Of a stretch of DNA of 64,000 nucleotides, positions 1 through 64,000 are shown one piece after another. This DNA is from a virus: the IMG/VR virus record IMGVR_UViG_3300001681_000071, positions 1 through 64,000 of that record. One strand, given 5' to 3'. The translations under genes and the position numbers were made by a program. Numbering within the stretch: position 1 is the stretch's first letter; each line of letters starts with the position of its first letter. The notes below the pieces were generated by a model. It did not search any database. It was not told where the DNA came from and worked only from the letters and a program-made list of their open reading frames with translations.

Positions 1-68
1 TATTCGATGTACTGCGAGCCTGTTTTGAACAGATGTACAGTGTTTTCATGGGGTAATTTGCGCCCTCT

Positions 69-88
69 AACCTACCGTACCGTAGGTT
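69..88. repeat. 7-bp inverted repeat upstream of first gene
   Basis: AACCTAC at 69-75 is matched by GTAGGTT at 82-88 around a 6-base spacer. It sits about 180 bases before the first rightward gene and could be a regulator-binding dyad or a weak hairpin. The rest of 1-266 shows no convincing gene; an A/C-rich leader with AGAGAAG precedes the ATG at 267. Confidence 0.4.
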
Positions 89-266
89 ATGACTTTCGAC
101 GTTGTACCGATTGTGTAAGATAAACGAGCTAACCCCTACCGAATATGGTAATTTGGGTGTGGATAGTTCCAATTAAGGGGCTATTCGAACCATAAGGGAT
201 CCAAGTGGAACTACGAAGTTAGTAAAGCTATCATCGCCACTTGACCCGCAAACCAGAGAAGACACA

Positions 267-1139
267 ATGAAAACCAAAACAACCCAAAAGGTAACCACCA
301 AAACCGAAAAGGTAGTTACCGCCCCGAAAGCAGTTAACCAAACTGCTACCACCGACAACGCAACCCCCGACGCTACCACCGTCGCCAAGGGTAGCGACAC
401 CGCCACAACCGACGCTACCACCGTCAATGATGACGCTACCACCGTCAATGAGACACAACGTACCCAACCCCTCACCCTTGAAGACGTTAACACCGTTCGA
501 CTTGAGAGCAACCTCAACCCTTGCGCTCAACACCTTGCGGGGTTGCTCCGAAAGATGATCCCCCAACCCACCCACGTTGACGCCTATCTCATTGAGCGCC
601 TTCTCAATGGTAGCGTTCCTGATTCCGAATGGATCGAAGGGCAATACTCCTTCCTCATGGGGATGGATGTCGATATCCTTGACGAGCAAGGAGAATGGAC
701 AGGAGAGACTGTATTCCAGAAGCTACGGGTTTACTTCCCCGCTTGTACCGTCGCGACACTTGACAAGTTGTTTATCCAATCGACCCATAATAAGAAGAAT
801 GCTAAGACGGGAAAGGTTGACACCGTTAAACGGAATGGCGCGTTAGCGCGTGTTTTGATCGCGCGTAACAAGGATCTGACGGTGGAAAGTACTAAGGTAG
901 GGAACAAGACCCACAAGTACATCAAGTATCTCCCTGAGTTCACCATTGACGATCTCCGTGGCGCTAAGGTGTCACGCCTTGACGCTACCCTCAAGATCCT
1001 ACTTGGTACGCTGTTCACTTGTGATGTTCGTACAACGGGTGATCTGTTCGACACTGTTAGCACTGACGGGGACTTCACTATTCTAAAGAATGGTGATCTT
1101 ACCGTCGTAACAGTTCGGAAAGCCTATCGAAGCACGTAA
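267..1139 (+). CDS. Unknown phage protein with Thr/Ala/Asp-rich N-terminal repeats
   Basis: The 290-residue protein has no family I recognise. Its first ~65 residues are low complexity (Thr, Ala, Asp, Val), encoded partly by an exact-type tandem 21-bp repeat (411-431 and 432-452), and look like a flexible tail. Residues ~70-290 look globular. AGAGAAG precedes the ATG. The frame stops at 1137, but an immediately following frame (open from 1111) continues with ordinary coding texture to 1446. The true product may therefore be a ~390-residue protein joined by a +1 shift in 1111-1136, or the gene may be broken. Long reverse-strand ORFs over the repeats are by-products of composition. Confidence 0.75.
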   Translation: MKTKTTQKVTTKTEKVVTAPKAVNQTATTDNATPDATTVAKGSDTATTDATTVNDDATTVNETQRTQPLTLEDVNTVRLESNLNPCAQHLAGLLRKMIPQPTHVDAYLIERLLNGSVPDSEWIEGQYSFLMGMDVDILDEQGEWTGETVFQKLRVYFPACTVATLDKLFIQSTHNKKNAKTGKVDTVKRNGALARVLIARNKDLTVESTKVGNKTHKYIKYLPEFTIDDLRGAKVSRLDATLKILLGTLFTCDVRTTGDLFDTVSTDGDFTILKNGDLTVVTVRKAYRST

Positions 1140-1446
1140 CAACCGGGTTAACGCTCAGTCCCTTGCGGACTTTGCTATCTCAACCGGGATTATCCCACAG
1201 AAGGATGGCGAAACATTGGAGAAGGCCCATAGCCGTATCCGCAAGGAGATCCGAGATAGCGGATTCCCTGCTTGCTCATGGGTTGAGACTGCTCCTTCTG
1301 TGGGCAACTTCAAACCCGTCATGTTCACCAAGGAAGGAGTTGAGGGTATTACCGCCTATCTTGATTCAATCAAGACCATTGAGGAAGCAGCAGAAGCGAA
1401 AGCAGAAGCGAAAGCGAAAGCAGAAGCAGAGCAGGAAGCAAGCTAA
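1111..1446 (+). CDS. Probable frame-shifted C-terminal part of the preceding gene
   Basis: In the +1 frame relative to the preceding gene the sequence is open from 1111 (just after an in-frame stop at 1108) to 1446. It encodes a helical, charged segment ending in a Lys/Ala/Glu-rich tail of KAEA-type repeats. No ATG with a ribosome site lies at its beginning; only a TTG at 1216 could start a separate 76-residue product. I infer that this is the C-terminus of the same protein, reached by frameshifting or separated by a sequencing error or mutation. It ends about 55 bases before a strong terminator. Confidence 0.55.
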   Translation, partial: QFGKPIEARNNRVNAQSLADFAISTGIIPQKDGETLEKAHSRIRKEIRDSGFPACSWVETAPSVGNFKPVMFTKEGVEGITAYLDSIKTIEEAAEAKAEAKAKAEAEQEAS

Positions 1447-1503
1447 CAATCCCCTATCGCGGGTGAGCCCCATGCTTGCCGTTTGCGATAATCGAAACAA
1501 CCC

Positions 1504-1535
1504 GCCCCACTGTTAACGCAGTGGGGCTTTTTTTT
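1504..1535 (+). terminator. Intrinsic terminator
   Basis: GCCCCACTG (1504-1512) pairs perfectly with CAGTGGGGC (1519-1527) around a six-base loop and is followed by eight T. It closes the transcription unit of the first gene. Confidence 0.93.
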
Positions 1536-1828
1536 GCTTAACGCCCACGCCTGGCGCGCTCCACCACTGTTGACATGTCAAGAGGAAGCTCGCCAGGTGG
1601 CCTGTGGGCGACTTTCAAACCCTACCCTACCCTGTACCCCTATGATATTCGGGCTGTGGCTGTGGTGGGGCTGGCCTACACCATGGCGGTTTGTGGTGGA
1701 TACCATCGCCATGGATCGCGGGGTAGCTACACGCCACGCGAGAAGCTCCACACCCGATCCACGTTAGCACCCCTCATGTATTTTCGAGGTTAGGTGGTGG
1801 CAAGTCAACACGCCACCGCTTTTTTTTC
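1536..1828 (+). ncRNA. Candidate structured non-coding RNA with its own terminator
   Basis: This ~290-base GC-rich stretch lies between two rightward intrinsic terminators and has no convincing gene; the short ORFs present lack ribosome sites. It is rich in pairing. CGCCCAC (1542-1548) pairs with GTGGGCG (1604-1610), and CTGGCG (1551-1556) with CGCCAG (1591-1596) in a nested hairpin whose loop carries the palindrome TTGACATGTCAA (1570-1581). CCATGGCG (1681-1688) pairs with CGCCATGG (1707-1714). It ends at GGTGGC (1796-1801)/GCCACC (1812-1817) followed by eight T. A second terminator without a gene between implies a separate short transcript. Read-through structure or a packaging site are alternatives. 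Confidence 0.5.
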
Positions 1829-1858
1829 CGGATTTGCGGGGCATTAGCTCCCTCGGTT

Positions 1859-1901
1859 GCTAGCTTCGAGCCCGGCTCGAAGGCAATGCCAGGAAGCTAG
1901 C
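1859..1901. repeat. Mutually exclusive inverted repeats
   Basis: GCTAGCTTC (1859-1867) is complementary to GAAGCTAGC (1893-1901). The inner CTTCGAG (1864-1870) is also complementary to CTCGAAG (1876-1882). The two hairpins share bases and cannot form together. The element lies at the 3' end of the leftward zinc-ribbon gene and may act as its 3' structure. Confidence 0.5.
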
Positions 1902-2295
1902 TCCCAGGAGCCAACACACACGCGCCAACTTCGGATTTCTGGTGTGGTGGCATTAGCAACCCAAAAGTTCGTCCGCGATAAATCCAAAAGAAGTTAGCCA
2001 GGCCATAGACACACGCGCAAGCACTTCGGTTGTTAATTTCGACGTACCGACACAACTGGCGCGTCCGTGGAAACATCGGGCGGAACGCACATATCTTAAT
2101 TAGGTCTCGCGCTTCAATCTCTACTGTTATAGCTTCGTGCTTACACGCGCCACAGCGTCTATGTCGAACTACAAACTCGTCTGAATACCAGGATAACAAT
2201 GTCTTACCAATTAACCGTAGGTGCTGGCGTGAATCGTCGTCCTTCGATGCTGTGTTTAACACTCGCCATCTCTGTCCACACCTTGGGCAGTCCAT
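1897..2295 (-). CDS. Small zinc-ribbon protein, NrdR-like N-terminus
   Basis: This 132-residue leftward gene begins with a zinc ribbon: Cys3/Cys6 and Cys48/Cys51 (CPRC and CGAC), with the basic RHRR run just before the second pair. That layout resembles the zinc ribbon of NrdR-type repressors, where it binds DNA and the second half binds nucleotide. Here no ATP-cone follows; the C-terminal half is unlike NrdR and is Cys/aromatic-rich. A small nucleic-acid-binding regulator is the most likely role (inference). It stands alone, facing opposite to the first gene, with a weak GAAGG-type ribosome site and the inverted repeats at 1859-1901 overlapping its end. Confidence 0.6.
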   Translation of the reverse strand: MDCPRCGQRWRVLNTASKDDDSRQHLRLIGKTLLSWYSDEFVVRHRRCGACKHEAITVEIEARDLIKICAFRPMFPRTRQLCRYVEINNRSACACVYGLANFFWIYRGRTFGLLMPPHQKSEVGACVLAPGS

Positions 2296-2498
2296 ACACT
2301 CAACCTTCGCTTGGGCTGGAGCAAATCATAAAGGCTTGTGGCTCCTGTGACAAATTAATTGCCCAGAGGCATTAACGACCCAATGCTCTAAGCATATCCA
2401 ATGTAGGAGTAATTATATATATACATATACAGTTTATCGTCCTGTATAGATTATAAGTTCTGTGGAATAGCGAACTGGAGCTATAGGTATAAACATAG

Positions 2499-2523
2499 CA
2501 GGGCCGACGCGCCCTGTTTTTTA
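2499..2523 (+). terminator. Intrinsic terminator with no obvious upstream gene
   Basis: CAGGGC (2499-2504) pairs with GCCCTG (2511-2516) and is followed by seven T on the + strand. The nearest rightward gene ends more than 1 kb upstream, beyond two other terminators, so a short rightward transcript starting around 2350-2450 is implied. Confidence 0.7.
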
Positions 2524-2941
2524 CATAAGCCGTAGATGTTATCCATACTATGCTTGCCGTTTTGTTCTTATAGAGTTTTGAACTGACCCCGATATTATGT
2601 ATCCGGCCTCAGCCGGATGTAGTCATTGTTTATATAGATTAATATATATTATAGCCAATACAGCCGTATTCGCCCTTAGAGCTATCTTACACCTTGGCAA
2701 GCCAGTCTACCCTACCCTGAACACTAAAGAACACACCAGCCGAAGAAGAGAGCCCTTATAAGCGCTATCTATAAAGCGCTAATAGATACATAATTAATTA
2801 ATACTAATAACTTACAAACAGATATGGAGTTTCCGCGCACAGGCACAAGGAGTATATATCTCTTTTATGCACAAGCAATATGATCAGTAGTGTATCTACG
2901 GTCTCTCTGCACAGGCGCTGTAAAATCCTTAAATCGACATA

Positions 2942-3003
2942 TAATTATCAATTATTACTATCAATTACTATCAATTGTAATTATCAATTATTACTATCAA
3001 TTA
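2942..3003. repeat. Two 26-bp AT-rich direct repeats
   Basis: Bases 2942-2967 recur exactly at 2978-3003 (36-bp period). The shared core TATCAATTA also recurs within and around them. It could be iterons or a regulator-binding array ahead of a small ORF. Confidence 0.75.
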
Positions 3004-3056
3004 TCACTATCAAGTACAGATATAATTGTAATTAAGAAACGTTAAAGAATCTACCA

Positions 3057-3251
3057 ATGGTACTAACAATGAATCAAGAATCACGCAAATTCATTTTACA
3101 ATTAAAAATAATTAGCACCACCAAAGAAGAAGGGGAAGTAGCTTGTTTTCACTACAACCCCATGGAGCGGAAATTTGATAGGAAATTTTTACGGCTAGTG
3201 GAAAACCGTGGCGGGAAAGATCACCCTACCACCTTTTCTTCCAACCGTTAA
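3057..3251 (+). CDS. Uncertain small ORF
   Basis: This 64-codon ORF follows the AT-rich repeats and ends inside the convergent leftward gene. It lacks a clear ribosome site and has no family I know. Its composition (charged, few low-complexity runs) is compatible with a protein, but it may be fortuitous. A second in-frame ATG lies at 3069. Confidence 0.25.
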   Translation: MVLTMNQESRKFILQLKIISTTKEEGEVACFHYNPMERKFDRKFLRLVENRGGKDHPTTFSSNR

Positions 3252-3606
3252 CAAGAGACTGAGCCGGACCACTTGGTAACGATAGCGATACTCCTGGCCT
3301 TCTGGCTTTTGGCTGATGCCCAACGATGTGAAGCGTTTCGTAAATGTTCCCTCTGTTATCCCGACGAACCTTAATCGTTATACCAGCACCAAAGATAGTA
3401 GCTTTCGTATCTACGCTGGCTTTTGCTACTTCTAACAGTAGTTCTAAAGTGGGAATGTCCAAGATCATCTGAATGTTTCTGCCACAGGTGGGACCACCAA
3501 GAGTGTACTCACGTAGCACCTCGTCTTGTCCAGCTATCTGGAGGCACGTGTCCTTTCTCTTTACTTTTACTTCGTCCATAATTGGGGTGTTAGTGTCATA
3601 CATCAA
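3226..3606 (-). CDS. Unknown protein, coupled to terminase-like gene
   Basis: The 126-residue protein is of unknown family. Its ATG overlaps the end of the upstream leftward gene (shared bases 3596-3606), so the two are probably translated together. It has a mixed alpha/beta look: a basic N-terminal stretch, a strand-rich middle (residues ~40-85) and a basic C-terminus. A role beside the upstream HTH protein, such as in packaging, is only an inference from linkage. Confidence 0.7.
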   Translation of the reverse strand: MMYDTNTPIMDEVKVKRKDTCLQIAGQDEVLREYTLGGPTCGRNIQMILDIPTLELLLEVAKASVDTKATIFGAGITIKVRRDNRGNIYETLHIVGHQPKARRPGVSLSLPSGPAQSLVNGWKKRW

Positions 3607-4357
3607 TCACCTCACGCAACCCAGAAACATCAATGTCCTTATCCTTAGATCGAATGGCACCAAGTACAGCTTGCAACTCGCAAACATCTTCATACATAGC
3701 TTCAACTATATCTTCGCCACGAGCCTTAGCATCACTGACCCTAACCGACTCAACAAGCAGCTTACCGCCATGCTTACCACTATCACCATCCGATAGCTCA
3801 GAACGCAACTGAAGTAACAAGGGCAAGTCCCTAAGAGTCCTACGAATCTCCTTATCTTTTATCCCCTGGGCTACATACCCAATAGCGGCATCAAGTAACA
3901 TCAAATGCTTGCGCTTCATCTCAGCGGTGAATATCGTTCCTTCATCCGGTCTGGACTCACGGATGCTTCGCTCTACCTCATCAGCTACGCCCTGAGACAA
4001 CGGAGAGATCGCTGTTAACGGAGCCATGATGTTCTTCTTTACAGCCTCGATCTCAGAGATGCCATACTTGTCGAAGTACAGCTCTCTGTAAAGTGCTTGT
4101 GCCTGAGACTCTACTGTTCCGCTCTGACAACGAGTATCCCAACTCCACCGAACCTTGAATTCCCTTATAGTCGTAGCCGCTCTGTCCAAAGCCCGTCCAA
4201 CAGCCCGTTGATTCCGTAGCTTAGGTGCTTGCATCGCCCACAATAACATGGCGCGGTGAGCCCTTTCCGACTCGCGCGGTTGGCGTGTCAATGGCCCCAT
4301 AGAACGAACGGGTTTATGCTTTTTTACCTTGTTTTTCATGCTAATTCCCCCATACAA
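3596..4357 (-). CDS. HTH protein resembling phage small terminase subunits
   Basis: The 253-residue protein has a basic N-terminus. From residues ~35-80 it has a helix-turn-helix-like stretch followed by a W-x-W...R pattern, matching the layout I associate with phage small-terminase-like proteins, where this segment recognises DNA for packaging. The rest is helical, which suits an oligomerising core. An internal methionine (residue 7) could be the start. It lies far from tail genes and no large terminase is in the window, so packaging is inference; a transcription regulator is the alternative. A promoter-like stretch (leftward TATAGAAT) lies near 4390. Confidence 0.5.
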   Translation of the reverse strand: MYGGISMKNKVKKHKPVRSMGPLTRQPRESERAHRAMLLWAMQAPKLRNQRAVGRALDRAATTIREFKVRWSWDTRCQSGTVESQAQALYRELYFDKYGISEIEAVKKNIMAPLTAISPLSQGVADEVERSIRESRPDEGTIFTAEMKRKHLMLLDAAIGYVAQGIKDKEIRRTLRDLPLLLQLRSELSDGDSGKHGGKLLVESVRVSDAKARGEDIVEAMYEDVCELQAVLGAIRSKDKDIDVSGLREVIDV

Positions 4358-4960
4358 TTTGTAATTCTACTCATGATGTTCGTGAATTCTATACCTTTCC
4401 CTTAAAATAGCCCATAAATTACTAACATGTGAACGTGTTGTAATTTGGTAGAGGTACAGTGTTAGGTTGTTCTTTCGTTGATAAGTCAGTTAGTAAGTGG
4501 TTAATGGTAGCCCTAACAGAGCTGGTTAGAATAGACGGGTATTTGTTGGGGAAGTTGTGTTTGCGGGAGTGTTTTTTGTATTTAGCCCTAATTCCCTTAT
4601 ATGGTTGCGGTTGATTTTGGCAGGGTGTTGTGATTTGTTAGAAAATCCTTGTGGTTGTTTGTTTAGGGTAGTTTGGTGTTGAGTTGTGAGCTGTAGTAGG
4701 TGTGTTTTGTGCGGGTGAATTACGATTTGTTGAAAATGATAGGGTTTTTTCTGGCTTATGTAGAATTGTTAGGTTTGGCCCTGGCTTTTCGATCTTTCTT
4801 AACGGAATCGGCAAAATGTGGGATTGGCAGTAAGAATATCTCCCATTTTGGTTACGCATCGGGTATAATAAGCATGAGGGATTGTTGAAATTTTATTTGT
4901 CGAAACTATTCGATAGCACCCTTTTCAAAGTTAACCACCCAACCATAGAGGAACCTAACC
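4358..4960. other. Divergent intergenic region, strongly G/T-rich on + strand
   Basis: No gene is convincing here; the ORFs present are low complexity. From ~4430 to ~4760 the + strand is dominated by G and T, the reverse of the A/C-rich leaders in the rightward gene array. TATAAT at 4864-4869 lies ~95 bases before the first array gene and is a promoter candidate. The region separates leftward and rightward transcription and may carry promoters for both. Confidence 0.5.
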
Positions 4961-5368
4961 ATGGAACAAGCTAACCCATTCGATCTCAATGACCGTATTA
5001 TCCAAATCAAGAAGGAAAGGAGAGAAAAAAAGAAGTTAGGTCGAAGCCAAGCGAAGGACAATAAGCCCAATTACTTAATGACAGTAGGCGGTATCACCTA
5101 CTACTTGAAGCCGGTAGTTAGCCGGTATGGTGAGTGGGGCCGACCCCATCAGGAGATGCTTGGGGTTTGCTTCCTTGCGAAGTCTACGGCTAACTCAGGG
5201 AAGGCAATGAGCAACTATACGGAGGTTAGCTCCGAGGGTTGGCTAACTCTACCCAAGCAAACCAGATGTGAACTTAGGGATAGAGCTAATCTTCTTATGT
5301 GTGGAGGTAGCCGATCTAGGACTTCCTCGATCAACAAGTTTATGAAGGCTTACCCACAGCCAAGATAG
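4961..5368 (+). CDS. Unknown small phage protein
   Basis: This is the first gene of the rightward small-gene array. It encodes 135 residues with a very basic, Lys/Arg-rich helix at residues ~15-35 and a globular remainder with a Ser/Arg-rich C-terminus. AGAGGA lies 8 bases before the ATG. There is no recognised family. Position and size suggest an early host-takeover type gene (inference). Confidence 0.85.
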   Translation: MEQANPFDLNDRIIQIKKERREKKKLGRSQAKDNKPNYLMTVGGITYYLKPVVSRYGEWGRPHQEMLGVCFLAKSTANSGKAMSNYTEVSSEGWLTLPKQTRCELRDRANLLMCGGSRSRTSSINKFMKAYPQPR

Positions 5369-5374
5369 TTTTAC

Positions 5375-5416
5375 GGGGCTAGTGATAGCCCCACCTTTTA
5401 ACATGATTTACTTTAC
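5375..5416 (+). promoter_or_regulatory. Terminator-promoter cassette 1
   Basis: Hairpin GGGGCTA (5375-5381)/TAGCCCC (5386-5392) is followed by CTTTTAACATGATTTACTTTAC (ending 5416), a shortened form of the recurring element. The A/C-rich leader to the next gene follows. Confidence 0.75.
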
Positions 5417-5444
5417 TCACCCTAACCAACAGAAGGAACCAACC

Positions 5445-5852
5445 ATGGAACAAGTTAACGAAAACAACCGGCTTATAGCGCGTATAAACGCTATGTTTGC
5501 TGGACGAGAAGAGACAATAGTAGAGTACCGCGACATAGGCTCGGCTTTGCCGGGTAGCTGGTCGATTGGGATTGTGAAAGAGAAGCGAGATAAGCAGAAA
5601 GCCTTTCCGTCGGTGTTAGGATACGGCTTGTCGCGGTCAGTTACCACAAAGGTAGCTATCTATAAGTCGAATGGTCAAGAGTTAACCAAGGAAGAGTGGG
5701 TAGCATTGTCCTACGGTAACAGGAGACTGTTCGTGGTAGAGGTAGAGATAGAGTATCGCATTCCAAACTTGGTTTGCGATATGGATGGGGGGATCAATAG
5801 CTACCCTTTCCAGATGAGCGATAAAAAGAGAGAAGAAAACTTTCTGGCGTAG
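5445..5852 (+). CDS. Unknown small phage protein
   Basis: The protein has 135 residues. I chose the ATG at 5445 because AGAAGGA precedes it at the spacing used throughout the array; an upstream in-frame start would lie inside the terminator hairpin. The product is beta-rich in the middle (residues ~30-75), with no recognised motif. It is a single-gene unit between two cassettes. Confidence 0.85.
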   Translation: MEQVNENNRLIARINAMFAGREETIVEYRDIGSALPGSWSIGIVKEKRDKQKAFPSVLGYGLSRSVTTKVAIYKSNGQELTKEEWVALSYGNRRLFVVEVEIEYRIPNLVCDMDGGINSYPFQMSDKKREENFLA

Positions 5853-5867
5853 TACTGCTAAGTTTCC

Positions 5868-5910
5868 GGGGTGCTAGTCGGCCCCTATTTTAACTCTATT
5901 TATACTTTAC
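5868..5910 (+). promoter_or_regulatory. Terminator-promoter cassette 2
   Basis: GGGG (5868-5871)/CCCC (5882-5885) stem with a T-rich tail merges into TTTTAACTCTATTTATACTTTAC (5888-5910). Confidence 0.7.
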
Positions 5911-5936
5911 TAACCACAAACCAATGGAAGGAACCA

Positions 5937-6410
5937 ATGATTATCACTAACCACCAACCGTGGGCTTTAGCTCTTAATGGACAGAGATACGACAGGAACC
6001 AAAAGGGAACAGCCTTCTGGAACGGCCCGATAACCCTAACTAACGAAATTAACGTAGGGGAGGTGCTTCGTCAGAAGCTACGTGGGATGTGGGCAAGGAA
6101 AACAGAGGAAGGCAATTGGATGATTGAATCCATCAGCAATAGCCGGAAAGAAAGTTTAGATAGCTTTCTTGACAATATGGTTAAGGCCGAGAGTATTAGT
6201 CCAACAAGCTCTTGTCTTGTTATCGACCATAATAGACGGGTAAGGGCGGAGCGTGGATTGTTTGAGTTTGAGATACTAGAGTTTCGCTTTATGGTTCCTT
6301 CGGACCAGACAAAAGCGCGAGCATTTTGCTCAGATGATTTTGTTGGCGTAGAATTGTTTAAGTTGCGGGAGGCTTTCAAAGATGAGTTTGCGAAACTTAT
6401 CGCTGAGTAG
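5937..6410 (+). CDS. Unknown small phage protein
   Basis: The protein has 157 residues. The ATG at 5937 follows GGAAGGA in the standard leader. N-terminal residues look like a short beta-rich fold; the C-terminal half has a charged helix. No family is recognised. The final codons plus the following ~60 bases are repeated after the next small gene (compare 6405-6470 with 6661-6727). Confidence 0.85.
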   Translation: MIITNHQPWALALNGQRYDRNQKGTAFWNGPITLTNEINVGEVLRQKLRGMWARKTEEGNWMIESISNSRKESLDSFLDNMVKAESISPTSSCLVIDHNRRVRAERGLFEFEILEFRFMVPSDQTKARAFCSDDFVGVELFKLREAFKDEFAKLIAE

Positions 6411-6433
6411 TTTTCGCTTTACCCGTCCAGCCA

Positions 6434-6474
6434 GGGCTAACCAGTAGCCCCATTTTCACTCTATTTATCTTTAC
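6434..6474 (+). promoter_or_regulatory. Terminator-promoter cassette 3
   Basis: Hairpin GGGCTA (6434-6439)/TAGCCC (6445-6450) is followed by ATTTTCACTCTATTTATCTT plus TAC. Confidence 0.72.
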
Positions 6475-6519
6475 TGCTAACCACAAACCGGAGAAAATAA
6501 TGTTGTATACACTGAAAAC

Positions 6520-6666
6520 ATGGAAAACCGAAAGCTCAAAACCACAGGAGCAAGAGCCCATCTACTTGCAAAGGTATGGATTTGGAAAGGTTTCCACTCC
6601 AAAATCCACATTATCTCTCGGAATGGAAAGGTTGTTACCGAACTAGATAAGCCAACTGCGGAATAG
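6520..6666 (+). CDS. Very small ORF, frame uncertain
   Basis: Two overlapping 48-codon frames compete. The frame from ATG 6500 (after CCGGAGA, a good ribosome site) stops at 6646. The frame from ATG 6520 stops at 6666. I prefer the second because its end and downstream bases match the end of the preceding gene, and its product has an alternating hydrophobic pattern typical of beta strands. Its own ribosome site is poor, so initiation at 6500 followed by a shift is possible. Product unknown. Confidence 0.4.
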   Translation: MENRKLKTTGARAHLLAKVWIWKGFHSKIHIISRNGKVVTELDKPTAE

Positions 6667-6688
6667 TTTTCGCTTTACCCATCTCGCC

Positions 6689-6731
6689 AGGGCTAACCCG
6701 TAGCCCTATTTTCACTCTATTTATACTTTAC
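6689..6731 (+). promoter_or_regulatory. Terminator-promoter cassette 4
   Basis: Perfect hairpin AGGGCTA (6689-6695)/TAGCCCT (6701-6707) is followed by ATTTTCACTCTATTTATACT plus TTAC. It is nearly identical to cassette 3 and its flank. Confidence 0.78.
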
Positions 6732-6763
6732 CTATAACCCCCGACAATGGAAGGAACCCAACC

Positions 6764-6958
6764 ATGACACCTACTGAAATTAAAGAGCTTATTGAGTCAT
6801 ACAATAAAGATGATAACTGTGAAAGGTTCAAGACGGAAGAACTGCTAGTTCTTCTTAGCATCTTCAAAGGCGAGTGGCCCATAGTGGAAGAGTTAGAACT
6901 CAGAGCTATGGTACGACGTACCGTAAATGAGAGCGATTTTGCTTGCTACGGTACATAG
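6764..6958 (+). CDS. Unknown 64-residue acidic protein
   Basis: This is a short helical, acidic protein with GGAAGGA before its ATG. No family is recognised. It is a single-gene unit between cassettes 4 and 5. Confidence 0.75.
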   Translation: MTPTEIKELIESYNKDDNCERFKTEELLVLLSIFKGEWPIVEELELRAMVRRTVNESDFACYGT

Positions 6959-6966
6959 TTTTGCTT

Positions 6967-7010
6967 GGCGGTTAGCTACCGCCTTTTAACATGATTTATA
7001 CATACTTTAC
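6967..7010 (+). promoter_or_regulatory. Terminator-promoter cassette 5
   Basis: Hairpin GGCGGT (6967-6972)/ACCGCC (6978-6983) plus TTTT, then AACATGATTTATACATACTT and TAC. Confidence 0.78.
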
Positions 7011-7057
7011 ACAACCCGCTACCGAAAGGTAGCACTAACCAACGGAAGGATAAAACC

Positions 7058-7474
7058 ATGGATGACTATAGCTCAGTAATATATAGGAATAACCACAGGG
7101 CGGTGAGGCTACCGTCCACTCCACATGAGGTGGAGATCACCAAGAACTTAACCGACGAAGAACACGAAGCTCTTCAGGTGGTTGATGTATACAAAAAAAC
7201 ACAGCTTAACTCTATCCATCCGTGGATGGACTTAAACGATGAAGGGATGCTTTCCTCTCTGTGGGGTCGAGCTAGCTTTTGTGAAGGAAACACAGGGCCA
7301 GACGACACATACTACAATCCGGTGTTCCGGAACATAACAAAGGCTAACAGGGTTTTTGTTAGTCTTTTTGGACGAACAGAAGTTAGCAAAATGTCATACT
7401 GGTTCCTTCAAGGGCCAAACGAAGCAAACAAGACAGTAACAATCATTACGCAAATACAATTAGGAGGTGGATGA
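7058..7474 (+). CDS. Unknown small phage protein, first of a coupled pair
   Basis: The protein has 138 residues, with GGAAGGA before the ATG. No family is recognised. It ends in TGA at 7472-7474, overlapping the ATG of the next gene, so the two are translationally coupled. A mixed alpha/beta composition suggests a soluble protein. Confidence 0.83.
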   Translation: MDDYSSVIYRNNHRAVRLPSTPHEVEITKNLTDEEHEALQVVDVYKKTQLNSIHPWMDLNDEGMLSSLWGRASFCEGNTGPDDTYYNPVFRNITKANRVFVSLFGRTEVSKMSYWFLQGPNEANKTVTIITQIQLGGG

Positions 7475-7893
7475 TGGAAGATACAGAGACAACGGAAGAT
7501 ACAGCTATGGTTAACGCCATAGAGCAGCTATGGACGATGCTCAACAAACCCTCTAAGAGCAAGTACGAGGCCGATGTTAAAGCCAAGCGGGTGGCTAAGT
7601 CAGCCAAGCTGCTTGTGATCCGGATGACACCGGATGAACTCCCCTATGATATTACATGGTCCGATTGGGCCTATGGTAACTTGGAGGTTCCTATGTCTTA
7701 CCGGACGTTTAAGGACAATAATGGTAGCCCATACTTCTCGAAAGAGAACATAGAAAAAATGGAGGCGGATCGGGCTAACCTCCCAGAAGTTCCCGAAGCT
7801 TTCTGGGGTGCTATCTCCTTAGAAGAAGAAGCTAACCGTCGGGTGTTTAGAAACGCCCTCAGTACGGACGTTAGCATCGGGAGAGGTATTTAG
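7471..7893 (+). CDS. Unknown small phage protein, second of a coupled pair
   Basis: The protein has 140 residues. AGGAGG lies inside the end of the previous gene; spacing favours the second ATG (7474) over the first (7471). It has an acidic N-terminus, a Lys/Ala-rich helix around residues 25-45, then a Trp/Pro-containing region. No family is recognised. Confidence 0.83.
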   Translation: MMEDTETTEDTAMVNAIEQLWTMLNKPSKSKYEADVKAKRVAKSAKLLVIRMTPDELPYDITWSDWAYGNLEVPMSYRTFKDNNGSPYFSKENIEKMEADRANLPEVPEAFWGAISLEEEANRRVFRNALSTDVSIGRGI

Positions 7894-7908
7894 CCTGTTT
7901 AGCCATTT

Positions 7909-7948
7909 GGCGGTTGGCTCCCGTCTTTTAATTCTATTTATACTTTAC
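7909..7948 (+). promoter_or_regulatory. Terminator-promoter cassette 6
   Basis: Stem GGCGG (7909-7913)/CCGTC (7921-7925, one G-T pair), then TTTTAATTCTATTTATACTT and TAC to 7948. Confidence 0.7.
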
Positions 7949-7973
7949 TAACAACCAACCCGGAAGGAACCAA

Positions 7974-8078
7974 ATGACTAACCTTTTCTATCTTATACTA
8001 CTTGGCGGTGGGCTGATCTTATACGGACTTTTCGTCAATATACTTGAACGCCTAAACACGGAAGGAACCAATGAATAA
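7974..8078 (+). CDS. 34-residue single-pass membrane peptide
   Basis: The ORF begins at ATG 7974 after GGAAGGA in the standard leader and ends at TAA 8078, overlapping the next ATG (8071). Almost the whole product (residues ~4-25) is one hydrophobic Gly/Leu/Ile-rich membrane segment, followed by a short charged tail. The cassette-type leader in front and the overlap behind argue for real expression. Its role is unknown; a small membrane-acting early protein or a leader peptide for the zinc-binding gene are options. Confidence 0.65.
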   Translation: MTNLFYLILLGGGLILYGLFVNILERLNTEGTNE

Positions 8079-8340
8079 ACCAATCCCGTTGCAAACAACT
8101 ATAGTTCATAGCCTCAGAAAGTATTCATTTGAGGGGGGCTATCCCCTGTTTTACACGGGAGAACACAACAATGTCCATTGCGCGGATTGCGCGGAAGAAT
8201 GTAGCTTCGACGATGCTAACTATGTCGCTCACCGGACAGAGGCCGTCAATTGGGAAAGCGAGATCCACTGTGATCTATGTTCAGAAAAGATCGAGTCAGC
8301 TTACGGATATGATGAAGATTCCGTGGAAGATGAAAGCTAG
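8071..8340 (+). CDS. Small Cys-rich probable zinc-binding protein
   Basis: The 89-residue protein contains CADC followed by another Cys, and later CDLC (residues ~32-36 and ~70-73), a CxxC...CxxC arrangement typical of a zinc ribbon. It has an acidic C-terminus. GGAAGGA lies before the ATG inside the preceding membrane-peptide gene, so the two are coupled. A nucleic-acid or protein-binding adaptor is plausible. Confidence 0.8.
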   Translation: MNKPIPLQTTIVHSLRKYSFEGGYPLFYTGEHNNVHCADCAEECSFDDANYVAHRTEAVNWESEIHCDLCSEKIESAYGYDEDSVEDES

Positions 8341-8350
8341 CTCTCCAGGG

Positions 8351-8397
8351 GGATAGCGGGTTGCGCTACTCCTATTTTAAGATGATTTATACTTTAC
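8351..8397 (+). promoter_or_regulatory. Terminator-promoter cassette 7
   Basis: Hairpin built on TAGCG (8354-8358)/CGCTA (8364-8368) with flanking GGA/TCC, then ATTTTAAGATGATTTATACT plus TTAC to 8397. Confidence 0.72.
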
Positions 8398-8425
8398 TAT
8401 ACAACCCAAACCAGAGGATAGAACC

Positions 8426-8896
8426 ATGGGACTACACCTAACAGAACTGTTCTGGAGCTATGATGAACCGGCTCCAGATTCGGCTACATTCCGGAAGATA
8501 ACACCGGAAGAATACCAGGAGCTACGCGCTCCTGTGGCTAACCGAATGAAGATGATACCTATCACTCTCTCGGTAGGTGCTAACGACTATCATAAGGTAG
8601 TTTTATACACGACAGAAGTTAACGGAGATGGAAGTAAGCGTGTTTTTATCAAAATACTTCCTTCTTTTTTACCTTCACGGGCTGTTGGCTTCGAGCAGTT
8701 AGGTCTTACGATCTGGACAAGCGATACCTATATAGACCCAAACCACTTCTGTAGGCTTTTCGGTGATGTTATCGAAGATAGCGACGAAGATAATATGGTC
8801 TTTCGGGCAACAAAGTACAAGTATGTTGGCTGGCGTGATGAATTAAATAGTTTGGGTGAGGTTGTACCAGAACGACTACCCTATATTCGCCAGTAG
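8426..8896 (+). CDS. Unknown small phage protein
   Basis: The protein has 156 residues, with AGAGGAT before the ATG. No recognised motif. A predicted beta-rich centre (residues ~45-80) and acidic patches. It is a single-gene unit between cassettes 7 and 8. Confidence 0.83.
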   Translation: MGLHLTELFWSYDEPAPDSATFRKITPEEYQELRAPVANRMKMIPITLSVGANDYHKVVLYTTEVNGDGSKRVFIKILPSFLPSRAVGFEQLGLTIWTSDTYIDPNHFCRLFGDVIEDSDEDNMVFRATKYKYVGWRDELNSLGEVVPERLPYIRQ

Positions 8897-8927
8897 CTCG
8901 TGTTTAGCTGTACTGCATTTATACCAA

Positions 8928-8975
8928 GGGGATAACTCCCCTATTTTAGGATGATTTTCATCTACTCAACTTTAC
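8928..8975 (+). promoter_or_regulatory. Terminator-promoter cassette 8 (divergent copy)
   Basis: GGGG (8928-8931)/CCCC (8938-8941), then a variant element ATTTTAGGATGATTTTCATC followed by TACTCAACTTTAC. The core is split by an insertion compared with other copies. Confidence 0.6.
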
Positions 8976-9001
8976 CAACTAACAACCAACCAAGGAAGAC
9001 C

Positions 9002-9346
9002 ATGAGAGCTTTAACATTAAGAACAGATAAAAGAACTTTAGACTATAGGGAACACAGCCTACTGCTAAGTGTCCTGAAAGTTAAAAGTAGACAGATCCGC
9101 TATATGAAAGTGTATCTGGATAGCTTGCCATTGCTAACAAACAACGAGCGAAAGATTGATTATGGGCCATTGTTTGCTAGTTTTCTTGACGACAATGACC
9201 TAACCAGAAGTCATCGCTTGTTTATCAATAACTTTGGTAAAGCAAAAAGCGAGAGCATTCTGGATTGGGAGTTAGGGAAAGAGACAGATAGGGATGGAAC
9301 GATCCACGACAACGTAACTATTACCTATATTGTCCCAAGCGAATAG
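9002..9346 (+). CDS. Unknown small phage protein
   Basis: The protein has 114 residues. The ATG at 9002 follows AAGGAAGA; upstream in-frame codons lie inside the promoter-like element. It is basic in the N-terminal half and ends with a beta-rich stretch. No family is recognised. Confidence 0.8.
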   Translation: MRALTLRTDKRTLDYREHSLLLSVLKVKSRQIRYMKVYLDSLPLLTNNERKIDYGPLFASFLDDNDLTRSHRLFINNFGKAKSESILDWELGKETDRDGTIHDNVTITYIVPSE

Positions 9347-9365
9347 GCTCAGTTCTAACTACCAA

Positions 9366-9408
9366 AGGGTGGCTATGTCGCCCTATTTTTAGACTATTTA
9401 TGCTTTAC
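9366..9408 (+). promoter_or_regulatory. Terminator-promoter cassette 9
   Basis: AGGG (9366-9369)/CCCT (9381-9384) stem, then ATTTTTAGACTATTTATGCT plus TTAC to 9408. Confidence 0.68.
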
Positions 9409-9431
9409 CAACAACCAGCCAAGGGGATGAT

Positions 9432-9644
9432 ATGAATAACTACAAAATAGTACGCTTTTACCAAGAACGTTTTGTTAGACAAGCAACAATAAAAGAAGGG
9501 CTTAGTCTTGAAGAAGCTAAGGACCACTGTAGCGATCCAGAAACGAGCAGTACAACTGCTAAGTCGGAAGAATCGGTAGCTCACACCAAGGAATTTGGAA
9601 AGTGGTTCGATGGATATAGAAAAGAAGACCAACCAAACAGATAA
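9432..9644 (+). CDS. Conserved small phage protein (HCSDPETSS type)
   Basis: The 70-residue protein opens with YKIVRFY. A 'LSLEEAKDHCSDPETSS' core follows, then a Trp-Phe-Asp-Gly-Tyr end. I recall this arrangement from many unrelated phages as a conserved protein of unknown function; the resemblance is from memory. AAGGGGAT precedes the ATG. The Cys/His and clustered Ser/Thr residues are conserved in the versions I recall. Confidence 0.82.
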   Translation: MNNYKIVRFYQERFVRQATIKEGLSLEEAKDHCSDPETSSTTAKSEESVAHTKEFGKWFDGYRKEDQPNR

Positions 9645-9657
9645 GCATTGTGGGTGT

Positions 9658-9673
9658 AACTATAATTATAGTT
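9658..9673. repeat. 16-bp perfect palindrome
   Basis: AACTATAATTATAGTT is a perfect palindrome between two small genes, containing TATAAT. It could be an operator, and a promoter for the following gene. A GCACAAG motif follows at 9679-9685. Confidence 0.5.
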
Positions 9674-9723
9674 GTGCTGCACAAGCAAAAGAAGACTCAC
9701 ACACAAACCGGAAGGAAGAACCA

Positions 9724-9924
9724 ATGATTACCACTACCAATCACAAACGAAGGAAGGAAGCTATGAAAAACTACAAAGTTACTGGAGTATTACGAAGTGG
9801 AGCGCGGTTTAAGGCAATCCACACCACCAACCCTTATTATGCTATGGGTATAAACCTGTTTCGTGGTAACGTGTGGGAAAAGTCGAACGGCAAATGGAAG
9901 ATCATAAAGTCCGTTTGGAATTAA
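9724..9924 (+). CDS. Conserved small phage protein (YKVTG...RF type)
   Basis: Two starts are plausible: ATG 9724 (66 residues) and ATG 9763 (53 residues, preceded by GGAAGGAAG, preferred on spacing). The 53-residue core 'KNYKVTGVLRSGARFKAIHT', then NPYYAMGINLFRG and a Lys/Trp-rich end, resembles a small phage family I recall from other genomes. It is basic, so nucleic-acid binding is possible. It has no cassette of its own; the palindrome at 9658-9673 precedes it. Confidence 0.78.
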   Translation: MITTTNHKRRKEAMKNYKVTGVLRSGARFKAIHTTNPYYAMGINLFRGNVWEKSNGKWKIIKSVWN

Positions 9925-9942
9925 GATAAGAAAAGCTTTACC

Positions 9943-10000
9943 GAAGGAGTAGGTTTGATAACCATCCTTCTATTTTCAGATGATTTATTTACCATTTTAC
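9943..10000 (+). promoter_or_regulatory. Terminator-promoter cassette 10
   Basis: Bipartite hairpin GAAGGA (9943-9948)/TCCTTC (9965-9970) with inner GGTT/AACC, followed by TATTTTCAGATGATTTATTT and ACCATTTTAC. Confidence 0.7.
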
Positions 10001-10030
10001 CAACTAACAACCAACCAAAGGAAGATAACC

Positions 10031-10603
10031 ATGGGACCAAGAGTACCACTGTCCGTTGCAAGGAAGCAGCGACAAGAGATAATAGCTCACATAGAGAGCG
10101 CCATTAAAAAAGCGATAGACCTAACGCCAGGGTGTCCGGTAGCTATGGACTTGTATACGCTAAAGGCGTTTGCAATAGCGTTAGCGGAAGCTGACGAATA
10201 CATAGGTGAACTGGAGAGAGCCACGCCACATGAGCCAGCACCTAAGCAAAGCTTGTTGGATAACACCAACGAGTATTACACTAACTACTACAAGTCGTTT
10301 CCCTATAGTGACAGCGAAGTAATAACAGGAAGCTTTCACGGAAGTCGTCTTACGGGATTCCCGGTAGACGAATGGTTACAAGGCTTTGATAATAACTGGT
10401 GGGTAGAGATATATGCTTGCCCATATACAGAAGATAAGCCACCTAAGTGTAAAGACGCCCTACCCAAGAGCGAGGTTAAGTCTTGGAGCCGGAAAGGTAG
10501 TGAATACTCAGAAGAGTATCCTCCGTTGTGGGGGTTTTCAGAGACTCCATGGGTCTTAGGTCCATGTGAGATCATGACCACATTGGGTAATACACTAAGC
10601 TAA
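10031..10603 (+). CDS. Unknown phage protein
   Basis: The 190-residue protein starts at ATG 10031 (AAGGAAGA upstream). Residues ~1-75 look helical with Ala/Glu-rich repeats; residues ~95-150 contain Trp-rich and Pro-rich segments with two Cys separated by 11 residues. No family is recognised. It is a single-gene unit. Confidence 0.83.
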   Translation: MGPRVPLSVARKQRQEIIAHIESAIKKAIDLTPGCPVAMDLYTLKAFAIALAEADEYIGELERATPHEPAPKQSLLDNTNEYYTNYYKSFPYSDSEVITGSFHGSRLTGFPVDEWLQGFDNNWWVEIYACPYTEDKPPKCKDALPKSEVKSWSRKGSEYSEEYPPLWGFSETPWVLGPCEIMTTLGNTLS

Positions 10604-10615
10604 GATTATACCTTT

Positions 10616-10658
10616 GGGGTTAGGTTAAAAACCCCTTTTAATTCTATTTATGCTTTAC
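10616..10658 (+). promoter_or_regulatory. Terminator-promoter cassette 11
   Basis: GGGGTT (10616-10621)/AACCCC (10630-10635), then TTTTAATTCTATTTATGCTT and TAC to 10658. Confidence 0.75.
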
Positions 10659-10687
10659 ACTCACAACCCAAACCAAGGAAGATAACC

Positions 10688-11029
10688 ATGACCTACTTTA
10701 CCACCAACGACGGACACACATTGACTGTGTATAGTTCTTTATACATGGACTACGGTCTAACCATAACAAAAGATGGGGAAGAGTTGTTTAGCAATCCCCA
10801 TGTTCTCAGCCACGAAAGCTATGGTAGCAAACCAAGCGAAGATTATGATGACATGGAAGAAGCGGAAGAAGCGTTAGAAAATGGAGATGAAAATGCTATC
10901 GTTCCTTGGGAAGATAGCGATTGGTCTGAGATGCTTGAACTAGAGGCCGACGAACTTATAGAAGCATTTATTGTTAAGGACTTTACAACCACAAACCAAA
11001 CCAACGGAGCTAACCATGAGCAATCATAG
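10688..11029 (+). CDS. Acidic protein, paralogue of the 18844 gene
   Basis: This 113-residue, very acidic protein shares its plan with the product of 18844-19194. Both have an N-terminal beta-rich segment, then YGSKP, an acidic stretch, a Trp-Glu/Asp-Asp-x-Asp-Trp motif and an EADEL helix. Strong negative charge suggests a DNA mimic or basic-protein partner (inference). AAGGAAGA precedes the ATG. Its end overlaps the next gene by 14 bases. Confidence 0.82.
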   Translation: MTYFTTNDGHTLTVYSSLYMDYGLTITKDGEELFSNPHVLSHESYGSKPSEDYDDMEEAEEALENGDENAIVPWEDSDWSEMLELEADELIEAFIVKDFTTTNQTNGANHEQS

Positions 11030-11276
11030 AGCAGTAGTACAATCATTCTTAAAGTCACAACCAGACAGGGGTTGCAACCTTGTCAGTGATGGTAAGGCCG
11101 TAAGATCATACGGTCATTTAGTCATAGCTGAATGGAAAGGAAAAGGTCTTGTAGTTTATAACTACACTTCCAAGAATGGCGGTACGTCGCGAAGTACCTC
11201 CACAACCCGTCACGTTAACATGGTTATGGAAGGAGCCATTGTCAGCGGTAGGGAGTTTACTCTTGTAAACCCGTAG
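11016..11276 (+). CDS. Unknown small basic protein
   Basis: The protein has 86 residues. ATG 11016 follows CGGAG within the end of the acidic gene, and the A/C-rich leader (TTTACAACCACAAACC) is embedded in that gene's coding sequence. The product is basic with Ser/Thr-rich residues around 65-70, opposite in charge to its acidic neighbour, so a complex is conceivable. No family is recognised. Confidence 0.8.
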   Translation: MSNHRAVVQSFLKSQPDRGCNLVSDGKAVRSYGHLVIAEWKGKGLVVYNYTSKNGGTSRSTSTTRHVNMVMEGAIVSGREFTLVNP

Positions 11277-11289
11277 CATCTACAGGTAC

Positions 11290-11331
11290 GGAGACTTAAC
11301 CAACCTCCTTTTAACATGATTTATACTTTAC
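11290..11331 (+). promoter_or_regulatory. Terminator-promoter cassette 12
   Basis: Weak stem GGAG (11290-11293)/CTCC (11305-11308), then a full-consensus TTTTAACATGATTTATACTT plus TAC (11309-11331). Confidence 0.7.
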
Positions 11332-11360
11332 TTTACCAACCAACCAACAAGGGGGAAACC

Positions 11361-11849
11361 ATGAGAAGTCAACAGAAAGAACAGCCAGAAAAACTAAGGG
11401 AACGTGAGCCTAAGTGTTCTGAGGCCATAAATAACGGACTACAACGGTTAGCAGAAGTACCGGAAGAGGTAATAGCTCTTATGAACTATGACTGTTTTGA
11501 AGATAAAAACTACATTCTTAGCTTCACAGAAAATGTTCTAATTAACCAATTTGAAACCTATGAATATGGAATGGCTGACGATGACCTTAGTGAGATAATG
11601 GGTATCTTAGAGTGGCTATTCATAAATGGCTATAAACAACCTGCCATATCGCTTATCCATCCACTTGGATGGGGAGACTTTACCCTCATAAACTGGGAAA
11701 AAGGACGCTCTTACTTTATTAAGGGAAAGCCAAGCGAAGATAAGGGCTACGATTTGGGTAGAAAGATACCTTGTGAGCCATATAACGTAACATATGGTGA
11801 AGGAGACAATAGCCGAACATACAGTATTAAGTATCACTATTGTCGGTAA
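11361..11849 (+). CDS. Unknown small phage protein
   Basis: The protein has 162 residues. The ATG at 11361 follows GGGGGAA. A charged helical N-terminus (residues 1-40), an acidic middle and a Tyr-rich beta-type C-terminus. No family is recognised. Confidence 0.83.
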   Translation: MRSQQKEQPEKLREREPKCSEAINNGLQRLAEVPEEVIALMNYDCFEDKNYILSFTENVLINQFETYEYGMADDDLSEIMGILEWLFINGYKQPAISLIHPLGWGDFTLINWEKGRSYFIKGKPSEDKGYDLGRKIPCEPYNVTYGEGDNSRTYSIKYHYCR

Positions 11850-11866
11850 CAACTTGATGTGATCTT

Positions 11867-11911
11867 GGGATCTAACCACTCCCCCATTTTAACATGATTT
11901 ATATATTTACC
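11867..11911 (+). promoter_or_regulatory. Terminator-promoter cassette 13
   Basis: GGGA (11867-11870)/TCCC (11880-11883), then ATTTTAACATGATTTATATA plus TTTAC to 11911. Its leader is longer (~60 bases) than in other copies. Confidence 0.7.
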
Positions 11912-11973
11912 AGTTTAGAACCACTTTCACTCGATGCAGTTAAGTCTGTATCACTAACACCATGGGAGAAACC

Positions 11974-13176
11974 ATGACCACAACCAATCAGATAACTCCG
12001 GTTCGACCAAAACCGGATACAACGCCACCAAGACCTAAGTTAGTCGTAAGCGAAGATACCGTTTCTGGAACTATAGAGCGAGACTATGGCTTAGGTCATA
12101 CTGTTTGCTGGATAACTACCGGGAGATGGATGCCAGACACGGTTAAAGACGCTGCTATCAAGGGAGGTATAGACCAAGACTTGATTGACGATATAGGAGA
12201 AATTCCGGCAAGGACAGCGGCTCTGCGAGCTAAGGACAACTTCAATCGAAAGAACACGAAGAAAGATGTTCCCCGTAAAGCAGAAATTGTCAAAAGCGGA
12301 GGTAACGACCAAGTTGAGGTAGCTATACTCGAAAGAGATAATGAAAACCCCAAAAGACCGTGGAAGTTGACCAACACCGTGTACGTTAACAACGACAAAG
12401 GAACAAAGACTACACCAAACCCTGACTATGGACAGATTATTGGAGCGATAACCCCGGAAGGCTCGGAGTTTGAAGCTATCTACCATAATGAAAAGTCAAC
12501 ACTAACCGGAAACGACATATACACCACCATCATAAAGCCAACTACGGAGCGAGCGAGGCGGATCCCAATGGCGCGTGGTCTTTACTTCATCAGTAAGAAG
12601 TACACAGACAAGGTTGTGAGCCTTAAAGTGCTATGTCGGTTGCTCGGTATCCGATTTAAGTCGTTAACACTTATGAACGACCAGGATACCAAGGAAACGG
12701 TACAGATAGATGCAAGGGAAGAGATAGAAAAGAACATCACCAAGGTTAAGGAAGCACTGAAGGTATGGGAAGGCAAGGATAACATTCAACAACGGAGCCA
12801 GGATAGGGTACTGGAAGAGTTAGCCGAACTACTCTCATTAGCCGAAGAAGTAAGGGTTACGTTAGAAGTCGAAACGGAAGACTTAATTAAGGCAATAGAG
12901 TTAGTAAAGGACAAAGCTGACGATATAATAGATGGAAAGAATAACCTCTACACTCCTGAGCAGTTGGTAGCTTGGCAAGCCTTTCTGAACCCTTCAAACG
13001 CTGACGAAGTAACGTCTAACGGATGCACTTTCATAGTGTCCCGTAAAGATATTCCGGGCTTTAGCGAGGCTGACCACCAATGTTTGATGAAGCTTGACCA
13101 TTACATGTTCGCCCTTGATGATCTTGATGGCGAAGGCAATAATTTGATTATGGTTCAAGATTGTAAGGAGATTTGA
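11974..13176 (+). CDS. Large unknown phage protein upstream of MoxR/VWA pair
   Basis: The 400-residue protein starts at ATG 11974 because GGGAGA lies at good spacing; an ATG 12 bases upstream is the alternative. It has a Pro/Lys-rich N-terminus, and a central R-A-R-R-I-P...GLYFI segment (near residue ~195-205) of a type I associate with phage proteins found near MoxR ATPases (weak recollection). A long Glu-rich coiled-coil-like helix follows (residues ~240-320). It is the largest gene of the array and is directly coupled to 13178. Confidence 0.82.
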   Translation: MTTTNQITPVRPKPDTTPPRPKLVVSEDTVSGTIERDYGLGHTVCWITTGRWMPDTVKDAAIKGGIDQDLIDDIGEIPARTAALRAKDNFNRKNTKKDVPRKAEIVKSGGNDQVEVAILERDNENPKRPWKLTNTVYVNNDKGTKTTPNPDYGQIIGAITPEGSEFEAIYHNEKSTLTGNDIYTTIIKPTTERARRIPMARGLYFISKKYTDKVVSLKVLCRLLGIRFKSLTLMNDQDTKETVQIDAREEIEKNITKVKEALKVWEGKDNIQQRSQDRVLEELAELLSLAEEVRVTLEVETEDLIKAIELVKDKADDIIDGKNNLYTPEQLVAWQAFLNPSNADEVTSNGCTFIVSRKDIPGFSEADHQCLMKLDHYMFALDDLDGEGNNLIMVQDCKEI

Positions 13177-13177
13177 G

Positions 13178-13849
13178 ATGAAAATAGACCACTTCGCAAA
13201 GATTAATACTGGCGTTCAAATAAGAACCGAGGAAGATGTTATTGATGTTTCCAGAGGTACGTTTAGGTGGCTGTGTGGTGTTAACACCGACAATAGCTCG
13301 CCAACAAACATTGCTTTTGTAAGCACTCCCGCTACATACGACCTATGTTTGGTTGACGACCCAGATAACTTACACCATGACTCTTCTTTCCGGCTAATGG
13401 GAAAGCTACACTTCGCAGCCTTTCTGATTGGTGTGGAAACAGCCGATTATGTTATGATTATGGACAAAGGATCAACCGGAGAACTATTAGAAGAAACTCC
13501 GGATCTTTATGTAAAGGCTATAAGGTATGGCAAAATGGAGGCGGGTCCATTCTTAATAGAAGAGAGCGTTGAAGAAGTGACGGTAGGTGTATTGTTTAAT
13601 AAGGATGGGCCTATTTGGCTGGGATCCTTTGGTAGACAGTTCACCAAGTTTGTAACGCCAAAAGTTAAAAACTGGGTAGGGTCGAACGGATTAAACTTTA
13701 TGAAGTTTATAGATAAAAAGGAATTTCGCAGCTTAGATGAGTATTTTCATGAGTTTGATAAAGAATCCTTAACAGAAAGACCGGAAGACCTTGAGTTCTG
13801 TTCTCTTGTAAACAGAGCCCGTAAATTTGCTTGTTCTGATCTTAATTGA
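13178..13849 (+). CDS. Unknown phage protein
   Basis: The 223-residue protein has AAGGAG before an ATG that lies one base after the previous stop, so the pair is co-translated. It is mixed alpha/beta with no recognised motif. The next element is a strong hairpin, making 11974-13849 a two-gene unit just before the ATPase operon. Confidence 0.83.
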   Translation: MKIDHFAKINTGVQIRTEEDVIDVSRGTFRWLCGVNTDNSSPTNIAFVSTPATYDLCLVDDPDNLHHDSSFRLMGKLHFAAFLIGVETADYVMIMDKGSTGELLEETPDLYVKAIRYGKMEAGPFLIEESVEEVTVGVLFNKDGPIWLGSFGRQFTKFVTPKVKNWVGSNGLNFMKFIDKKEFRSLDEYFHEFDKESLTERPEDLEFCSLVNRARKFACSDLN

Positions 13850-13859
13850 TCCACACCTT

Positions 13860-13914
13860 GGGGGAGGTATATATCCCCCGCTTTAACTATGATTTACTAT
13901 AATGCTATTTATAC
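13860..13914 (+). promoter_or_regulatory. Terminator-promoter cassette 14, leader of MoxR operon
   Basis: Hairpin GGGGGA (13860-13865)/TCCCCC (13874-13879), then TTTAACTATGATTTACTATA followed by ATGCTATTTATAC. It contains both a TATAAT and the recurring TTTATAC. The ~90-base leader that follows holds a GCACAG motif (13943-13948) and two small hairpins, and is longer than other leaders. Confidence 0.72.
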
Positions 13915-14007
13915 AATATGTAGAACTAAATAGAAGTTCCACGCACAGACATTTTTCAACCGGGATATTTTTCCCAATCAACCAACCAACCAAAACCGGA
14001 TAAAACC

Positions 14008-15222
14008 ATGGAACCCTTAGCGATAGCTACAACCTCTCAACCCAATAAGGGTGAGGATATAGATAAAGCCATACAGAGATACAATGGCTTTCAAGACGCT
14101 CTTAATGACGCCTTCTTAGAGATGGAAGACGAAGTTAGAGCAATACTCATTGGACTTATATCGAAGCACAACGTGTGGCTTATAGGTCCACCGGGAACAT
14201 CGAAGTCATTGTTGGTAGAAGTTATAAGCCAAGCAATGTTGGATGAAAAAGACCTTCCTATGGGCTTCTTCCAGTATTTGATAAACCGCTACACTACCCC
14301 TGATGAGCTTCTGGGACACTTCTCCTTGAAGAAGCTAAAGGAAGACGACCTCCAGGTGAGGCGCGTGGCTGGGAAGTTACCAGAGGCGATCTTCGCGTTC
14401 TTGGATGAGTGGGAAAAGGGTAACTCTGGAACCCAAAACTCATTGCTTACAATGATGAATGAAAGAAAGTACGATGTAGGTGACGGTACGCGAAAGAAAG
14501 CACCGTTAGAGATAGTAGTTGGAGCCAGTAACGGATACCTAAAGAGCCCAGAACTTGCCGCATTGTGTGATAGGTGGATGTTTCGTGTCGAAACCGGCTA
14601 TATCGTACAAGATAAGAACTGGGATAGGCTACTATTTGATAAGGACATTGGAAAGACTACATCGACCATTAAGTGGAGCGATATTCTCTTAATCCGTGAA
14701 CGCGCAGATAATGTAGACCTTAGTGGTCTAAGACAAGTTCTCCATGACATTCGACAAGAGCTAAGTGAACGTAGGATAGTGGTATCTGACCGACGTTGGC
14801 GAAACATTCCGCCAATTCTCAGAGCAGAAGCCGCAGTTAACGGTAGAACGAAAGCGATTGATAGTGATTGTGGTATTTTACGCCACGTTCTATGGTCTAC
14901 ACAAGAGCAGAAAAATGTGGTCTCTCAAATCATCAACAAACTATGTAACTCCGAGATGAACAAAGCCACGGAAGTCAAGGCGTTAGCTGATGGTATCTAT
15001 CAACAGCACATTGAGATGAAAAGCTCTGGCGTAACAGACTTGAACGAATGGAAGAAGATTAAAGGAGGAATAGAAGACCTATATGATGATTCACAGAGGT
15101 TAGATGCTACAGATAAGCAGATAATAGTGATCACAGATAGGATTAAAACCCAAGTTGAAGAGATCAAAGATCATTTCCGGTTCCTTGTTTATGGCAAGAA
15201 GCGCAACGGTCTTAGGAGGTAA
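14008..15222 (+). CDS. MoxR-family AAA+ ATPase
   Basis: The 404-residue protein is a MoxR/RavA-type AAA+ ATPase. Walker A is GPPGTSKS (residues 60-67) and Walker B is IFAFLDE (residues ~128-134). A TTPDELLG stretch precedes it, and a sensor-1-like 'VVGASN' lies near residue 172. MoxR ATPases work as hexameric chaperones that remodel or load metal onto a partner, normally with a VWA-domain protein encoded next door, exactly as here. The ATG has a CCGGATAAAACC leader. The C-terminal ~150 residues are helical, as in RavA-like proteins. The target in this phage is unknown. Confidence 0.92.
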   Translation: MEPLAIATTSQPNKGEDIDKAIQRYNGFQDALNDAFLEMEDEVRAILIGLISKHNVWLIGPPGTSKSLLVEVISQAMLDEKDLPMGFFQYLINRYTTPDELLGHFSLKKLKEDDLQVRRVAGKLPEAIFAFLDEWEKGNSGTQNSLLTMMNERKYDVGDGTRKKAPLEIVVGASNGYLKSPELAALCDRWMFRVETGYIVQDKNWDRLLFDKDIGKTTSTIKWSDILLIRERADNVDLSGLRQVLHDIRQELSERRIVVSDRRWRNIPPILRAEAAVNGRTKAIDSDCGILRHVLWSTQEQKNVVSQIINKLCNSEMNKATEVKALADGIYQQHIEMKSSGVTDLNEWKKIKGGIEDLYDDSQRLDATDKQIIVITDRIKTQVEEIKDHFRFLVYGKKRNGLRR

Positions 15223-15224
15223 TT

Positions 15225-16883
15225 ATGTATAAACCAACACAGCTATTGAGAGTTAAAAAAGATAAAGACCCAAACCTAGCTTATCAAACTAGCCGAATGA
15301 GTAATTTTAGGTTTAGTGTGAGATGTGCTTACCGTGGAAACTCACAGTTATCGGAGGCGGTTGACGGGTTTGTTGATTGTATAGAGAGTGGCGAAGACTA
15401 CTCTGATCCAACTAACAACCCAGATACTTATAGCCAGGAGACTCCCAGAACCCATGCAGAACAGTTTGGCAAAGAACTGTTCAACCAGATGTTAGAGAAC
15501 CCTGACCCGGTAGGCGATGATGACGGGGAACAATGGGCAAAAGACGCAATGGGTGTAATAAATGAACTAACTTCATTCAAAGACCTGAAATACACCGTGA
15601 AGGGTGACGCTGACTTCTCAGCACTTGCGACTGCTCAACTCTTGCATGAAGGGAAAGAGTCTATAAGCGAACTGCGAAGGCAACAAAAGGAAGAAGAGAA
15701 TGAAGAACAACCACCTGATCCTAACGGCCCTCCGGGTGGAGGAGGTGGCGAAGGCGATGATAGCGGAGAAGGCGAAGACGCTCCAGATGGAAAAGGAAAG
15801 CCCAAAGAAGATAGCAAGCAACAAGAAGATAAGAAAGAACGCCAGAAGCAACGTGAGAAGGAAAGGGAGAGGTCAAAAGATAAACTGCGCTCTAAGGTCT
15901 TTAAGAAAGTAAAGGAAATCAATGAAGACTTTGAGGATGCTATGTCCTGTATGTCTACCATCCCAGGAATGGAGGACGGAGATATTCTTAACGGAGAAGA
16001 TTCCGCTAAACGAATGGAGATAGCCAAAAGACTTCTTAACGACAAACGCTTCCGCGCCATTATGGACATGGCGGGTCGTATGGAGATAGTTAGCTCCGGT
16101 GTTCCTTTAATGTCAAAAATGGCTAAAGAGAAAGTTGTTGGAGTGGAGACAGGAAACGATCTTCCATTCGTTCTTAATAGCGAGATAGGAAACTTAGCTG
16201 ATCCAGAGACAGAGGACATATTCTACAATCGCTTCATAAGGTCAGAATTGCTTCAATATGAAATGGAAGGAGAAGACACTAAGGGGAAAGGTCCGTTGGT
16301 GGTCATGCTCGATGCTTCCAGTAGTATGCGGGGGCGTCGTAATGAATTCACTCAGGGTATGGCTGCTGCCATACTAAGTAGCTGCTATAAAGAAAAGCGA
16401 ACAGTTATCTTCGCTGACTTCAATTACAGTGTCAAAGCTATCTATTCGTATAATGGAGATACAGGGTATTGCAACGTTGGTAATAGTAACTTTGCGAACG
16501 TTAAAACAACCGATTGTATAACGCTTATTGAAAAGCTATTATCGCGTGGTTGTAGTGGTGGTACGTCCTTTGATTCCGCACTTGTATGGGCAATGGCTAA
16601 CTCAGCTTGGGATGGCTGCGATAAAGACAGTGGCCCAGATATAATCATGCTAACTGATGGAGATTGCCATATCTCCACAAGTACAAGTGAGAAAGCTAAC
16701 GAAATAAAAGAAGAAAACGGAGTACGCTTTTGGGGAATACTTGTAGACCCAAGCCTTAGAGGTAACGATATACCAGATGAATTCTGTAAGGTTTTCAATC
16801 ACAGCGTAATAGTTGATACCAGTAATATTGAACAGGGTATTGGAGCTATAGGCGAACTGATAGGCAAAGCGAACGATAGATAA
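15225..16883 (+). CDS. VWA-domain (MIDAS) partner of the MoxR ATPase
   Basis: The 552-residue protein lies two bases after the ATPase, with AGGAGGT before the ATG. Residues ~155-225 are a Gly/Asp/Glu/Lys-rich disordered linker, as seen in CobT-like metallochelatase subunits. The C-terminal von Willebrand A domain has a full metal-ion site: DASSS (Asp363, Ser365, Ser367), Thr447 in GGTS, and Asp478 in LTDGD. In the family, such proteins work with the MoxR ATPase to activate or disassemble a target (ViaA, CoxE and CobT are known cases). Phage-encoded pairs exist but their roles are mostly unknown. Confidence 0.92.
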   Translation: MYKPTQLLRVKKDKDPNLAYQTSRMSNFRFSVRCAYRGNSQLSEAVDGFVDCIESGEDYSDPTNNPDTYSQETPRTHAEQFGKELFNQMLENPDPVGDDDGEQWAKDAMGVINELTSFKDLKYTVKGDADFSALATAQLLHEGKESISELRRQQKEEENEEQPPDPNGPPGGGGGEGDDSGEGEDAPDGKGKPKEDSKQQEDKKERQKQREKERERSKDKLRSKVFKKVKEINEDFEDAMSCMSTIPGMEDGDILNGEDSAKRMEIAKRLLNDKRFRAIMDMAGRMEIVSSGVPLMSKMAKEKVVGVETGNDLPFVLNSEIGNLADPETEDIFYNRFIRSELLQYEMEGEDTKGKGPLVVMLDASSSMRGRRNEFTQGMAAAILSSCYKEKRTVIFADFNYSVKAIYSYNGDTGYCNVGNSNFANVKTTDCITLIEKLLSRGCSGGTSFDSALVWAMANSAWDGCDKDSGPDIIMLTDGDCHISTSTSEKANEIKEENGVRFWGILVDPSLRGNDIPDEFCKVFNHSVIVDTSNIEQGIGAIGELIGKANDR

Positions 16884-16910
16884 CTAACCAACAAACCAGA
16901 AGGAAAACCA

Positions 16911-17549
16911 ATGCGACCAACAACAATAGATAAAACATTAGCCGAAAAGAAGGTGGGCATGTTGTGGTGTGACCACGGCAAGCACGAATTCAGCGACTAT
17001 GCGTCATTTGAAATAGACGAAAGCATCTCTCCTAACCATATTATATGCTTTGAATGTAGCAGGGTTATTGCCAATGAAGAGGTGATGCCCAAACGAACGA
17101 AAGACATAGCCCTCTCAGAAGAGCTATGGATACCTGTAGAAGAGGTGGATGAAGCCTTAGCTTTCTTTTACGAAGAAAACCCCAACCATAGCAGAGAATA
17201 TGAGGAAGCTGATTGGGATAGTAGCTGCATAGAAGTAGCTATGGAACAAGACCTCGACGTATGCAATCTGGTTAGCAACGAAACCGTAATCTATTACCGA
17301 GATATGGGTAATGGCGGTGGGCTTACAGAAGATGAGATGGTGGAAAAGATAGTAGAACACTTGGAGTTCGATATAAAAAGACCACCACACACTGTAGATT
17401 TAGTATCTATGGAGATTGGTGCGGAGTCTGAGATAGTTTCAGCAGATAAATACGCTATCGTTACGATAACTTGTTCGCTTGATAAGGATTTGAAAGACTT
17501 CCACACTAAGTTGGTTCAAATGGTTCGCGAACGAAGGAGTCAATTGTAA
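16911..17549 (+). CDS. Cys/His-rich protein following the MoxR-VWA pair
   Basis: The 212-residue protein has a probable zinc site near the N-terminus: CDHGKHEF and later CFEC. A long acidic middle and a beta-rich C-terminal domain (residues ~150-212) follow. AGAAGGA precedes the ATG in the recurrent A/C-rich leader. No family is recognised. Its place behind the VWA gene makes it a candidate client or adaptor of the chaperone pair (inference). Confidence 0.82.
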   Translation: MRPTTIDKTLAEKKVGMLWCDHGKHEFSDYASFEIDESISPNHIICFECSRVIANEEVMPKRTKDIALSEELWIPVEEVDEALAFFYEENPNHSREYEEADWDSSCIEVAMEQDLDVCNLVSNETVIYYRDMGNGGGLTEDEMVEKIVEHLEFDIKRPPHTVDLVSMEIGAESEIVSADKYAIVTITCSLDKDLKDFHTKLVQMVRERRSQL

Positions 17550-17674
17550 TGGAAGACATTCTTTTTGAAGACGTAGGCAGAATGGCCCTATTGATTGGCT
17601 TCATGTTCTTAATTGGATATGTTTGTCAAGAGATATACAGAAAATTCAATCCTTGGGAAGAGGAAGACCTATGA
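17549..17674 (+). CDS. 41-residue single-pass membrane protein
   Basis: The ATG at 17549 shares bases with the stop of the previous gene (TAATG), and the TGA at 17672 overlaps the next ATG (17671). AAGGAG lies upstream. The product has one hydrophobic segment (residues ~12-26), then a basic and acidic tail, so its N-terminus probably faces out or the periplasm. The two tight overlaps argue that it is a real gene of the operon. Role unknown. Confidence 0.72.
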   Translation: MEDILFEDVGRMALLIGFMFLIGYVCQEIYRKFNPWEEEDL

Positions 17675-18228
17675 ACTTCGATATATTTAAGATAGCTGAT
17701 GAGTATCACACGAAGCATAAGATACCACAGCACAAGACAAGACCTAAGACATGGAATTTCAACATAGATGACCTTATAGAGTTTCACTCAGAGAAGGATG
17801 AGTATAAAGAACTGGTAAAGCATCTAAAATCCACACAGAAGAAAGATAAAGAACAAAAAACGCTAATAGCTTGCCCATCGGACAATAAGATTCATGGTCT
17901 TTTGAATGAAAGCACAGGATCATGTTTATGGATATTCGGTCCACAGTGGTATATTGAAAACGCCAATCTTGGTTATTTATTCGACGTTAAGCTCTTCACA
18001 AAGACCAAAACCGTAAAGAAGAAGAAGGCTAACGTCAAAATGGTAGCCGCTATCTTCATAGCCGGGATTAAGGGCCGCGAAGTAGCACATGTTCTTAGTT
18101 TTGAAGCCGCTAACCCAGGAAGCAGCTTGAACTCAGTCAGGAGATTTGGTGTTAGCGACACATTTAAAACAAAAAAGCGAACATGTGTTGGAACTGACGC
18201 AGCACACACCTATTGGCATAGCCTATAA
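17671..18228 (+). CDS. Unknown phage protein
   Basis: The 185-residue protein starts at ATG 17671 (ATGA overlap with the membrane peptide; AGAGGAAG upstream). Upstream TTG starts in this frame are less likely. It is Lys-rich in two stretches (residues ~60-75 and ~115-122). No family is recognised. Confidence 0.82.
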   Translation: MNFDIFKIADEYHTKHKIPQHKTRPKTWNFNIDDLIEFHSEKDEYKELVKHLKSTQKKDKEQKTLIACPSDNKIHGLLNESTGSCLWIFGPQWYIENANLGYLFDVKLFTKTKTVKKKKANVKMVAAIFIAGIKGREVAHVLSFEAANPGSSLNSVRRFGVSDTFKTKKRTCVGTDAAHTYWHSL

Positions 18229-18238
18229 AGGAAGTAAA

Positions 18239-18847
18239 ATGAACACAACCGAACCAGAAGTAAAAGTATTGAACCATCCAGTAGAACCATATCTTTTCAA
18301 GGTGACAATAGACTACGGGAGCCATACCGACGATGTTAGCGGCTGGGTAGACCAGAGCCAACTTAACAACCTCATTGAATTGGGGAATATATTTATAAAC
18401 AACGAAAGGTTCAAAGAAGACAAACCTAAGCCCGGAGCTATGTCTTCCCATTCATTCAATTTTGCAAACGAGATAACCAGAGAATCTTTCTTATTGGTTC
18501 TTCCGGAGCTATCTATATTAGACTCGAAGAAGGCGAGAGAGATTATACTTAACGAAGTAGAAAACTCGTTGGTTAGAGCCGGTTGGAAAAGAAGTCACGT
18601 TAAAAGAAAAGATAATGATTATGGTCAACCAATGCGGGGATGGAAGATAGGTAAAGCATTACCGCAAAAGTGTGTGGTATTTAGGTGTAGACATAGCAAG
18701 CGCAAGCATCCACCAAAGCCACCCCATACCTTATCTTCACCAAGCATAACACAGCACTCCTGTACAGAGATAGTGGTTTCACACTTAGCGTGGCCTTACC
18801 TTATGGAAGCTATGAAAGAATTATCCAAACGTGTGCTCTCGCTATGA
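18239..18847 (+). CDS. Unknown phage protein
   Basis: The 202-residue protein has ATG 18239 after AAAGGAAG. The C-terminal half contains CRHSKRKH and further His/Cys residues that could bind metal or nucleic acid. It overlaps the following gene by four bases (ATGA at 18844). No family is recognised. Confidence 0.82.
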   Translation: MNTTEPEVKVLNHPVEPYLFKVTIDYGSHTDDVSGWVDQSQLNNLIELGNIFINNERFKEDKPKPGAMSSHSFNFANEITRESFLLVLPELSILDSKKAREIILNEVENSLVRAGWKRSHVKRKDNDYGQPMRGWKIGKALPQKCVVFRCRHSKRKHPPKPPHTLSSPSITQHSCTEIVVSHLAWPYLMEAMKELSKRVLSL

Positions 18848-19194
18848 GCGTTTATGCCACTAAGGATGGTTTTATTTTGACCGTGACCAAGGGTGATGTT
18901 GATTATGGCTTGCGTATAGAGGACTCAAACGGTGTGACTCTCTATTTTTCGTCTGTTGCTTTTTCTTCTGAGGAATATGGCAGTAAACCAGCGGAACGGT
19001 ACGAAGATTACGATGAGGCCGATATGGCTTATTTGGATGGGGATAAAGATGCTTTTATTGAGTGGGATGATGAGGATTGGGAACAAGTATTAGAAGACGA
19101 GGCAGATGAACTTCTTAATAGATTAGCCGGTATAGACGGTGGCGTTATTGAGAGAACGGACAACCCTATAAGGACAGTTATTTCAAGATTATAA
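18844..19194 (+). CDS. Acidic protein, paralogue of the 10688 gene
   Basis: The 116-residue acidic protein shares YGSKP, the acidic E/D-rich run, a W-x-D-x-D-W-type motif and the EADELL helix with the 10688-11029 product. The two genes lie 8 kb apart in different operons, which suggests duplication and divergence. High negative charge makes mimicry of DNA or binding of a basic partner possible (inference). Confidence 0.8.
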   Translation: MSVYATKDGFILTVTKGDVDYGLRIEDSNGVTLYFSSVAFSSEEYGSKPAERYEDYDEADMAYLDGDKDAFIEWDDEDWEQVLEDEADELLNRLAGIDGGVIERTDNPIRTVISRL

Positions 19195-19204
19195 GGAAGC
19201 AACC

Positions 19205-19603
19205 ATGATAGAAAGAACCGAAACCAGAATTACTAACCACAACCCTAAGTTTGGCCTTGGTCAAGTTGTAGTTACATGTGGAATAGGTGTGTTGATAGAA
19301 GCAGATGATGATTTCAAGGAGCAAATTAATATATCTATTGGCAAACACCATCGCGGAGAATGGGGAACTTTGACCAATGAGGATAGAAATCAAAATGAAA
19401 AGCATTTAAGAAGCGGGGAACGCTTAATGTCAATCTATTATCTTGCTTATGGATCACCAATTCCCGACCCCTTCGGAACGGGGTTATTCCGAACTGATAA
19501 TAAAATAAAGATATACGTTATCACAGAACGTGTAACTCCTAATGAAGCAAAAGGTATTGCGGAACGTCCTTGTACTACGGTATTGCTACCAACCGAATAC
19601 TAA
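19205..19603 (+). CDS. Conserved mobile-element-type protein of unknown function
   Basis: The 132-residue protein contains GQVVVTCG near the start, a 'HHRGEWGTL' core, SIYYLAYG and an end of VITER...TTVLLPTEY. I recall this pattern (gate-like GQVV, G-x-WG, ITEADRS...TTxLLPEEY) from small proteins carried on phages, plasmids and integrative elements, with no defined function. AAGGAAG precedes the ATG. A ~20-residue insertion lies between the core and the C-terminal motif compared with the versions I remember. Confidence 0.8.
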   Translation: MIERTETRITNHNPKFGLGQVVVTCGIGVLIEADDDFKEQINISIGKHHRGEWGTLTNEDRNQNEKHLRSGERLMSIYYLAYGSPIPDPFGTGLFRTDNKIKIYVITERVTPNEAKGIAERPCTTVLLPTEY

Positions 19604-19605
19604 TC

Positions 19606-19773
19606 ATGGACACAAATTACAATAGCCGGAGAAATACTCATGGTGTCACCGTCATGTTTATGGGTTTGGTGCCTATAGATTTAAGTGGTGATGGTATTAT
19701 GAGAGACTGCTCCCTAAACGGGATGCGCTACCGTCGCCAAGGCCGACAAATAGAAAGCCACTTGGTAGAATGA
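19606..19773 (+). CDS. Uncertain 55-residue ORF
   Basis: The ORF starts at ATG 19606 two bases after the previous stop but lacks a clear ribosome site. It is basic and Arg-rich. A further 26-codon ORF (19770-19850) overlaps its stop. Both are weak candidates; reinitiation after the upstream gene could express them. Confidence 0.4.
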   Translation: MDTNYNSRRNTHGVTVMFMGLVPIDLSGDGIMRDCSLNGMRYRRQGRQIESHLVE

Positions 19774-19855
19774 AGGATTACGAAAGAACTAACAAAGCTA
19801 TGGGTATAAGATTTGTTATTCAAGTTCATAGGAACCAATACAATAACTAATAGAG

Positions 19856-19900
19856 TTTACACGCACAAGGAATACACGCACAAGTAATACCCGCACAGAC
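19856..19900. repeat. Three 15-bp repeats carrying GCACAA/G
   Basis: GCACAAG at 19863 and 19878 and GCACAG at 19893 lie at exactly 15-bp spacing within a repeated CGCACAAGgAATAC-type unit, just before the 19930 operon. The same hexamer occurs singly or in groups near 2837-2914, 9679 and 13943, always in intergenic DNA. It looks like a protein-binding array. Confidence 0.6.
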
Positions 19901-19929
19901 AACCACAAACCAACTAGAAGGAAGACAAC

Positions 19930-20253
19930 ATGAAACCGATTGATTTACTTTTTGCCAACCTTGCGGAAATGATCCGTGATGGAATGGCTGACGGTCAGAG
20001 CAACATGGATAAACTCGTTTCCAATATTTACATGGAGATAGGCGAGTATCACTCTGAACCAGACGTATACGGTCTGCCTATGGATCCAGAAGAACAAGAG
20101 GACTGCGAGCTAACAGGATTTGAAGACTATGAACTCTGTCCGTTGTGTCAGAACTCAATCCCAATTGGTAGCAATTGTTCATTCTGTGAAGAAACGACAC
20201 GCAGAGACGAAAAGAACGGATTGTATCCAGATAAATCTGACGACTGCAACTAA
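19930..20253 (+). CDS. Small zinc-ribbon protein
   Basis: The 107-residue protein has CPLC and CSFC (a CxxC...CxxC zinc ribbon) in its C-terminal third, after an acidic helical region. AGAAGGAAG precedes the ATG. It is the first gene downstream of the 15-bp repeat array and leads a run of small genes to 23044. Function unknown; the ribbon suggests nucleic-acid or RNA polymerase binding. Confidence 0.8.
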   Translation: MKPIDLLFANLAEMIRDGMADGQSNMDKLVSNIYMEIGEYHSEPDVYGLPMDPEEQEDCELTGFEDYELCPLCQNSIPIGSNCSFCEETTRRDEKNGLYPDKSDDCN

Positions 20254-20281
20254 ACAACCATAAACCCGAAGGAAGACAGAA

Positions 20282-20563
20282 ATGAAAAAATCAAAACAGA
20301 AAGCTCGATATAGGGAGCGTAAAGCTATCTTTAATATAGCAGACCAATTGGTTAAAGATGAGGGTAGCCGAAAACTTCTCTTAGCACTTCTGATCCCACT
20401 TAAAGGATCAAACAGTGGGGTTCTAACTCAAAAAGAATGCTACTCCTGTAATGAACTACGAACCGCATTAATTCTCATCTTAAAGAGGGGCGCTTCTGCC
20501 GATGGGTATATGCCCAAAAAGACGGAGAAGGAATTCCTTAAAACGTGGAGGGGTGATGCCTAA
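20282..20563 (+). CDS. Unknown 93-residue basic protein
   Basis: AAGGAAGA precedes the ATG. It has a very basic N-terminus (first ~15 residues), then helical. No family is recognised. It is an operon member, 28 bases after the zinc-ribbon gene. Confidence 0.78.
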   Translation: MKKSKQKARYRERKAIFNIADQLVKDEGSRKLLLALLIPLKGSNSGVLTQKECYSCNELRTALILILKRGASADGYMPKKTEKEFLKTWRGDA

Positions 20564-20606
20564 ACTCCAAACCTATCAGCAACCATAAAACCAAAGGAAG
20601 ATAGAC

Positions 20607-20756
20607 ATGAAGACATTTCAAAGATGGTGCGAAGACCAAGGAAGGCGATGGATAGGCTCCACTACTTACGAAGAATTTGAAAAGAATGCACAAGACTATG
20701 AAGCTTACCGAAAGGCAGAAGCAGAGAGGAAGGAGAAAGAAAATGACAGGCGATGA
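20607..20756 (+). CDS. 49-residue charged helical protein
   Basis: The ORF begins at ATG 20607 after AAAGGAAG in the usual leader and ends at TGA 20756. Residues ~20-49 form a Lys/Glu/Ala-rich amphipathic helix; the N-terminus has a Trp-rich segment. Too short to classify. A 24-codon ORF at 20743-20817 overlaps its end and may only be a reinitiation bridge to the next gene. Confidence 0.6.
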   Translation: MKTFQRWCEDQGRRWIGSTTYEEFEKNAQDYEAYRKAEAERKEKENDRR

Positions 20757-20804
20757 TGTGAAGAGGACAAGCCACAGATTTATAGGATCAAAAGGAGATA
20801 TGAC

Positions 20805-20996
20805 ATGGTTAAAGTAACGGATAAAAATGGAAACGAGATGTGGATTAACCCAAGCCGGGTTGACTGGATCAGTAAACATATCGACGGAAACACGATCCTG
20901 TGCCTCGGTGAAAAGCATATATTCTTCACGGAATCCCCGGAAGAAATACTGCGCCTCCTCAGAGAGCCCCACAAAACTTGGTGCGAGAATGACTGA
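20805..20996 (+). CDS. FlbD-like small protein
   Basis: The 63-residue protein follows the pattern 'KVT..NG.E..INP..V.WI', then G-T-I-L-C-L-G-E-K...ESPEEIL, which resembles the short FlbD-type proteins (flagellar-operon and phage relatives) that fold as small beta barrels. AAAGGAGAT lies upstream. Its stop overlaps the ATG of the SWIM gene (20989). Role in the phage unknown. Confidence 0.7.
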   Translation: MVKVTDKNGNEMWINPSRVDWISKHIDGNTILCLGEKHIFFTESPEEILRLLREPHKTWCEND

Positions 20997-21333
20997 TTTC
21001 ACCTATTACACCTATTACACATACTATCAATGCGACTCTACTGAGGGGTTTTCAACAGAGGTAAAGGGGAGCAATGGAAATACCTACACGGTAAGATACG
21101 TAGCATCCAACCACAAAGAACATGACTGCTCTCATGGGTATAGCTGTACGTGTCCTGTCTATAAATCCACCAAAACAGCACTATGCAAGCATATTGAACA
21201 AGCACGAAAAGAAGGGAGGCACTGTACTTGGATGCAGTTTCTCGACGGAGGGCAACCTACCGTAGAACCTGATGGAACACACTTGTGTCCTGAGTGTGGA
21301 AGCGATGTAACCAAAAGACAATGGGCTTGCTAA
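20989..21333 (+). CDS. SWIM zinc-finger protein, copy 1
   Basis: The 114-residue protein starts at ATG 20989 inside the end of the previous gene. It has a Tyr/Thr-rich N-terminus from a 'TAYYAC' DNA repeat. A SWIM-type zinc motif follows (YSCTCPVY...LCKHIEQA: CxC...CxH) and then a C-terminal CPEC ribbon half. SWIM domains bind DNA or protein in transposases, MEK kinases and bacterial SNF2 partners. The next gene is a tandem copy (~70% identical by eye). Confidence 0.82.
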   Translation: MTDFTYYTYYTYYQCDSTEGFSTEVKGSNGNTYTVRYVASNHKEHDCSHGYSCTCPVYKSTKTALCKHIEQARKEGRHCTWMQFLDGGQPTVEPDGTHLCPECGSDVTKRQWAC

Positions 21334-21372
21334 GAAGACAACAATAAACAATCAAACCAGTAGGAAAACAAG

Positions 21373-21708
21373 ATGCATGATTTTACATACCATACATATT
21401 ACCAATGTAACTCAACCGAAGGCTTTTCAACAGAGGTAAAGGGAAGCAATGGAAACGCCTATACCGTAAGATACGGATCGTCCGGTCACAAAGAACATGA
21501 TTATTCTCATGGATATAGTTGTACTTGCCCTTCATACAAGTTCGATAAAAAAGCAACATGCAAGCACATTGAACAGGTAAAAAAAGAAGGTCGGCACTGT
21601 AATTGGATGCAATTTACCGATGGTAACACGCCTACGATAGAACCTGATGGAACACAAGTCTGTCCTGAGTGTGGGAACGGTATAACTGCAAGAGAATGGG
21701 CTTGCTAA
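21373..21708 (+). CDS. SWIM zinc-finger protein, copy 2
   Basis: The 111-residue tandem duplicate of the preceding gene keeps all putative zinc ligands (CTC, CKH, CPEC) and the FSTEVKGSNGN segment. AGTAGGAA precedes the ATG. Substitutions are spread out and the frame is intact, so both copies appear functional. Duplication may raise dosage or allow a heterodimer. Confidence 0.82.
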   Translation: MHDFTYHTYYQCNSTEGFSTEVKGSNGNAYTVRYGSSGHKEHDYSHGYSCTCPSYKFDKKATCKHIEQVKKEGRHCNWMQFTDGNTPTIEPDGTQVCPECGNGITAREWAC

Positions 21709-21718
21709 GGATACAACC

Positions 21719-22006
21719 ATGAACGATACACAATCATTAGTTAAAGCCATACAAAAAGTACAAGCTACAAGTGCTGATAATTATGACGGTTTCGATGGGG
21801 TACGACCAAACCAAAGAATAACAAATTATCTTAATGCTGTAGACGATCTTAGAGACTTATTGCTTTCGACATTTAGTGAGAGGGAACTCGGAAGATTGAC
21901 CGAATTGCTAATTGATATGCAAAGTGATTCACTTTCGGTATTTGATATGGATGGAAATGAAATACCTAAAACTATAGAGTCATTTTTGTTGGATGACTTG
22001 ATCTAA
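21719..22006 (+). CDS. Unknown 95-residue protein
   Basis: CTAAGGAT precedes the ATG, ten bases after the SWIM copy 2 stop. It is acidic and mostly helical. No recognised family. A 23-codon ORF (22012-22083) follows and is too short to judge. Confidence 0.78.
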   Translation: MNDTQSLVKAIQKVQATSADNYDGFDGVRPNQRITNYLNAVDDLRDLLLSTFSERELGRLTELLIDMQSDSLSVFDMDGNEIPKTIESFLLDDLI

Positions 22007-22092
22007 ATACAATGCAAACAGACCCATTATCAGATGACAATCAAACCATAGGCTCATTTATAGATGAGCTTTCAAACCAGTAGGAGAATAAA

Positions 22093-22428
22093 ATGAGAAT
22101 TAGATTAGCAAACACGAAACAATTCTTAGCACTTGAAAAGGATTCACGCGGTAGAAATCAAGGACCAAGTAAAAAGTTATTAAAGATAATTGACCCAAGT
22201 GGCATTCATGTAGTTGAGTTTCTGATGATTCATAACGATTGTGAATGTAGGTGCCGTTGGGTGGTCAAGGTTAAAGACCAGAAATTGCCCATAACGGTGA
22301 CCATGGACAATTCATTTGAAGCCTTAGATCAAAATAGCTCCTTAGTTGACAACGAAGACATAAAGGAAGCAATCGAAAGAGAAGCTTTGGAAGAAATACC
22401 AGCATTAGACCCATGCAGATTGAATTAA
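22093..22428 (+). CDS. Unknown 111-residue protein
   Basis: AGTAGGAGA precedes the ATG. A basic N-terminus, a beta-rich middle containing Cys-Glu-Cys-Arg-Cys, and an acidic helical end. The three close Cys may bind metal. No family is recognised. Confidence 0.78.
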   Translation: MRIRLANTKQFLALEKDSRGRNQGPSKKLLKIIDPSGIHVVEFLMIHNDCECRCRWVVKVKDQKLPITVTMDNSFEALDQNSSLVDNEDIKEAIEREALEEIPALDPCRLN

Positions 22429-22437
22429 AGGAGGTGA

Positions 22438-22755
22438 ATGATGAAGTGCTATCAAGTGCGTTATGAAGAGTCTGACCGATGGTCGCCAACTGGATTCCGA
22501 ATTGTCTGGACAAATGAATTTCATGCCACCAAGGAAGGTGCAATGAATTCTGCTCAGACAAAGACCACAGAGGTAGTCGTTTCTGAATGTAAGATACCTA
22601 CTGATAAACAGTCGGTAATTGCATATCTTAATGGAGCCCCTCCAATCTTGCATGGTATGGAGGTACGCCACCTGTTCTGGAATGAAGACGGCAAATCTGA
22701 CACATTACTTCCGTATGGTGAAAAACGAACGGAGATGTATAATGAGAAACCCTAA
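22438..22755 (+). CDS. Unknown 105-residue protein
   Basis: Preceded by AAAGGAGGTGA, one of the strongest ribosome sites in the window; the second ATG (22441) is better spaced. It is a beta-rich start followed by an alpha/beta body. It overlaps the next gene by 14 bases. No family is recognised. Confidence 0.8.
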   Translation: MMKCYQVRYEESDRWSPTGFRIVWTNEFHATKEGAMNSAQTKTTEVVVSECKIPTDKQSVIAYLNGAPPILHGMEVRHLFWNEDGKSDTLLPYGEKRTEMYNEKP

Positions 22756-23044
22756 CGAAATTTTCATTACTGGCAGATGCGGAGAAGTCTGTGAAGACGC
22801 CTATAAATGTTTAGTGTTTGGCGAATGCCTAAATCCTATAAAAGATGATGCTGAGATTGATGTTTCTGAACTAAGGAAACCTCTACTTATACTCAAAGAG
22901 TTACGATATGATCAGGCGTTGAAGCCTGATATATATTACTCAACTCAACTTGATAGAGCTATTCACTACTTAGAAGTATTTTTGGCGGCAGTGAATGAAA
23001 AGAATGAGAGTCTTAAAACAAAAGAAGATGGATTTCCTAAGTAG
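22742..23044 (+). CDS. Unknown 100-residue protein with Cys-rich N-terminus
   Basis: ATG 22742 lies in the end of the previous gene, after ACGGAGATG. A first segment with four Cys (residues ~12-30) may form a metal site, then a helical body. Last gene before the terminator at 23086-23124. Confidence 0.76.
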   Translation: MRNPNEIFITGRCGEVCEDAYKCLVFGECLNPIKDDAEIDVSELRKPLLILKELRYDQALKPDIYYSTQLDRAIHYLEVFLAAVNEKNESLKTKEDGFPK

Positions 23045-23309
23045 GATTTTCTTAGTTACTCATTGTATTGAAGCCAAGTCAAAGGGCCTTATCTTATTAT
23101 TCCCCAAGGATAAGGCTTTTTTTTATTCAGAAGAGCCTATCAAAAAAGGGATACCTGAGATATATACAGAGACAGAGTGCGGCAAGTATTTTACTGTTGA
23201 TGGCTCTAAGAATGTCATAGAACTAAAGAACAGAAGATTCCTACGCTATGGGGTTAATGTTTACAACAAAGAGGACGTATTTTTCTATGTTGAAGAAGGA
23301 TTGCTTTAG
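22995..23309 (+). CDS. Doubtful ORF spanning a terminator
   Basis: The longest version is 104 residues; ATG 23004 or 23028 are alternatives, none with a good ribosome site. The product has coding-like texture (a hydrophobic start, then a beta-rich body), yet the ORF contains a perfect intrinsic terminator (23086-23124). Either it is expressed by read-through as a regulated gene, or it is not a gene. Confidence 0.4.
   Translation: MKRMRVLKQKKMDFLSRIFLVTHCIEAKSKGLILLFPKDKAFFYSEEPIKKGIPEIYTETECGKYFTVDGSKNVIELKNRRFLRYGVNVYNKEDVFFYVEEGLL
23086..23124 (+). terminator. Intrinsic terminator
   Basis: GCCTTATC (23086-23093) pairs perfectly with GATAAGGC (23109-23116), followed by eight T. It should end the 19930-23044 operon, but lies inside the ORF 22995-23309. 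Confidence 0.85.
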
Positions 23310-23337
23310 GTCAAAGACAGAACCATATTGGAGGAGC

Positions 23338-23646
23338 ATGAACACATGGATTTGCACAAATCATCTCCCCAGCATCTCTCTTCCGGCTAATGCTACTGAA
23401 TGTTGGTATATAACTTGCCCATGTAAGAGGCCGACATTTGAAGAAAGAGATGCCAAATTCAAAGTATCGTTATGTGGTTGGGAAAAATGTAAGCGTGGAT
23501 TTGAAGGAGGTCATGGCAGAAAGAAACAAGGAAGGAAGTATTGTTCCCACGAATGTAGAAAGGACAGGGCGAGACACACGTATAATATGAAGAAAAAACG
23601 AGCCCAAAGCACAGAGAATATAGTGTTACACAAACTGCATCAATAA
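23338..23646 (+). CDS. Cys-rich zinc-finger protein
   Basis: The 102-residue protein starts at ATG 23338 after GGAGG. It contains a Cys pair (TCPC), a further CGWEKC and a C-terminal 'KYCSHECRKDRARH' segment like the zinc fingers at the ends of small phage and CGNR-type proteins. It is followed after one base by the cytosine methyltransferase. Probably nucleic-acid binding. Confidence 0.75.
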   Translation: MNTWICTNHLPSISLPANATECWYITCPCKRPTFEERDAKFKVSLCGWEKCKRGFEGGHGRKKQGRKYCSHECRKDRARHTYNMKKKRAQSTENIVLHKLHQ

Positions 23647-23647
23647 T

Positions 23648-24520
23648 ATGGAAAGGACGATAAGAATTGGCTCATTGTTTTCTGGTATTGGGGGGATTGA
23701 GCTTGGGTTAGAGTATGGTATTCAAAACTCTATAACTATTTGGCAAGTCGAGTCGAACGAATTTTGTCGCCAGGTGCTAAAGCGGCACTGGCCCAAGTCA
23801 AAAATCTATAACGATGTAAAGAAGGTAGGAAAACATAACTTAGAGCCTGTAGACATTATTTGTGGTGGCTTTCCGTGCCAAGATATTTCAATAGCCGGGA
23901 AAAGAGAGGGGATAAATGACGGTGCCAAATCGAGTCTTTGGTGGGAAATGTGGCGGGTTGTTAGCGAGCTACGACCCCGAATCGTCGTCATTGAGAATGT
24001 CTCAGCTATCACTTTTTCCGATGGCGGGGGATGGGAGTTACTACATTCCCTTGCCCAAATCGGGTACTCTTGCGAATGGATTGATTTACGAGCAAGTGAT
24101 CCCCCGTTCAACGCGCCACACGAACGAGAACGCATATTCTTTGTTGCCTACACCGACACCAGCACTGAATATGACCTCTCCTTCAATGATGAAACACCAA
24201 GGGCATCAGAACTTTCGTGCGCTATTGCCGACACCAACAACGAACGATTGCAAAAACACACCGGGCGGTGTAGCCCAATGGGAAAGGCACAGCAGCTTAA
24301 ATATAGAAGCCGCGAAGATGGCGGGACGAACAAAGACGACAATTGGAAAGGATTTCCGATTGAACCCCCGCTTTGTCGAAGAGATGATGGGATTTCCGAT
24401 AGGGTGGACAGACTTAGAGCGTTAGGGAACTCAGTTGTTCCGGCATGTAGTAGGTGGATTGGTAAGCGAATACAAGAGTCAGGTCTTTTAAGGAGAAGAG
24501 ATGCATCAACACTTCCATAA
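23648..24520 (+). CDS. C5-cytosine DNA methyltransferase
   Basis: The 290-residue enzyme has the full motif order: FSGIGG (I, residues 11-16), GGFPCQDIS with catalytic Cys77 (IV), ENV (VI, 116-118), a PHERERIF stretch (VIII, 157-164) and ALGNSVVP (X, 258-265). It transfers methyl from SAM to C5 of cytosine. The variable target-recognition region (~170-250) is short. It could make the 5-methylcytosine that the TET/JBP dioxygenase at 29310-30230 would oxidise. A separate 169-codon ORF lies within it in another frame (23916-24425). The ribosome site is weak, suggesting coupling to the upstream gene. Confidence 0.95.
   Translation: MERTIRIGSLFSGIGGIELGLEYGIQNSITIWQVESNEFCRQVLKRHWPKSKIYNDVKKVGKHNLEPVDIICGGFPCQDISIAGKREGINDGAKSSLWWEMWRVVSELRPRIVVIENVSAITFSDGGGWELLHSLAQIGYSCEWIDLRASDPPFNAPHERERIFFVAYTDTSTEYDLSFNDETPRASELSCAIADTNNERLQKHTGRCSPMGKAQQLKYRSREDGGTNKDDNWKGFPIEPPLCRRDDGISDRVDRLRALGNSVVPACSRWIGKRIQESGLLRRRDASTLP
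23916..24425 (+). CDS. Overprinted ORF inside the C5-methyltransferase gene
   Basis: This 169-codon ORF runs in the same direction as the methyltransferase but in a different frame. Its product has real-looking features: 'SYDPESSSLRMSQLSLF', PLPKSGTLANG, two LLPTPT repeats, and an end of NPRFVEEMMGFPIGWTDLE. I recall proteins with this plan (YDPxSSS...SG...PTPT...NPxWVEWLMGFPxGWT) from many phages, annotated as unknown or as methyltransferase-associated. A 510-base open frame by chance inside a gene of this composition is unlikely. Start codon use is uncertain (ATG 23916 or a later one), and expression is not proven. Confidence 0.5.
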   Translation: MTVPNRVFGGKCGGLLASYDPESSSLRMSQLSLFPMAGDGSYYIPLPKSGTLANGLIYEQVIPRSTRHTNENAYSLLPTPTPALNMTSPSMMKHQGHQNFRALLPTPTTNDCKNTPGGVAQWERHSSLNIEAAKMAGRTKTTIGKDFRLNPRFVEEMMGFPIGWTDLER

Positions 24521-25049
24521 AAATTTAAACGTTAAGAATATATTGTCACGATATAAACCATCGACAATTGTAGAACTTGGTGGGCTTAATGGAGCCAATA
24601 CTTTACAGTTACTCACGATGGGCAAAGTCATCACTATAAGTGATAATAAGATGCCCGATAAGCTCTCTCCTTTCGTTAAGAAAGGCGAACTAAAATGGAT
24701 ACAAGCACTATCGTTTAACGCTCTCAAATCATTTGCTGATGGCTCTATTGAATTCGCTAGTGTTGACACTGACCACAATTACACCACTCTAAAGTTAGAA
24801 CTTATAGAATTAAAAAGAGCAATGAAGAAAGATGGTGTTGTTGTTTTACATGATGTTGAAACCTTTAAGAATAGAAACAACCAACATTATACTCTTGAAT
24901 ATGCCAACGGAGAGCCATATAACTTTGCTCTAATGACACAAGGCCATAGCTACACAGCGGCTTTGACAGAAGAAATACAAGAGGGCGAATGGAAACTGTT
25001 GGATTGGTCAGAAGCGAGCAACGGAGCAGCGGCTATTATCAAAACTTAG
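24501..25049 (+). CDS. SAM-dependent methyltransferase-like protein
   Basis: The 182-residue protein has AAGGAGA before the ATG and overlaps the end of the C5-methyltransferase. IVELGGLNGANT (residues ~23-34) is a class I SAM-binding loop. SVDTDHNYTTLKLELI and a DGVVVLHDV strand match the layout of CmcI/Methyltransf_24-type small-molecule or sugar methyltransferases. Its substrate is unknown; a hypermodified base or its precursor is a speculative option given the neighbourhood. It is the last rightward gene before the convergent operon. Confidence 0.75.
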   Translation: MHQHFHKNLNVKNILSRYKPSTIVELGGLNGANTLQLLTMGKVITISDNKMPDKLSPFVKKGELKWIQALSFNALKSFADGSIEFASVDTDHNYTTLKLELIELKRAMKKDGVVVLHDVETFKNRNNQHYTLEYANGEPYNFALMTQGHSYTAALTEEIQEGEWKLLDWSEASNGAAAIIKT

Positions 25050-25050
25050 G

Positions 25051-25521
25051 TTACCTCTCCATCGCAGAGAAGCGAGGTGTTCTTCTTTTTTCATCGAAGA
25101 TCAATAGACAAGAAGGAGCCGGTGCTGAATTTGGTGCCTTTTGAAATTTGATACGTCCCCTCACAAGCCTAATTTCAGCCGCCCTCATAGCCCAATCGTG
25201 CCACCACTTGGTGTCTGTACGGGCAAATGTCAAGCAAACCACCGTACAGCCTTTGGTACTCTCCCAATACGATTTCTCAATCCATTTGCCCACTTCTCTC
25301 CCGTAAGGAGGGTTGAGCCACACTGCCTCTCCGCGAGAAATTTTATGCCATGGCAAACTCAAAGCATTCCGGGTCAGGTATAGAACACATTTATGGTTCT
25401 CAGCAGAGGCAGCAGCGTCCAATACAAAATTGAATTCATCATTGATCTTATTAAAGAAAGACCACGGAGTTCCCCAATCTTGTTTTTTGCTACTGAACAG
25501 TTTATCCTCGGACCAACTCAT
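25051..25521 (-). CDS. Phage-type DNA N6-adenine methyltransferase (Dam-like)
   Basis: The 156-residue enzyme carries WGTP near the start, FVLDAAAS, a WLNPPYG catalytic motif (NPPY) at residues ~68-74 and LTFARTDTKWWH. This is the compact phage Dam-like family that methylates adenine N6. It is the last gene of the leftward operon and meets the rightward operon head-on with a one-base gap. GGGAG precedes the ATG. Confidence 0.92.
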   Translation of the reverse strand: MSWSEDKLFSSKKQDWGTPWSFFNKINDEFNFVLDAAASAENHKCVLYLTRNALSLPWHKISRGEAVWLNPPYGREVGKWIEKSYWESTKGCTVVCLTFARTDTKWWHDWAMRAAEIRLVRGRIKFQKAPNSAPAPSCLLIFDEKRRTPRFSAMER

Positions 25522-25522
25522 A

Positions 25523-25681
25523 TTACTCCCACTTAACTTTCAGTCCTGGTCGCCATGCTGGTTCCCATGGAAGTCTCCAATCTCTTTGTATCTCCCCTGA
25601 TTGCTTTTCCGGCTTATGTTTGGGTTCTTCCTTCTGCGCGATCTCCGCCTGAGTTACCTTTTTTTCCTTTTTCATTTTCAT
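25523..25681 (-). CDS. 52-residue basic Lys/Trp-rich protein
   Basis: The leftward ORF starts at 25681 or, better spaced from AAGGA, at ATG 25675. It ends one base before the Dam-like gene. The product is Lys/Glu-rich with a Trp-Pro-Trp...Trp C-terminus. Its tight fit between 25521 and the upstream leader argues for a real gene; function unknown. Bases 25682-25850 hold no gene. Confidence 0.6.
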   Translation of the reverse strand: MKMKKEKKVTQAEIAQKEEPKHKPEKQSGEIQRDWRLPWEPAWRPGLKVKWE

Positions 25682-25850
25682 TCCTTATAGAGTATTTGGT
25701 TTAACCATAAATGCTCAACGCCCAGGCGATGGCCTACGCGAACTTGGCTTATTATATTTATAGGTGAAATACACCCATGCCTTTAGAGGCTGAAGTGGGG
25801 CGGAGCGTAGAATTTTCTGGGCCATAAAATATCACTGGTTTATAGATTGT

Positions 25851-26801
25851 TTAGAAGAAGTTGTCTGCGTAGTCGGCTATTATTCCAAAATCTCTGAATA
25901 GTTTGCACCTATCAAGGTCTATGCCAACAATCCTTCCATTTAATTCTGACAAGTATTCTCTGCCAAATACAGCCTGTCTTGCCCTGTAAAGCACACCAAA
26001 GCTTTCACCTGTCTGAGACACCACCTTTTGTATCCTCATGTGCATACGGTCTATGTCTCGACCCACGTAGTATCTTCCTTTCTTCAATCCATGGAAGTCA
26101 CACAGCAAACTCTCTGTTATTGCCATATCTACGCCTAATCTTGCGTATTCTGGGTACTCAACTACACTCATTGATAGCTGTTTATGTATCCATCTGGCAT
26201 ATTCTTCCAAAACAACGCTTGGCGATGAGTTTGCCATACCAGTAATGTCGCATACTCCCCTCCTTGGGCCAGAGGCTTCGTCTATTTCCATGGTGGATGG
26301 TATTACATCGAAAACGTTAACCTTATGAAACATATCGGCAGATGTATAAGCAGCCCATCTGCCATTACCCCACACAGTTCTCAGATTGTTAAGAAGTGTT
26401 TTCCAATTGTCTTCTTTGGAATTGGTAAAGTCCTTCGTAAGATATTCTTTAGCACCACCGTTCTTAGATAATTCAACCAAGCTATTTATATGTTTCGTAA
26501 CACTGGTTGTTATAAGATTTCTGCGCTGTTTGCCTATATGAAGCTTATCGTAGTCCTCTGGTATACGTGTTGGATAAGGGTAGCGGAGGAACGTATAATA
26601 GGCAGAAGCCGGATTATAGAAGGCCATATAAAGAAATGATAACCACACTGCCTGTTCTGGATCCAGCCCTTTCTGTACCTCTATTAAAAGACCATGGAAC
26701 GGATCATAGTCCTTTGTTTTCAACTGCTTTCTCGCAAAGTCGTTAAAGTAAAACCACGTATCCGACTTTTTTACGCTGTCTGGATTTATGGTAGTTATCA
26801 T
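25851..26801 (-). CDS. Alpha-glutamyl/putrescinyl-thymine-pyrophosphorylase-like DNA modification enzyme
   Basis: The 316-residue protein matches the aGPT-Pplase group described by Iyer and colleagues in phages with hypermodified bases. A helical glycosylase-type core contains WLSFLYMAFYNPASAYY (residues ~53-69), GNGRWAAYTSADMFHKV (145-161) and a SGPRRGV segment (177-183). In characterised phages this enzyme displaces pyrophosphate from a 5-(pyrophosphoryloxymethyl) pyrimidine in DNA with an amine or amino acid. It overlaps the amidinotransferase gene by four bases and is the last of six coupled genes that include a dioxygenase and a kinase. Family name is by eye. Confidence 0.75.
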   Translation of the reverse strand: MITTINPDSVKKSDTWFYFNDFARKQLKTKDYDPFHGLLIEVQKGLDPEQAVWLSFLYMAFYNPASAYYTFLRYPYPTRIPEDYDKLHIGKQRRNLITTSVTKHINSLVELSKNGGAKEYLTKDFTNSKEDNWKTLLNNLRTVWGNGRWAAYTSADMFHKVNVFDVIPSTMEIDEASGPRRGVCDITGMANSSPSVVLEEYARWIHKQLSMSVVEYPEYARLGVDMAITESLLCDFHGLKKGRYYVGRDIDRMHMRIQKVVSQTGESFGVLYRARQAVFGREYLSELNGRIVGIDLDRCKLFRDFGIIADYADNFF

Positions 26802-27703
26802 TCTTTTCCCATTGGTTCTCTACATATTGGAAGAGTTAGACAAGCAAAACCACCCCCTAATTTCCTTATCTCGTTCATTTTGCTTTTATAAACTACTATT
26901 CCATTGTCTTCTAATATAGACTCGGTTTCAGGACAGTCATCTGGCATCAAAACAGAGTTTGGCGAAAGTGTAATCCAATTCATGGATAGTTTCTCGTTGA
27001 CCTCCTTGCTCGGTTTTAGATGTATAATCTCACCCGACCACTTAAAATTCTCTGTATCACTTCTGGTAAATAATCGTGTCCCAACAATGCGGTTTCCACC
27101 AAGTAAATGTTGTGGAATAGATGGGCCGAACTTATCAACATACTGCACTATACATCGTGTCTCATGGGACCAGAATTCAATTGCCTTTTTCTGGCTTCTG
27201 CCACCACAAGCAACACTAAAGGAGCCATCATTCATTATTAAGATGTCAGAAGCCTCAACAAAACCAATCATCAGTTTCATTGGAGAAGAATAATTACACC
27301 GAAACCACTTCATAATATAGTCAGCTTCACTACTCCTATGGGCTAACCCAGAGCGTGTAACATAAATCACATCACCAACTATTTTCGCCATATCGCGAAC
27401 AAACATTGAGTCAATGCTTTTACCACTACAAGCCTCATTTATATCCAAAACCTCTACTCCCAGACCCCGTAGCTTGGAAGTTAAAGAATCGAATTCCGTC
27501 AGTAATGTGTCATGGTTTGGAAGCTTAATCCAAGATGGCGGAGGCAAAGATGGCGGAGGCAAAGATGTACGTGAAGATAGAGTCATACGTGTATGCGAAA
27601 ACACTTCTGCATGAAATTTCAGATTGGTTGGGCGATTGACCAACACCGTAAACAGGTTCCCTGTTTCGTTTGTAATAAATGCACGCTTTTTATGTCCAAT
27701 CAT
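26798..27703 (-). CDS. Amidinotransferase / DDAH-type guanidino-group enzyme
   Basis: The 301-residue protein has the pentein-fold signatures of dimethylarginine dimethylaminohydrolases and amidinotransferases: MFVRDMAKIV, a D-I-L-I strand, GEIIHLKPS with the catalytic His, and a C-terminal GGGFACLTLP with the catalytic Cys. Such enzymes move an amidino group from arginine to an amine, or hydrolyse guanidines. A PPPS repeat lies near residue 50. It overlaps both neighbours (4 and 14 bases) inside the DNA-modification operon. The attractive inference is that it guanidinylates an amine installed on DNA, or makes the amine donor. Normal use on free amino acids is the alternative. Confidence 0.82.
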   Translation of the reverse strand: MIGHKKRAFITNETGNLFTVLVNRPTNLKFHAEVFSHTRMTLSSRTSLPPPSLPPPSWIKLPNHDTLLTEFDSLTSKLRGLGVEVLDINEACSGKSIDSMFVRDMAKIVGDVIYVTRSGLAHRSSEADYIMKWFRCNYSSPMKLMIGFVEASDILIMNDGSFSVACGGRSQKKAIEFWSHETRCIVQYVDKFGPSIPQHLLGGNRIVGTRLFTRSDTENFKWSGEIIHLKPSKEVNEKLSMNWITLSPNSVLMPDDCPETESILEDNGIVVYKSKMNEIRKLGGGFACLTLPICREPMGKE

Positions 27704-28787
27704 TTGAAGTCATCGGATATAAAAGCTGTTTCATAATCGTTCGTATTCTTTCTTTTTTTGCGAAAAGTAGTATTTCCTCTTTTCTTTTGTGCCATCTATA
27801 CTTCTTAGGGGAACTTGTTGCCATAGTGAGTTTAAGATCAATCGGATGCGGGGGCTCTATACCAATGTCCCTGCAAATCGTATGAATCATTCTTTGGGGA
27901 TGGGCTACAACTTCTTCAAACTTATAAGATAATGATATATTATATTTAAGTGCCATCGAATGTGCGTTTGCCCACTGGTTCAAACAAACCTCGATCAGCC
28001 TTTTGTTTTTGTCGTCATACCAGCCTGGGTAAAGGTCAAAACACCACCAATTATAATAATTGTAATTCTTAATATTAAGCCCTCCGACCTTGTAAGCAAA
28101 AAAGGCCCTTTTGTGCAACCATCCATCCATAAGTCCATTAACAGTAGCCGCAAAAGAACGTTTGAGATGTATATATTGAATCTCGCTAACGGGGAATAGT
28201 TCTTTAAATAAGCTTGGCCTATACACATTTTGCGGTGTTTTAAAGATGATGACCTTGCCACTTAAAGACAATGGATAAGAACATGCTGTTGGCATGACAA
28301 ATGGCGGTTCTTCCAGTATCACCTTGTGTTTTTGTGCTTCGCGGTCTTCCAATTTTCCATCGTACCAACTTTGGTCTACATCTTCAAATCTTGCCGTATC
28401 CTTGCCAGGCCATTGTAGTATCTTTCTTATGTGTATAGAATTTATAAGATGAGACTCTACACTAATATGCTTGTGACAAAGTTCTCCGCGCACAAGCGTT
28501 TTCAATTCTAATATATTATCAATTTTATCTAGTCTGTTCCCGCACAAGTAATCCTCATTCACAGCATTGCCAGTTAGCTTTAAATAAGGCTCTATCTCGC
28601 CTTGTAGGCTCACTACACTTGGGCTTCTGCTCAATACATCGAATAAACAACTACTCCCACTCCTTGAGGCCGTAAGAATTACAACTACTTTCTTTGGTTC
28701 GCCTATTGGGGAGTTGAGCAGTTTTCGGATATTGTTTTTTGCTGCCCCTATTTGATGATCATTCGGTTTCAACAATAGTTCTGGCAT
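27690..28787 (-). CDS. Sulfotransferase-like P-loop protein
   Basis: The 365-residue protein opens with a PAPS-binding-type loop, ILTASRSGSSCLFDVLSRSP (residues ~37-56), and later has YIHLKRSFAATVNG (around residues 205-220). These fit the two PAPS-contacting regions of sulfotransferase-fold proteins. The family moves sulfate from PAPS to hydroxyl or amino groups on sugars, tyrosines or small molecules. It overlaps the kinase gene by 29 bases and the amidinotransferase gene by 14, so it belongs to the modification operon. Sulfation of a base modification would be new; a small-molecule substrate is also possible. Confidence 0.7.
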   Translation of the reverse strand: MPELLLKPNDHQIGAAKNNIRKLLNSPIGEPKKVVVILTASRSGSSCLFDVLSRSPSVVSLQGEIEPYLKLTGNAVNEDYLCGNRLDKIDNILELKTLVRGELCHKHISVESHLINSIHIRKILQWPGKDTARFEDVDQSWYDGKLEDREAQKHKVILEEPPFVMPTACSYPLSLSGKVIIFKTPQNVYRPSLFKELFPVSEIQYIHLKRSFAATVNGLMDGWLHKRAFFAYKVGGLNIKNYNYYNWWCFDLYPGWYDDKNKRLIEVCLNQWANAHSMALKYNISLSYKFEEVVAHPQRMIHTICRDIGIEPPHPIDLKLTMATSSPKKYRWHKRKEEILLFAKKERIRTIMKQLLYPMTSNDWT

Positions 28788-29313
28788 TTGTATTGATCCA
28801 ATCTATTACTATCTCTGAAAGGGCTTTGGGGCTTTGCTTGCCATCTAAAATCAAACGGTCTCTATTCTTAAACATGTTAAAAAAGTTCTTTGCCTTTGTC
28901 TCCCTTCCCTTTAACCAATTTGCATTTTGATTGGACCCACGTTCTTTCCTACGTTCCACAAGAACATCATTTGGCAAATCTATCAATATACAAAAGCACC
29001 CGTCAGCGAATTCATTAACATATTCAAGACAGTATTTTGTAGAGAACCTATCGCCATCAAATATGGTGACAGAGTATTTTTCATTAGCCAGAAGAAAGCT
29101 ACTCCAATACTGCAAAGACTCTTTGAAGGCATTGTATGGAACGGTATCGCCACCATCGAACGTCTTCCCCAAGTAATGACCAGACAGTATGATGTTGTTT
29201 GTAAGGGTCCACTTTGGCTTAACTACAAACTCTGTATCGAATGGGTCAATATAGTTTCTTAGCATGGTTGTTTTTCCACAACCAGGAGAACCAACAACCC
29301 AAACTCCTATCAC
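28759..29313 (-). CDS. P-loop kinase, probable hydroxymethyl-pyrimidine DNA kinase
   Basis: The 184-residue protein starts at GTG 29313. Walker A is GSPGCGKTT (residues 8-16), TIFDGDRFS is a Walker-B-like strand, and ERRKERG is a lid-type segment. Small P-loop kinases beside aGPT-Pplase genes phosphorylate 5-hydroxymethyluracil in phage DNA (5-HMUDK, characterised in phages such as SP10 and ViI). In this operon it sits between the dioxygenase and the later enzymes, the expected order of steps. A nucleotide kinase is the alternative. Confidence 0.78.
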   Translation of the reverse strand: MIGVWVVGSPGCGKTTMLRNYIDPFDTEFVVKPKWTLTNNIILSGHYLGKTFDGGDTVPYNAFKESLQYWSSFLLANEKYSVTIFDGDRFSTKYCLEYVNEFADGCFCILIDLPNDVLVERRKERGSNQNANWLKGRETKAKNFFNMFKNRDRLILDGKQSPKALSEIVIDWINTNARTIVETE

Positions 29314-30230
29314 AATGACTCCAGCTTTCTGGTGTTGTATTTCTTGGCCCTTTTAAGCTCCTCTTCTGGGGATAAGCAGCCAAGGATACGGTTTCTAAGA
29401 TACATAACTACGCTAACTCGATACCAATCCTTATTCTTTTTTCCTTCGGCTTTTGGAGGAATATTGCCGTGCCATACAGCAGGGTTAAAAAGTATAAAAT
29501 CGCCATGCCGCATATTTACAGCCAAGCTAAATTCTGGAAGGACCAATTCAAATCCAGAATAATCTCCGTGTCTCATGGCAAACATGCAACCAAAACCTTC
29601 TTTAAGGTCGCCACTGTCTTGATGATAAGCAGCACACACCGTATTATTGACGGAGATTGTTGAAAATGGTGTGCCAGGTACTACCCAAGCTGGATGAGCT
29701 TTGTTTGCAAATTCTGTTTGTATCTCATGGAAGTTTGGCAGCAAAGACTTATAGATCCGCGAACACTTCCGCAAGTGTTTGGCAATTTTTGCCCATTCCT
29801 CTGGGTGGTCGCGTGTATACGTTGTTGCTCTACAATATGGGAAGCGACCTCCAACGCTCTCATAAAATCCACCTATAGAGCTGTAGACGGAGACCATTCT
29901 GCCATTTTCATCTAATGATCTCTCTGATTTAGATAATGTGCCATCCTTTTTGATTACCCGACTTTGCTTGTATCCGGCATATGCCGCCCTTGCATCTGAT
30001 GGGTATCTCATAAATTCCCTATATGGCTTTCTCACTTCTTCCAGTTCTTCGTCAGTGAAACATCCACGCCTCATAAGTATAATGGGTATACCATTGCTGC
30101 TATATACATCACAATTGCCGTCTATTATTAGACCATAATGGTTAGGTCTTGGATGGGTAGATTTCCAAGGCTCTATCTTTTCAGCCGATACTTTCGACCT
30201 TACCACTATCTTCATTGTTTTCATTATCAT
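29310..30230 (-). CDS. TET/JBP-family 2-oxoglutarate/Fe(II) dioxygenase
   Basis: The ~306-residue protein starts at ATG 30230; TTG 30239, ATG 30224 and ATG 30215 are alternatives within the end of the ParB-like gene. The double-stranded beta-helix core is clear: TISVNNTVCAAYHQDSGD with the HxD iron ligands (His203, Asp205), a G-F-E-L-V-L-P-E strand, and RHGDFILFNPAVWHGN with the distal His (~254). The 2-oxoglutarate-binding Arg lies in WYRVSV (~271). This is the TET/JBP pattern. Phage TETs oxidise 5-methylcytosine in DNA (Burke et al. 2021), and JBP acts on thymine. With the phage's C5-methyltransferase, 5mC is the likely substrate. Confidence 0.88.
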   Translation of the reverse strand: MIMKTMKIVVRSKVSAEKIEPWKSTHPRPNHYGLIIDGNCDVYSSNGIPIILMRRGCFTDEELEEVRKPYREFMRYPSDARAAYAGYKQSRVIKKDGTLSKSERSLDENGRMVSVYSSIGGFYESVGGRFPYCRATTYTRDHPEEWAKIAKHLRKCSRIYKSLLPNFHEIQTEFANKAHPAWVVPGTPFSTISVNNTVCAAYHQDSGDLKEGFGCMFAMRHGDYSGFELVLPEFSLAVNMRHGDFILFNPAVWHGNIPPKAEGKKNKDWYRVSVVMYLRNRILGCLSPEEELKRAKKYNTRKLESL

Positions 30231-30963
30231 CACCACCAAGACGCTTGTACTCTGCCATTACCGCTTCATAAACTGTATCTGGCATATTATCCGTGTCATA
30301 TGCGTATGATAACGACTTACAAGCCATCTTGAATTTTTGGCACTTCTCGTTTTCAAATATAAGCTGAATCATTCTGGAAGTAGAAATAGTTGGATTATCT
30401 ATCGTGATTACATCTTCGGCAATTGCGTCTTCATCTCCAGAATCCCAGACATTAGTAACGGTAGAATTTTCTGTTCTTCCACCAGCACCAGCATTGGCAT
30501 CATTGCCACTATACTTTTCATCGGGAGGAGCAAAGAAGTCTAAGGAGTCGTCTATTCCCCCAAAGGAATTGATCAAATCATCCATTTCACTACCAGTGAA
30601 GCCAAGCATCGTTGGATCAAAATCTGCAAGTTTGGCTAACTCTTCTAAGTGGTGTGCAAGCATAGCCTCATCCCATCCGGACAGTTCTCCAGAACGATTG
30701 AGCCTAATAGATAATTTTCTTGCTACCTCATCGGATACGTCCAAATAAACTATATTTGTTGTTTCGTATCCGAGTTCCTTTAAAACCTTTAGCCTTGCAT
30801 TCCCAGCAATAACCATTTGGGTTGTTTTCTGAACAATTAACGGCTCTACCTGCCCATGATCTTCAATGCTATCTCGTATAGCTGCATAGTTTTGTTCATT
30901 GTGTTTTCTTGGGTTTTGCGGATCATAGACAAGTAAATCAACTTCAACTTCGGCATATTCCAT
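30181..30963 (-). CDS. ParB/sulfiredoxin-fold protein
   Basis: The 260-residue protein begins with a ParB-like domain: LLVYDPQNPRKHNEQN, then IEDHGQVEPLIVQ and VIAGNARLKVLKELGY. The following 'LSGWDEAMLAHHLEELA...GF' stretch is typical of ParB domains that are usually fused to DNA methylases in phages. Here the C-terminus is an acidic Asp/Asn-rich region without a methylase. ParB domains are described in hypermodification gene neighbourhoods and may direct the enzymes to DNA. It overlaps the dioxygenase gene start. Confidence 0.83.
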   Translation of the reverse strand: MEYAEVEVDLLVYDPQNPRKHNEQNYAAIRDSIEDHGQVEPLIVQKTTQMVIAGNARLKVLKELGYETTNIVYLDVSDEVARKLSIRLNRSGELSGWDEAMLAHHLEELAKLADFDPTMLGFTGSEMDDLINSFGGIDDSLDFFAPPDEKYSGNDANAGAGGRTENSTVTNVWDSGDEDAIAEDVITIDNPTISTSRMIQLIFENEKCQKFKMACKSLSYAYDTDNMPDTVYEAVMAEYKRLGGDDNENNEDSGKVESIG

Positions 30964-30972
30964 CTTTAAACC

Positions 30973-31239
30973 TCACAAGTTTCTAATTATCATATATGCT
31001 AATTCCGAGATCAACACGAATAGAAATACAAGTATTATCCTGGGATAGAACAAATAATCAGAATTTTCTTCTTCGGGAGGTGGAGACATAATCAATAAAA
31101 GGTAAGGGGTATCATTATCGGAAACAGGGACAGATGAAATTATCATCCATTTCTTTTCTAATAAAGACAAAAGCTGTGGTTGGTTTATAGACTGTTCCAA
31201 ATTCAACAGGTCTATCCTAATTATAGCGTTGGTAGCCAA
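30973..31239 (-). CDS. Small protein with C-terminal membrane anchor
   Basis: The 88-residue protein has a soluble N-terminal two thirds with an acidic Pro-rich patch (SPPPEEE) and a C-terminal hydrophobic helix (residues ~67-86) ending in Arg-Asn-Leu, i.e. a tail-anchored protein. It lies nine bases upstream of the ParB-like gene. Role unknown. Confidence 0.72.
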   Translation of the reverse strand: MATNAIIRIDLLNLEQSINQPQLLSLLEKKWMIISSVPVSDNDTPYLLLIMSPPPEEENSDYLFYPRIILVFLFVLISELAYMIIRNL

Positions 31240-31286
31240 TAGTGACCTCCATGACTTACTGAATTAGTATAACTACTTATTATTTT

Positions 31287-31532
31287 TTATCCACTTTTTG
31301 GGTATACAGCCGTACAATCCTTCCCAATACAAAACATTCGATGCTGTCCTTCTGCATCTAATACTATCCATCTCTCTGTATGTATACTATGTCGCATAGT
31401 CTCATCAATGCACAGTTTCATAGCATCATCAAGCGATGATGAAGGAACCACAGTGTATAAAGATCCTTTCTTGATTGTAAGATACTTCCCTTTGTTGTTG
31501 AACAAACAGTCTTTTATGATTTCATACTTCAT
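31287..31532 (-). CDS. Unknown 81-residue protein
   Basis: A beta-rich small protein with a KGSLYTV stretch, then His/Arg-rich middle and two Cys. No family is recognised. It lies directly downstream (8 bases) of the primase-helicase gene. Confidence 0.72.
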   Translation of the reverse strand: MKYEIIKDCLFNNKGKYLTIKKGSLYTVVPSSSLDDAMKLCIDETMRHSIHTERWIVLDAEGQHRMFCIGKDCTAVYPKSG

Positions 31533-31540
31533 GTGCCACC

Positions 31541-33457
31541 CTACTTTGGTATAACGACCCTTGCGTTTCTCTTACCGGCTGGCGTTAAATTCCAACTATC
31601 AGCATAGATACAGGCCAATGGATCAAAAGCCATTACACAGTGAGAGCCAGCCTTTCCAAACTCACTTCTAACTTTATCAAGGTATACAACTGTTGATGGT
31701 TTAGAGTCTTCGCTTTTTATAGGCAGTCGCTGAACAACAATCCCAACGTGAGCATCTTGTCTAATCGCACTTGCTCCCTTTAGGTCAGTTATCTTCACCC
31801 TGCGTTGCTGACTAACGGACAGATTATTAGGATGGCAAACGAGAACAATCGTTATATTGTCATTGATAGCAATAGTAGCCAATCGTCTGACTGTACTTTC
31901 TATAGCTAACCTCTCATCCATATTGCTTTCTGGTTTCGTTAAGAACCCAAGGTGATCTATTAAAGCTATCTTTAGATCGTGTCTGCGAACAGAATATCGG
32001 ATAGTTGAAATTACCTTCTCAACATCGAGTTCTCCATAGTGGTCTAAAATCATAATGGGCAACTTGCCAAGTTCTTCACACGCAATACGCCTTTGTGCCT
32101 CGGAATGTCTTGTGAAGTCATTGCCTAATTGATGGCGCAATAATTTCTGCACTGTTCCTATTGGCCTTTGTTCAAACGATGTAAGCAGAACCGGAACACC
32201 ACGTAATGCCTGTTCCCACATCAACCATGTAGCCCATGTGGTTTTACCGTGTCCAGTATCCCCCGTAACCACCCATAAGCCGGGTCTGATACCTCCAAAT
32301 ATGGCATCCAACTTTTGACTTCCCATAGGCAAACCAGCAAGACTCTGTGGATTTTTTATGAGTTCTTCTATGTCATCGCTATAGCTATCAACATTGCGAA
32401 GTGTTGCCTCAAAGTAATCCTCATAGTTCGATAATATGTCTCCTATTGTGGATGCTTTTGCCTTTTGTTGTAATGCTTCGCCAGGGTCATTATACTGCTT
32501 ACTTCTTATGCGGAAACAACGAAATTTCCCAAGTTTAGAGGCCAATTTCTCAGACCCTTCATCACCTGCTTTATCGTTGTCATACCAGAGATAGAACCCC
32601 TGATAAGGCTCCATAGAATCGAGCCATTGGGTACACCAGTTTGCGCTCGCTCCAGTTGTGCCAGAAACCACTGTAGAACCGTATCCATACGTCCTAAGAG
32701 CCAATACATCAAGTTCTCCTTCTGTCACTATTACAAACTTACTTTTATCTTCCGATAACTGATCGAAGCCGTATAAAGGCATTGGCCTTGAAGGACAGAC
32801 TCTATAGGTTTTCATATCTGGAGGTACAGACCTAAACCTCATGTTAACTATCTTCCCAAATCGGTCCTTCAACGGTATAACGAGCCAATTCTTTCCCCTT
32901 GACTTCATATATCCTAAATTAGCATCACGAATAACGCTTTCACTTATACGCCTAGTCTCTATTAGATAGTCAAGTACAGGTTTTCCTTCATTGCTAAATA
33001 AGTTACCAGCATAAATATCTGGCAATTTTTCATCCCAGCGAAAGATGCTTGAACCTGACGGGTCGGGTGGAGATGTAAACTCTTTTCTTACCGTATTATC
33101 AAGCAAACCGTCTATCGTTACAATCTTCTCTTTTGCCTTTTCTAAAGAAAATCCATTCTCTAGCGCCCAATTTAGTACCTTTTTCTTCTGACCTGGCCCA
33201 GAAGACCTGTATAGGTTTCCAACAACCTTACACGACACTAAGTCCGTCATGCTTCCGTGTGATTTACAAACATGACAACACCAGCCACTACCATTGGACG
33301 TTACTCCAATTGGGAATCTGCCATCCTCACTTCCTCTTTTCATTGCACGACATTTTGGGCATGGACCCCAACTTCCGGCCTTTCCTGATTTTAGGCCAAT
33401 TTTAGGCCCAATCTTAACTATACCAGCCTTGTTCATAATCTCAAACGCAGTCATCAT
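31541..33457 (-). CDS. Primase-helicase (T7 gp4-like)
   Basis: The ~638-residue protein starts at ATG 33457, overlapping the upstream gene. Its domains run in the order of T7 gp4. First is a zinc ribbon (CPKC near residue 33, CCHVC near 60), then TOPRIM primase (VTEGELDVLAL near 245, WYDNDKAGDEG near 291), then a DnaB/RecA-like helicase with GDTGHGKTT (399-407) and a LIDHLG Walker B. It primes and unwinds DNA at the phage fork. No phage polymerase is visible in the window, so it lies elsewhere or the host's is used. Confidence 0.93.
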   Translation of the reverse strand: MMTAFEIMNKAGIVKIGPKIGLKSGKAGSWGPCPKCRAMKRGSEDGRFPIGVTSNGSGWCCHVCKSHGSMTDLVSCKVVGNLYRSSGPGQKKKVLNWALENGFSLEKAKEKIVTIDGLLDNTVRKEFTSPPDPSGSSIFRWDEKLPDIYAGNLFSNEGKPVLDYLIETRRISESVIRDANLGYMKSRGKNWLVIPLKDRFGKIVNMRFRSVPPDMKTYRVCPSRPMPLYGFDQLSEDKSKFVIVTEGELDVLALRTYGYGSTVVSGTTGASANWCTQWLDSMEPYQGFYLWYDNDKAGDEGSEKLASKLGKFRCFRIRSKQYNDPGEALQQKAKASTIGDILSNYEDYFEATLRNVDSYSDDIEELIKNPQSLAGLPMGSQKLDAIFGGIRPGLWVVTGDTGHGKTTWATWLMWEQALRGVPVLLTSFEQRPIGTVQKLLRHQLGNDFTRHSEAQRRIACEELGKLPIMILDHYGELDVEKVISTIRYSVRRHDLKIALIDHLGFLTKPESNMDERLAIESTVRRLATIAINDNITIVLVCHPNNLSVSQQRRVKITDLKGASAIRQDAHVGIVVQRLPIKSEDSKPSTVVYLDKVRSEFGKAGSHCVMAFDPLACIYADSWNLTPAGKRNARVVIPK

Positions 33458-33815
33458 TAGCCTCAACAATCATATAAGGTATATATACTTCGCTTATTTC
33501 CGAAGCCTTATTATGTTTCTGCCAATTCACTGCTCTGTCATATTTGTCATCGAACTTCCGTTCTCTAAACAAATTGTCTAACGTTGTATACGACACCCCA
33601 GAAGAACCACGCATAAATTGTGAGTAGTTGTCTTCTGACTCAGAGATATACTTTATAACTAATAGAACCCTATCCTTTCCGAACTTCTTTACAGCACGAA
33701 GTATCTTTTGTTCTATTTTTGCGGTCATTCTCAATGATGGGTCATACCCACATTTTTTTCTTAATGACTTCCATTGATTGAAAATTTCTCTAACTTGCCT
33801 CGTTAAGTTCTCCAC
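33441..33815 (-). CDS. Putative replication accessory protein
   Basis: The 124-residue protein starts at GTG 33815 inside the RuvC-like gene's end. A helical body ending 'SGVSYTTLDNLFRERKFD' resembles the C-terminal segment of phage replication initiators or helicase loaders (pattern WxxxxNLFRxxKF). Location directly before the primase-helicase supports such a role; this is inference. Confidence 0.68.
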   Translation of the reverse strand: MENLTRQVREIFNQWKSLRKKCGYDPSLRMTAKIEQKILRAVKKFGKDRVLLVIKYISESEDNYSQFMRGSSGVSYTTLDNLFRERKFDDKYDRAVNWQKHNKASEISEVYIPYMIVEANDDCV

Positions 33816-34434
33816 TTAGTAACTCCGGTTCTGGTTTATATGGTTGTTGTTCGTCTGTTTCTTCTCTTTTAGACCACAAAGCAACGCCAGCAGCGTCAGA
33901 GATATGGTCCTGTCTTCCTTGTTGGTATAGGGCTATGCCAAGATGCGGCAATAGTTTAGGCATTATTTCAAGAGATAATCTTTTAGCCTCTTCCCGTTTT
34001 ATTCTTCTATTGACTCCAAGAACATCTTTTCTCCAAGTCATTACAGGAACAAATCTTACATCAACATCATGGTAAAGTTCTATTCCTCCAAGCAAAGCAC
34101 CTGTGAATCTAGCCAAGTGAAGAGCAGTTCTTCCTGATCCGGCACGGATATATATATCTTCACAAGCGAGTTTGAATGGAGTTTTTTCTAGCTCTGGCAA
34201 GTGTGCAATTACAGACCCTATTTTTGAAGGGCGATCTACTATAATCAATTGTTCTGTTCGCTTTATCATTCTTACGATTGACACTTTCCAAACACGTTTC
34301 TTTTTTCTTACTCTCTTATTCCACAGAACGGATATAGCGGCAGTGCCGTTGATTAGCACCACCGCTGATCCGTTATTAGCGGGGTCTATGCCTATATAAA
34401 TTTCATTAGAATGGCAATTCTTCCCAAGACTCAT
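33790..34434 (-). CDS. RuvC-like Holliday-junction resolvase
   Basis: The 214-residue protein starts at ATG 34434 (GGGGAAG upstream); longer starts are in the previous gene. It shows the RNase H/RuvC fold: YIGIDPANNGSAV (first catalytic Asp near residue 15), LACEDIYIRAG with a second acid, TWRKDVLG, and QDHISDAAGVALW with the final acid pair. It cuts branched DNA, likely before packaging or in recombination. Overlaps neighbours at both ends. Confidence 0.85.
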   Translation of the reverse strand: MSLGKNCHSNEIYIGIDPANNGSAVVLINGTAAISVLWNKRVRKKKRVWKVSIVRMIKRTEQLIIVDRPSKIGSVIAHLPELEKTPFKLACEDIYIRAGSGRTALHLARFTGALLGGIELYHDVDVRFVPVMTWRKDVLGVNRRIKREEAKRLSLEIMPKLLPHLGIALYQQGRQDHISDAAGVALWSKREETDEQQPYKPEPELLSGELNEAS

Positions 34435-35011
34435 TTGTTTCTTCCCCACCGATATTTTTATCATCGTGTGGTTGGACTTGCTCATCAAATGAATTTAAGA
34501 ACTTGATTTTGTGATAAATATCGCCATATTCAATTCTTTTATCAATCATCTTCTGGATGCTAACTACAGCCTTAGCTATCACTTCCTTTTGTTGGTCTGT
34601 GACTTTTGATGACCGTGCAACATTGTAATATTTAATGTTCAGATATGTTTTTTCGTTGTAAGTTCTTTCGGCAAATGTGCCTTTGAAAACCTTTCCTTCG
34701 CGAACGATAGAAATAATATCTTCCATCCTCTCTGGATCAAACGGTATCTCACATCCCATTGCAGCCGCAAACTTTCCAATTTTCCAGGTAGCATTTTCAG
34801 TAAGGTAGAATTTATCAGAATGGATTATACCCACATCGTTACTGTCCTCTAAATCCTCAACGACAACATAAGTTATCTCCAACACGTTCTTCTCAAAGGA
34901 CTCCTTAAACCCAATCGCTATTGGGGATAGGATTTTACGCCCTTCGTGTATAATTCGTTTGATTTGCTCATTATCGCCATCTGTTTTCCAATCATTCGGA
35001 TTGACTTTCAT
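34406..35011 (-). CDS. Probable single-strand DNA-binding / DUF669-like protein
   Basis: The 201-residue protein has a beta-rich core (FEKNVLEITYVVVED, residues ~38-52) and the 'LTENATWKIGKFAAAMG' helix, followed by an OB-like strand block and an acidic tail ending in EELPF. This resembles phage DUF669-type proteins and SSB-like acidic tails. Placed between Sak4-like and RuvC-like genes, it probably coats ssDNA in recombination and replication. Confidence 0.68.
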   Translation of the reverse strand: MKVNPNDWKTDGDNEQIKRIIHEGRKILSPIAIGFKESFEKNVLEITYVVVEDLEDSNDVGIIHSDKFYLTENATWKIGKFAAAMGCEIPFDPERMEDIISIVREGKVFKGTFAERTYNEKTYLNIKYYNVARSSKVTDQQKEVIAKAVVSIQKMIDKRIEYGDIYHKIKFLNSFDEQVQPHDDKNIGGEETNESWEELPF

Positions 35012-35831
35012 TTTCTTTCTCCACGGTTTCGGTTTCTATATTTATACTGGTTATTACTCTATCTATTATCTCTTCCATGTTGGGATTGGTTATTACTGAC
35101 TCCAATCCGAAACAAGGCTTACACATATAATTCTCAGGCCCATCGAACATTAACTTTCTAATTGCTACGTCTTCTGGGTTCTTAGCTCTTGTTCTATATA
35201 GGAATCCAACAGCCGAGAAGAATTGCATAACTTCGTTGCCTGTTTTCTTTCCTTCAAACATTGGTCCGACATATCTAACATCATCACCACCAGTGGTAAC
35301 TTCAGATAGGCACGTACAGACAACATGGGCTGGAACATCACGTATCCATCGAATTAGTCTTCTCATTCTGTCAGCTAATCTGCCCCAATCTTGAATTCTA
35401 AACTCAGGATTGTCTTCGCCTTTGGCTTCAAGAATTTCAGTTTTAATTAAACGCTGTACCTCAGTTAAAGAATCAATGACCAAAGTATCGAACATATGCT
35501 CTATTCCATCAGAATCTTTTAGACTTCCAGATTGAACTTGCATAAGAATATTGCGTAGATCATTCGCTGTAGTGCAAGTGATTATTAAAGCGTCCTTATT
35601 TGAATGAACAGCACTAACAGCACCGTTCGCCTCAGTTAAGATTATTAAAGGGTTTTTAGAACCCGCAGCAAGAAATGTCTTACCTGATCCAGAATCGCCT
35701 ATTACAAGTATCTTTGCTTTGGCTTGCTTATCTCGGAAAGCATTAGCAGCCTTAACTACGATGATAGGTTTTGTTTCTGGCTTATGGTTTGAATCGTCCT
35801 TTGGTCGTTTCTTGTTATTTTTTGGTGGCAT
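34992..35831 (-). CDS. Sak4-like RecA-fold ATPase
   Basis: The 279-residue protein has Walker A GDSGSGKT (residues 45-52), a LVIDSLTEV Walker B, and the arrangement of phage AAA_24/Sak4 single-strand annealing ATPases. In the family it promotes annealing or recombination together with an SSB, encoded next in this operon. The N-terminus is basic and disordered. Confidence 0.83.
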   Translation of the reverse strand: MPPKNNKKRPKDDSNHKPETKPIIVVKAANAFRDKQAKAKILVIGDSGSGKTFLAAGSKNPLIILTEANGAVSAVHSNKDALIITCTTANDLRNILMQVQSGSLKDSDGIEHMFDTLVIDSLTEVQRLIKTEILEAKGEDNPEFRIQDWGRLADRMRRLIRWIRDVPAHVVCTCLSEVTTGGDDVRYVGPMFEGKKTGNEVMQFFSAVGFLYRTRAKNPEDVAIRKLMFDGPENYMCKPCFGLESVITNPNMEEIIDRVITSINIETETVEKENESQSE

Positions 35832-35846
35832 AATGCTCCATTGGTT

Positions 35847-37094
35847 TTATGTTTGGTTGTTGATAACCCACCTCATAGTGGGAAGCTGTGGATACTGTAT
35901 GACCTCTAAAGGAGTGTTAGCAATGCAATTAGCACCGAATTGGCACTTTCCCCATCTGTCACACAATGGATGACGTAAAGAAGCAAAATCAAACTGTCTT
36001 TTTGAATGTGGATTTATCCTGACTAGTTCATTCCGCTTTTCTGATAGCTTTTTTGCTACCGCGTAGTCTTCAACTGTAGTTCTTTCTATGTCTTCTTCCG
36101 TTATCCATCCGTATTCTATTCCAAAGTAATCGCTGTCCTTCTGTTCTTTACATTCACGGTAGTGTTCTTCATAGTCAGAAAAATCAAGATCATTTTCTAT
36201 TACCGCTTTCTTGAATTGCCAAGAAGGACCAAGCCTTGCTGTACTAAGCTTTCCAGACTTTAGCGGTTTTGGTGGGTTCGGTATTTTTGAACTACATATA
36301 TCCCACAAGTATCCAGCAACCCGCTCGCATTTTAAAGAGCTAAAACAACCATGCTCCAGTTCATACTGTAATAAGCGACAATATGATGGAAGTTGTAAAT
36401 CGTAAGAGAGCTTGTTCCTGTATGTCGAAAGAGAAGAGGTTGTTTTGTGGTCAATTATCCATAAATAGCCGTTGTCATTATCCATAAGAATAGCGTCAGC
36501 TTTCCCTATTTTATACCACGGCATTTGCATCTCAAAAGAATCGTGAATTTCCCCTACTTTTGCCAACCTATATTGTTTTACACCCTTGATTTCTTCTTCT
36601 ATAAATCTCTCGTTGCTTACAAAATGGTCGCCTTGTAAATCAAAAACAGGTGCAATTAATTCTTGTTCGATGGCTATAAGTGTATATTTACCAGATATAT
36701 GCTTGTTCCAACTTGCAACCCAACCCTCGGTGGAGTTTGCCATTCGTTGTTGAATCTCTTGGTGGAAATCTTCGTATTCATAGTCATTCAAATCATACTT
36801 ACTGAGTTCGTCAGAGATGAATTTCATATGAACACCACAGTCCATCTCTTTTTTTACCCTGTCAAACTGTAAATTTGAACCAAATCTAAAGAGTAGATAT
36901 TCAAGCCAGGAGTGCCAAATTATTCCATAAGCCCGTGGTTTGGACATACCTTTAGTATTGAATTCTTGAACGTATTTATATGTCCATAGTCGGTTACACC
37001 CAAACACGGACCTTTCCGTCTGACTAAAGACCATAGCTTGGCCCAATTGTGAGACTCGTTCACTTTTTTCGTACCGATTTACTATTAATTTCAA
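35847..37094 (-). CDS. PD-(D/E)XK nuclease with Cys cluster, Cas4/RecB-like
   Basis: The 415-residue protein starts at TTG 37094. IGKADAIL and WIIDHKTTS form the catalytic D...(D/E)xK core (residues ~205-232) with QLPSYCRLLQYEL helix after it. An early Cys (VFGC, near residue 34) and three late Cys (CDRWGKCQFGANC) fit the Fe-S cluster of Cas4/AddB-type nucleases. It probably resects DNA ends for the Sak4/SSB system. It opens the leftward replication-modification operon. Confidence 0.86.
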   Translation of the reverse strand: MKLIVNRYEKSERVSQLGQAMVFSQTERSVFGCNRLWTYKYVQEFNTKGMSKPRAYGIIWHSWLEYLLFRFGSNLQFDRVKKEMDCGVHMKFISDELSKYDLNDYEYEDFHQEIQQRMANSTEGWVASWNKHISGKYTLIAIEQELIAPVFDLQGDHFVSNERFIEEEIKGVKQYRLAKVGEIHDSFEMQMPWYKIGKADAILMDNDNGYLWIIDHKTTSSLSTYRNKLSYDLQLPSYCRLLQYELEHGCFSSLKCERVAGYLWDICSSKIPNPPKPLKSGKLSTARLGPSWQFKKAVIENDLDFSDYEEHYRECKEQKDSDYFGIEYGWITEEDIERTTVEDYAVAKKLSEKRNELVRINPHSKRQFDFASLRHPLCDRWGKCQFGANCIANTPLEVIQYPQLPTMRWVINNQT

Positions 37095-37229
37095 TTGGTT
37101 CTCAAGTTATAGAATAATTTTATTACTCAAATCAGGATATTTATTATACAAATAAGATAACAACATTTCGAGGAAATAGCCACACAAACATCATTAATTT
37201 AATTAATTAATTATAACTCTATAACTGAA

Positions 37230-37257
37230 GAAGGGAGGGGAACCAATCCCTCCCTTC
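37230..37257. terminator. Strong 10-bp hairpin, probable bidirectional terminator or processing site
   Basis: GAAGGGAGGG (37230-37239) pairs perfectly with CCCTCCCTTC (37248-37257). T-tracts are weak on both sides. A smaller GTAAAG/CTTTAC hairpin follows at 37262-37279. The ~280 bases between the lysis-type genes and the nuclease gene contain no ORF I support and must hold the promoter of the leftward operon. Confidence 0.6.
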
Positions 37258-37374
37258 AGGGGTAAAGTAAAAACTTTACACAACCATAAAACCAGTATTA
37301 TAAGCCAAGCGGCACAATCCTAGGAAGTTGAACGTCTTGGCTGTATTTGGATAGTATCATAATTATTATCAAAA

Positions 37375-37683
37375 TCAAGAACTTTGTTCGTCTTTTTGGA
37401 TAAACCCGCTTTTCGCCATTGCTGCCCGTACAAAAGCATCCACGGCAGATTGACCCCCCAAGTACAACGCCTGTACTGTACCAGCGGCATAAACCATTGC
37501 AGATAGAACATTGGCGTCAATACCCTTTCGTATTCCGAACCAAATCAAACCCAACCAGCCGATGTTCCAAATCATTGCTGCCAAGAATTTCTTGGAGCCT
37601 AAAGGCGTTTTCTTGATCTCATCCAACCATTTATCATTATTTCCGTTTTTCAAAGATTCGCTCACAGTCTTCACTCCCTTCAC
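37375..37683 (-). CDS. Holin-like membrane protein
   Basis: The 102-residue protein starts at GTG 37683 (weak ribosome site). It has two hydrophobic segments (residues ~33-50 and ~56-77) between a charged N-terminus and a charged C-terminus. Size and topology fit class II holins, and a wall-active enzyme lies upstream in the same operon, but no holin family is recognised. Confidence 0.6.
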   Translation of the reverse strand: MKGVKTVSESLKNGNNDKWLDEIKKTPLGSKKFLAAMIWNIGWLGLIWFGIRKGIDANVLSAMVYAAGTVQALYLGGQSAVDAFVRAAMAKSGFIQKDEQSS

Positions 37684-38056
37684 ATGCTTTAAGTATCACA
37701 ACTGAATTCAAAATATTTCCTATAGACTCACACTCTTGACCAGAAGTCTTGCTATCAATGCCTCTTGTGGTCATACGGCAAAACATTTCTCTACACAAAC
37801 CATCTTCGTGTTTGTCTATATATTCCATAGAACAAGGTATTTCCAATAAGTCTATGTTTGTAAGCTGTTTCTGAACAGCTATTTGTTCCTCGGCTACTTT
37901 GTTATCAGGAACTATCACTACAGGTACAATGTCGGGCCTTCTATTCAAGGCCATGAATGTGCCAGCCGTTCCACCGCCACCAACAATAGTACCAATCAAA
38001 ATCCATCCCCACCAAGTCATATTAACCTCTGCTATTTTTTCTAAATCTACTTTCAT
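37637..38056 (-). CDS. N-terminally membrane-anchored Cys-rich protein
   Basis: The 139-residue protein has a membrane segment at residues ~13-35 (WWGWILIG, Gly-rich), then a periplasmic-type domain with seven Cys, as in disulphide-bonded secreted proteins. Overlap of ATGA with the methylase gene shows coupling. A spanin-like lysis accessory is possible from location; not a recognised family. Confidence 0.62.
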   Translation of the reverse strand: MKVDLEKIAEVNMTWWGWILIGTIVGGGGTAGTFMALNRRPDIVPVVIVPDNKVAEEQIAVQKQLTNIDLLEIPCSMEYIDKHEDGLCREMFCRMTTRGIDSKTSGQECESIGNILNSVVILKACEGSEDCERIFEKRK

Positions 38057-38604
38057 ACTATATCCAAACTTACATCCGAAATGACTTCATCACCCCAACA
38101 ATCCCAACCATCAACTCTTCTTCTTGCGAACAATTCTATTTTGTTTTGAACAGGGAACATATCCTCTATCCTTTGACGTACTTCTTCCGGCTTCTGGCTG
38201 TGTTTTGTGCGCTTTGAGTATACATACTGCCTTGCGTTCCTTATGCCTCTTGGTTGCGGAATACGCCCCCTTTTACCCAGCAAACAGAGTTCGCACTGAG
38301 ACATTGTGTAAAATCCTGGGTTTACTCTTACTTTATCCCACACAAAACCGACTGTAGCCCACTTGAAACCCCAAGACCTCATAAGGTCTACCGCTTGGTC
38401 TAAATGCGGGTTAGTTGTCCACATGAATAGCAAACAATCATCGTCACAGATAGAAGTAACATTAAGACGTTTAAGGTCTTTGAGCTTTATGGTCGAATAA
38501 TGAGAGATAGCTCCTCCGGTATCTATCCCACCTTCACCGTTATGTTGTTTTTGTCCTTTGTAATCCCATGGTGGGTCCACATAAATGACTTGGTACTTTT
38601 TCAT
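38053..38604 (-). CDS. MT-A70-family adenine methyltransferase
   Basis: The 183-residue enzyme begins YQVIYVDPPWDY, the DPPW catalytic motif of MT-A70 N6-adenine methyltransferases. LFMWTTNPH, the central strands and 'KPEEVRQRIEDMFP' complete the pattern. It methylates adenine in DNA, probably to protect phage DNA or alter regulation. It lies between lysis-type genes, overlapping both by four bases. Confidence 0.9.
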   Translation of the reverse strand: MKKYQVIYVDPPWDYKGQKQHNGEGGIDTGGAISHYSTIKLKDLKRLNVTSICDDDCLLFMWTTNPHLDQAVDLMRSWGFKWATVGFVWDKVRVNPGFYTMSQCELCLLGKRGRIPQPRGIRNARQYVYSKRTKHSQKPEEVRQRIEDMFPVQNKIELFARRRVDGWDCWGDEVISDVSLDIV

Positions 38605-39179
38605 TCTTCAATCAATGTATACGAAAAGCTATTTCCATAAAGTGATGCCGAAAGCCTACAGAAAGACATAAAAACATCAAACTCCTTTGGATGAGCAAAT
38701 ACTTGGCAACCTGCTGACCACTTTTCTACTACGGTAGACTCCCTACGAGAATTGGACCTATGAATGTTTATTCCGAACCATCCCTCAGATACGCTACTGG
38801 CATCCATATCCAACACATTGTCTCTGTTAGAATCCCTATAGACCTTAACCTTCCCATTACGTTGGCATAAAGCATCATAGCGACCTCTATGTTTGTCTAT
38901 TTTCCATACCCCGCGATACTGACCAGGAACGAGTATAGCTGTGCCTTCTATTCTGCTTGGGTTTTGTAAATGATATAAACCGGGGTCAGTGGTAATTTGG
39001 AAGCATATATCTATCCAATTCCCAATCTCATCCTTACAAACAACATGCAAACTATCGTTATAAGTATTTGATATATTGTCCTGAGAGCGAACACCGATGA
39101 GGTTTAAATTCCACACCCCTGTTTCAAATACAGTGTGTCCAAGGTCTTTAGATTTTTGAAGAATAGCAGGTATAGGCAT
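38601..39179 (-). CDS. L,D-transpeptidase/YkuD-fold cell-wall protein
   Basis: The 192-residue protein starts at ATG 39179 (CGGAG upstream). The C-terminal FGINIH...WSAGCQVF places His and Cys in an H-(x)15-S-x-G-C arrangement like the YkuD catalytic site. The rest (NLNLIGVRS, TTDPGLYHL, GTAILVPGQYRG) matches a phage family I recall with this end. YkuD enzymes act on peptidoglycan cross-links, so it may be the lysin or a wall remodeller. No signal peptide is seen. Confidence 0.72.
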   Translation of the reverse strand: MPIPAILQKSKDLGHTVFETGVWNLNLIGVRSQDNISNTYNDSLHVVCKDEIGNWIDICFQITTDPGLYHLQNPSRIEGTAILVPGQYRGVWKIDKHRGRYDALCQRNGKVKVYRDSNRDNVLDMDASSVSEGWFGINIHRSNSRRESTVVEKWSAGCQVFAHPKEFDVFMSFCRLSASLYGNSFSYTLIEE

Positions 39180-39272
39180 AGTTTTCTCCGTTTTACAGTA
39201 GCCGAAGAAAAGATAATGCAGCCAAGGTCTGTTGTCGATTACCATAAACCACCGCCAACTTTAATCACATTT

Positions 39273-39698
39273 CTATTTTCCTATATAAACAATGTCAGGA
39301 TTTGGGTCAGGTGCATTTTCCCATTTACGGATATTTTTATTGGCCTCAAACTCCCTGATCTCTTTAAGAGTTGTTGTTCCTCCATTGTCTTCAAAAAACT
39401 TTTCCAATTCAAAGGAACTTCCCCTCATAGAAACAAGAAGAACAAAAGAACCGTCTGCTTCAGAATTCATTTTCTCTACCCATGTTTTCATAAAATTATA
39501 GTTAATCCAATTTGTGGCACCATAATCTAATCCGACATGCAGCGTTCGTGGCTCTGAGATAACCATTCCTCCATTTGAGCCAATACACTTATAGATTGTA
39601 AGATTTACATCGTATAGTACGAATAGCAGTTCTTTATTCTCTAAGAAGTCGAATTCTGCATGAATCGCATTGCTTAGTTTTATTCGTTTAGCTATCAT
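39273..39698 (-). CDS. Unknown 141-residue protein
   Basis: An alpha/beta protein with no recognised motif. Its ATG lies immediately after the stop of the upstream gene (39699). It ends ~90 bases before the YkuD-like gene. Confidence 0.76.
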   Translation of the reverse strand: MIAKRIKLSNAIHAEFDFLENKELLFVLYDVNLTIYKCIGSNGGMVISEPRTLHVGLDYGATNWINYNFMKTWVEKMNSEADGSFVLLVSMRGSSFELEKFFEDNGGTTTLKEIREFEANKNIRKWENAPDPNPDIVYIGK

Positions 39699-39911
39699 CT
39701 ATCTCTTCTTCATAGCTATCAAATCTTCTGGATCTTCCCAACTCAGACCAGTAAAGGACCAAAGAACAACTATATGATCTCCGTCTATTTTCTCTACTGC
39801 GCCTGTCTCTGTTTCTTCTTCGATTTTTAGATAAGCGTCCTCTTTGATCTCCTTTATCCATTCGGCACTTCTCTTTACTTTTTCTCCTATGAGAATGTCG
39901 GCTATCTTCAT
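39699..39911 (-). CDS. Unknown 70-residue protein
   Basis: A small acidic/basic mixed protein with a beta-rich C-terminal half ending in the 'LSWEDPEDLIAMKKR' stretch. Starts with a four-base ATGA overlap on the upstream gene's stop, which selects this frame over another open one. Similar short SH3-like proteins occur in phages; family uncertain. Confidence 0.72.
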   Translation of the reverse strand: MKIADILIGEKVKRSAEWIKEIKEDAYLKIEEETETGAVEKIDGDHIVVLWSFTGLSWEDPEDLIAMKKR

Positions 39912-40723
39912 CTGTTATCCCCACTATTCTCAAGCGGCTGAACTGGAACAAAATTGGTATACAGAACATATTCTTTATAAGAATTCATTAGCTCTTCGTA
40001 ATCAAAATGGTTTCCACAAACATCTGCGAACGAGATCATAACAGAAGATTGGTCAATCCTTGTAACGTCACCGTTATAAGTGAATAGATGCTTATAAACT
40101 TTGACCTTTCCACTTATAAAGTCCAAACCCAATTCCGTTGGTTTCCATAGCCCTGTCATGCGCTTTTTCCTGGTTTTATCGCGGTTGGTAACAGCCAATC
40201 CCCACCAAGCTAGAGCCGGGTAGTCCCTTGAAGAGAATTCACAGTCTTTGTAGTGAATCCAGCCATCATTATCATCAACATGGCCCATTATATTCTCCAT
40301 ATACTTCTTAGTTAATGAGCCGAGAAATTTGGCACTATTGCTGCTTAGTGACCTTCTGTATTCCTTCACATGTTGGTCACAGCATGGACAAACAGTTCCT
40401 TTAATCCTTGTAGTTATCAAGTCACTTCTTGCGGAACGTATAAGCTCACTCCTAAGTTCAAACTCAGATATAATTCCTGTCTTATGAAGACCCAGAAAGA
40501 ACAAGAATTCATCCTCACTGTTTTTGAAAACATGGGGGTTCTTTTCCATTACTTGTGTAAATCGTGCCAACCATTGTTTGACTTTCTGCTTTTTAGGTGG
40601 CGGAATCTTGGGTGTATAGCCGGGACGATGCCCGATTTGCGCTGATGGCTTGCAAACATCTATAAAAAACATGACCTTCCTCACATCATCCGGTGTAAGG
40701 AAGCTAAATCTATCGTGGTTCAT
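39908..40723 (-). CDS. Zinc-containing conserved phage protein
   Basis: The 271-residue protein has a central 'CPCCDQHVKEYRRSLSS' zinc-type motif, followed by WIHYKDCEF, 'YPALAWWGLA' and a beta-rich C-terminus. I recall this plan (CxxCGQ.VK.YRR...YW GL) as a conserved phage/prophage protein without a function. N-terminal 100 residues are basic and helical. It is co-transcribed with the HTH regulator upstream. Confidence 0.76.
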   Translation of the reverse strand: MNHDRFSFLTPDDVRKVMFFIDVCKPSAQIGHRPGYTPKIPPPKKQKVKQWLARFTQVMEKNPHVFKNSEDEFLFFLGLHKTGIISEFELRSELIRSARSDLITTRIKGTVCPCCDQHVKEYRRSLSSNSAKFLGSLTKKYMENIMGHVDDNDGWIHYKDCEFSSRDYPALAWWGLAVTNRDKTRKKRMTGLWKPTELGLDFISGKVKVYKHLFTYNGDVTRIDQSSVMISFADVCGNHFDYEELMNSYKEYVLYTNFVPVQPLENSGDNR

Positions 40724-40738
40724 TGTGGTCCTTTGGTT

Positions 40739-41074
40739 TTATTGTTCGTTTTCCCCGTCAAGTATGTCTTGAAGTGAATCTACTGGAATACACACAACGC
40801 CATCGCCATGAATGGCAAGAGCCAGGTCTAACTCATAGCATAGTCTGATAATGGCCCATAACGGGGCAGAGCGACCTGTCGGGCTATTATTTGCGTAAGC
40901 AGCGCAAGCTTGCGGTGTAATCTCTAAAATTTCAGCCAAAGCAGAGGCAGTTCTTCCTGTTTTGAATTGCCATCTTTTCCGCAGTTCTCTAAACAAGTCC
41001 TTACGGGGCAAATCATTGTTCTTCGTGCCATAATAAGGAGCTTTTTCCTCTTCATTTGTAGCTATCGACGACAT
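40739..41074 (-). CDS. HTH (Cro/C1-type) regulator
   Basis: The 111-residue protein contains a helix-turn-helix-like segment, SALAEILEITPQACAAYANN (residues ~44-63), followed by LWAIIRLCYEL. AGGAG lies six bases before the ATG. It sits just behind a promoter with an inverted repeat around the -10 (41100-41140), so autoregulation is likely. Confidence 0.72.
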   Translation of the reverse strand: MSSIATNEEEKAPYYGTKNNDLPRKDLFRELRKRWQFKTGRTASALAEILEITPQACAAYANNSPTGRSAPLWAIIRLCYELDLALAIHGDGVVCIPVDSLQDILDGENEQ

Positions 41075-41099
41075 TCTAACTCCTAAAAAAAACTAGACT

Positions 41100-41146
41100 C
41101 GTACAGACATAGTATAGCACATTATTACACGGTCTGTGTTACAAAT
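41100..41146 (-). promoter_or_regulatory. Leftward promoter with operator-like dyad
   Basis: Read leftward, TGCTATACT gives an extended -10 (plus-strand 41111-41116 reads AGTATA). Half-sites ACAGAC (41103-41108) and GTCTGT (41132-41137) flank it. The HTH gene starts ~30 bases downstream. The dyad probably binds that regulator. Confidence 0.6.
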
Positions 41147-41199
41147 CAAGCCAATTCAGTAAGATAATTTACTTCCGATAGAATATATTTGGCGACAAT

Positions 41200-42612
41200 T
41201 TAAACAGTTGGTGCCTGACTTTTATAAGGGTGTGTGGGTTGCAATAGCCCCTGAAGTCCGTATCGCCAAGCCAAGTATCCTTCAAACTTCTGCCTATCTG
41301 GTATAGACAATTCACCACGAACAAGTATAACCTCCGCAATTCGTCCCTCAAATCTCGTTGTTGAGCTACCAATCCCCATATACAACGCATCTGCATTATC
41401 TGCCCCAACGGGAGCGGTTGTAAAATTACCGTATTGACTACCATTACGCCAAAATCCAAACTTCTGTGCTGTTACGGTACTATCTTTATTGGTGACAATT
41501 CCTTGAAGTTGGAATGTGCCAAGAGAAGTGGCGTTATCACTACTTGTCTCTTTATCACTACCCCCTGTTCCCCATCTGTATTGCAAACATTCATCATTGA
41601 CACCCCCATTATCATAGATCGAAGCCTCATAACTGTCTCCTTTCCATACTATCCCACTTCTTAACGGTGCTACTGAGCCAGGAGAAGCCCATGCGTCGTT
41701 CTTTGCCACCCATAAAACGCTAAGACCAGTGGAATTAAGGTCAAGTGAAGTGGAATCAATAGCCGTAAGAAAGGAAGCTAAACCATCAAATTCAATAGCC
41801 GGTAATGAGTTTACCGCATTTGAAATGTATTCTGGCCTAGAACCAGGAACGGCTTGAGAAAGATCATTACTATAGGCTGTATTATCCGTCCAAGCAGAAA
41901 CACGATCTTTACCATCTACAGACACTGTAGTTACATTTGCGGCATCAGCTCTCCACCAAGCAGCAAGTGTTCCAGTAAAGTCTCCGGGTGCCCACAATGC
42001 GGGAGACTCACCCGTTGCGGTGTATTCATACGTTGTAAAGTTATCAATATATGTAGTCCCGCTTTCAATATGCATACCGGGCTGACCAGTTACAAGCCTC
42101 TCCGCTGTAGTGTCACCAGTATTTATGACCACTTCTTCATCAATCAATAATTGCAGTGTGACTTGGGTTGTTCCATAACAGCGGAATTCCATGGTGTGCT
42201 TAGAGCCAACCGAAGTAGCATCAGAAGAGATAGAAGAAGCAGCAATAGTTAAATCTACGTCATCAATCCTTCTAACAATCTTAAACGAAGCGTCAGAATT
42301 ATCAAACCCTCCAAAGTACCCATACTTGGCACTATTCAAGCCAGCACTGGAACTTGTGAACGTATGCGTTCTAGCCATAAGCGATAGATTTCCAGCAGTA
42401 AACAAAGCGGTATTAGAAGGCCAAGCATATTCAATCTGAACCGAGTAATGGTCTTTAGCCCAAGCTGTAGAGGTATTTAGATAAGTGGACAGGTAGTCTT
42501 CATTCGTTGCCGAAACTCCGGAGCTACCCACCAGAACCTTGCCGGTCAGGACACCAGTTGGGTCATCTATGGTTCCCCATCCACCAATACCATGCCAATT
42601 GCTCTTAGCCAT
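41200..42612 (-). CDS. Tail-tip/fibre protein with concanavalin-A-like domains
   Basis: The ~470-residue protein (ATG 42612; a longer start exists) has two beta-sandwich-like halves. The first (~50-205) is a LamG-type jelly roll with HTMEFRCYG and 'VTLQLLIDEEVV'. The second (~215-460) has GTLAAWWRADA, IEFDGLASFL and AEVILVRGELS, typical of phage and bacterial carbohydrate-binding LamG/ConA domains. As the last tail gene, it is a likely receptor-binding protein. Confidence 0.75.
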   Translation of the reverse strand: MAKSNWHGIGGWGTIDDPTGVLTGKVLVGSSGVSATNEDYLSTYLNTSTAWAKDHYSVQIEYAWPSNTALFTAGNLSLMARTHTFTSSSAGLNSAKYGYFGGFDNSDASFKIVRRIDDVDLTIAASSISSDATSVGSKHTMEFRCYGTTQVTLQLLIDEEVVINTGDTTAERLVTGQPGMHIESGTTYIDNFTTYEYTATGESPALWAPGDFTGTLAAWWRADAANVTTVSVDGKDRVSAWTDNTAYSNDLSQAVPGSRPEYISNAVNSLPAIEFDGLASFLTAIDSTSLDLNSTGLSVLWVAKNDAWASPGSVAPLRSGIVWKGDSYEASIYDNGGVNDECLQYRWGTGGSDKETSSDNATSLGTFQLQGIVTNKDSTVTAQKFGFWRNGSQYGNFTTAPVGADNADALYMGIGSSTTRFEGRIAEVILVRGELSIPDRQKFEGYLAWRYGLQGLLQPTHPYKSQAPTV

Positions 42613-42674
42613 TTTAGACTCCAAACTTTATTTGAAAGTATATCCTTTTGTTTTCCAATTCACACACGCCAATC

Positions 42675-42911
42675 TCAATGTTTGCTATCCTTCCCCTTTT
42701 TCTTCCCGGCTTTTGGATTTGTTTTTTCCCCAACATAAATCTTGTCTACGCATTCCGACCATATCAGAATGTACTTAGCAGTAGTATTGGGAACAATATT
42801 ATCAACCACACCATACGGAAGATCCAAGCGTAGCATATCTGTTGTAGGGCATTTAGAATACCCCTGGCACACTATGGCTGAACCACCTTTAAGGTAAACA
42901 ACGACCATCAT
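42675..42911 (-). CDS. Unknown 78-residue protein
   Basis: A small beta-rich protein with three Cys and a very basic Gly/Lys C-terminal tail. It lies between two tail-fibre genes and could be a fibre chaperone or structural part (inference). Confidence 0.68.
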   Translation of the reverse strand: MMVVVYLKGGSAIVCQGYSKCPTTDMLRLDLPYGVVDNIVPNTTAKYILIWSECVDKIYVGEKTNPKAGKKKGKDSKH

Positions 42912-42924
42912 TTCATTTTAATAA

Positions 42925-44685
42925 TTATGTTTTAACAATGTCATACACGAACAGTAAGACTTCCGTATTTAGATCACCACCAGATCCGCCAAATGTAACA
43001 GTTGTAGTGCCAAGGGAACTTGCAACAGTATATTCTGAGGAATCTACCGGACCAGAAGCAACCAGCTTGCAGAAAACACCGTTCACGAACGCCATCACAC
43101 TATTAACATCTACAGTATCCGTAAGAAGTGCATATGCGAGATTAGCATTACCCACCGTTGCCTCTTGCTTTCTTTTAATTCCCATCTTGACATAAGTGAC
43201 AGCATTATTAGCCAGTTTGGCTGTGCTAACAGACCCATCTGCGAGACTACTTCCACCAGTAAACTGAGAGAATCCCATGGCAGTTGTACCAACAGTTACA
43301 GTGCTATCATTAGTTGAGATGAAGCCCTGATCTGCACCGGCTGTTCCTTCACGAACGAAAACAGCCCCACCGATAATCTTAGCGGAGGTATCGAAATCGG
43401 TGGCTCGTGTCAAAATAAACGCAGCACCCACCGCGCCAGCATTGGTAACTACATAAATACCGTTTCTTAGAGCGTTACCAGCAGTTTCATTCTTAATCAA
43501 TACACGAGTTGTTCCAGCGACAAAAGCAGTAACAGCATCAATTGTAAGTGTTCCACTTGCATTGGCTGTAATGGTCGCTCCAACCCCACTGGCTCCGTTA
43601 GCGTAGGTATTTGCCGGTAACACGGCAGCAGTTGCACATTTCACTGAATCTTTCCAGTGTACTCCAGTAAGTAGTGAAGCCACATATCCGACTGTTGCAA
43701 CATCATTATCATTAGGAGATGCGGAGGGAGTTGGGGAACGAAGGTATGTTGCCCCAGAGAGATCCCAATTCTGACCAGAAATGTTCAGGTTTCCGGAAGT
43801 GATAGCAGCAGTGGCAATCTTTCCCGCTGTAACAGCACTACCACTAATCCTATCTGCCGTTACACAGTTATCGGCTAATTCTCCACCAGTAACACAGTTT
43901 GCTGCTAGTTCGGAAGTACCAACAGCACCAGTGCCAATGCCAGCAGCAAGAACCGCGCCAGCGGCTATCTGAGTTGATGTAACCGCTCCAGTAGCGAGTT
44001 GAACGTTTGTGATTGTAGCATTTACAATCTTTGCTGCTGTTATTGTAGTGTTTGCAATCTGGGTGGCTGTGATTGTAGCATTTGCAATCTTTGCTGCTGT
44101 TATTGTAGTATTAGCGATCTGAGTGTCTGTAATTGTAGTATTCGCAATCTGACCGGCTGTGATTGTAAGGTTTGCGATCTTTGCTGATGTGACAGCTAAG
44201 TTATTGATAGCATCGGTGCCAACCGCACTACTAGCAATACTAGCAGCGATAACCGCGCCAGCACCAAGCTTCGTTGAAGTTACAGCACCAGTGGCAAGTT
44301 CGGTTGCTGTGATCGTAGTAGCTGCTATCTGCGCAGATGTGACTGTATTATCTGCTATCTGTCCGGCTGTAACTGTCTTATTCGCAAGCTGCGTGGATGT
44401 GATTGTATTATTCGCAATCTGCGTAGCTGTGATTGTAAGATTTGCGATCTTACCACCTGTGACAGCTAGGTTATTGATTGCAAGAGTGCCAACGGCATTA
44501 TTAGCAATACCAGCAGCGACAACTGCGCCATTCGCAAGCTTCGTTGAAGTTACAGCGCCAGTGGCAATAGCATCAGCAACAACGGCATCATCTGCCAGTT
44601 CGGCTGATCCTACTGCATTGGAGGCAATTAAAGCCTGAGTGACTGCATTATTCTTAATCTGGAAGGTGCTAAGTTGAATAGCCAT
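42925..44685 (-). CDS. Tail-fibre protein with long Ile-Ala-Asn/Thr-Ile-Thr repeats
   Basis: In the 586-residue protein, residues ~5-300 consist of near-identical units (TITATQIANN, TITAAKIANA and similar; 7-10 residue period). Such repeats form beta-helical or triple-stranded fibre shafts in phage tail fibres. Residues ~310-586 form a globular end (beta-rich), with GFISTND, VTYVKMG and an FVYDIV end. The matching DNA repeats at about 43,900-44,660 make a recombination-prone region. Confidence 0.85.
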   Translation of the reverse strand: MAIQLSTFQIKNNAVTQALIASNAVGSAELADDAVVADAIATGAVTSTKLANGAVVAAGIANNAVGTLAINNLAVTGGKIANLTITATQIANNTITSTQLANKTVTAGQIADNTVTSAQIAATTITATELATGAVTSTKLGAGAVIAASIASSAVGTDAINNLAVTSAKIANLTITAGQIANTTITDTQIANTTITAAKIANATITATQIANTTITAAKIVNATITNVQLATGAVTSTQIAAGAVLAAGIGTGAVGTSELAANCVTGGELADNCVTADRISGSAVTAGKIATAAITSGNLNISGQNWDLSGATYLRSPTPSASPNDNDVATVGYVASLLTGVHWKDSVKCATAAVLPANTYANGASGVGATITANASGTLTIDAVTAFVAGTTRVLIKNETAGNALRNGIYVVTNAGAVGAAFILTRATDFDTSAKIIGGAVFVREGTAGADQGFISTNDSTVTVGTTAMGFSQFTGGSSLADGSVSTAKLANNAVTYVKMGIKRKQEATVGNANLAYALLTDTVDVNSVMAFVNGVFCKLVASGPVDSSEYTVASSLGTTTVTFGGSGGDLNTEVLLFVYDIVKT

Positions 44686-44777
44686 GGTATTCCCCGGTGT
44701 AAATCATTCATTCAATGAATTATTATCACATATAATCGTCATGCCCACTCAATATGTAGAATCTCAACAACTTGTTG

Positions 44778-45830
44778 TTAGACAAGCTCTTGGTAGTCCA
44801 CGAGCAATTCATCTCCAAAAGCCGGTAAAAAGGTGGTCGTAAAAGTGGTGTTATTATTTATTATGATCTCTGGCGAAGCTCCAGAAGAACTCTGGCGTAC
44901 ACCGTTCCAATATACATGTATTGGGCAATCGGCTCTAAAACTCTGCGTTGTTGTAAACGAAGTGGCTATTCCATCGGCTTGTGCGCTAAGGTTCTCCGTT
45001 TCAATACTACAATTCGCAGTAACAGAGCCAGGAATACTTGGAGCTACGCCTTCTGACCATAAATCTCCGCCAAAGCCTTCAATACCCATGGGAACTATTG
45101 TCTGAGGTTCTTGTAGCTTATTGGATGCGACGGTCCATTCCACGCTTGTGCCAGCATACCAATTCTCAACACTGGCTTCTGGGGATCCGCTTATATTCTC
45201 TTGTATGAAATTGCTGTACGAGATCGTTGTAGCGGTTCCGGCATACCATTCTGTATAGCCTTTTGTACTATTGAAGAATTCAACCCCTTGGTTATTAGAT
45301 GTTCTCCACCCCAAACCACTATTGCTAACTATCTTCACGCTCTCAAAAACTGGAGTTCCAGTGGTAATGGCGTATGTTCTTGCCTGTGCCACCCGATCCT
45401 GTTGGCTGTTAGAGCTATTCATGCTAAACCTTTTAGACCATGCAGCAAGTGTAAGTGGTGTCGTAGAAGTCGCTATGTCCACCTTTGAGGTATAAGAATC
45501 AGTAACAAGCACCAACCACTCATAATCGTCCCTAATCAATGTAAAGTCCTCAACCCGACCCATTGGGGTGGACTTACGAAGAATAAACGAGCCTTCGCCA
45601 TTTGTTCTATCGTTTGCAAGAAACATTAACGCTTCCATAGTTGTTGCCGGATCTACGATTGTAGAAGACAACGAATCGTACTCTACAAGAGACAATGAAT
45701 CGAATGACGTTCCACCATCAGGATTTCGTATATCAGGAGGAAGCACTTGTTTTAAACTGTCTTTCAGGCCATCAAACACAGAGTTTAGTTCTGCTGCCGT
45801 GTAATCCTCTCTATCTTGTGTAAGTGCCAT
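44778..45830 (-). CDS. Tail fibre/baseplate-associated protein
   Basis: The 350-residue protein has a helical N-terminus followed by beta-rich segments with Ser/Thr-rich strands. A C-terminal region (residues ~275-350) has VYWNGVRQ...NNTTFTTTF...DELLVDYQEL, a pattern shared by phage fibre attachment domains. It lies between the hub and shaft-fibre genes. Confidence 0.75.
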   Translation of the reverse strand: MALTQDREDYTAAELNSVFDGLKDSLKQVLPPDIRNPDGGTSFDSLSLVEYDSLSSTIVDPATTMEALMFLANDRTNGEGSFILRKSTPMGRVEDFTLIRDDYEWLVLVTDSYTSKVDIATSTTPLTLAAWSKRFSMNSSNSQQDRVAQARTYAITTGTPVFESVKIVSNSGLGWRTSNNQGVEFFNSTKGYTEWYAGTATTISYSNFIQENISGSPEASVENWYAGTSVEWTVASNKLQEPQTIVPMGIEGFGGDLWSEGVAPSIPGSVTANCSIETENLSAQADGIATSFTTTQSFRADCPIHVYWNGVRQSSSGASPEIIINNNTTFTTTFLPAFGDELLVDYQELV

Positions 45831-45839
45831 CTTATAATC

Positions 45840-47510
45840 CTATGCTATACGGTCATACAACAACCACATCCTCAAACCTATAACAAGCCTACCACGTTGA
45901 TACTCAATCTTCTCTATTGTGGATTTAATCTCGGAAAGACCTAATTTTTCGTCAGTAATCTTTACATTATCTCCCAATTGAACCATAAACATCAATGCCG
46001 GAGATCCTTCGTATTCTACATAATAAGATGGAAGACTAAAATGAGATGCCAGCCAATCAGCAACGTATTGGGCGGTAGCATCATCATGGATAATCACACT
46101 TTCTAACGGTTCTCTTTCTCTAAGACCCAATCGGCTTTCTGAAATTTTGCAAAACACATTGTTCGATGAATTGACCGTTATAATCTTTTCATGGTTATTG
46201 GTAATACCGTTAAATGAATATTTCAGAACATATGAATTGTAAATGTCTTCTTTAGAGGACTCTTGTACGGAAGAGGCCCTATCATACAAGAGATTTTGTC
46301 CAACTATCAGTTCCTCAACATACACAGGGCTACTTCTATTTGTAAATACAGGCCCATAACCACGACCACTGTAGGCCATACTAATCATTGGAAAACTACT
46401 ACATATTGTGGACTCGATATAATCTATCGCTGTAGCTATATCGTTCTCTCCGCTGGCGTTTATCAGCAATTGTGCCAGTAATGTCGGACATTTCGTCTTG
46501 GCTCTTGAAAAAAGGTTCTCGTCTACACCAACAGGGCCATATAAAGTCATTGTCCGTATAATATCTTCTATTAATTCAATAACAATTCTCTCTGACCCAT
46601 CAGAGCGTTCAACATAAACGTAGACCGATACATCTTTGTAGTAGCTATGGCTTTGGTTTAGAATGCTAACTTCCAGATACTTTATTCCATTAGCCGAGAA
46701 AGCATCACTAACAGTTACGATATTGAGAACCTGTGGAAGCTCTTCTCCATCAACAAAAACAGTCGTTACTCGATGTTGGTGCCCTAAACAAACAACAAAT
46801 TTATGTTGATACGAGCCAGTTGATAGGTCTTCTCTAAGAACACCAATACATGGCACACCAGAAGTATTTCTGTCCATTACAATTGGGAATCTAAACCCAA
46901 TGGAATCTTCTGGTATTGATGCTCCTTTAGTATAATTTCCGAAGGAATTTTCGTCACAGATGTATTGTGGCTGGATCTTATCAAATGTTATCTTTGGATC
47001 AATAACATCAAATTCCAATGGCTCATCACTTGTGCCAAAGACCACACCACCAGACATATCTCCTTTCAACAAAACGTAACGAGACTCATATTCTCCATCT
47101 GGTATTTGCAAACTTATCTCAGCAAACCCAGTTATTAAATCACCACCAAGAACAACCGCCATTGGATCAAGCGTCCTGGCATCAATACTAACAACAAAAG
47201 AACGCTGAGATGCAGCACCAGAACCCAATGTGTAGGAAGAGCTTATGGTTGGCTCTGCTATGAGCTTAGGCGCATAATAGTGACTTTTTGAGTTCTTATC
47301 TATCGTTGAAATGCTATCGGTTGCGACTGAAATTCTATGACCGTTCCCGAAAACAAAATCCATAGTCATGACAACATTGGTCATGCCGGGGTCTTTCGTT
47401 ATAATATCTAACCAATAAGAATTGATGACATTTACTGAAAAAACACGATTAAACACAATAGATCGCAAGTCTCTAAAACTATAGACCCCACCAGCACTAG
47501 TAACCGTCAT
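45840..47510 (-). CDS. Tail hub / baseplate-like protein
   Basis: The 556-residue protein is beta-rich. Its C-terminal part ('DATAQYVADWLASHFSLPSY', VQLGDNVKITD, LGLSEIKSTIEKI) matches the repeated pattern of phage tail hub/Tal-type proteins, where such modules form the barrel at the tail tip. It is directly downstream of the 1337-residue tail protein. Confidence 0.75.
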   Translation of the reverse strand: MTVTSAGGVYSFRDLRSIVFNRVFSVNVINSYWLDIITKDPGMTNVVMTMDFVFGNGHRISVATDSISTIDKNSKSHYYAPKLIAEPTISSSYTLGSGAASQRSFVVSIDARTLDPMAVVLGGDLITGFAEISLQIPDGEYESRYVLLKGDMSGGVVFGTSDEPLEFDVIDPKITFDKIQPQYICDENSFGNYTKGASIPEDSIGFRFPIVMDRNTSGVPCIGVLREDLSTGSYQHKFVVCLGHQHRVTTVFVDGEELPQVLNIVTVSDAFSANGIKYLEVSILNQSHSYYKDVSVYVYVERSDGSERIVIELIEDIIRTMTLYGPVGVDENLFSRAKTKCPTLLAQLLINASGENDIATAIDYIESTICSSFPMISMAYSGRGYGPVFTNRSSPVYVEELIVGQNLLYDRASSVQESSKEDIYNSYVLKYSFNGITNNHEKIITVNSSNNVFCKISESRLGLREREPLESVIIHDDATAQYVADWLASHFSLPSYYVEYEGSPALMFMVQLGDNVKITDEKLGLSEIKSTIEKIEYQRGRLVIGLRMWLLYDRIA

Positions 47511-50500
47511 TAAACAACTTCCTGTAAGCTAATGGACATATTGCCAATTGGTTTCCATTGAAGATTGCGTTGATCATAGTACCAACCTTCATTATCCAGA
47601 GAAGTAGAGCCGTTATACTTAGATAAAATTAGATTGTCCGTCCTTTCCTTCGTAAAACCATTGAAGAACACAATTGGCCTTTTAGAATAGCTAGATAAAC
47701 TTCTCAACGAATCTCTTATTTTAAGTCTTTCCTCTTCACTCACATCGCCAACGATACTGAGGGTTAACTCTCGATTTGGTGGCCCTTCGTTGTAGCACCA
47801 GTAAACCCCACTACGGGTGGTGAATTCTGTTTGGTTAGGGGTCTCCTCGTCTGAATATGCCCAATCAAGAGGAACATTAAAGTCAAACTTCTGACCACCT
47901 ACAATGGTTCCTATTCGCACATGCCCTTCATATGTATAAGGCGTAGTAGATGCCAACCTAAAGATAGGCAAATGAACCATATTATCAAATTCAACTACAG
48001 AACGGTCTGCAAAAATCGCAACTGAAGTTCCAACCATAGATGCTTGAGAAATCTTACTTACATCTGGTGCTTCAAACGTGAAAGAGTCGGATCCAATATG
48101 ATTATCAATCTTAAACACAGCATTTGTTGGATAATAAAAGGTATCTGCCGTATTTGTTATTTCTAAGTAGAACGATCTTTTATCGGAAGAAGATAATGAC
48201 CCACCACGAACAATGTCCTCGTTTTCAGTACCAGCATATCCGGCACCAAAATAATCAATGACCCAAACTCCTTCCGTTACACTGGAAACACGACCAGTAA
48301 TGATTGTTGCATCAAAATCTTTAGATGTTGTAATCACAGTAGCAGCAGTAGAACGATAGGAAACTGTCCCCCTACGAATGTTTGTATTGAATAAAGCAAC
48401 ACACCGATGACTAAATACCTTGTCATTTGGTGCTTTAAAATCCAACACTACACTTGAAGGAGAGGTCTCTGATCTAAACATGGTTCTTGGAGAAGCAAAA
48501 GCGACAGCATTTTTAGAACTATATGAAAAGGCATTTGAGGCAGAGTAAGAGTCTCCATCCATTCCACCTGTTCCTCCCCACACAATCTCTATCTTATCGT
48601 TCATTAATACAGGTTCTCCTGTCATTAGCTTTCCGCGTGGAACATCTTTACGTTCCACATACTTCCATGGGCTTGTTGCGATACCGCTAAAATCACTATG
48701 TAGCTGACACATCAAGGCAGAGGAAGTTAAATCATTCGACCTATGAACACCGAAGTTTTGGAATTCAATAACAGTAGGGCCGCTAGGAGCAACAGTCGGT
48801 GTGTGTGGAAATAATCCGAATGAAACTGCTTGGTGCCACGGATTTGTTGTAGTGGAATTAACAAAAGATGGAGCAACATAATCGCTATCTGATGTTGTAG
48901 TTGATGACTTTGGGTAAACCATTGGAGTAGAGTACCAAGTCTCTGTTCCCTTTTTCCGAGCCATTAAAAGACACGCAGTTCTAATATTGGGATTGGCCTT
49001 AGTTGCCGACCAAACGCCTTGAACGGATAATGGATACCATCCCCACCTAAATTCAACAAAGCTGTCTTTAAAGAAATCAGTGCTTGGGCTTATAGTAGCT
49101 AATGCTATGTTCTGTCTTTCATCCCAAATTATTGCATAGCTTTTTCTAAGTCGAACACTACATCTAACTAGTGCGCCCTTAAAGTATGGTGGTGTCGTTA
49201 CTGGCGGTTCCCATATACTCATAGAATCTAACATAAAACTATTGAGACTAATCCCAGCAATCAGTGTAGTATTTTGAACTACAGAAGATGTATTTTCACG
49301 ACGGATTTTTGAGGTCCATACTATACAAGAGCCATGCCCATTAGTTGCTGGGATACTTACATCTGGTGGCGGTGCCGTACTCCACCAATAACCAGAATTA
49401 TACGGACTTATTGTCCCCGCATTATCTGGTACAAAGCACCAATTAACATCTGGCGTGGCCTGGTTTCTATAGATCCCAAGTGGATTAACAGCACTGACGC
49501 TCGCGTCATAATCATACTGACATATACCGGCAGAAGGGGACCAAACTGTGTTGTTGTTCCATGTAGATCCATTTCTGAAAGGGTATGCACCAACCCCCGG
49601 ATCTTGGAATGTATATGCTGCATATGTTTCAACATTGTATGCAATATTAGCTAATTTCAAGCTTTCGGTAGTTAGATTTTGTGTGCAATATCTAATGCTT
49701 CTCTTAAAAGGAGTATTAAGGGAAGAGTTGGTTGGAGTATTGTTCTCAGCCGGTGAGCCAATTGTTATGTCCCAATAAGGAGCGAAAATAGCGCCTTTTG
49801 GTTGCCAAGGATTTAATTCATCTAAAGACTTCTTACCCATTAGAAAAGAGTCAGGATAGTTACCAGCATTAAATGACCGTACAGGAGCTATTGACCATCC
49901 ACCCATCTTGTAATAAAAAATAAGAGCTAAGTTTGAATTTATGCCGGTGTTTCTATCGTATGCCTTATGAAAGAAAGAGAGAGATCCACCAGCCCAAAAG
50001 AGTTTTCCAACAGCCGGTAAATGGCGTATAGCACAGTTAAACCCAGTAATTCCGAACTCCGTGTCGCTACTGTCTACTGACCCAAGTGCTGTCCAGTTTA
50101 CTTCTTGGAGGTTAGATCCTAACGGTATCCTCTCCATATTATATTCTATGGCATCACTGGTATTCTCAACATTCAAATAATTATTCCTCTGACATAGATG
50201 AGAATAATAAATGACTAAATGAGCATCGGTTTTGCACATAAAGGGCTTCTCCGACCCCCACGAACCACGATGATGTATGTTTAGATTTTCTTGACCCTGA
50301 AAAGCACCTGATCCGGTAGCCATATACCCGGTATAGGCCATAATCCCATTTTGGCTAAGATTTATATAGCTATCATAATCTTCTAAAAATGGATTTGGAT
50401 CTGCTGATTCTGTTCTCTCAAACCATACATCAACATCTGGCTTAACCATTAGAACAAAGGTTCCGCTATCGTCTGCCGATGAAACATCGAACGACCACTT

Positions 50501-51523
50501 TGGGCCATTAAAATCAACTGTGCCCGGAACTATATCAAATTGATTTGTTAGACCCCAACTGGATCCACCATCAATACTAACCAACCCCAATAGATACCAA
50601 GAGTCAATAAACTCCAAATCAGACCTGCTACCAAACGGAGTAGAAGCTACGGTAACATCTTCTCGTCCAGCTACTGTTTCTGTATTTTTAGATGACGGGT
50701 CTTTGACTTCTCTTGCTGTATTAGCCGATACATACTCAACACACACAATTCGCAAGTAGTAACCGCTTGATACAAGCCTTATCTCGTCAAGTCCAGCAGC
50801 TTTTCTACCAAGAAATCTTGATGTGACCCTATCGCAAATTGCTGTCCACTCCAATCCGTCTTCAGAAGAAAAAATAGTTATGTCATTATTGCTTATGATT
50901 GCCATTCTGAACGTACCGTCAGGCATTACGCAAACATCAATACCGTGATATGGCAATTTATGTTGTGATAACTGTTTTGACGATGTTCTTATCTGCCAAT
51001 TGCTTGCTGTTGTCCAAGACTGTTCGTAATTAGACGCCCCTGCATTTCGGTATCGCGTCTGAATAGATCCAGTAGGATAGCGCGTTGAAGCCAAGTTCTT
51101 ATATGTGTATAAGTATTCTTTTTTCAATTTGGGATTGTATACAGCAGCCAGCGAATTCATTTGAAAACTTGCTGCCCCACTATCAAACGGGTCTGAAAAG
51201 TCATGGCGATACCGTATATCGTGCTGACCATAGTAGTTATCGTCGCTCTTGGTCTTGTCTTTCCACGTCCAAGTTGCTTCTCCCAACGAACCGCTTGTTT
51301 GTGCTCTTAAATCATACTCTGTAGACTGTGTTGGTACTCCCATAGCAAAAGCTGAGTTGTTGCCTAAATTCGTGCTTGCTGGCGTTATGCTGGGTGAAAT
51401 CAATGCTGGCTTGGTTGGAACCGCTAAAGGAGCATTTGCCGAAGTCATCACCTCTGCTTCCGTTAGCAGTGGGTCTGGAAGAATAAAGAACTGAGTAACA
51501 TTATTTGACGAAAATAGTGGCAT
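47510..51523 (-). CDS. Giant tail protein with beta-propeller-like Asp-box motifs
   Basis: The 1337-residue protein comes right after the tape measure gene. It contains SSEDGLEWT and SIDGGSSWG, the S-x-D-G-x-x-W Asp-box motifs of sialidase/BNR propellers, within Trp/Tyr-rich beta segments. Long stretches appear beta-rich and it has few coiled coils. It probably forms the distal tail or tip, perhaps binding or degrading host surface sugar. No catalytic site is identified. Confidence 0.75.
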   Translation of the reverse strand: MPLFSSNNVTQFFILPDPLLTEAEVMTSANAPLAVPTKPALISPSITPASTNLGNNSAFAMGVPTQSTEYDLRAQTSGSLGEATWTWKDKTKSDDNYYGQHDIRYRHDFSDPFDSGAASFQMNSLAAVYNPKLKKEYLYTYKNLASTRYPTGSIQTRYRNAGASNYEQSWTTASNWQIRTSSKQLSQHKLPYHGIDVCVMPDGTFRMAIISNNDITIFSSEDGLEWTAICDRVTSRFLGRKAAGLDEIRLVSSGYYLRIVCVEYVSANTAREVKDPSSKNTETVAGREDVTVASTPFGSRSDLEFIDSWYLLGLVSIDGGSSWGLTNQFDIVPGTVDFNGPKWSFDVSSADDSGTFVLMVKPDVDVWFERTESADPNPFLEDYDSYINLSQNGIMAYTGYMATGSGAFQGQENLNIHHRGSWGSEKPFMCKTDAHLVIYYSHLCQRNNYLNVENTSDAIEYNMERIPLGSNLQEVNWTALGSVDSSDTEFGITGFNCAIRHLPAVGKLFWAGGSLSFFHKAYDRNTGINSNLALIFYYKMGGWSIAPVRSFNAGNYPDSFLMGKKSLDELNPWQPKGAIFAPYWDITIGSPAENNTPTNSSLNTPFKRSIRYCTQNLTTESLKLANIAYNVETYAAYTFQDPGVGAYPFRNGSTWNNNTVWSPSAGICQYDYDASVSAVNPLGIYRNQATPDVNWCFVPDNAGTISPYNSGYWWSTAPPPDVSIPATNGHGSCIVWTSKIRRENTSSVVQNTTLIAGISLNSFMLDSMSIWEPPVTTPPYFKGALVRCSVRLRKSYAIIWDERQNIALATISPSTDFFKDSFVEFRWGWYPLSVQGVWSATKANPNIRTACLLMARKKGTETWYSTPMVYPKSSTTTSDSDYVAPSFVNSTTTNPWHQAVSFGLFPHTPTVAPSGPTVIEFQNFGVHRSNDLTSSALMCQLHSDFSGIATSPWKYVERKDVPRGKLMTGEPVLMNDKIEIVWGGTGGMDGDSYSASNAFSYSSKNAVAFASPRTMFRSETSPSSVVLDFKAPNDKVFSHRCVALFNTNIRRGTVSYRSTAATVITTSKDFDATIITGRVSSVTEGVWVIDYFGAGYAGTENEDIVRGGSLSSSDKRSFYLEITNTADTFYYPTNAVFKIDNHIGSDSFTFEAPDVSKISQASMVGTSVAIFADRSVVEFDNMVHLPIFRLASTTPYTYEGHVRIGTIVGGQKFDFNVPLDWAYSDEETPNQTEFTTRSGVYWCYNEGPPNRELTLSIVGDVSEEERLKIRDSLRSLSSYSKRPIVFFNGFTKERTDNLILSKYNGSTSLDNEGWYYDQRNLQWKPIGNMSISLQEVV

Positions 51524-51525
51524 TA

Positions 51526-54500
51526 TTAACTCGCAAATTTATTGAAACGGCCTCTACTGTAGCCAACGGTTACACCGCTTGCTCGTCTTAGCCTTTTTGT
51601 CATTTCTGGGGCATGTCCCCTCTTCATTGCTGTTATCTGAACAGCATCTAACAACCGTCCTTCCGCTATAATAGCTATATCTATCGGGGCAGACCCACCA
51701 TATGTTGGTGGAACAACAGGTGGCCCAGCAGCAGCAGCAGAAAGACTAGTAGCATATGACCCAATACTATTGGTTGCAGCCATAAGCGATTGGCGTATCA
51801 GTTCAGATGGTTGCTGTGCAGCTATAATGTAGTCTCCAGCAGCAAATGAAGCCATTAAGCCCTCTTGCCCAACCCGTATAGGAGCAGGTGTATCGTTAAA
51901 CATAGACCAATTTGATGGCTTGAGCCTTGAGTCCTCCCACCACTCTGAAACAGATTTATCCTCAGAAGGATGCTCCTCATCCCAAGCATCAGCTTCGGCT
52001 TGTTTCTCCTTTAGCTTCTCTATAAGCGGAAACATGCTTAGAATCGCTTTACCAAATACCTCTGCCATATGAACGGCTACTCCAAACACAGCCTTCCTAA
52101 ACGTTTCGCTACCAAGAGTTGCCTCCAGTATGCCTTGGAGAATATTGCCAAAAATATCCATTACGGCTTCAAAGGCAGAAGAGCTAACCACCCTCTCCAT
52201 TGTTGCGGTCAGGAGTTCTGAAACCGCATCTATTAAGCTTTTTATTAGCTTCTGCATTGGGCCACTAATCTGGTTCAATACGTCAGAAGACCCCTCAACT
52301 ACTCTTTTTAATATATGGAGATTGCTTATTATTGAGCGTATTGCGTCAGCTATCCTTCCAGAGTTGGAAGATATACTACTTACAAACGTCTTAACAATAG
52401 TAGGAAGCGCAGTTGCAACTGCATCTATAACGCCACCAGCACCTTCAATTGCTGTTCTAAAGAAATTCGGAAGTCCAGTAGCCAGAGAAGAGAGGACCTT
52501 TGGTGCCGCAGAACTAACGGCTGCAAATAACTTGGGCAGTCCAGCTATTAAAGCGTCCAAAACGGCTGGGGTTACCGCGACAAGTGACGTTGCGAAGTCT
52601 GTTGCAGCCTCTATCTTTGCTCCAACCCCTTTTTTCGCTGTTTCACGTGTAAAGGAGGCAGAACGAGCCTCACCTATGCGACGTTCACGGTCTGCTGCGC
52701 TTATCTCTCCTTCCTCGAATAATTTACTTGCTTCGTCTATTTGCTTTTGACGTTCAGACGCCACACTCGCTGCAATTCCTTTAATCATTGACAATGGATT
52801 TAAATCAAGGCCACCCGTCATAAATGACAAAGACGATTTAAAGACGCCCACGACCTTCTTTATTCCGGCTATTGCTACTTTTACAATCTTAACTGTTAGC
52901 CGTATCATGCCACCAATAACTTTAGCTGCTACCACTCCTATAGCAAGAACACCAGCAGCAATAACTGCAAGTGGGCCAGCAAGACCCGCAAGAGCCACAG
53001 CACCATCCTTTCCAAGCGACTTAAATAATGGGCCTAACTTCTTCAAACCCGTTGCTGTATCTGTCCCTTTAGTGGCAAATTCACCAATCCCACGTTTCCA
53101 ATCTTTCCAGGCACTACGAAGACCCGATTCTTTCCACGCATTACGAAAACCCGATTCTTTCCACGCGCTACTAAGACCCGATACACTGTTTTTAGCTAAC
53201 TCAATAATATCAACCAACCCACGTAGGCCAGCCCCTGCCGATTGTGCTGCTTTTCCAATATCTACAATCCCTTGTGGCAACACGGACGTTAGCAGGTCAC
53301 CCATAGCTGCTTGGGAGTCAATATCTCTGAGGTTTTCTAAAAACTTAATTGCAGCTTTCTTTTTTTCTTCGTCTTTTATGCCCCTAGTCGTCTTCTCCCT
53401 AGTCTCAAACTCTTCATTCACTTCAGTTAATTTTTCATAATACTGTCTAAACGCACCTATCTTCTCTTTGAAGGACGCAGACCTTATGTTCGTTTCTAAG
53501 GTGGTAAGACGCTGAACTTTTTTAATGTATTGCAACTCTACATTGTACAGGTCTTCTAAAATCTGTTCTTCAAGCCGTGCCCTTTCTTCCCACTGTTCGA
53601 GATTCAGCGCGGCTACAAGGTAAAGGGTTTCTTTCCTTTTATAGTCCTCCTTTGTTTTCTCCATGCTTTTGCGGTGTGTCTCATCGAGAATTTCCAATTC
53701 GCTTTTAGAAGCGTTCTCATTTACCGCTTTTATTTTCTTAACAAGCTCCTCTTCCAATCGTAAAAGCTCTTCATCGCGTATAGCAGCAGCAAGAACAATT
53801 TCCTTAGTTATCTGTTCTTGCTTTTTCCTTTCGCCCTCTATTTCGTTTAGTGCGTTCTCTTTCGCAAGATTTGCTTCTTCCTTTGCTATCTTTTTCTCTC
53901 CTTCTAACCTTTCAAGTTGCAACGCTAAAACCTCTCTTGAGGCCTTAGTACCAGCAAGCGTCCTTACGGTTTTCTTTGATGATGCTATCTCTTTTTCAAG
54001 ATGACTAATGTGTTCTTCAAGATCACTTAAATCAGGACTTAAATCAATCTTCTTCATCTCCTTTTCTAGCTCAGTCATTAGACCTATCTGCTTCTCGTTC
54101 ATTGCATTTAGATCAATAATTCTCTGATCATATGACTTTTTTATTTTAGTCTCTTCACTGTCTGTCATTCCAGCAAATGTATCGGATAGGTCTTTGCGTA
54201 CAGCTTTTACATTTTCGTTATACTCTGCGATTAGTATTTTCGCTTCTCCTGACAGACCCGCGAGCAAGGCGGCCTCATGCCCACCACCTAACTCTTGAAC
54301 AATCCCAATAGGCGCGTCTTCTATCTTGTGCCTAAATGCTATTGCCGCTCTCTCTGCCTCGTTTAGAGCAAGAGCGAGTTCGACTCTTCTCGCTAACTCC
54401 TTGTTGTATTGGGAAAGGGCCTTGGTTGACTTTTTAAGAGCCTGTTCTTGTTTTCTTGTTGCCCCAGGACCTATGTTTTTATCTCGGAGTTCACCCAGCT

Positions 54501-57474
54501 TTTTTTCTGCGTGGATTTGATTTTTTACTTGCTGTCCCGCTGTCTTTGCTCCCTGTTCATATCCACGTAGATGCTTTCGGTTTACTTCAAGCTGTGCGTC
54601 AACTGCTGCCGCATTTCTTTGTATTATTGTATATAGGTCTTTGAGGTCAGCGTGTTCACTAGGTAAGTCAAATGCTTTCATCCCCAGCCGCATACGCTCC
54701 GTATTTAATGATTTAAAGGATGCGATCATTGCAGCGTGGGTGGTTCTATTGTTCTCGCCATACTTATGTTCAGCGGCAGCGACCTCCTTTATTGTCTTAT
54801 GATACATCTCTTGTCTAGCAGTAAGAGTTTCAATAGTACCAGCAAAAAACTTACTTCTCTTTGAAGCATTCTCTTGTATTTTAAGACCGTCAGCCATACC
54901 CTCTTGAAGTAATCTCTGAGCAGCAGACCAAGACAAAACAGCAATTTTTCCTTTATGAATTATTTTAGTCAGATGGCCCTTTGATAAACCGTTCGCTATC
55001 TGTTCTGCTGTAAGTGTAGATAACGTATCGAGTTCATTTCTAAGAACACCTCCAAGTTTATGCCGCGACTCTAATTCTTTCTTCAAATTCACCAGAGTTT
55101 TGTTCTGGACTTTCTCAATTTTTACACCCTGCTTACGATATGTTTCCGCATCATCCTCCTGAATTTTCTGTATGGCCTTAGCTCCACCAAGAGCCCTTGC
55201 GCCAGCCAATGCAGCATTATCAGCAGCGGTTTCATACATGACCCAAGCAGCGATAGTGGCAACTATGGCTGCAACAATTCCCAATGGGCCTAACATGGCT
55301 GCTCTAAGTCGTACCATCGCGGAAGCAGTACCATCAGCAGCCACTCTAGCCGCTATAAATGCTTTTGATAGCTTATCTACGACTGTTATCAGCGAAGCAA
55401 CCCCTGCTAATATGCTTGAAGATACAAACACAAACAGCAGAGATTTCCCTAAAAACTTAATTGCATCTCTCGCTTGATATACAAACCGTACAAATTCAAG
55501 TAGCGCAGCAACCATAGAAGTTGCACCCGCAGCAAATTGATCTGCAAAATCCTCCGAGCTTTTTGTCATATCAGAAAACAACAATGTGAGTTGAGTTCCG
55601 ATTACAAGTTTCATTCCTCTAAAAGCTTCAGCGGTTCTATCTATGATAACTTTAAGTCCACCTATGAAGTCGCCAAGATTTGATTGGTCTCCACTACCGC
55701 CTTCGTTCATTAGTTCAAAAACAGTTATTAAAAGCTCTTCAAAGGCAGAACGCAAGATAAGGGCTCTGTTGCTTACAGCCGTTATCTGCTGTTCATATGT
55801 TCTTTTAGTAAGTCCTTCTGCGATCCCCTTATCAATTTCGACCATTATCATATTGAAACTATTGGACTCTTCAGAGGCAGTAGCAAACTCCTTGGAAATT
55901 TGAGCGATACTACCAGCAGCTCTCTTTGAGACAAGACTAACAATGTCTCCCATCTTCATGTTAGCCTTTCCAATCGTTGTCATTATCTCAGCAAAAGAAT
56001 TGGAAACAGGGTTTACCTCTTCCATTGTAATGCCGTATTTTTCCAACGCTTCTTGGGCTCTTGCTGTTGGTCGAGATAGTGCCAACATTGCCTGTCTAAA
56101 CTGTGTACCCGCGATGGAGCCTTCAAGTCCCAGGTCTCTAAACAACGCTAACGCTGTAGTTGTATCTTTCAGGCTCATTCCAAGCGCAGCACCAACCGAA
56201 CCCCCGTATCTCATAGCAATAGTTAAACTTTCAACATCTAAAAGAGAGTTTTGTAGTGCCCCGGTAAATGTATCTACAACCTCAGTAGACTTATCGGAAG
56301 TCAGGTTGAACTGAGCCATTGTTGCTGCAAGTAGCTGAGTAGCATTCGACATTGACGTTGCATTAGCACCAGCAAAGTTAAGAGCATCACCAGACACTTC
56401 CAAAATAGAGTTAGCATCCATACCAGCTCGCGCCAACGCTTGCATGGCATCAGCAGCCTCAGTAGCCGTAAAAAGGGTGGTCCTACCGAGTTGTCGCGCT
56501 GTGTCCTCCATATCTTGCATCTGTTGGATGCCTTCGGAAGTGCCCAAATTAATTCCACGTATCGAAGCAAGTGTGATGATTGATTTCTCAAAATCAGAAC
56601 CAACTTTCAATACAGCAACGCCTAGTGCTGCTGCCGCAAACGCAGCAACCTGGAAGGCCATTACAAGTGGTCCCATCATAAACGAATGTAAGGATTTCAC
56701 AGAACCGTGGAAGTCTTCCATGGCTCTTTTCTTCGCTGCTGCTTCACGTTTATGAATAGCAGCTATTTTCTTCGATGTAGCCTTTTCTTCTCGTTCTCTA
56801 CGATTTCGTGCCGCCTTTTCTACTCTTACTCGCTTTTTAATTCCGGCTAGCCGGTCTTTTTCTAGCCTCGACCAAAACTCATTTAGGGCCGTTTCGTTGG
56901 CCTTTTCTTTCTTGCGATTTGCATCCTTTACTCTTTCCAGCTTTTTAATTCCGGCTATCCGGTCTTTTTCGAGCCCGTCCCAAATGCTTTCCAGCGCTTC
57001 TGCCGTAGCTTTTTGTGACGCTAATACTTTCTTGTCTGCTGCCTTAGCGCGTTTTATATGTTCTGCTTTGAGCTTCTTCGAGTAGCTTTCCCACGCTTCT
57101 GCTGTAGCTTTTTGTGACGCTAAGTTTTTCTTATCTGCTGCCTTAGAATCTCGTTCCTCCTTACTCTTAATAGCCCTTTTCGCTGCCCTGGCCTCTTTAT
57201 CCAGTTGTATTTCTTTTAAAACCGTACCTTTATACGCTTCTAAGAGTTTTTCATTTGTTAGCTTTACTTCTGCAAGTTCTTTTCTGTGTGCCTGTAGTTT
57301 CTTGTCCCTGCGTTTTTTGTCGCGCCTTGCCCTCTTTTCCCTGCCCTTTTCAAGCTTATTCTCTTCTCTCTTTTGCTTCTTCATTAGATCAAGAAGCTTA
57401 TCAAAGCTTTGTGATACCTCAGTGGCGTCAACCTTAATAGAGATGCCAAGATCAGCAATATTTATAACAGCCAT
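51526..57474 (-). CDS. Tail tape measure protein
   Basis: The 1982-residue protein is the length ruler of the tail. A Lys/Glu/Ala-rich coiled coil fills ~20-280 and contains duplicated blocks (KKxLASQKATAEAxES, IAGIKKxxRV). A TP901-type core follows ('DTARQLGRTTLFTATEAADA', residues ~325-345). Long helical regions with several hydrophobic segments follow, including a block near ~1490-1560 and a small tandem duplication (ESGFRNAWKESGLRSAWK). At about 0.15 nm per residue, this size implies a tail near 290-300 nm (inference). Confidence 0.93.
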   Translation of the reverse strand: MAVINIADLGISIKVDATEVSQSFDKLLDLMKKQKREENKLEKGREKRARRDKKRRDKKLQAHRKELAEVKLTNEKLLEAYKGTVLKEIQLDKEARAAKRAIKSKEERDSKAADKKNLASQKATAEAWESYSKKLKAEHIKRAKAADKKVLASQKATAEALESIWDGLEKDRIAGIKKLERVKDANRKKEKANETALNEFWSRLEKDRLAGIKKRVRVEKAARNRREREEKATSKKIAAIHKREAAAKKRAMEDFHGSVKSLHSFMMGPLVMAFQVAAFAAAALGVAVLKVGSDFEKSIITLASIRGINLGTSEGIQQMQDMEDTARQLGRTTLFTATEAADAMQALARAGMDANSILEVSGDALNFAGANATSMSNATQLLAATMAQFNLTSDKSTEVVDTFTGALQNSLLDVESLTIAMRYGGSVGAALGMSLKDTTTALALFRDLGLEGSIAGTQFRQAMLALSRPTARAQEALEKYGITMEEVNPVSNSFAEIMTTIGKANMKMGDIVSLVSKRAAGSIAQISKEFATASEESNSFNMIMVEIDKGIAEGLTKRTYEQQITAVSNRALILRSAFEELLITVFELMNEGGSGDQSNLGDFIGGLKVIIDRTAEAFRGMKLVIGTQLTLLFSDMTKSSEDFADQFAAGATSMVAALLEFVRFVYQARDAIKFLGKSLLFVFVSSSILAGVASLITVVDKLSKAFIAARVAADGTASAMVRLRAAMLGPLGIVAAIVATIAAWVMYETAADNAALAGARALGGAKAIQKIQEDDAETYRKQGVKIEKVQNKTLVNLKKELESRHKLGGVLRNELDTLSTLTAEQIANGLSKGHLTKIIHKGKIAVLSWSAAQRLLQEGMADGLKIQENASKRSKFFAGTIETLTARQEMYHKTIKEVAAAEHKYGENNRTTHAAMIASFKSLNTERMRLGMKAFDLPSEHADLKDLYTIIQRNAAAVDAQLEVNRKHLRGYEQGAKTAGQQVKNQIHAEKKLGELRDKNIGPGATRKQEQALKKSTKALSQYNKELARRVELALALNEAERAAIAFRHKIEDAPIGIVQELGGGHEAALLAGLSGEAKILIAEYNENVKAVRKDLSDTFAGMTDSEETKIKKSYDQRIIDLNAMNEKQIGLMTELEKEMKKIDLSPDLSDLEEHISHLEKEIASSKKTVRTLAGTKASREVLALQLERLEGEKKIAKEEANLAKENALNEIEGERKKQEQITKEIVLAAAIRDEELLRLEEELVKKIKAVNENASKSELEILDETHRKSMEKTKEDYKRKETLYLVAALNLEQWEERARLEEQILEDLYNVELQYIKKVQRLTTLETNIRSASFKEKIGAFRQYYEKLTEVNEEFETREKTTRGIKDEEKKKAAIKFLENLRDIDSQAAMGDLLTSVLPQGIVDIGKAAQSAGAGLRGLVDIIELAKNSVSGLSSAWKESGFRNAWKESGLRSAWKDWKRGIGEFATKGTDTATGLKKLGPLFKSLGKDGAVALAGLAGPLAVIAAGVLAIGVVAAKVIGGMIRLTVKIVKVAIAGIKKVVGVFKSSLSFMTGGLDLNPLSMIKGIAASVASERQKQIDEASKLFEEGEISAADRERRIGEARSASFTRETAKKGVGAKIEAATDFATSLVAVTPAVLDALIAGLPKLFAAVSSAAPKVLSSLATGLPNFFRTAIEGAGGVIDAVATALPTIVKTFVSSISSNSGRIADAIRSIISNLHILKRVVEGSSDVLNQISGPMQKLIKSLIDAVSELLTATMERVVSSSAFEAVMDIFGNILQGILEATLGSETFRKAVFGVAVHMAEVFGKAILSMFPLIEKLKEKQAEADAWDEEHPSEDKSVSEWWEDSRLKPSNWSMFNDTPAPIRVGQEGLMASFAAGDYIIAAQQPSELIRQSLMAATNSIGSYATSLSAAAAGPPVVPPTYGGSAPIDIAIIAEGRLLDAVQITAMKRGHAPEMTKRLRRASGVTVGYSRGRFNKFAS

Positions 57475-57477
57475 GTA

Positions 57478-58325
57478 TCACCCATTAACGACAGGAACAT
57501 TTCCATAGACCTTACTTAATTTAGCCAATAATTCCGCCTTCTTTTGCTCCTTACTAACTCCCTTATTGGATTTTCTGGTCTTTGGTGGTTTTTTAGCTCC
57601 AAATGCAGAGGCAACAGGGTCCATTACCATCTCTATCATCGAGAGCTTGTGACGCATTGCGGCTCTTGAAGCCAAGCCAATCTGGTCAAAGCTCATATCA
57701 AGTATTTGTTCAAAACTTAAACCACAAGAAAGCAACGTTCCTAATGAACGCTCCAACGACTCAACTTTTTCTTCTTCTGTTACATGTTCGCTGTTATTGA
57801 TTTCACTGCTTGGCTCGCCTTTCTCGCCAGCCGTATAAACAAAGGGATTATGGCGGCTATCATCTCCTCTAGTGGAAATAGGTCTGCTGCTGCCAAATCA
57901 CTGTCCTCAAAAGGAAAGCCTTGTTCAGTCGCCTTCTTCTTTACGCTGGCGATTAAAAGTGGTTGAGACACCGAAAAGCAATTGGAGATCACCCTTAGCA
58001 CATCATCATTATCAGCAACCGACATAATCAAATCAAACATAGAAGAAGCGTCATTCGCAAATGGCATCTCCGTAAAGCTAAGAGACTTCAATTTTTCAAA
58101 CTGTCTTAGCACTTTTATCTGAACACGTGCGCTGGCGACTGTCCTTACCATGTGCTTTCCGCCTAATACATCTTGAACCTCGATTTCATCATCAGGTATC
58201 AATGTTTTCAACACGTTTTGAAGCGTATAACCAGCATCGGCTATTGTCAGTTGTTCTTCTACTTCTTCTACTTCTTCTTTTGGGATTTCTGGTTCAGAGG
58301 CGTGTGCCACTTCTGGATCTGTCAT
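57478..58325 (-). CDS. Tail assembly chaperone, frameshift-fused long form (GT-type)
   Basis: The second ORF (57478-57756 if begun at TTG) lies in the -1 frame relative to the short chaperone. It is open upstream through the slippery site at 57840-57846, so a -1 shift makes a fusion of about 282 residues. The distal part is Lys-rich and helical (KKPPKTRKSNKG). Lambda-type siphophages make short and long chaperones this way, and they are always just upstream of the tape measure gene, as here. Confidence 0.82.
57780..58325 (-). CDS. Tail assembly chaperone, short form (G-type)
   Basis: The 181-residue protein has a Glu-rich N-terminus, then an alpha-helical body ending after RLARKASQAVKSITANM. 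Position between tail tube and tape measure genes, size and the frameshift site identify it as the lambda gpG equivalent, which binds the tape measure protein before tail assembly. A cargo cassette separates it from the tail tube gene. Confidence 0.82.
   Translation of the reverse strand: MTDPEVAHASEPEIPKEEVEEVEEQLTIADAGYTLQNVLKTLIPDDEIEVQDVLGGKHMVRTVASARVQIKVLRQFEKLKSLSFTEMPFANDASSMFDLIMSVADNDDVLRVISNCFSVSQPLLIASVKKKATEQGFPFEDSDLAAADLFPLEEMIAAIIPLFIRLARKASQAVKSITANM
57812..57846 (-). promoter_or_regulatory. Programmed -1 frameshift site CCCTTTG with hairpin
   Basis: On the minus strand, C CCT TTG at 57846-57840 lies in the reading frame of the short chaperone (codons 161-162), an X-XXY-YYZ heptamer. 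Seven bases on, GGCT (57832-57829)/AGCC (57815-57812) with an extension across one mismatch can form a hairpin. This is the standard layout of a -1 shift signal. Confidence 0.75.
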
Positions 58326-58462
58326 TGTTTACTCCTACGTCATGCGTATTTTTGGGTAATAATTTTATATTACCTTATCATAACGGATACCAAAAAACCT
58401 ACAAATTACACCGATAGTAAACAAAAAAAGAACGGAAAAGACCCCCCGAACCCGATTCAATA

Positions 58463-58471
58463 TGTTATACT
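58463..58471 (+). promoter_or_regulatory. Extended -10 promoter of the cargo cassette
   Basis: TGTTATACT (extended -10, TATACT at 58466-58471) lies ~50 bases before the first cargo gene; no good -35 is visible, as is usual for extended -10 promoters. Confidence 0.6.
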
Positions 58472-58522
58472 ATATGAGTAACCAGAAGTGTAATTAATCA
58501 TACTCATAACCAGGGAAGAACA

Positions 58523-59167
58523 ATGGACCTCGTAACTATTACGTCCACGCTCAAAGGGGCTGTACGTGGCAGAAGACCAAACCGGAAAGCATACGGAAGA
58601 CACAGAGTTATATCTGCAATCGACGTAGGTTTCCGATACAGAGAGGTATTAAAAACCTCTTGCGACATTATTTATAGCGATAGATTTTATGACCTTTTAA
58701 TGGACAAATTGGACGCTGAAGGCATATTTGTAAAACGGGAAGATTGTGATTCGTTAATAGAGGCACAACACGACAAAATGAAATCCCAAATGACCGATAA
58801 TTGGGGGGTTAAAGAGTCAATTTATGCTCCAGCCCCATACTTCGGCATGGGATTCAAACGCCACAAGGAAACAGGTGGAATATACGTTGCTGGGCTACAA
58901 ATTTGCGAGAAAGTGGTAAACCATGACCCGAACGGAAGTATACCTGCTCCGAATTCCAAGGCAGCAACAATCGTAAAACGGTCAATAAGTGGCTTGATCC
59001 CGTTGGGAATATATAGAACCTATAAAGTAATAGACGTAGTAGAGGGGATAAGAATTCCAACAGCCGAGTGGAAAACAGGTCAAGATGCTTTGGAAATGCT
59101 CCTTATCAACGGTCTAAACCAAGCCAACAAACAATACAAAACTTTTTTAACACTGAAAGGGGAATAA
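58523..59167 (+). CDS. Unknown protein, cargo cassette gene 1
   Basis: This 214-residue protein is of unknown family. It has a basic Arg-rich N-terminus (residues ~10-30), a middle with two Cys, and is otherwise alpha/beta. CAGGGAAGA precedes the ATG. It is the first of five rightward genes placed inside the leftward tail module. Confidence 0.8.
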   Translation: MDLVTITSTLKGAVRGRRPNRKAYGRHRVISAIDVGFRYREVLKTSCDIIYSDRFYDLLMDKLDAEGIFVKREDCDSLIEAQHDKMKSQMTDNWGVKESIYAPAPYFGMGFKRHKETGGIYVAGLQICEKVVNHDPNGSIPAPNSKAATIVKRSISGLIPLGIYRTYKVIDVVEGIRIPTAEWKTGQDALEMLLINGLNQANKQYKTFLTLKGE

Positions 59168-59170
59168 GCA

Positions 59171-59524
59171 ATGGACCGGAATTATTCAGAAATATTTAAA
59201 GACTTAAACCAAATATTAACCAAGATAAAAGGACTAGGGCTCCTTGGCTATGAAGACAAATTTGCAATGTCACTATCATTTGGGCATGGAGTGAACAGGC
59301 GTAGTGGATATATAAATATCCATGTATTTGAAAAAGTGTTCACAGATATAGTTAGCAAGTTCAATCTTGCAAGTAAGGTTGAATTTTGCAATAGCTCTGG
59401 CAGTAGCGGACACCATGTTGAATTATATTTAGAAGAATACGATATAATGCTCACATCTATTCTCCCCTTTAAAGAAAAACCCGAAGACTTAAAGACCGAA
59501 TACTTTGGTGTATCCAATGTATGA
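59171..59524 (+). CDS. Unknown 117-residue protein, cargo cassette gene 2
   Basis: Follows gene 1 by three bases, with AAAGGGGAA upstream. Alpha/beta with no recognised motif. Its stop overlaps the ATG of gene 3 (59517). Confidence 0.78.
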   Translation: MDRNYSEIFKDLNQILTKIKGLGLLGYEDKFAMSLSFGHGVNRRSGYINIHVFEKVFTDIVSKFNLASKVEFCNSSGSSGHHVELYLEEYDIMLTSILPFKEKPEDLKTEYFGVSNV

Positions 59525-59789
59525 AGTAGGAAAGATAATACAAAGTCCCGATAGATTTTTTGTCTGCGTAAGAATTAGAAACAAATGGGGCGTTCCATAC
59601 AGTCTCCGGAAAAGGATTGGTCCTTTGGAGATTAAAGAAGCGCACCAAACTCTTTCTAAATCCATAGAGAAATATGGCTGCAACTACGAGATAGTAATTG
59701 AGCCAGCAACACATGTAGATAGAACTGCTGATAGCTGTCATAACAGCATCATCCAAAACCATGAGGTTAACAATGACTCATCCCCTTAA
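59517..59789 (+). CDS. Unknown 90-residue basic protein, cargo cassette gene 3
   Basis: ATG 59517 overlaps the previous stop. Strand-rich N-terminal half with Arg/Lys patches (residues ~20-45), which could bind nucleic acid; helical after. No family is recognised. Confidence 0.75.
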   Translation: MYEVGKIIQSPDRFFVCVRIRNKWGVPYSLRKRIGPLEIKEAHQTLSKSIEKYGCNYEIVIEPATHVDRTADSCHNSIIQNHEVNNDSSP

Positions 59790-59976
59790 TTCTATGCGCT
59801 ATGTGAGATTAGCAGAGCGCCTAAACGAAACATTGCGCTTGGTGAATACATATCTGCAACTTCGCATAGAAGAAGTAAAAACAAATTTGTCAGCACGACA
59901 GCTTGCCGACCTAACAAAGATAACGAACATAGATGAAGTTATCAAAGACTGCGACCAAGCAAGCCCTATAAATTGA
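59761..59976 (+). CDS. Unknown 71-residue helical protein, cargo cassette gene 4
   Basis: Starts at ATG 59761 or 59773 within the end of gene 3. Helical with regularly spaced Leu and a 'SARQLADLTKI' segment. Its coupling to gene 3 suggests expression. No family is recognised. Confidence 0.65.
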   Translation: MRLTMTHPLNSMRYVRLAERLNETLRLVNTYLQLRIEEVKTNLSARQLADLTKITNIDEVIKDCDQASPIN

Positions 59977-60189
59977 TAAATATTTCCGTGAATAGAGCCA
60001 GCGATTGGTCGCCTCATCATATGGTGTCTATGCAAGGCTTAACAGCCTTACCTTCCCCAAAGACTCCAGTTGGATACGGAGTTTGCGAAAGCTAAACGTA
60101 ATGAGGTCTATCCATAAAGGCCAGCAGGTTTGCTTCATGTAGCCTGTTGGTCTTTTAAATTTTATAAACAAACCACAAACGAGACAGCC
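59977..60189 (+). other. Structured intergenic leader with intrinsic terminator
   Basis: About 210 bases without a gene. AAGGCT/AGCCTT (60034-60051 region) and ACTCC/GGAGT (60063-60082) can pair. Then GGCCAGCAGG (60119-60128) pairs with CCTGTTGGTC (60143-60152, two G-T pairs) before TTTT, followed by an A/C-rich leader like those of the array. It repeats the terminator-then-leader logic of 5-14 kb and may hold a short RNA. Confidence 0.55.
60119..60156 (+). terminator. Intrinsic terminator
   Basis: GGCCAGCAGG/CCTGTTGGTC stem (60119-60128, 60143-60152) plus TTTT ends the four-gene cargo unit before the fifth gene. Confidence 0.7.
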
Positions 60190-60813
60190 ATGATAAAAAA
60201 CATTAGCCGGAAAAAAAGGGGGGTAACTACAACGTGTGACTTCAAGGAGTACGAACCACACGGTAAGGGCGAGCTATTGCCACCAGAACTGCGCGAACGG
60301 ATGGACCTAACAACATGGGATTGGGACACACTCAGATACTTTCAAAGCTCTGTTTACCGTGTCTCCTTTTATGTTCAGCCTCCGGTGGAAGATGTACGAC
60401 CATTCCACTTTGGTCTACTAAGTTATAGGCGTAGAGATGGAAAGACCATCGGATCTTGGAGGGAAAAGCAGCTTATAAAAGATTGTATCGCTGGCACATT
60501 ATGTGAAGGAGCAGAACTATTCCCCTCTCATCTACGGCTACTGGATACCGCTAACCAGTATCATCTCTGGCTTATGCCTAGTGCGTCCCTAATGCCGTTT
60601 GGATACTTTCAGCTACGGTGTACTGACCAAGACGAAGAGGTAGTTAAGATGGGATCACTGGTAACAAAAAACAGATGCCCACAACAACCACGAAAGAGCC
60701 GCCATGACTATACCGAAGATGCCGGGTTTGGGCCGTATGGTCTTCTCGGTAAATGGTGGGAAGAATATGGGTATCCCACAACAGATTGGGACAAAAAGAT
60801 AGGGGCTAAATAG
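60190..60813 (+). CDS. Conserved phage protein (possible DUF7694-type)
   Basis: The 207-residue protein starts at ATG 60190. The segment WREKQLIKDCIAG...GAELFPSHLRLLDTANQYHLW resembles a phage family I recall with WRELQRIKNEL...ELFP...LVDxANxYHLWV, which I believe is called DUF7694; function unknown. Its C-terminus has a Trp-rich end (LGKWWEEYGYP). It stands alone behind the terminator and leader at 59977-60189. Confidence 0.72.
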   Translation: MIKNISRKKRGVTTTCDFKEYEPHGKGELLPPELRERMDLTTWDWDTLRYFQSSVYRVSFYVQPPVEDVRPFHFGLLSYRRRDGKTIGSWREKQLIKDCIAGTLCEGAELFPSHLRLLDTANQYHLWLMPSASLMPFGYFQLRCTDQDEEVVKMGSLVTKNRCPQQPRKSRHDYTEDAGFGPYGLLGKWWEEYGYPTTDWDKKIGAK

Positions 60814-60861
60814 CCCCTTAGATAACTGATGTAGCAAATTACAGCATCTCAGCCCAAGATT

Positions 60862-61500
60862 CTAAATCTTAGTATATCTGTCGATACGGATTAAGCTTTG
60901 ATGGTCAGACAATGCTAGACCATCCCAAGATTTTGTAACACCAAGGGCAGTAAATCCAAACCCAAATGAGTGTTCATCTTGACCAAACGGAGCAGTAAAC
61001 CCGGTAGTTGACTGACATTTCCAAACATAACAGTTGAGAGTATCGCCTGTAACTCCCATTTGGTGACGTATACTCATTGAAATATCAACATTCGTAGGAT
61101 CTCCGCCAAACCAAAACGCTTCGCCAGTGGCAAGAGCGGGTATATCCCAACCAGGAGGCTCTGATGACCCGGCTCCATACAAGAGTTCATCTTCATCATT
61201 GATACCAGAACCTAATGCCATCTTGAACCGAAGAAAATCCCATTCAATAGAGGTAAAGGTGATGTTTACCATTTGTTGTTGTTGAAAAGTGTAGACTACC
61301 TGACGAGGATTTCCTTGCATGATCTGTTTCTTCTCTGAAACCATCTCAAGGGATACGCCATCGTCACCAATAAATCCAACATCAACGGTGGGAGTTAATC
61401 CATTCGGAGAAGTCCCGCTTCCAGTGAATAAGGCCATCTTTAAGGTGGCAGGTCCGAAACTAATGTCATTGGTAGTTCCGCTTGGTAGATTAAGAGCCAT
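60862..61500 (-). CDS. Major tail tube protein
   Basis: The 212-residue protein is beta-rich with 'FGPATLKMALFTG' near the start and a GDDGVSLEMVSEKKQIMQG segment, the layout of phage tail tube proteins (tube subunits binding in rings). It lies directly after the tail completion genes and, across the cargo cassette, before the chaperones. GGGAGAAG precedes the ATG. Confidence 0.82.
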   Translation of the reverse strand: MALNLPSGTTNDISFGPATLKMALFTGSGTSPNGLTPTVDVGFIGDDGVSLEMVSEKKQIMQGNPRQVVYTFQQQQMVNITFTSIEWDFLRFKMALGSGINDEDELLYGAGSSEPPGWDIPALATGEAFWFGGDPTNVDISMSIRHQMGVTGDTLNCYVWKCQSTTGFTAPFGQDEHSFGFGFTALGVTKSWDGLALSDHQSLIRIDRYTKI

Positions 61501-61532
61501 GATCTTCTCCCAAAAAAGATTTCATTTCAAAT

Positions 61533-61874
61533 TTATAAAGGATTTTCTTTAGTATATCGTACAACATTAACATGTGAACAAGAACGACAAATAATTTTTA
61601 GCTTGCCGCCAACGCCAGCAGTCCAGTAAGCATAAAAATCTTTGTATCTTATTCTCAATTCATCGCCCTCTGTATCGTATATCCCAAGCCTAAAGCTGCA
61701 CTTCTCACAATTCCATATCACATCATTGGTATGTAATGCATCAGTGCCATCAAGTTCTTGATTGCCATCTGTATTTTGCTGAGAAAGAACAGCCATTTGG
61801 ATTATCGTTGCAAGCTCTGACTCTATTGCTTGAATTTGTCGCTCTAATCTTTCTATGGATTTTCGTTCAGACAT
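61533..61874 (-). CDS. Zinc-finger protein, Com-like
   Basis: The 113-residue protein (ATG 61874) has an N-terminal helical coil (SERKSIERLERQIQAIE) and then a zinc module, CEKCSFRLG (Cys pair 1) and CRSCSHVNVV (Cys pair 2), the layout of phage Mu Com-like zinc-binding proteins and of a common small phage family. It may regulate translation or transcription of late genes (inference). Confidence 0.72.
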   Translation of the reverse strand: MSERKSIERLERQIQAIESELATIIQMAVLSQQNTDGNQELDGTDALHTNDVIWNCEKCSFRLGIYDTEGDELRIRYKDFYAYWTAGVGGKLKIICRSCSHVNVVRYTKENPL

Positions 61875-61875
61875 A

Positions 61876-62289
61876 TTAACCAACAGTAACGGCTCTATAT
61901 ATCCCTCTAACAGCCCAACACTTCATCGCATCATTAAAAAGACCAAAGGGTCGCTCAGTCTCATACATGTATCCCTTCATGCTAATTCCAGTATGCGAAA
62001 GTCGTACACAATTAAGAGACTTGTATGCCAGGTCATAAACCGACTTGCTTTGAGAGGCAGAAATACGGCTATATGTGTATATCTGGATCTCAATATTCTG
62101 ACTACACATGGCGTAATTGGCTCTACCGCTACGGTTTTCTATGATAATCAATGGCATCTTAACTGTAGGTATATCGTAATCCATGAAGTGATCAGTATAA
62201 ATACGATCTTCCACAACAGAGTTTATGTTCGGATCAAGAAGCAATTGCATACGAATTAACTGGTCTACTATCTCTATCTCGTTTGACAT
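61876..62289 (-). CDS. Tail terminator/completion protein
   Basis: The 137-residue protein has the alpha/beta pattern of the DUF3168/tail terminator family: an N-terminal helix, 'RIYTDHFMDYDIP', a QIYTYS strand and a final strand. AAGGGGAT lies before the ATG, which overlaps the preceding stop. In siphophages it caps the tail tube. Its position between the connector and tail tube genes fits. Confidence 0.72.
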   Translation of the reverse strand: MSNEIEIVDQLIRMQLLLDPNINSVVEDRIYTDHFMDYDIPTVKMPLIIIENRSGRANYAMCSQNIEIQIYTYSRISASQSKSVYDLAYKSLNCVRLSHTGISMKGYMYETERPFGLFNDAMKCWAVRGIYRAVTVG

Positions 62290-62783
62290 TATCCCCTTCC
62301 CTGACGCTTAATATGCCGTATAAGAGTCTTTTCAAATACCGAAGCTAGCTTTTGTTGTACGACAGGTTTAGTGGCCTCTCCACGAACCGGATCACGCGCA
62401 ACCATTATCTTGGTGCCTTCCCAAACATACAGCCTTGATTTCGGGATCCCAGAAGTAGGCCCAACCCGACCTTCTAATGTAAGACTGTTAACGTCAAAAC
62501 CAAGATACTTTAGAAAAACACCCTTTCTTTTATGAACCATGTGTGGCTCTAAATTTCCGGGTAAAGGAAAGCCTCCAGCCCACTTTGTGGCGTATGGGTG
62601 GTTAAGATACCGTAGTCGCATTTCCGATATATCTGTTCTGGAAGACGCTTCAACCGAATACTGTAGAAGCCTTTTTGTTGTAGCCCTTAGAGCAAGAACA
62701 ACAGCAAGATTTACACCTCTTTTAGACTTGCGAAGCTGATCACTTAGCCCCGATACATTTATTCTCAACTCTATCTTCGGCAT
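62289..62783 (-). CDS. Head-tail connector / HK97 gp10-like protein
   Basis: The 164-residue protein has an N-terminal alpha/beta block followed by basic loops (RHIKRQGRG end) and VGPTSGIP...YVWEGT, in the style of HK97 gp10-like neck proteins. Translation-coupled to the tail terminator gene. It overlaps the glycosyltransferase gene by 44 bases. Confidence 0.72.
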   Translation of the reverse strand: MPKIELRINVSGLSDQLRKSKRGVNLAVVLALRATTKRLLQYSVEASSRTDISEMRLRYLNHPYATKWAGGFPLPGNLEPHMVHKRKGVFLKYLGFDVNSLTLEGRVGPTSGIPKSRLYVWEGTKIMVARDPVRGEATKPVVQQKLASVFEKTLIRHIKRQGRG

Positions 62784-64000
62784 CTTCTATCTCAATTGGC
62801 TTTACAAAAAACGTACCCTTCTCATCTACTTCTATTCTATCATAAGGAAAATCAGGAAGGTCTTGTTCTATCGTCGGTCTGAATTCTCCGGTATCTATGA
62901 TTGATTGAAGAGGAAATACTGACTCTAACTTCTCAATAAGTTCAAAACAGACTTTATGAAACGGGTGGCCTGGACCGAGCCTTTCAAATGTATGTTTAAA
63001 CATCAGATTCGACTTCCTACCAAGATGGTAAGCATATTCTTTGTATGGCAAAAAGGCTGTTCCAGCACACATACAGGCTCTTTCATAACAAGTTTCTGCC
63101 TTAGCCATTTGACCATCATTCACACATTGAAGACCCAAAGCAACCCAAGACCCACAATCCAAGGGATTCTTCTTCAATTCATTGAACAACATTGAATTGT
63201 ATTTTCCTAACTTGTGTGCCATATCTTTTGGTTTCCGCATTAGGCCGGTATTCACAGTGATAAACGGAGCATATTGAACATTGGGGAAAATCCCCATATC
63301 CATTAGTCTATTGAAAGCTTTTTCATACCCCTCATGCACTGAGCCTTCTACTTTTACAAGCCCAACATCATCCAATTTTACCATTCGTATCGTTTCGCTT
63401 CTTGACTCTTTCTTGTCTCCAGCATTTGTAGGATTGGTAAATCTAAACATCCATCCCCACACATCGTTAACCTCTGCCATCCGTTTGACAGCAGCAGTGA
63501 ATGGAGGTTGATCTTGTGGCACAATCTCATCAGGGTCCATTGATAGTACCCATCCAATTGTGCCTTTGTTTGTTTGCCTAAAGTGATCTATAGCTGCATT
63601 CCTACACGCGCCAAGACCTCCTTCAATGACAGCAAGCTCTTTATGTATGACCTCCACCCTGAATAACCTCATAAGTTGAGCCAAATTCCATGATGGGCCG
63701 GTCTTATACTTTTTGCTCCATTCTTCTTCTGTAGGCCAAGAAGCATGATTATCATCTTTAGCCCACTCCATATCTTCCTCTTCCCACTTGCCTGTCCATA
63801 CAAGAGCCAACCTATCGCAGATCCCGTAAAGCTCTATAAACCATCGTCCAATATGCGGGATTATCTCATCTTCATATGCCAACATGTACGCTGCAATACC
63901 GTTCCTTGGATTGTAAACAGAAACCGGGACATTCTCTTGCCTGACGATATGACTGTAATTCCCATCCAAGCCCACAAGCTTTGGGTTTTTTTCCTTGTCT
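62740..64000 (-). CDS. GT2-like glycosyltransferase fused to TPR, 5' end outside window
   Basis: The open frame enters from the right edge (the codon at 63973-63975 is GTG, but the reading frame continues outward), so it is partial. Residues ~25-260 look like a GT-A family 2 glycosyltransferase: AAYMLAYEDE, CRNAAIDHF, SMDPDEI (DxD-type metal site) and FRFTNPT. Then a TPR-like pair follows ('MAKAETCYERACMC'). It may glycosylate a virion protein or a sugar on modified DNA. Being among connector genes it is likely made late. Confidence 0.78.
   Translation of the reverse strand, partial: DKEKNPKLVGLDGNYSHIVRQENVPVSVYNPRNGIAAYMLAYEDEIIPHIGRWFIELYGICDRLALVWTGKWEEEDMEWAKDDNHASWPTEEEWSKKYKTGPSWNLAQLMRLFRVEVIHKELAVIEGGLGACRNAAIDHFRQTNKGTIGWVLSMDPDEIVPQDQPPFTAAVKRMAEVNDVWGWMFRFTNPTNAGDKKESRSETIRMVKLDDVGLVKVEGSVHEGYEKAFNRLMDMGIFPNVQYAPFITVNTGLMRKPKDMAHKLGKYNSMLFNELKKNPLDCGSWVALGLQCVNDGQMAKAETCYERACMCAGTAFLPYKEYAYHLGRKSNLMFKHTFERLGPGHPFHKVCFELIEKLESVFPLQSIIDTGEFRPTIEQDLPDFPYDRIEVDEKGTFFVKPIEIEDAEDRVENKCIGAK

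Follow-up and report, generated by a model that had tools for sequence, protein, structure and literature searches.

Besides phage phiW-14, phages M6 and ViI belong to the 5-hmdU phages in which thymidine is hypermodified. In phages of the phiW-14 type hydroxymethylation takes place on the nucleotide, through a phage hydroxymethyl-dUMP synthase; the 5-hydroxymethylpyrimidine is then (pyro)phosphorylated and finally subject to displacement by an amine, as in phiW-14 (PMC5977210). A different layout is found in Rhodococcus phage Tonitrus, Gordonia phage CloverMinnie and Mycobacterium phage Phelemich, where ParB, Tet-like, aGPT-Pplase2/ADDT and kinase genes form one overlapping operon; that of Tonitrus has been described as a system of five genes for thymidine hypermodification (PMC11955845).

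The window analyzed here, 64,000 nucleotides constituting positions 1 to 64,000 of IMG/VR virus record IMGVR_UViG_3300001681_000071, carries a minus-strand operon between positions 30963 and 25851 in which six genes overlap. In the direction of reading these encode a ParB-like protein, a TET/JBP dioxygenase, a P-loop kinase, a sulfotransferase-like protein (ST), a guanidino-modifying enzyme (GME) and an amino acid:DNA transferase (ADDT). Two DNA methyltransferase genes are located nearby:

30181..30963, minus strand: ParB-N-domain protein, 260 aa; PF02195 (ParB_N) 7e-8, phrog_620 2e-35
29310..30239, minus strand: TET/JBP 2-oxoglutarate/Fe(II) dioxygenase, 309 aa (TTG start uncertain); PF12851 (Tet_JBP) 2e-21
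28759..29313, minus strand: P-loop nucleotide-kinase-like protein, 184 aa, with GSPGCGKT motif; PF18751 (Ploopntkinase3) 9e-7, phrog_800 1e-12
27690..28787, minus strand: ST, 365 aa; PF13469 (Sulfotransfer_3) 6e-6
26798..27703, minus strand: GME, 301 aa; ADI 1e-5, NCBIfam dimethylargininase 3e-11
25851..26801, minus strand: ADDT, aGPT-Pplase-related, 316 aa; PF18724 (ADDT) 1e-19, PF18746 (aGPT-Pplase3) 1e-7
25051..25521, minus strand: Dam-type N6-adenine DNA methyltransferase; PF05869 4e-25
23648..24520, plus strand: C5-cytosine DNA methyltransferase; PF00145 4e-41

All six reading frames of the first-pass annotation are present and read in one direction. They span 184-365 aa, while in 300 first-order Markov sequences of equal length the longest stop-free run had a mean of 121 and a maximum of 202 codons. 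The overlaps, previously given as 4-50 bases, come close to this range: the ParB-like and TET genes share 59 bases if TET begins at its TTG and fewer with a later ATG, and the remaining neighbors overlap, in order, by 4, 29, 14 and 4 bases. Family matches agree with the earlier labels ParB-like, TET/JBP, P-loop kinase, sulfotransferase-like and aGPT-Pplase-like, whereas "amidinotransferase" names the right superfamily but the wrong branch. The Dam-type gene, downstream on the operon strand, possibly belongs to the same transcription unit and is not required by the model presented below.

The ParB-like gene, the usual first gene of TET operons, occupies the leading position likewise in loci L002, L003 and L007 and in many viral loci, and its product probably serves in DNA binding or targeting. 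The dioxygenase scores above the cut-off of PF12851 and has the HxD...H iron triad and the 2-oxoglutarate-binding arginine of the TET/JBP family, with H206, D208, H257 and R274 invariant among eight phage homologs; its predicted product is a 5-hydroxymethylpyrimidine in DNA. The P-loop protein, homologs of which are present at most or nearly all ADDT loci, is a putative 5-hydroxymethylpyrimidine-DNA kinase that matches Ploopntkinase3, while no HMUDK-type 5-hmdU DNA kinase domain (PF18723) was detected in the window's record. The ADDT domain (PF18724) reaches 71.4 bits against a cut-off of 26.2, 30 residues of the protein are invariant among six phages, and the enzyme would catalyze displacement of the activated hydroxyl by an amine. 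ADDT was found at 71 viral loci, and in most of them the ParB-TET-ADDT-kinase set recurs. This core, which phages of Gordonia, Mycobacterium and Rhodococcus also carry, is of a known kind and not a new combination. The novelty previously claimed for the operon does not extend to it but holds for ST plus GME: queries from the window and from loci L088 and L094 matched none of 50,697 phage records, nor the actinophages named above, whose extra genes encode hypothetical or oxidoreductase-like proteins. Searched as single sequences, ST and GME of the window gave no match in phages or IMG/VR either; relatives were reached via the neighbors of ADDT.

GME groups with the dimethylargininase/arginine-deiminase branch and not with amidinotransferases. 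Its profile (alignment A6) matches Pseudomonas aeruginosa DDAH at 6e-28, AGAT at 1e-8 and SxtG at 1e-4, and all 12 GME members match the NCBIfam DDAH model, no amidinotransferase model being present among their NCBIfam matches. The candidate triad Cys288-His199-Glu150 as well as Asp104, Arg123 and Arg169 align with DDAH (3rhy) and are conserved throughout alignment A6. In ADI and DDAH the arginines bind the substrate carboxylate, and they have been lost in NnhA, which acts on a substrate other than an amino acid (PMC11659421). GME shares these arginines, the triad and the fold with DDAH and ADI, but differs by its setting in a phage operon, by scores far under the family cut-off (43.7 bits in the window versus 340 for the dimethylargininase/arginine deiminase family) and by Leu or Ile (Leu in the window) two residues past the catalytic His, where ADI has Asp and DDAH Lys. 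The GME structure model (pLDDT 81) finds fold matches at E values of about 1e-14, which do not separate amidinotransferases from hydrolases: in Foldseek, AGAT (1.5e-14) and the polyamine amidinotransferase HsvA are matched as well as ADI.

PAPS sulfotransferases bind the 3'-phosphate of the donor via an Arg and a Ser motif. In ST the 5'-phosphosulfate loop SRSGSS and the GE and KTPQ motifs are kept, S41, R42 and G44 being invariant (alignment A5). Of the 3'-phosphate site Arg210 is retained, while the Ser position is occupied by Gly218 in 14 of 14 aligned members (NGL[MI]DGW), in which Asn217, Asp221, Gly222 and Trp223 are likewise invariant. The ST profile matches CurM/olefin-synthase sulfotransferases (1e-6), and the structure model (pLDDT 78) has TPST2 and STF1 as its best, albeit loose, fold matches (TM about 0.4). 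ST shares donor loop and general fold with PAPS sulfotransferases such as TPST, CurM and Sulfotransfer_3 proteins, and differs by the glycine, a long insert and its regular partnership with an arginine-type enzyme.

Homologs of ST occur in 15 virus records beyond the window and at 61 bacterial loci. The partner is GME in 14 of the 16 viral records and an arginase-family protein in the other two, while bacterial ST is accompanied by arginase at 43 and by GME at 13 of the 61 loci; in none of these records and loci do both occur together with ST. On the ST tree the arginase partner arises at least two times. In viruses the pair adjoins kinases, ADDT, the 5-hmdU DNA kinase helical domain HMUDK_hel (5e-48 to 2e-65) or thymidylate-synthase homologs, in several different layouts; the thymidylate-synthase homologs are mostly of the dCMP type with Asp177, and the dUMP type is also present (residue-177 criterion, PMC8670742). 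On the basis of these neighbors, ST and GME probably belong to pyrimidine hypermodification. ADDT is absent from eight ST-GME virus records, which may be incomplete; either ADDT is not always required or another transferase takes its place there. On bacterial chromosomes the pair, with GME or arginase directly following a homologous ST as in the ST-arginase operons of Oxalobacteraceae and the ST-GME clusters of other bacteria, also occurs away from DNA-modification genes and, unlike in the window, without nearby TET, ADDT or ParB, so that a small-molecule substrate is possible. Methyltransferases, a second sulfotransferase, a B12 radical SAM enzyme and sulfate-activation genes make the bacterial surroundings resemble metabolite clusters; the ST-GME cluster L158 adjoins sulfate-activation genes with an APS kinase, and Undibacterium and Massilia carry a methyltransferase-ST-arginase operon.

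The six-gene set very probably acts on the DNA of the virus itself, in which a base would be hydroxylated, activated and linked to an amino-acid side chain. TET/JBP would hydroxylate a 5-methylpyrimidine in DNA, either thymine or 5-methylcytosine stemming from the neighboring C5-methyltransferase, the P-loop kinase would phosphorylate the 5-hydroxymethyl group, and ADDT would exchange the phosphate for the amine of an amino acid, as inferred from family membership and conserved gene sets. Activation followed by amine displacement corresponds to the route of the 5-hmdU phages, from which the window differs in possessing TET and no thymidylate-synthase homolog in its 79,172-base record, which may be incomplete. 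GME would modify an arginine-derived moiety at its guanidino group, most likely by hydrolysis, as suggested by residue conservation and by its replacement by arginase-family enzymes in relatives. In the weakest step, ST would probably sulfonate the side chain with PAPS; less likely, it would activate a hydroxyl. The last two steps may proceed in either order, and their substrate may be the DNA or the still free amino acid. As a whole, we consider this five-step, post-replicative pathway of a tailed phage rather probable. It retains the earlier notion that the operon hypermodifies pyrimidines and includes two additional tailoring enzymes, which is well borne out by the protein families, the conservation of catalytic residues and the recurrence of gene neighborhoods, and departs from the earlier label amidinotransferase. 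More tentatively, the base may carry a side chain derived from arginine or ornithine that ST sulfonates with PAPS, with GME and arginase as interchangeable unmasking enzymes and a chemistry shared with an uncharacterized bacterial pathway.

The metabolite-like bacterial surroundings, including the sulfate-activation genes, and the carboxylate-binding arginines, which would suit a free amino acid, are also compatible with ST and GME or arginase making or altering a free arginine-derived small molecule that serves as nucleophile for ADDT in phages or is unrelated to DNA. We regard this as rather unlikely, as several different layouts place the viral pair beside genes for hydroxymethylation, a kinase or ADDT, and arginase-fold enzymes can act on arginine attached in peptides, as does OspR (PMC10028609). 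ST might also bind another phosphate-bearing ligand and, for example, assist in transferring the amine to the phosphorylated base in the absence of ADDT, a role that would agree with the Ser to Gly exchange, the invariant residues around it, the ADDT-less records and the position of ST directly after the kinase in the window and in L083, L085, L087, L090, L091 and L095. With donor loop, GE, KTPQ and Arg210 kept, PAPS sulfotransferases as best profile and fold matches and PAPS-making genes beside the L158 cluster, there is little probability that ST is not a sulfotransferase.

An arginine-dependent amidinotransferase that, within the same core pathway, places an amidino group onto the DNA-linked amine and yields a guanidino base would belong to the same superfamily and fit the structural matches to AGAT and HsvA. 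It appears unlikely given a profile far closer to DDAH and ADI, the NCBIfam matches and the replacement of GME by arginases, which remove and do not add the guanidine carbon. Branch and replacement together make it more likely that GME hydrolyzes an arginine-type guanidino group; an arginine dihydrolase activity (arginine to ornithine) would fit the exchange with arginase best. With regard to the target base, the C5-methyltransferase, 1.3 kb from the operon, is a possible source of 5-methylcytosine, but such a gene accompanies TET in only eight of 32 TET/ADDT records and in none of nine TET-bearing isolated phages searched; the substrate may be thymine or 5-methylcytosine. That 5-hydroxymethylcytosine is the sole product and the remaining genes decorate something else, as the nearby methyltransferase might imply, is highly improbable, since kinase and ADDT are joined by gene overlaps and occur with TET in most loci.

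The new part is a two-gene tailoring module, ST plus GME, added to phage DNA hypermodification. Combined with an arginine enzyme, ST recurs with TET, 5-hmdU-kinase and dCMP-hydroxymethylase-like routes, and the module points to a decoration of DNA without earlier description. The clean exchange of GME for arginase renders the chemistry directly testable and ties it to an uncharacterized bacterial operon. To our knowledge, there is no described example of a sulfonated, amino-acid-bearing nucleobase. If ST acts as predicted, the bases would bear a sulfonated amino-acid side chain, negative or zwitterionic and unlike the known amines and sugars, and such a mark would bear on both the evasion of restriction and the chemistry of DNA.

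Judging from its tape-measure, tail-fibre, primase-helicase, exonuclease and Sak4-like genes, the virus of the window (bases 1-64,000 of an IMG/VR record of 79,172 bases) is a tailed phage. The six overlapping genes claimed by the first-pass annotation were all recovered on the minus strand (30963-25851), in the order ParB, TET/JBP dioxygenase (TET), P-loop kinase, sulfotransferase-like protein (ST), guanidino-modifying enzyme (GME) and amino acid:DNA transferase (ADDT), with successive overlaps of 59, 4, 29, 14 and 4 bases. Five of the six reading frames exceed the longest stop-free run found in 300 simulated comparable sequences (mean 121, maximum 202 codons), while the kinase (184 aa) is backed by homologues instead of this length test. 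Pfam matches were ParB_N (7e-8), Tet_JBP (2e-21), Ploopntkinase3 (9e-7), Sulfotransfer_3 (6e-6), ADI (1e-5, for GME) and ADDT (1e-19). The iron and 2-oxoglutarate residues of TET are invariant across eight phage homologues, and 30 invariant residues are common to the window ADDT and five actinophage proteins. This is a real hypermodification operon, composed of a core of known type and a new tailoring module, and it very probably modifies DNA pyrimidines.

The novelty originally claimed for the whole combination holds for ST-GME but not for the ParB-TET-ADDT-kinase core, which is of a known kind. Phages of Gordonia, Mycobacterium and Rhodococcus carry the same core as their first operon, TET-ADDT is also present in Microbacterium phages, and for Tonitrus a possible role of the operon in thymidine hypermodification has been described (PMC11955845). 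Amine transfer in phiW-14 is onto the activated intermediate 5-(hydroxymethyl-O-pyrophosphoryl)uracil (PMC5977210). Searching IMG/VR with ADDT identified 71 loci, and TET and kinase are present in most of them; other tailoring genes, among 48 scanned ORFs of these operons, include those for FAD-dependent amino-acid-oxidase-like (9/48), Asp/Arg-hydroxylase-like (7/48) and acetyltransferase (3/48) proteins. In Pelagibacter phage HTVC112P (L009:5357-7579), an FkbM methyltransferase gene comes after ParB-TET, and both ADDT and kinase are absent.

Single-sequence searches with the window ST and GME found no relatives among phage records or in IMG/VR. Both genes are also present in two viral ADDT loci, L012 and L017, whose aligned proteins yielded 17 viral ST loci in a renewed ST search. 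ST and GME form a module: GME occurs in 14 of the 16 virus records with ST (window included), and the other two, L091 and L094, carry in its place an arginase-family gene that was not found in the remaining 14. The HMUDK_hel domain of 5-hmdU DNA kinases occurs in five of the 16 records.

Gene layouts around ST in viral records
Window: kinase-ST-GME-ADDT
L012: ADDT-ST-GME
L017: ST-ADDT-GME (TET and kinase elsewhere in the record)
L093: kinase-kinase-ADDT-ST-GME
L091: kinase-ST-ADDT-arginase
L083, L085, L087, L090: kinase-ST-GME-thymidylate-synthase-homologue-APH kinase
L095: kinase-ST, GME two genes further on

The APH-type phosphotransferase gene adjoins the thymidylate-synthase homologue in L085 (9744-10682), L090 (10096-10929), L083 and L087. 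Near ADDT-ST-GME, the 188-kb record L012 carries two further genes (3330-4400 and 5802-6146), one 2-amino-adenylosuccinate-synthetase-like (phrog_1211, 7e-73) and the other for an S-adenosylmethionine decarboxylase (6e-15); it is possible that this virus has both a modified purine and a hypermodified pyrimidine.

With regard to the base concerned, thymidylate-synthase matches occur in 12 of the 16 ST virus records, with none in the window's 79,172-base record. Position 177 of this enzyme decides between dUMP and dCMP (PMC8670742). Since both the dCMP-type Asp (L083, L085, L087, L088, L089, L090, L095, L096/L098) and Asn (L012, L093, L094) are found there, the module appears to serve cytosine as well as uracil/thymine routes. 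In the window, a C5-cytosine methyltransferase, a Methyltransf_24 protein and a Dam-type methyltransferase are grouped directly past the operon (23648-25521). The C5-methyltransferase, on the opposite strand, would allow conversion of 5mC to 5hmC. Such a gene is, however, present in only 8 of 32 TET/ADDT records, in none of nine TET-bearing isolates and in none of the other ST records searched, and JBP-style oxidation of thymine therefore seems at least as likely as the 5mC route.

The label 'amidinotransferase' given earlier to GME is right for the superfamily, whose fold Foldseek confirmed without separating the branch, but not for the branch: a profile built from 12 GME proteins matched P. 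aeruginosa DDAH (dimethylargininase) at 6e-28, arginine deiminase (ADI) at 7e-18 and the amidinotransferases AGAT and SxtG at 1e-8 and 1e-4. NCBIfam DDAH models matched all 12 proteins, and amidinotransferase models were absent from these matches. The triad is Cys/His/Glu, and ADI and DDAH hold the substrate carboxylate by arginine residues, which in NnhA were lost together with the amino-acid substrate (PMC11659421). Cys288, His199, Glu150, Asp104, Arg123, Arg169 and Asn242 of GME align with DDAH residues, and the carboxylate-binding arginines are retained, which suggests that the substrate resembles arginine and has its carboxylate free. The position two residues beyond the catalytic His is Asp in ADI, Lys in DDAH and Leu in most GME members, so that sequence does not single out one reaction. 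An arginase-fold enzyme acting on attached arginine is known in OspR (PMC10028609).

Best profile and fold matches of ST are sulfotransferases, and the protein has retained the donor loop along with further motifs of these enzymes. The Ser that we take, from general sulfotransferase motifs, to bind the 3'-phosphate is replaced by Gly throughout the 14 aligned members, for which reason PAPS use is rated only as likely.

The ST profile matched 61 bacterial loci, with an arginase-family gene nearby in 43, GME in 13, neither found in five and both together in none. ST-arginase pairs (L112:5267-8024 and 42 similar loci) stem from Oxalobacteraceae, Sphaerotilaceae, Kerfeldbacteria and one Parcubacterium; methyltransferase-ST-arginase is the form in Oxalobacteraceae and Kerfeldbacteria, the methyltransferase gene preceding ST in L112 and L119. 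In the ST-linked arginases (L112:7212-8024, L119:7200-8018, L091:8314-9096), GDC or LDC replaces the arginase GDH, changing one manganese-ligand His to Cys, with DxHxD and DxD retained. A second sulfotransferase is frequent in ST-GME loci of Bdellovibrionota, Elusimicrobia, Myxococcota and others, as in L158 (2412-10759), L153, L156, L159 and L165. In L158, ST-GME adjoins sulfate-activation genes including APS kinase, together with a B12 radical SAM gene; this locus looks like an undescribed sulfated-metabolite cluster.

In the ST tree, on which the window sequence has a long branch (1.83) and an unsure exact placement, bacterial arginase loci form one group (support 99/98) and the viral arginase loci L091 and L094 fall in a different one (100/95), so the partner of ST changed at least twice. 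This repeated swapping argues that GME and arginase are functional equivalents, both acting on a guanidino group of the arginine type. For the hypermodification pathway, it is about an even chance that GME hydrolyses an arginine-derived group, and sulfonation of the product by ST is a somewhat more tentative proposal.

Follow-up and report, generated by a model that had tools for sequence, protein, structure and literature searches.

A DDAH/ADI-like pentein paired with a sulfotransferase-like protein in putative DNA-hypermodification operons of phages

The DNA analysed here, referred to as the window, comprises positions 1 to 64,000 of the uncultivated-virus record IMGVR_UViG_3300001681_000071 in IMG/VR, which as a whole is 79,172 bases long. 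Six genes on its minus strand, transcribed in the order ParB-like, TET/JBP, Ploopntkinase3, ST, PENT and ADDT (the current name of aGPT-Pplase2), make up the locus of interest, and a cytosine methyltransferase gene lies on the plus strand:

30181..30963, minus strand: ParB-like protein, first gene of the operon (Pfam PF02195, E 6.8e-8)
29310..30239, minus strand: TET/JBP 2OG-Fe(II) dioxygenase, presumed source of a 5-hydroxymethyl pyrimidine (Pfam PF12851, E 2.2e-21)
28759..29313, minus strand: P-loop kinase (Ploopntkinase3), presumed hydroxymethyl-base kinase (Pfam PF18751, E 8.9e-7)
27690..28787, minus strand: ST, Sulfotransfer_3-like protein, 365 aa (Pfam, Foldseek, co-occurrence with PENT)
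26798..27703, minus strand: PENT, DDAH/ADI-like pentein, 301 aa (ORF, Pfam, NCBIfam, PDB profile, invariant residues)
25851..26801, minus strand: ADDT, amino acid:DNA transferase of the aGPT-Pplase2 family, 316 aa (Pfam PF18724, E 1.2e-19)
23648..24520, plus strand: C5-cytosine methyltransferase (Pfam)

The PENT frame runs from 27703 to 26798 with an ATG start and fills exactly the interval given by the initial annotation; only the strand needs correcting, as the gene is on the minus strand and the plus strand of this interval is closed by many stops. Its placement between aGPT-Pplase and a sulfotransferase-like gene holds, with ADDT found downstream and Sulfotransfer_3 upstream by Pfam. Neighbouring genes of the operon all overlap, by 4 to 59 bases (14 bases between ST and PENT, ATGA between PENT and ADDT), and these successive overlaps resemble those of a translationally coupled operon. 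The operon brings together an ADDT domain (PF18724), a presumed supplier of 5-hydroxymethyl pyrimidine (PF12851) and a kinase (PF18751), as in ADDT-type hypermodification, and the assignment of PENT to a phage DNA-modification operon is supported. The ParB-like gene likewise heads the operon in loci L002, L008 and L009. The P-loop kinase at 28759-29313 (minus strand) also matches phrog_800, a PHROG named 'terminase small subunit', a name that this kinase family may have been given in error in hypermodification phages.

PENT scores 25.2 bits against the Pfam model for arginine deiminase (ADI; cut-off 22.8). Among 12 phage homologues, with pairwise identity down to 19–25%, 16 positions are invariant, including the catalytic set D104, R123, E126, E150, D153, R169, H199 and C288. 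Sequence establishes PENT as a member of the pentein superfamily, C288, H199, E150, D104 and D153 being invariant in all 12 sequences, and the initial reading of PENT as a guanidino-group enzyme is borne out by family and conserved residues. The best whole-domain profile match is DDAH of P. aeruginosa (3rhy/3bpb/1h70), whose D66, R85, E88, E114, D117, R132 and C249 correspond to PENT D104, R123, E126, E150, D153, R169 and C288, respectively, so that the DDAH set R123, R169, D104, E150 and C288 is both aligned and invariant. PENT differs from DDAH in its phage operon context, in overall sequence (about 24% identity) and in having a PQHLLGG loop where DDAH has LHLKTG. In DDAH the substrate carboxylate is bound by R85 and R132 and, since R123 and R169 align with these, an arginine-like substrate is expected. 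Foldseek with an AlphaFold2 model of PENT places DDAH at the top (8e-9), with other penteins including SxtG, HsvA and AGAT also matched; the models are weak (built on five sequences, with pLDDT 51 for PENT, and 64) and serve as a consistency check only.

Three motifs had been put forward as marks of the fold. GGGFAC was correctly recognised, its cysteine being the invariant C288, and FVRD is right in part, as it contains the invariant D104. GEIIHL fails as a catalytic motif: its histidine varies, relatives reading GECVSL, KIIHL, TCWRL or GCIPL, and we ruled it out as the catalytic one because it is unconserved whereas H199, in PQHLLGG, is the sole invariant histidine of the family. In several HMM alignments H199 falls on the histidine of the DDAH LHLKTG motif, and in MAFFT it is about a dozen residues off; the register of this loop relative to DDAH is uncertain.

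Which reaction PENT catalyses is a separate matter. The phage PENT profile (n = 10) matches PDB structures of DDAH (7e-25), ADI (1e-18), arginine dihydrolase (8e-12), AGAT (7e-9) and StrB1 (3e-8). NCBIfam models for DDAH, ADI and arginine dihydrolase are also matched, all far below their equivalog cut-offs (43.7 bits against 340 for DDAH), so that these scores do not assign substrate or reaction and PENT is not filed as a DDAH; none of the amidinotransferase models of NCBIfam is matched. AGAT, StrB1 and SxtG have the pentein fold and the catalytic Cys and His in common with PENT, which is smaller and lacks an aspartate of theirs: an HxD motif after the catalytic histidine is typical of ADI and AGAT, and PENT reads H199-L200-L201, with L or Q at position +2 in all relatives. 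Since the closest profiles, DDAH and ADI, are those of hydrolases, 'amidinotransferase', as the gene was originally called, is not the best label, and an arginase-family ureohydrolase found twice in the PENT slot (see below) also speaks against it. The sequence leans to a hydrolase, without deciding between hydrolase and transferase, and an amidinotransferase making a guanidino base becomes one candidate option among several, not the best supported. Arginine dihydrolase (ArgZ/AgrE), considered for sharing a product with arginase, was set aside: its scores are lower and position 104 is Asp in PENT, where ArgZ/AgrE have Asn.

The partner gene product, ST, lies just over the Pfam Sulfotransfer_3 cut-off (27.1 against 27.0 bits), and its relatives score 37.8 (L083), 41.8 (L090) and only 14.6 bits (L002). 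Its best Foldseek match is tyrosylprotein sulfotransferase (E 1.3e-3), and S41, R42, G44 and S45 of its 5'-phosphosulfate loop, SRSGS, are invariant. From the loop and the family score together we describe ST as a putative sulfotransferase, an assignment made on weak scores.

The wider family was uncovered with an ADDT profile, pentein and ST profiles being used afterwards. The ADDT search of IMG/VR gave 62 loci, six of which carry ST; the same six carry PENT, and neither gene was found in the other 56 within the flanks examined. These six represent four lineages besides that of the window, namely L002/L003 (numbered L011/L012 in the ADDT-profile scan), L013 (a 188-kb record), L018 and L028/L029. 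L002 keeps the six-gene order of the window, while L003 has the last four genes, with the contig edge at the kinase. The conserved linkage to aGPT-Pplase genes in other phages, on which the initial annotation had made its proposal depend, is therefore present. In scans started from PENT, ST is always alongside, except in L121, whose contig data stop immediately 5' of PENT; every IMG/VR pentein of this subfamily on a contig of sufficient length thus sits with an ST gene. Distances between PENT sequences correlate with those between their ST partners (r=0.95, Mantel p=1e-4, 12 lineages). Some contigs are near-duplicates, so the independent cases number about a dozen, and all PENT-carrying relatives are metagenome contigs of which the completeness is not established. 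By tblastn, neither gene was detected in 50,697 phage records, and no cultured-phage record was found with either. Single-sequence searches with P0001 gave no match in IMG/VR or INPHARED, a two-sequence profile gave none in GTDB contigs, and a wider pentein profile found only distant relatives in bacterial genomes, where the profiles detected no other module genes.

ST and PENT also occur in a second architecture, in AT-rich phages, consisting of a kinase, ST, PENT, a divergent thymidylate-synthase-fold protein and an APH-type kinase, in some cases with a second thymidylate synthase (L083, L085, L087, L081, L091, L118 and L120, from PENT- or ST-started scans). Whole-record searches, made for part of this group, detected no ADDT, and the divergent thymidylate-synthase-fold protein might attach an amine in its place. 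This protein has an apparent active-site PC motif; together with the APH-type kinase and, often, the second thymidylate synthase, it makes up the region that follows ST and PENT (L083:9050-11697, L087:9195-11785, L118:7863-9570).

Two further loci, L088 and L090, carry ST and ADDT without PENT, and in both an arginase-family gene directly follows ADDT (L088, 8314-9099, Pfam 9.1e-6; L090, 2064-2744, Pfam 5.9e-13). Both genes have the DxHxD and DxD metal-binding motifs of arginases, as DSHGD and DTD in L088 and as DAHPD and DGDVLDP in L090, where the copy seems to be without the N-terminal part of the domain. Record-wide searches of 16 records found arginase in these two only; the ADI/pentein family was not found in either of them, and arginase was absent from the PENT records searched. 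Should PENT and arginase fill one and the same position, what they share is the guanidino group, and a guanidine-making role would become less likely. The exchange, seen in only two contigs, suggests that the slot handles arginine or its guanidino group, and tips the balance slightly towards hydrolysis and away from amidine transfer.

As to the base that is modified, TET is present in the records of the window, L002 and L018, and HMUDK_hel, the 5-hmdU DNA kinase, in those of L028, L088 and L090, while most other module records have thymidylate-synthase-fold enzymes. With a 5-hmdU kinase in at least three records, the target there points to thymine. TET could draw 5mC from the C5-methyltransferase of the window, but this gene is not an evident core part, being absent from a syntenic 79-kb relative, and on that ground cytosine was rejected as the only possible target. 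For the window itself both T and C are candidates.

Starting from the gene families, the catalytic residues, the linkage of PENT, ST and ADDT, the correlated divergence of the first two and the arginase that stands in for PENT in two phages, we propose, as a reading that we favour but would not yet call probable, that PENT is a DDAH/ADI-type pentein working with ST on an arginine-derived side chain of a hypermodified pyrimidine. In the order of steps that we envisage, TET would make a 5-hydroxymethyl pyrimidine, the P-loop kinase would phosphorylate it, and ADDT would swap the phosphate for an amino acid, which we suppose to be arginine or an arginine derivative. Cys288 of PENT, with His199 and Glu150, would then attack the guanidinium carbon and hydrolyse it rather than transfer the amidino group, so that either a citrulline-like ureido group remains or an amine is set free. 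Finally, the side chain would receive a sulfo group through ST. A broader proposal, more tentative still, is that these phages possess a class of DNA base not described before, a sulfonated pyrimidine whose side chain derives from arginine; that the pentein or arginase determines whether this side chain is guanidino, ureido or amine; that a dedicated module of ST and guanidino-enzyme makes the base; and that the module plugs into at least two routes, one through TET or the 5-hmdU kinase with ADDT and one through thymidylate synthase without it.

The reaction could also run the other way, with PENT as an amidinotransferase that moves the amidino group of free arginine onto an amine on the base and so creates a guanidino base, for instance with the secondary amine of an ADDT-attached glycine as acceptor in creatine-like chemistry. 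The fold and the Cys/His/Glu chemistry are common to AGAT and StrB1, the ligands for an arginine-type carboxylate are conserved, ADDT would provide the amine-bearing DNA, and SxtG (6u1r) and HsvA (5wpi) are among the Foldseek matches of the weak model. In E-value the hydrolases nevertheless lead by 10 to 16 orders of magnitude, and no amidinotransferase model of NCBIfam is matched; the missing HxD aspartate and the arginase-family gene that occupies the slot in two phages, suggesting the opposite reaction, weigh in the same direction, and we regard amidino transfer to the base as unlikely, albeit worth keeping in view. The arginase exchange would also be accounted for if the slot served precursor supply, as ornithine would be a product shared by arginase and an amidinotransferase or dihydrolase: arginase and PENT, the latter through amidino transfer or two hydrolytic steps, would then both convert free arginine into ornithine for ADDT to attach to the base, much as ornithine feeds putrescinyl-thymine in phage phiW-14. 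This explanation has to contend with an invariant Asp at D104, where the arginine dihydrolases have Asn, and with hosts that normally make ornithine themselves, and it leaves the presence of ST without explanation; we consider it improbable.

More remote from DNA chemistry is the idea that PENT is an unrelated gene of arginine metabolism or counter-defence, depleting host arginine for example, that came into the operon by chance. Free arginine is a possible substrate, and penteins and arginases are known metabolic enzymes, but the linkage to ST plus ADDT or thymidylate synthase in every assessable contig, in two architectures, and the divergence of PENT in step with that of ST make such an accident very improbable. 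That the family match is degenerate or due to chance, with no enzymatic role, would be in keeping with the low single-sequence scores; this is hardly credible, and is already contradicted by conservation, as the 12 sequences, at the low identities given above, keep all the catalytic residues among their sixteen invariant positions.

Operons of the same kind are known from the actinophages CloverMinnie and MO526 and from Rhodococcus phage Tonitrus, in which ParB, TET, ADDT and P-loop kinase genes stand in one operon as here, with the same presumed logic of oxidation, phosphorylation and attachment of an amino acid; the Tonitrus set was described as a thymidine hypermodification system (PMC11955845). 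The difference is in the tailoring slot, which is taken by an FAD/NAD oxidase-like protein in the actinophages (DAO in MO526) and by ST and a DDAH-like pentein in the window. The 5-hmdU DNA kinase/ADDT pathway of the M6/ViI/phiW-14 type (PMC6449724) is approached by L028, L088 and L090, whose records have ADDT and ST together with HMUDK_hel, which places the module on the 5-hmdU route as well; ST, pentein and arginase are not described for that pathway in the literature searched. An amidinotransferase-like phage gene is on record in Campylobacter phages CP220/CPt10, as a putative glycine amidinotransferase (PMC2853527), but its cluster is a different one, with radical-SAM genes, and we found no mention of ADDT or ST in PMC2853527.

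The literature searched yielded no phage DNA base that is amidinotransferase-, sulfotransferase- or guanidino-based. To our knowledge the module is new relative to the main hypermodification papers, and it would add a new tailoring module to phage DNA hypermodification, a type of system that is already known. What recurs is a DDAH-like pentein (or arginase) with a sulfotransferase-like protein, neither type being described for DNA modification in the literature searched, and the exchange of pentein and arginase in one slot predicts an arginine-derived side chain. By hypermodifying bases, phages guard their DNA against restriction and CRISPR nucleases, and every tailoring enzyme newly found offers a way to a new base and to tools for DNA chemistry.

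Several other genes were noticed. In the 188-kb record, a gene of the adenylosuccinate-synthetase family (L013:3330-4403, Pfam 1.5e-53) lies some 2.6 kb upstream of ADDT, conceivably with a PurZ-like role in base replacement. In the window, a Methyltransf_24 family methyltransferase (24501-25049, plus strand) adjoins the C5-methyltransferase gene, inside which a 169-aa frame lies in another reading frame (23916-24425, plus strand); it has no Pfam match, contains methyltransferase-like stretches (LPTPT..., MMGFPIGWTD) and could reflect either a frameshift or an additional, overlapping gene. A small Cys/His-rich gene is duplicated in tandem at 20827-21333 and 21373-21708, the two copies sharing repeats of 244 and 97 nt at 77–81% identity with a spacing of 375, and the second copy has a weak match to the SWIM zinc finger.
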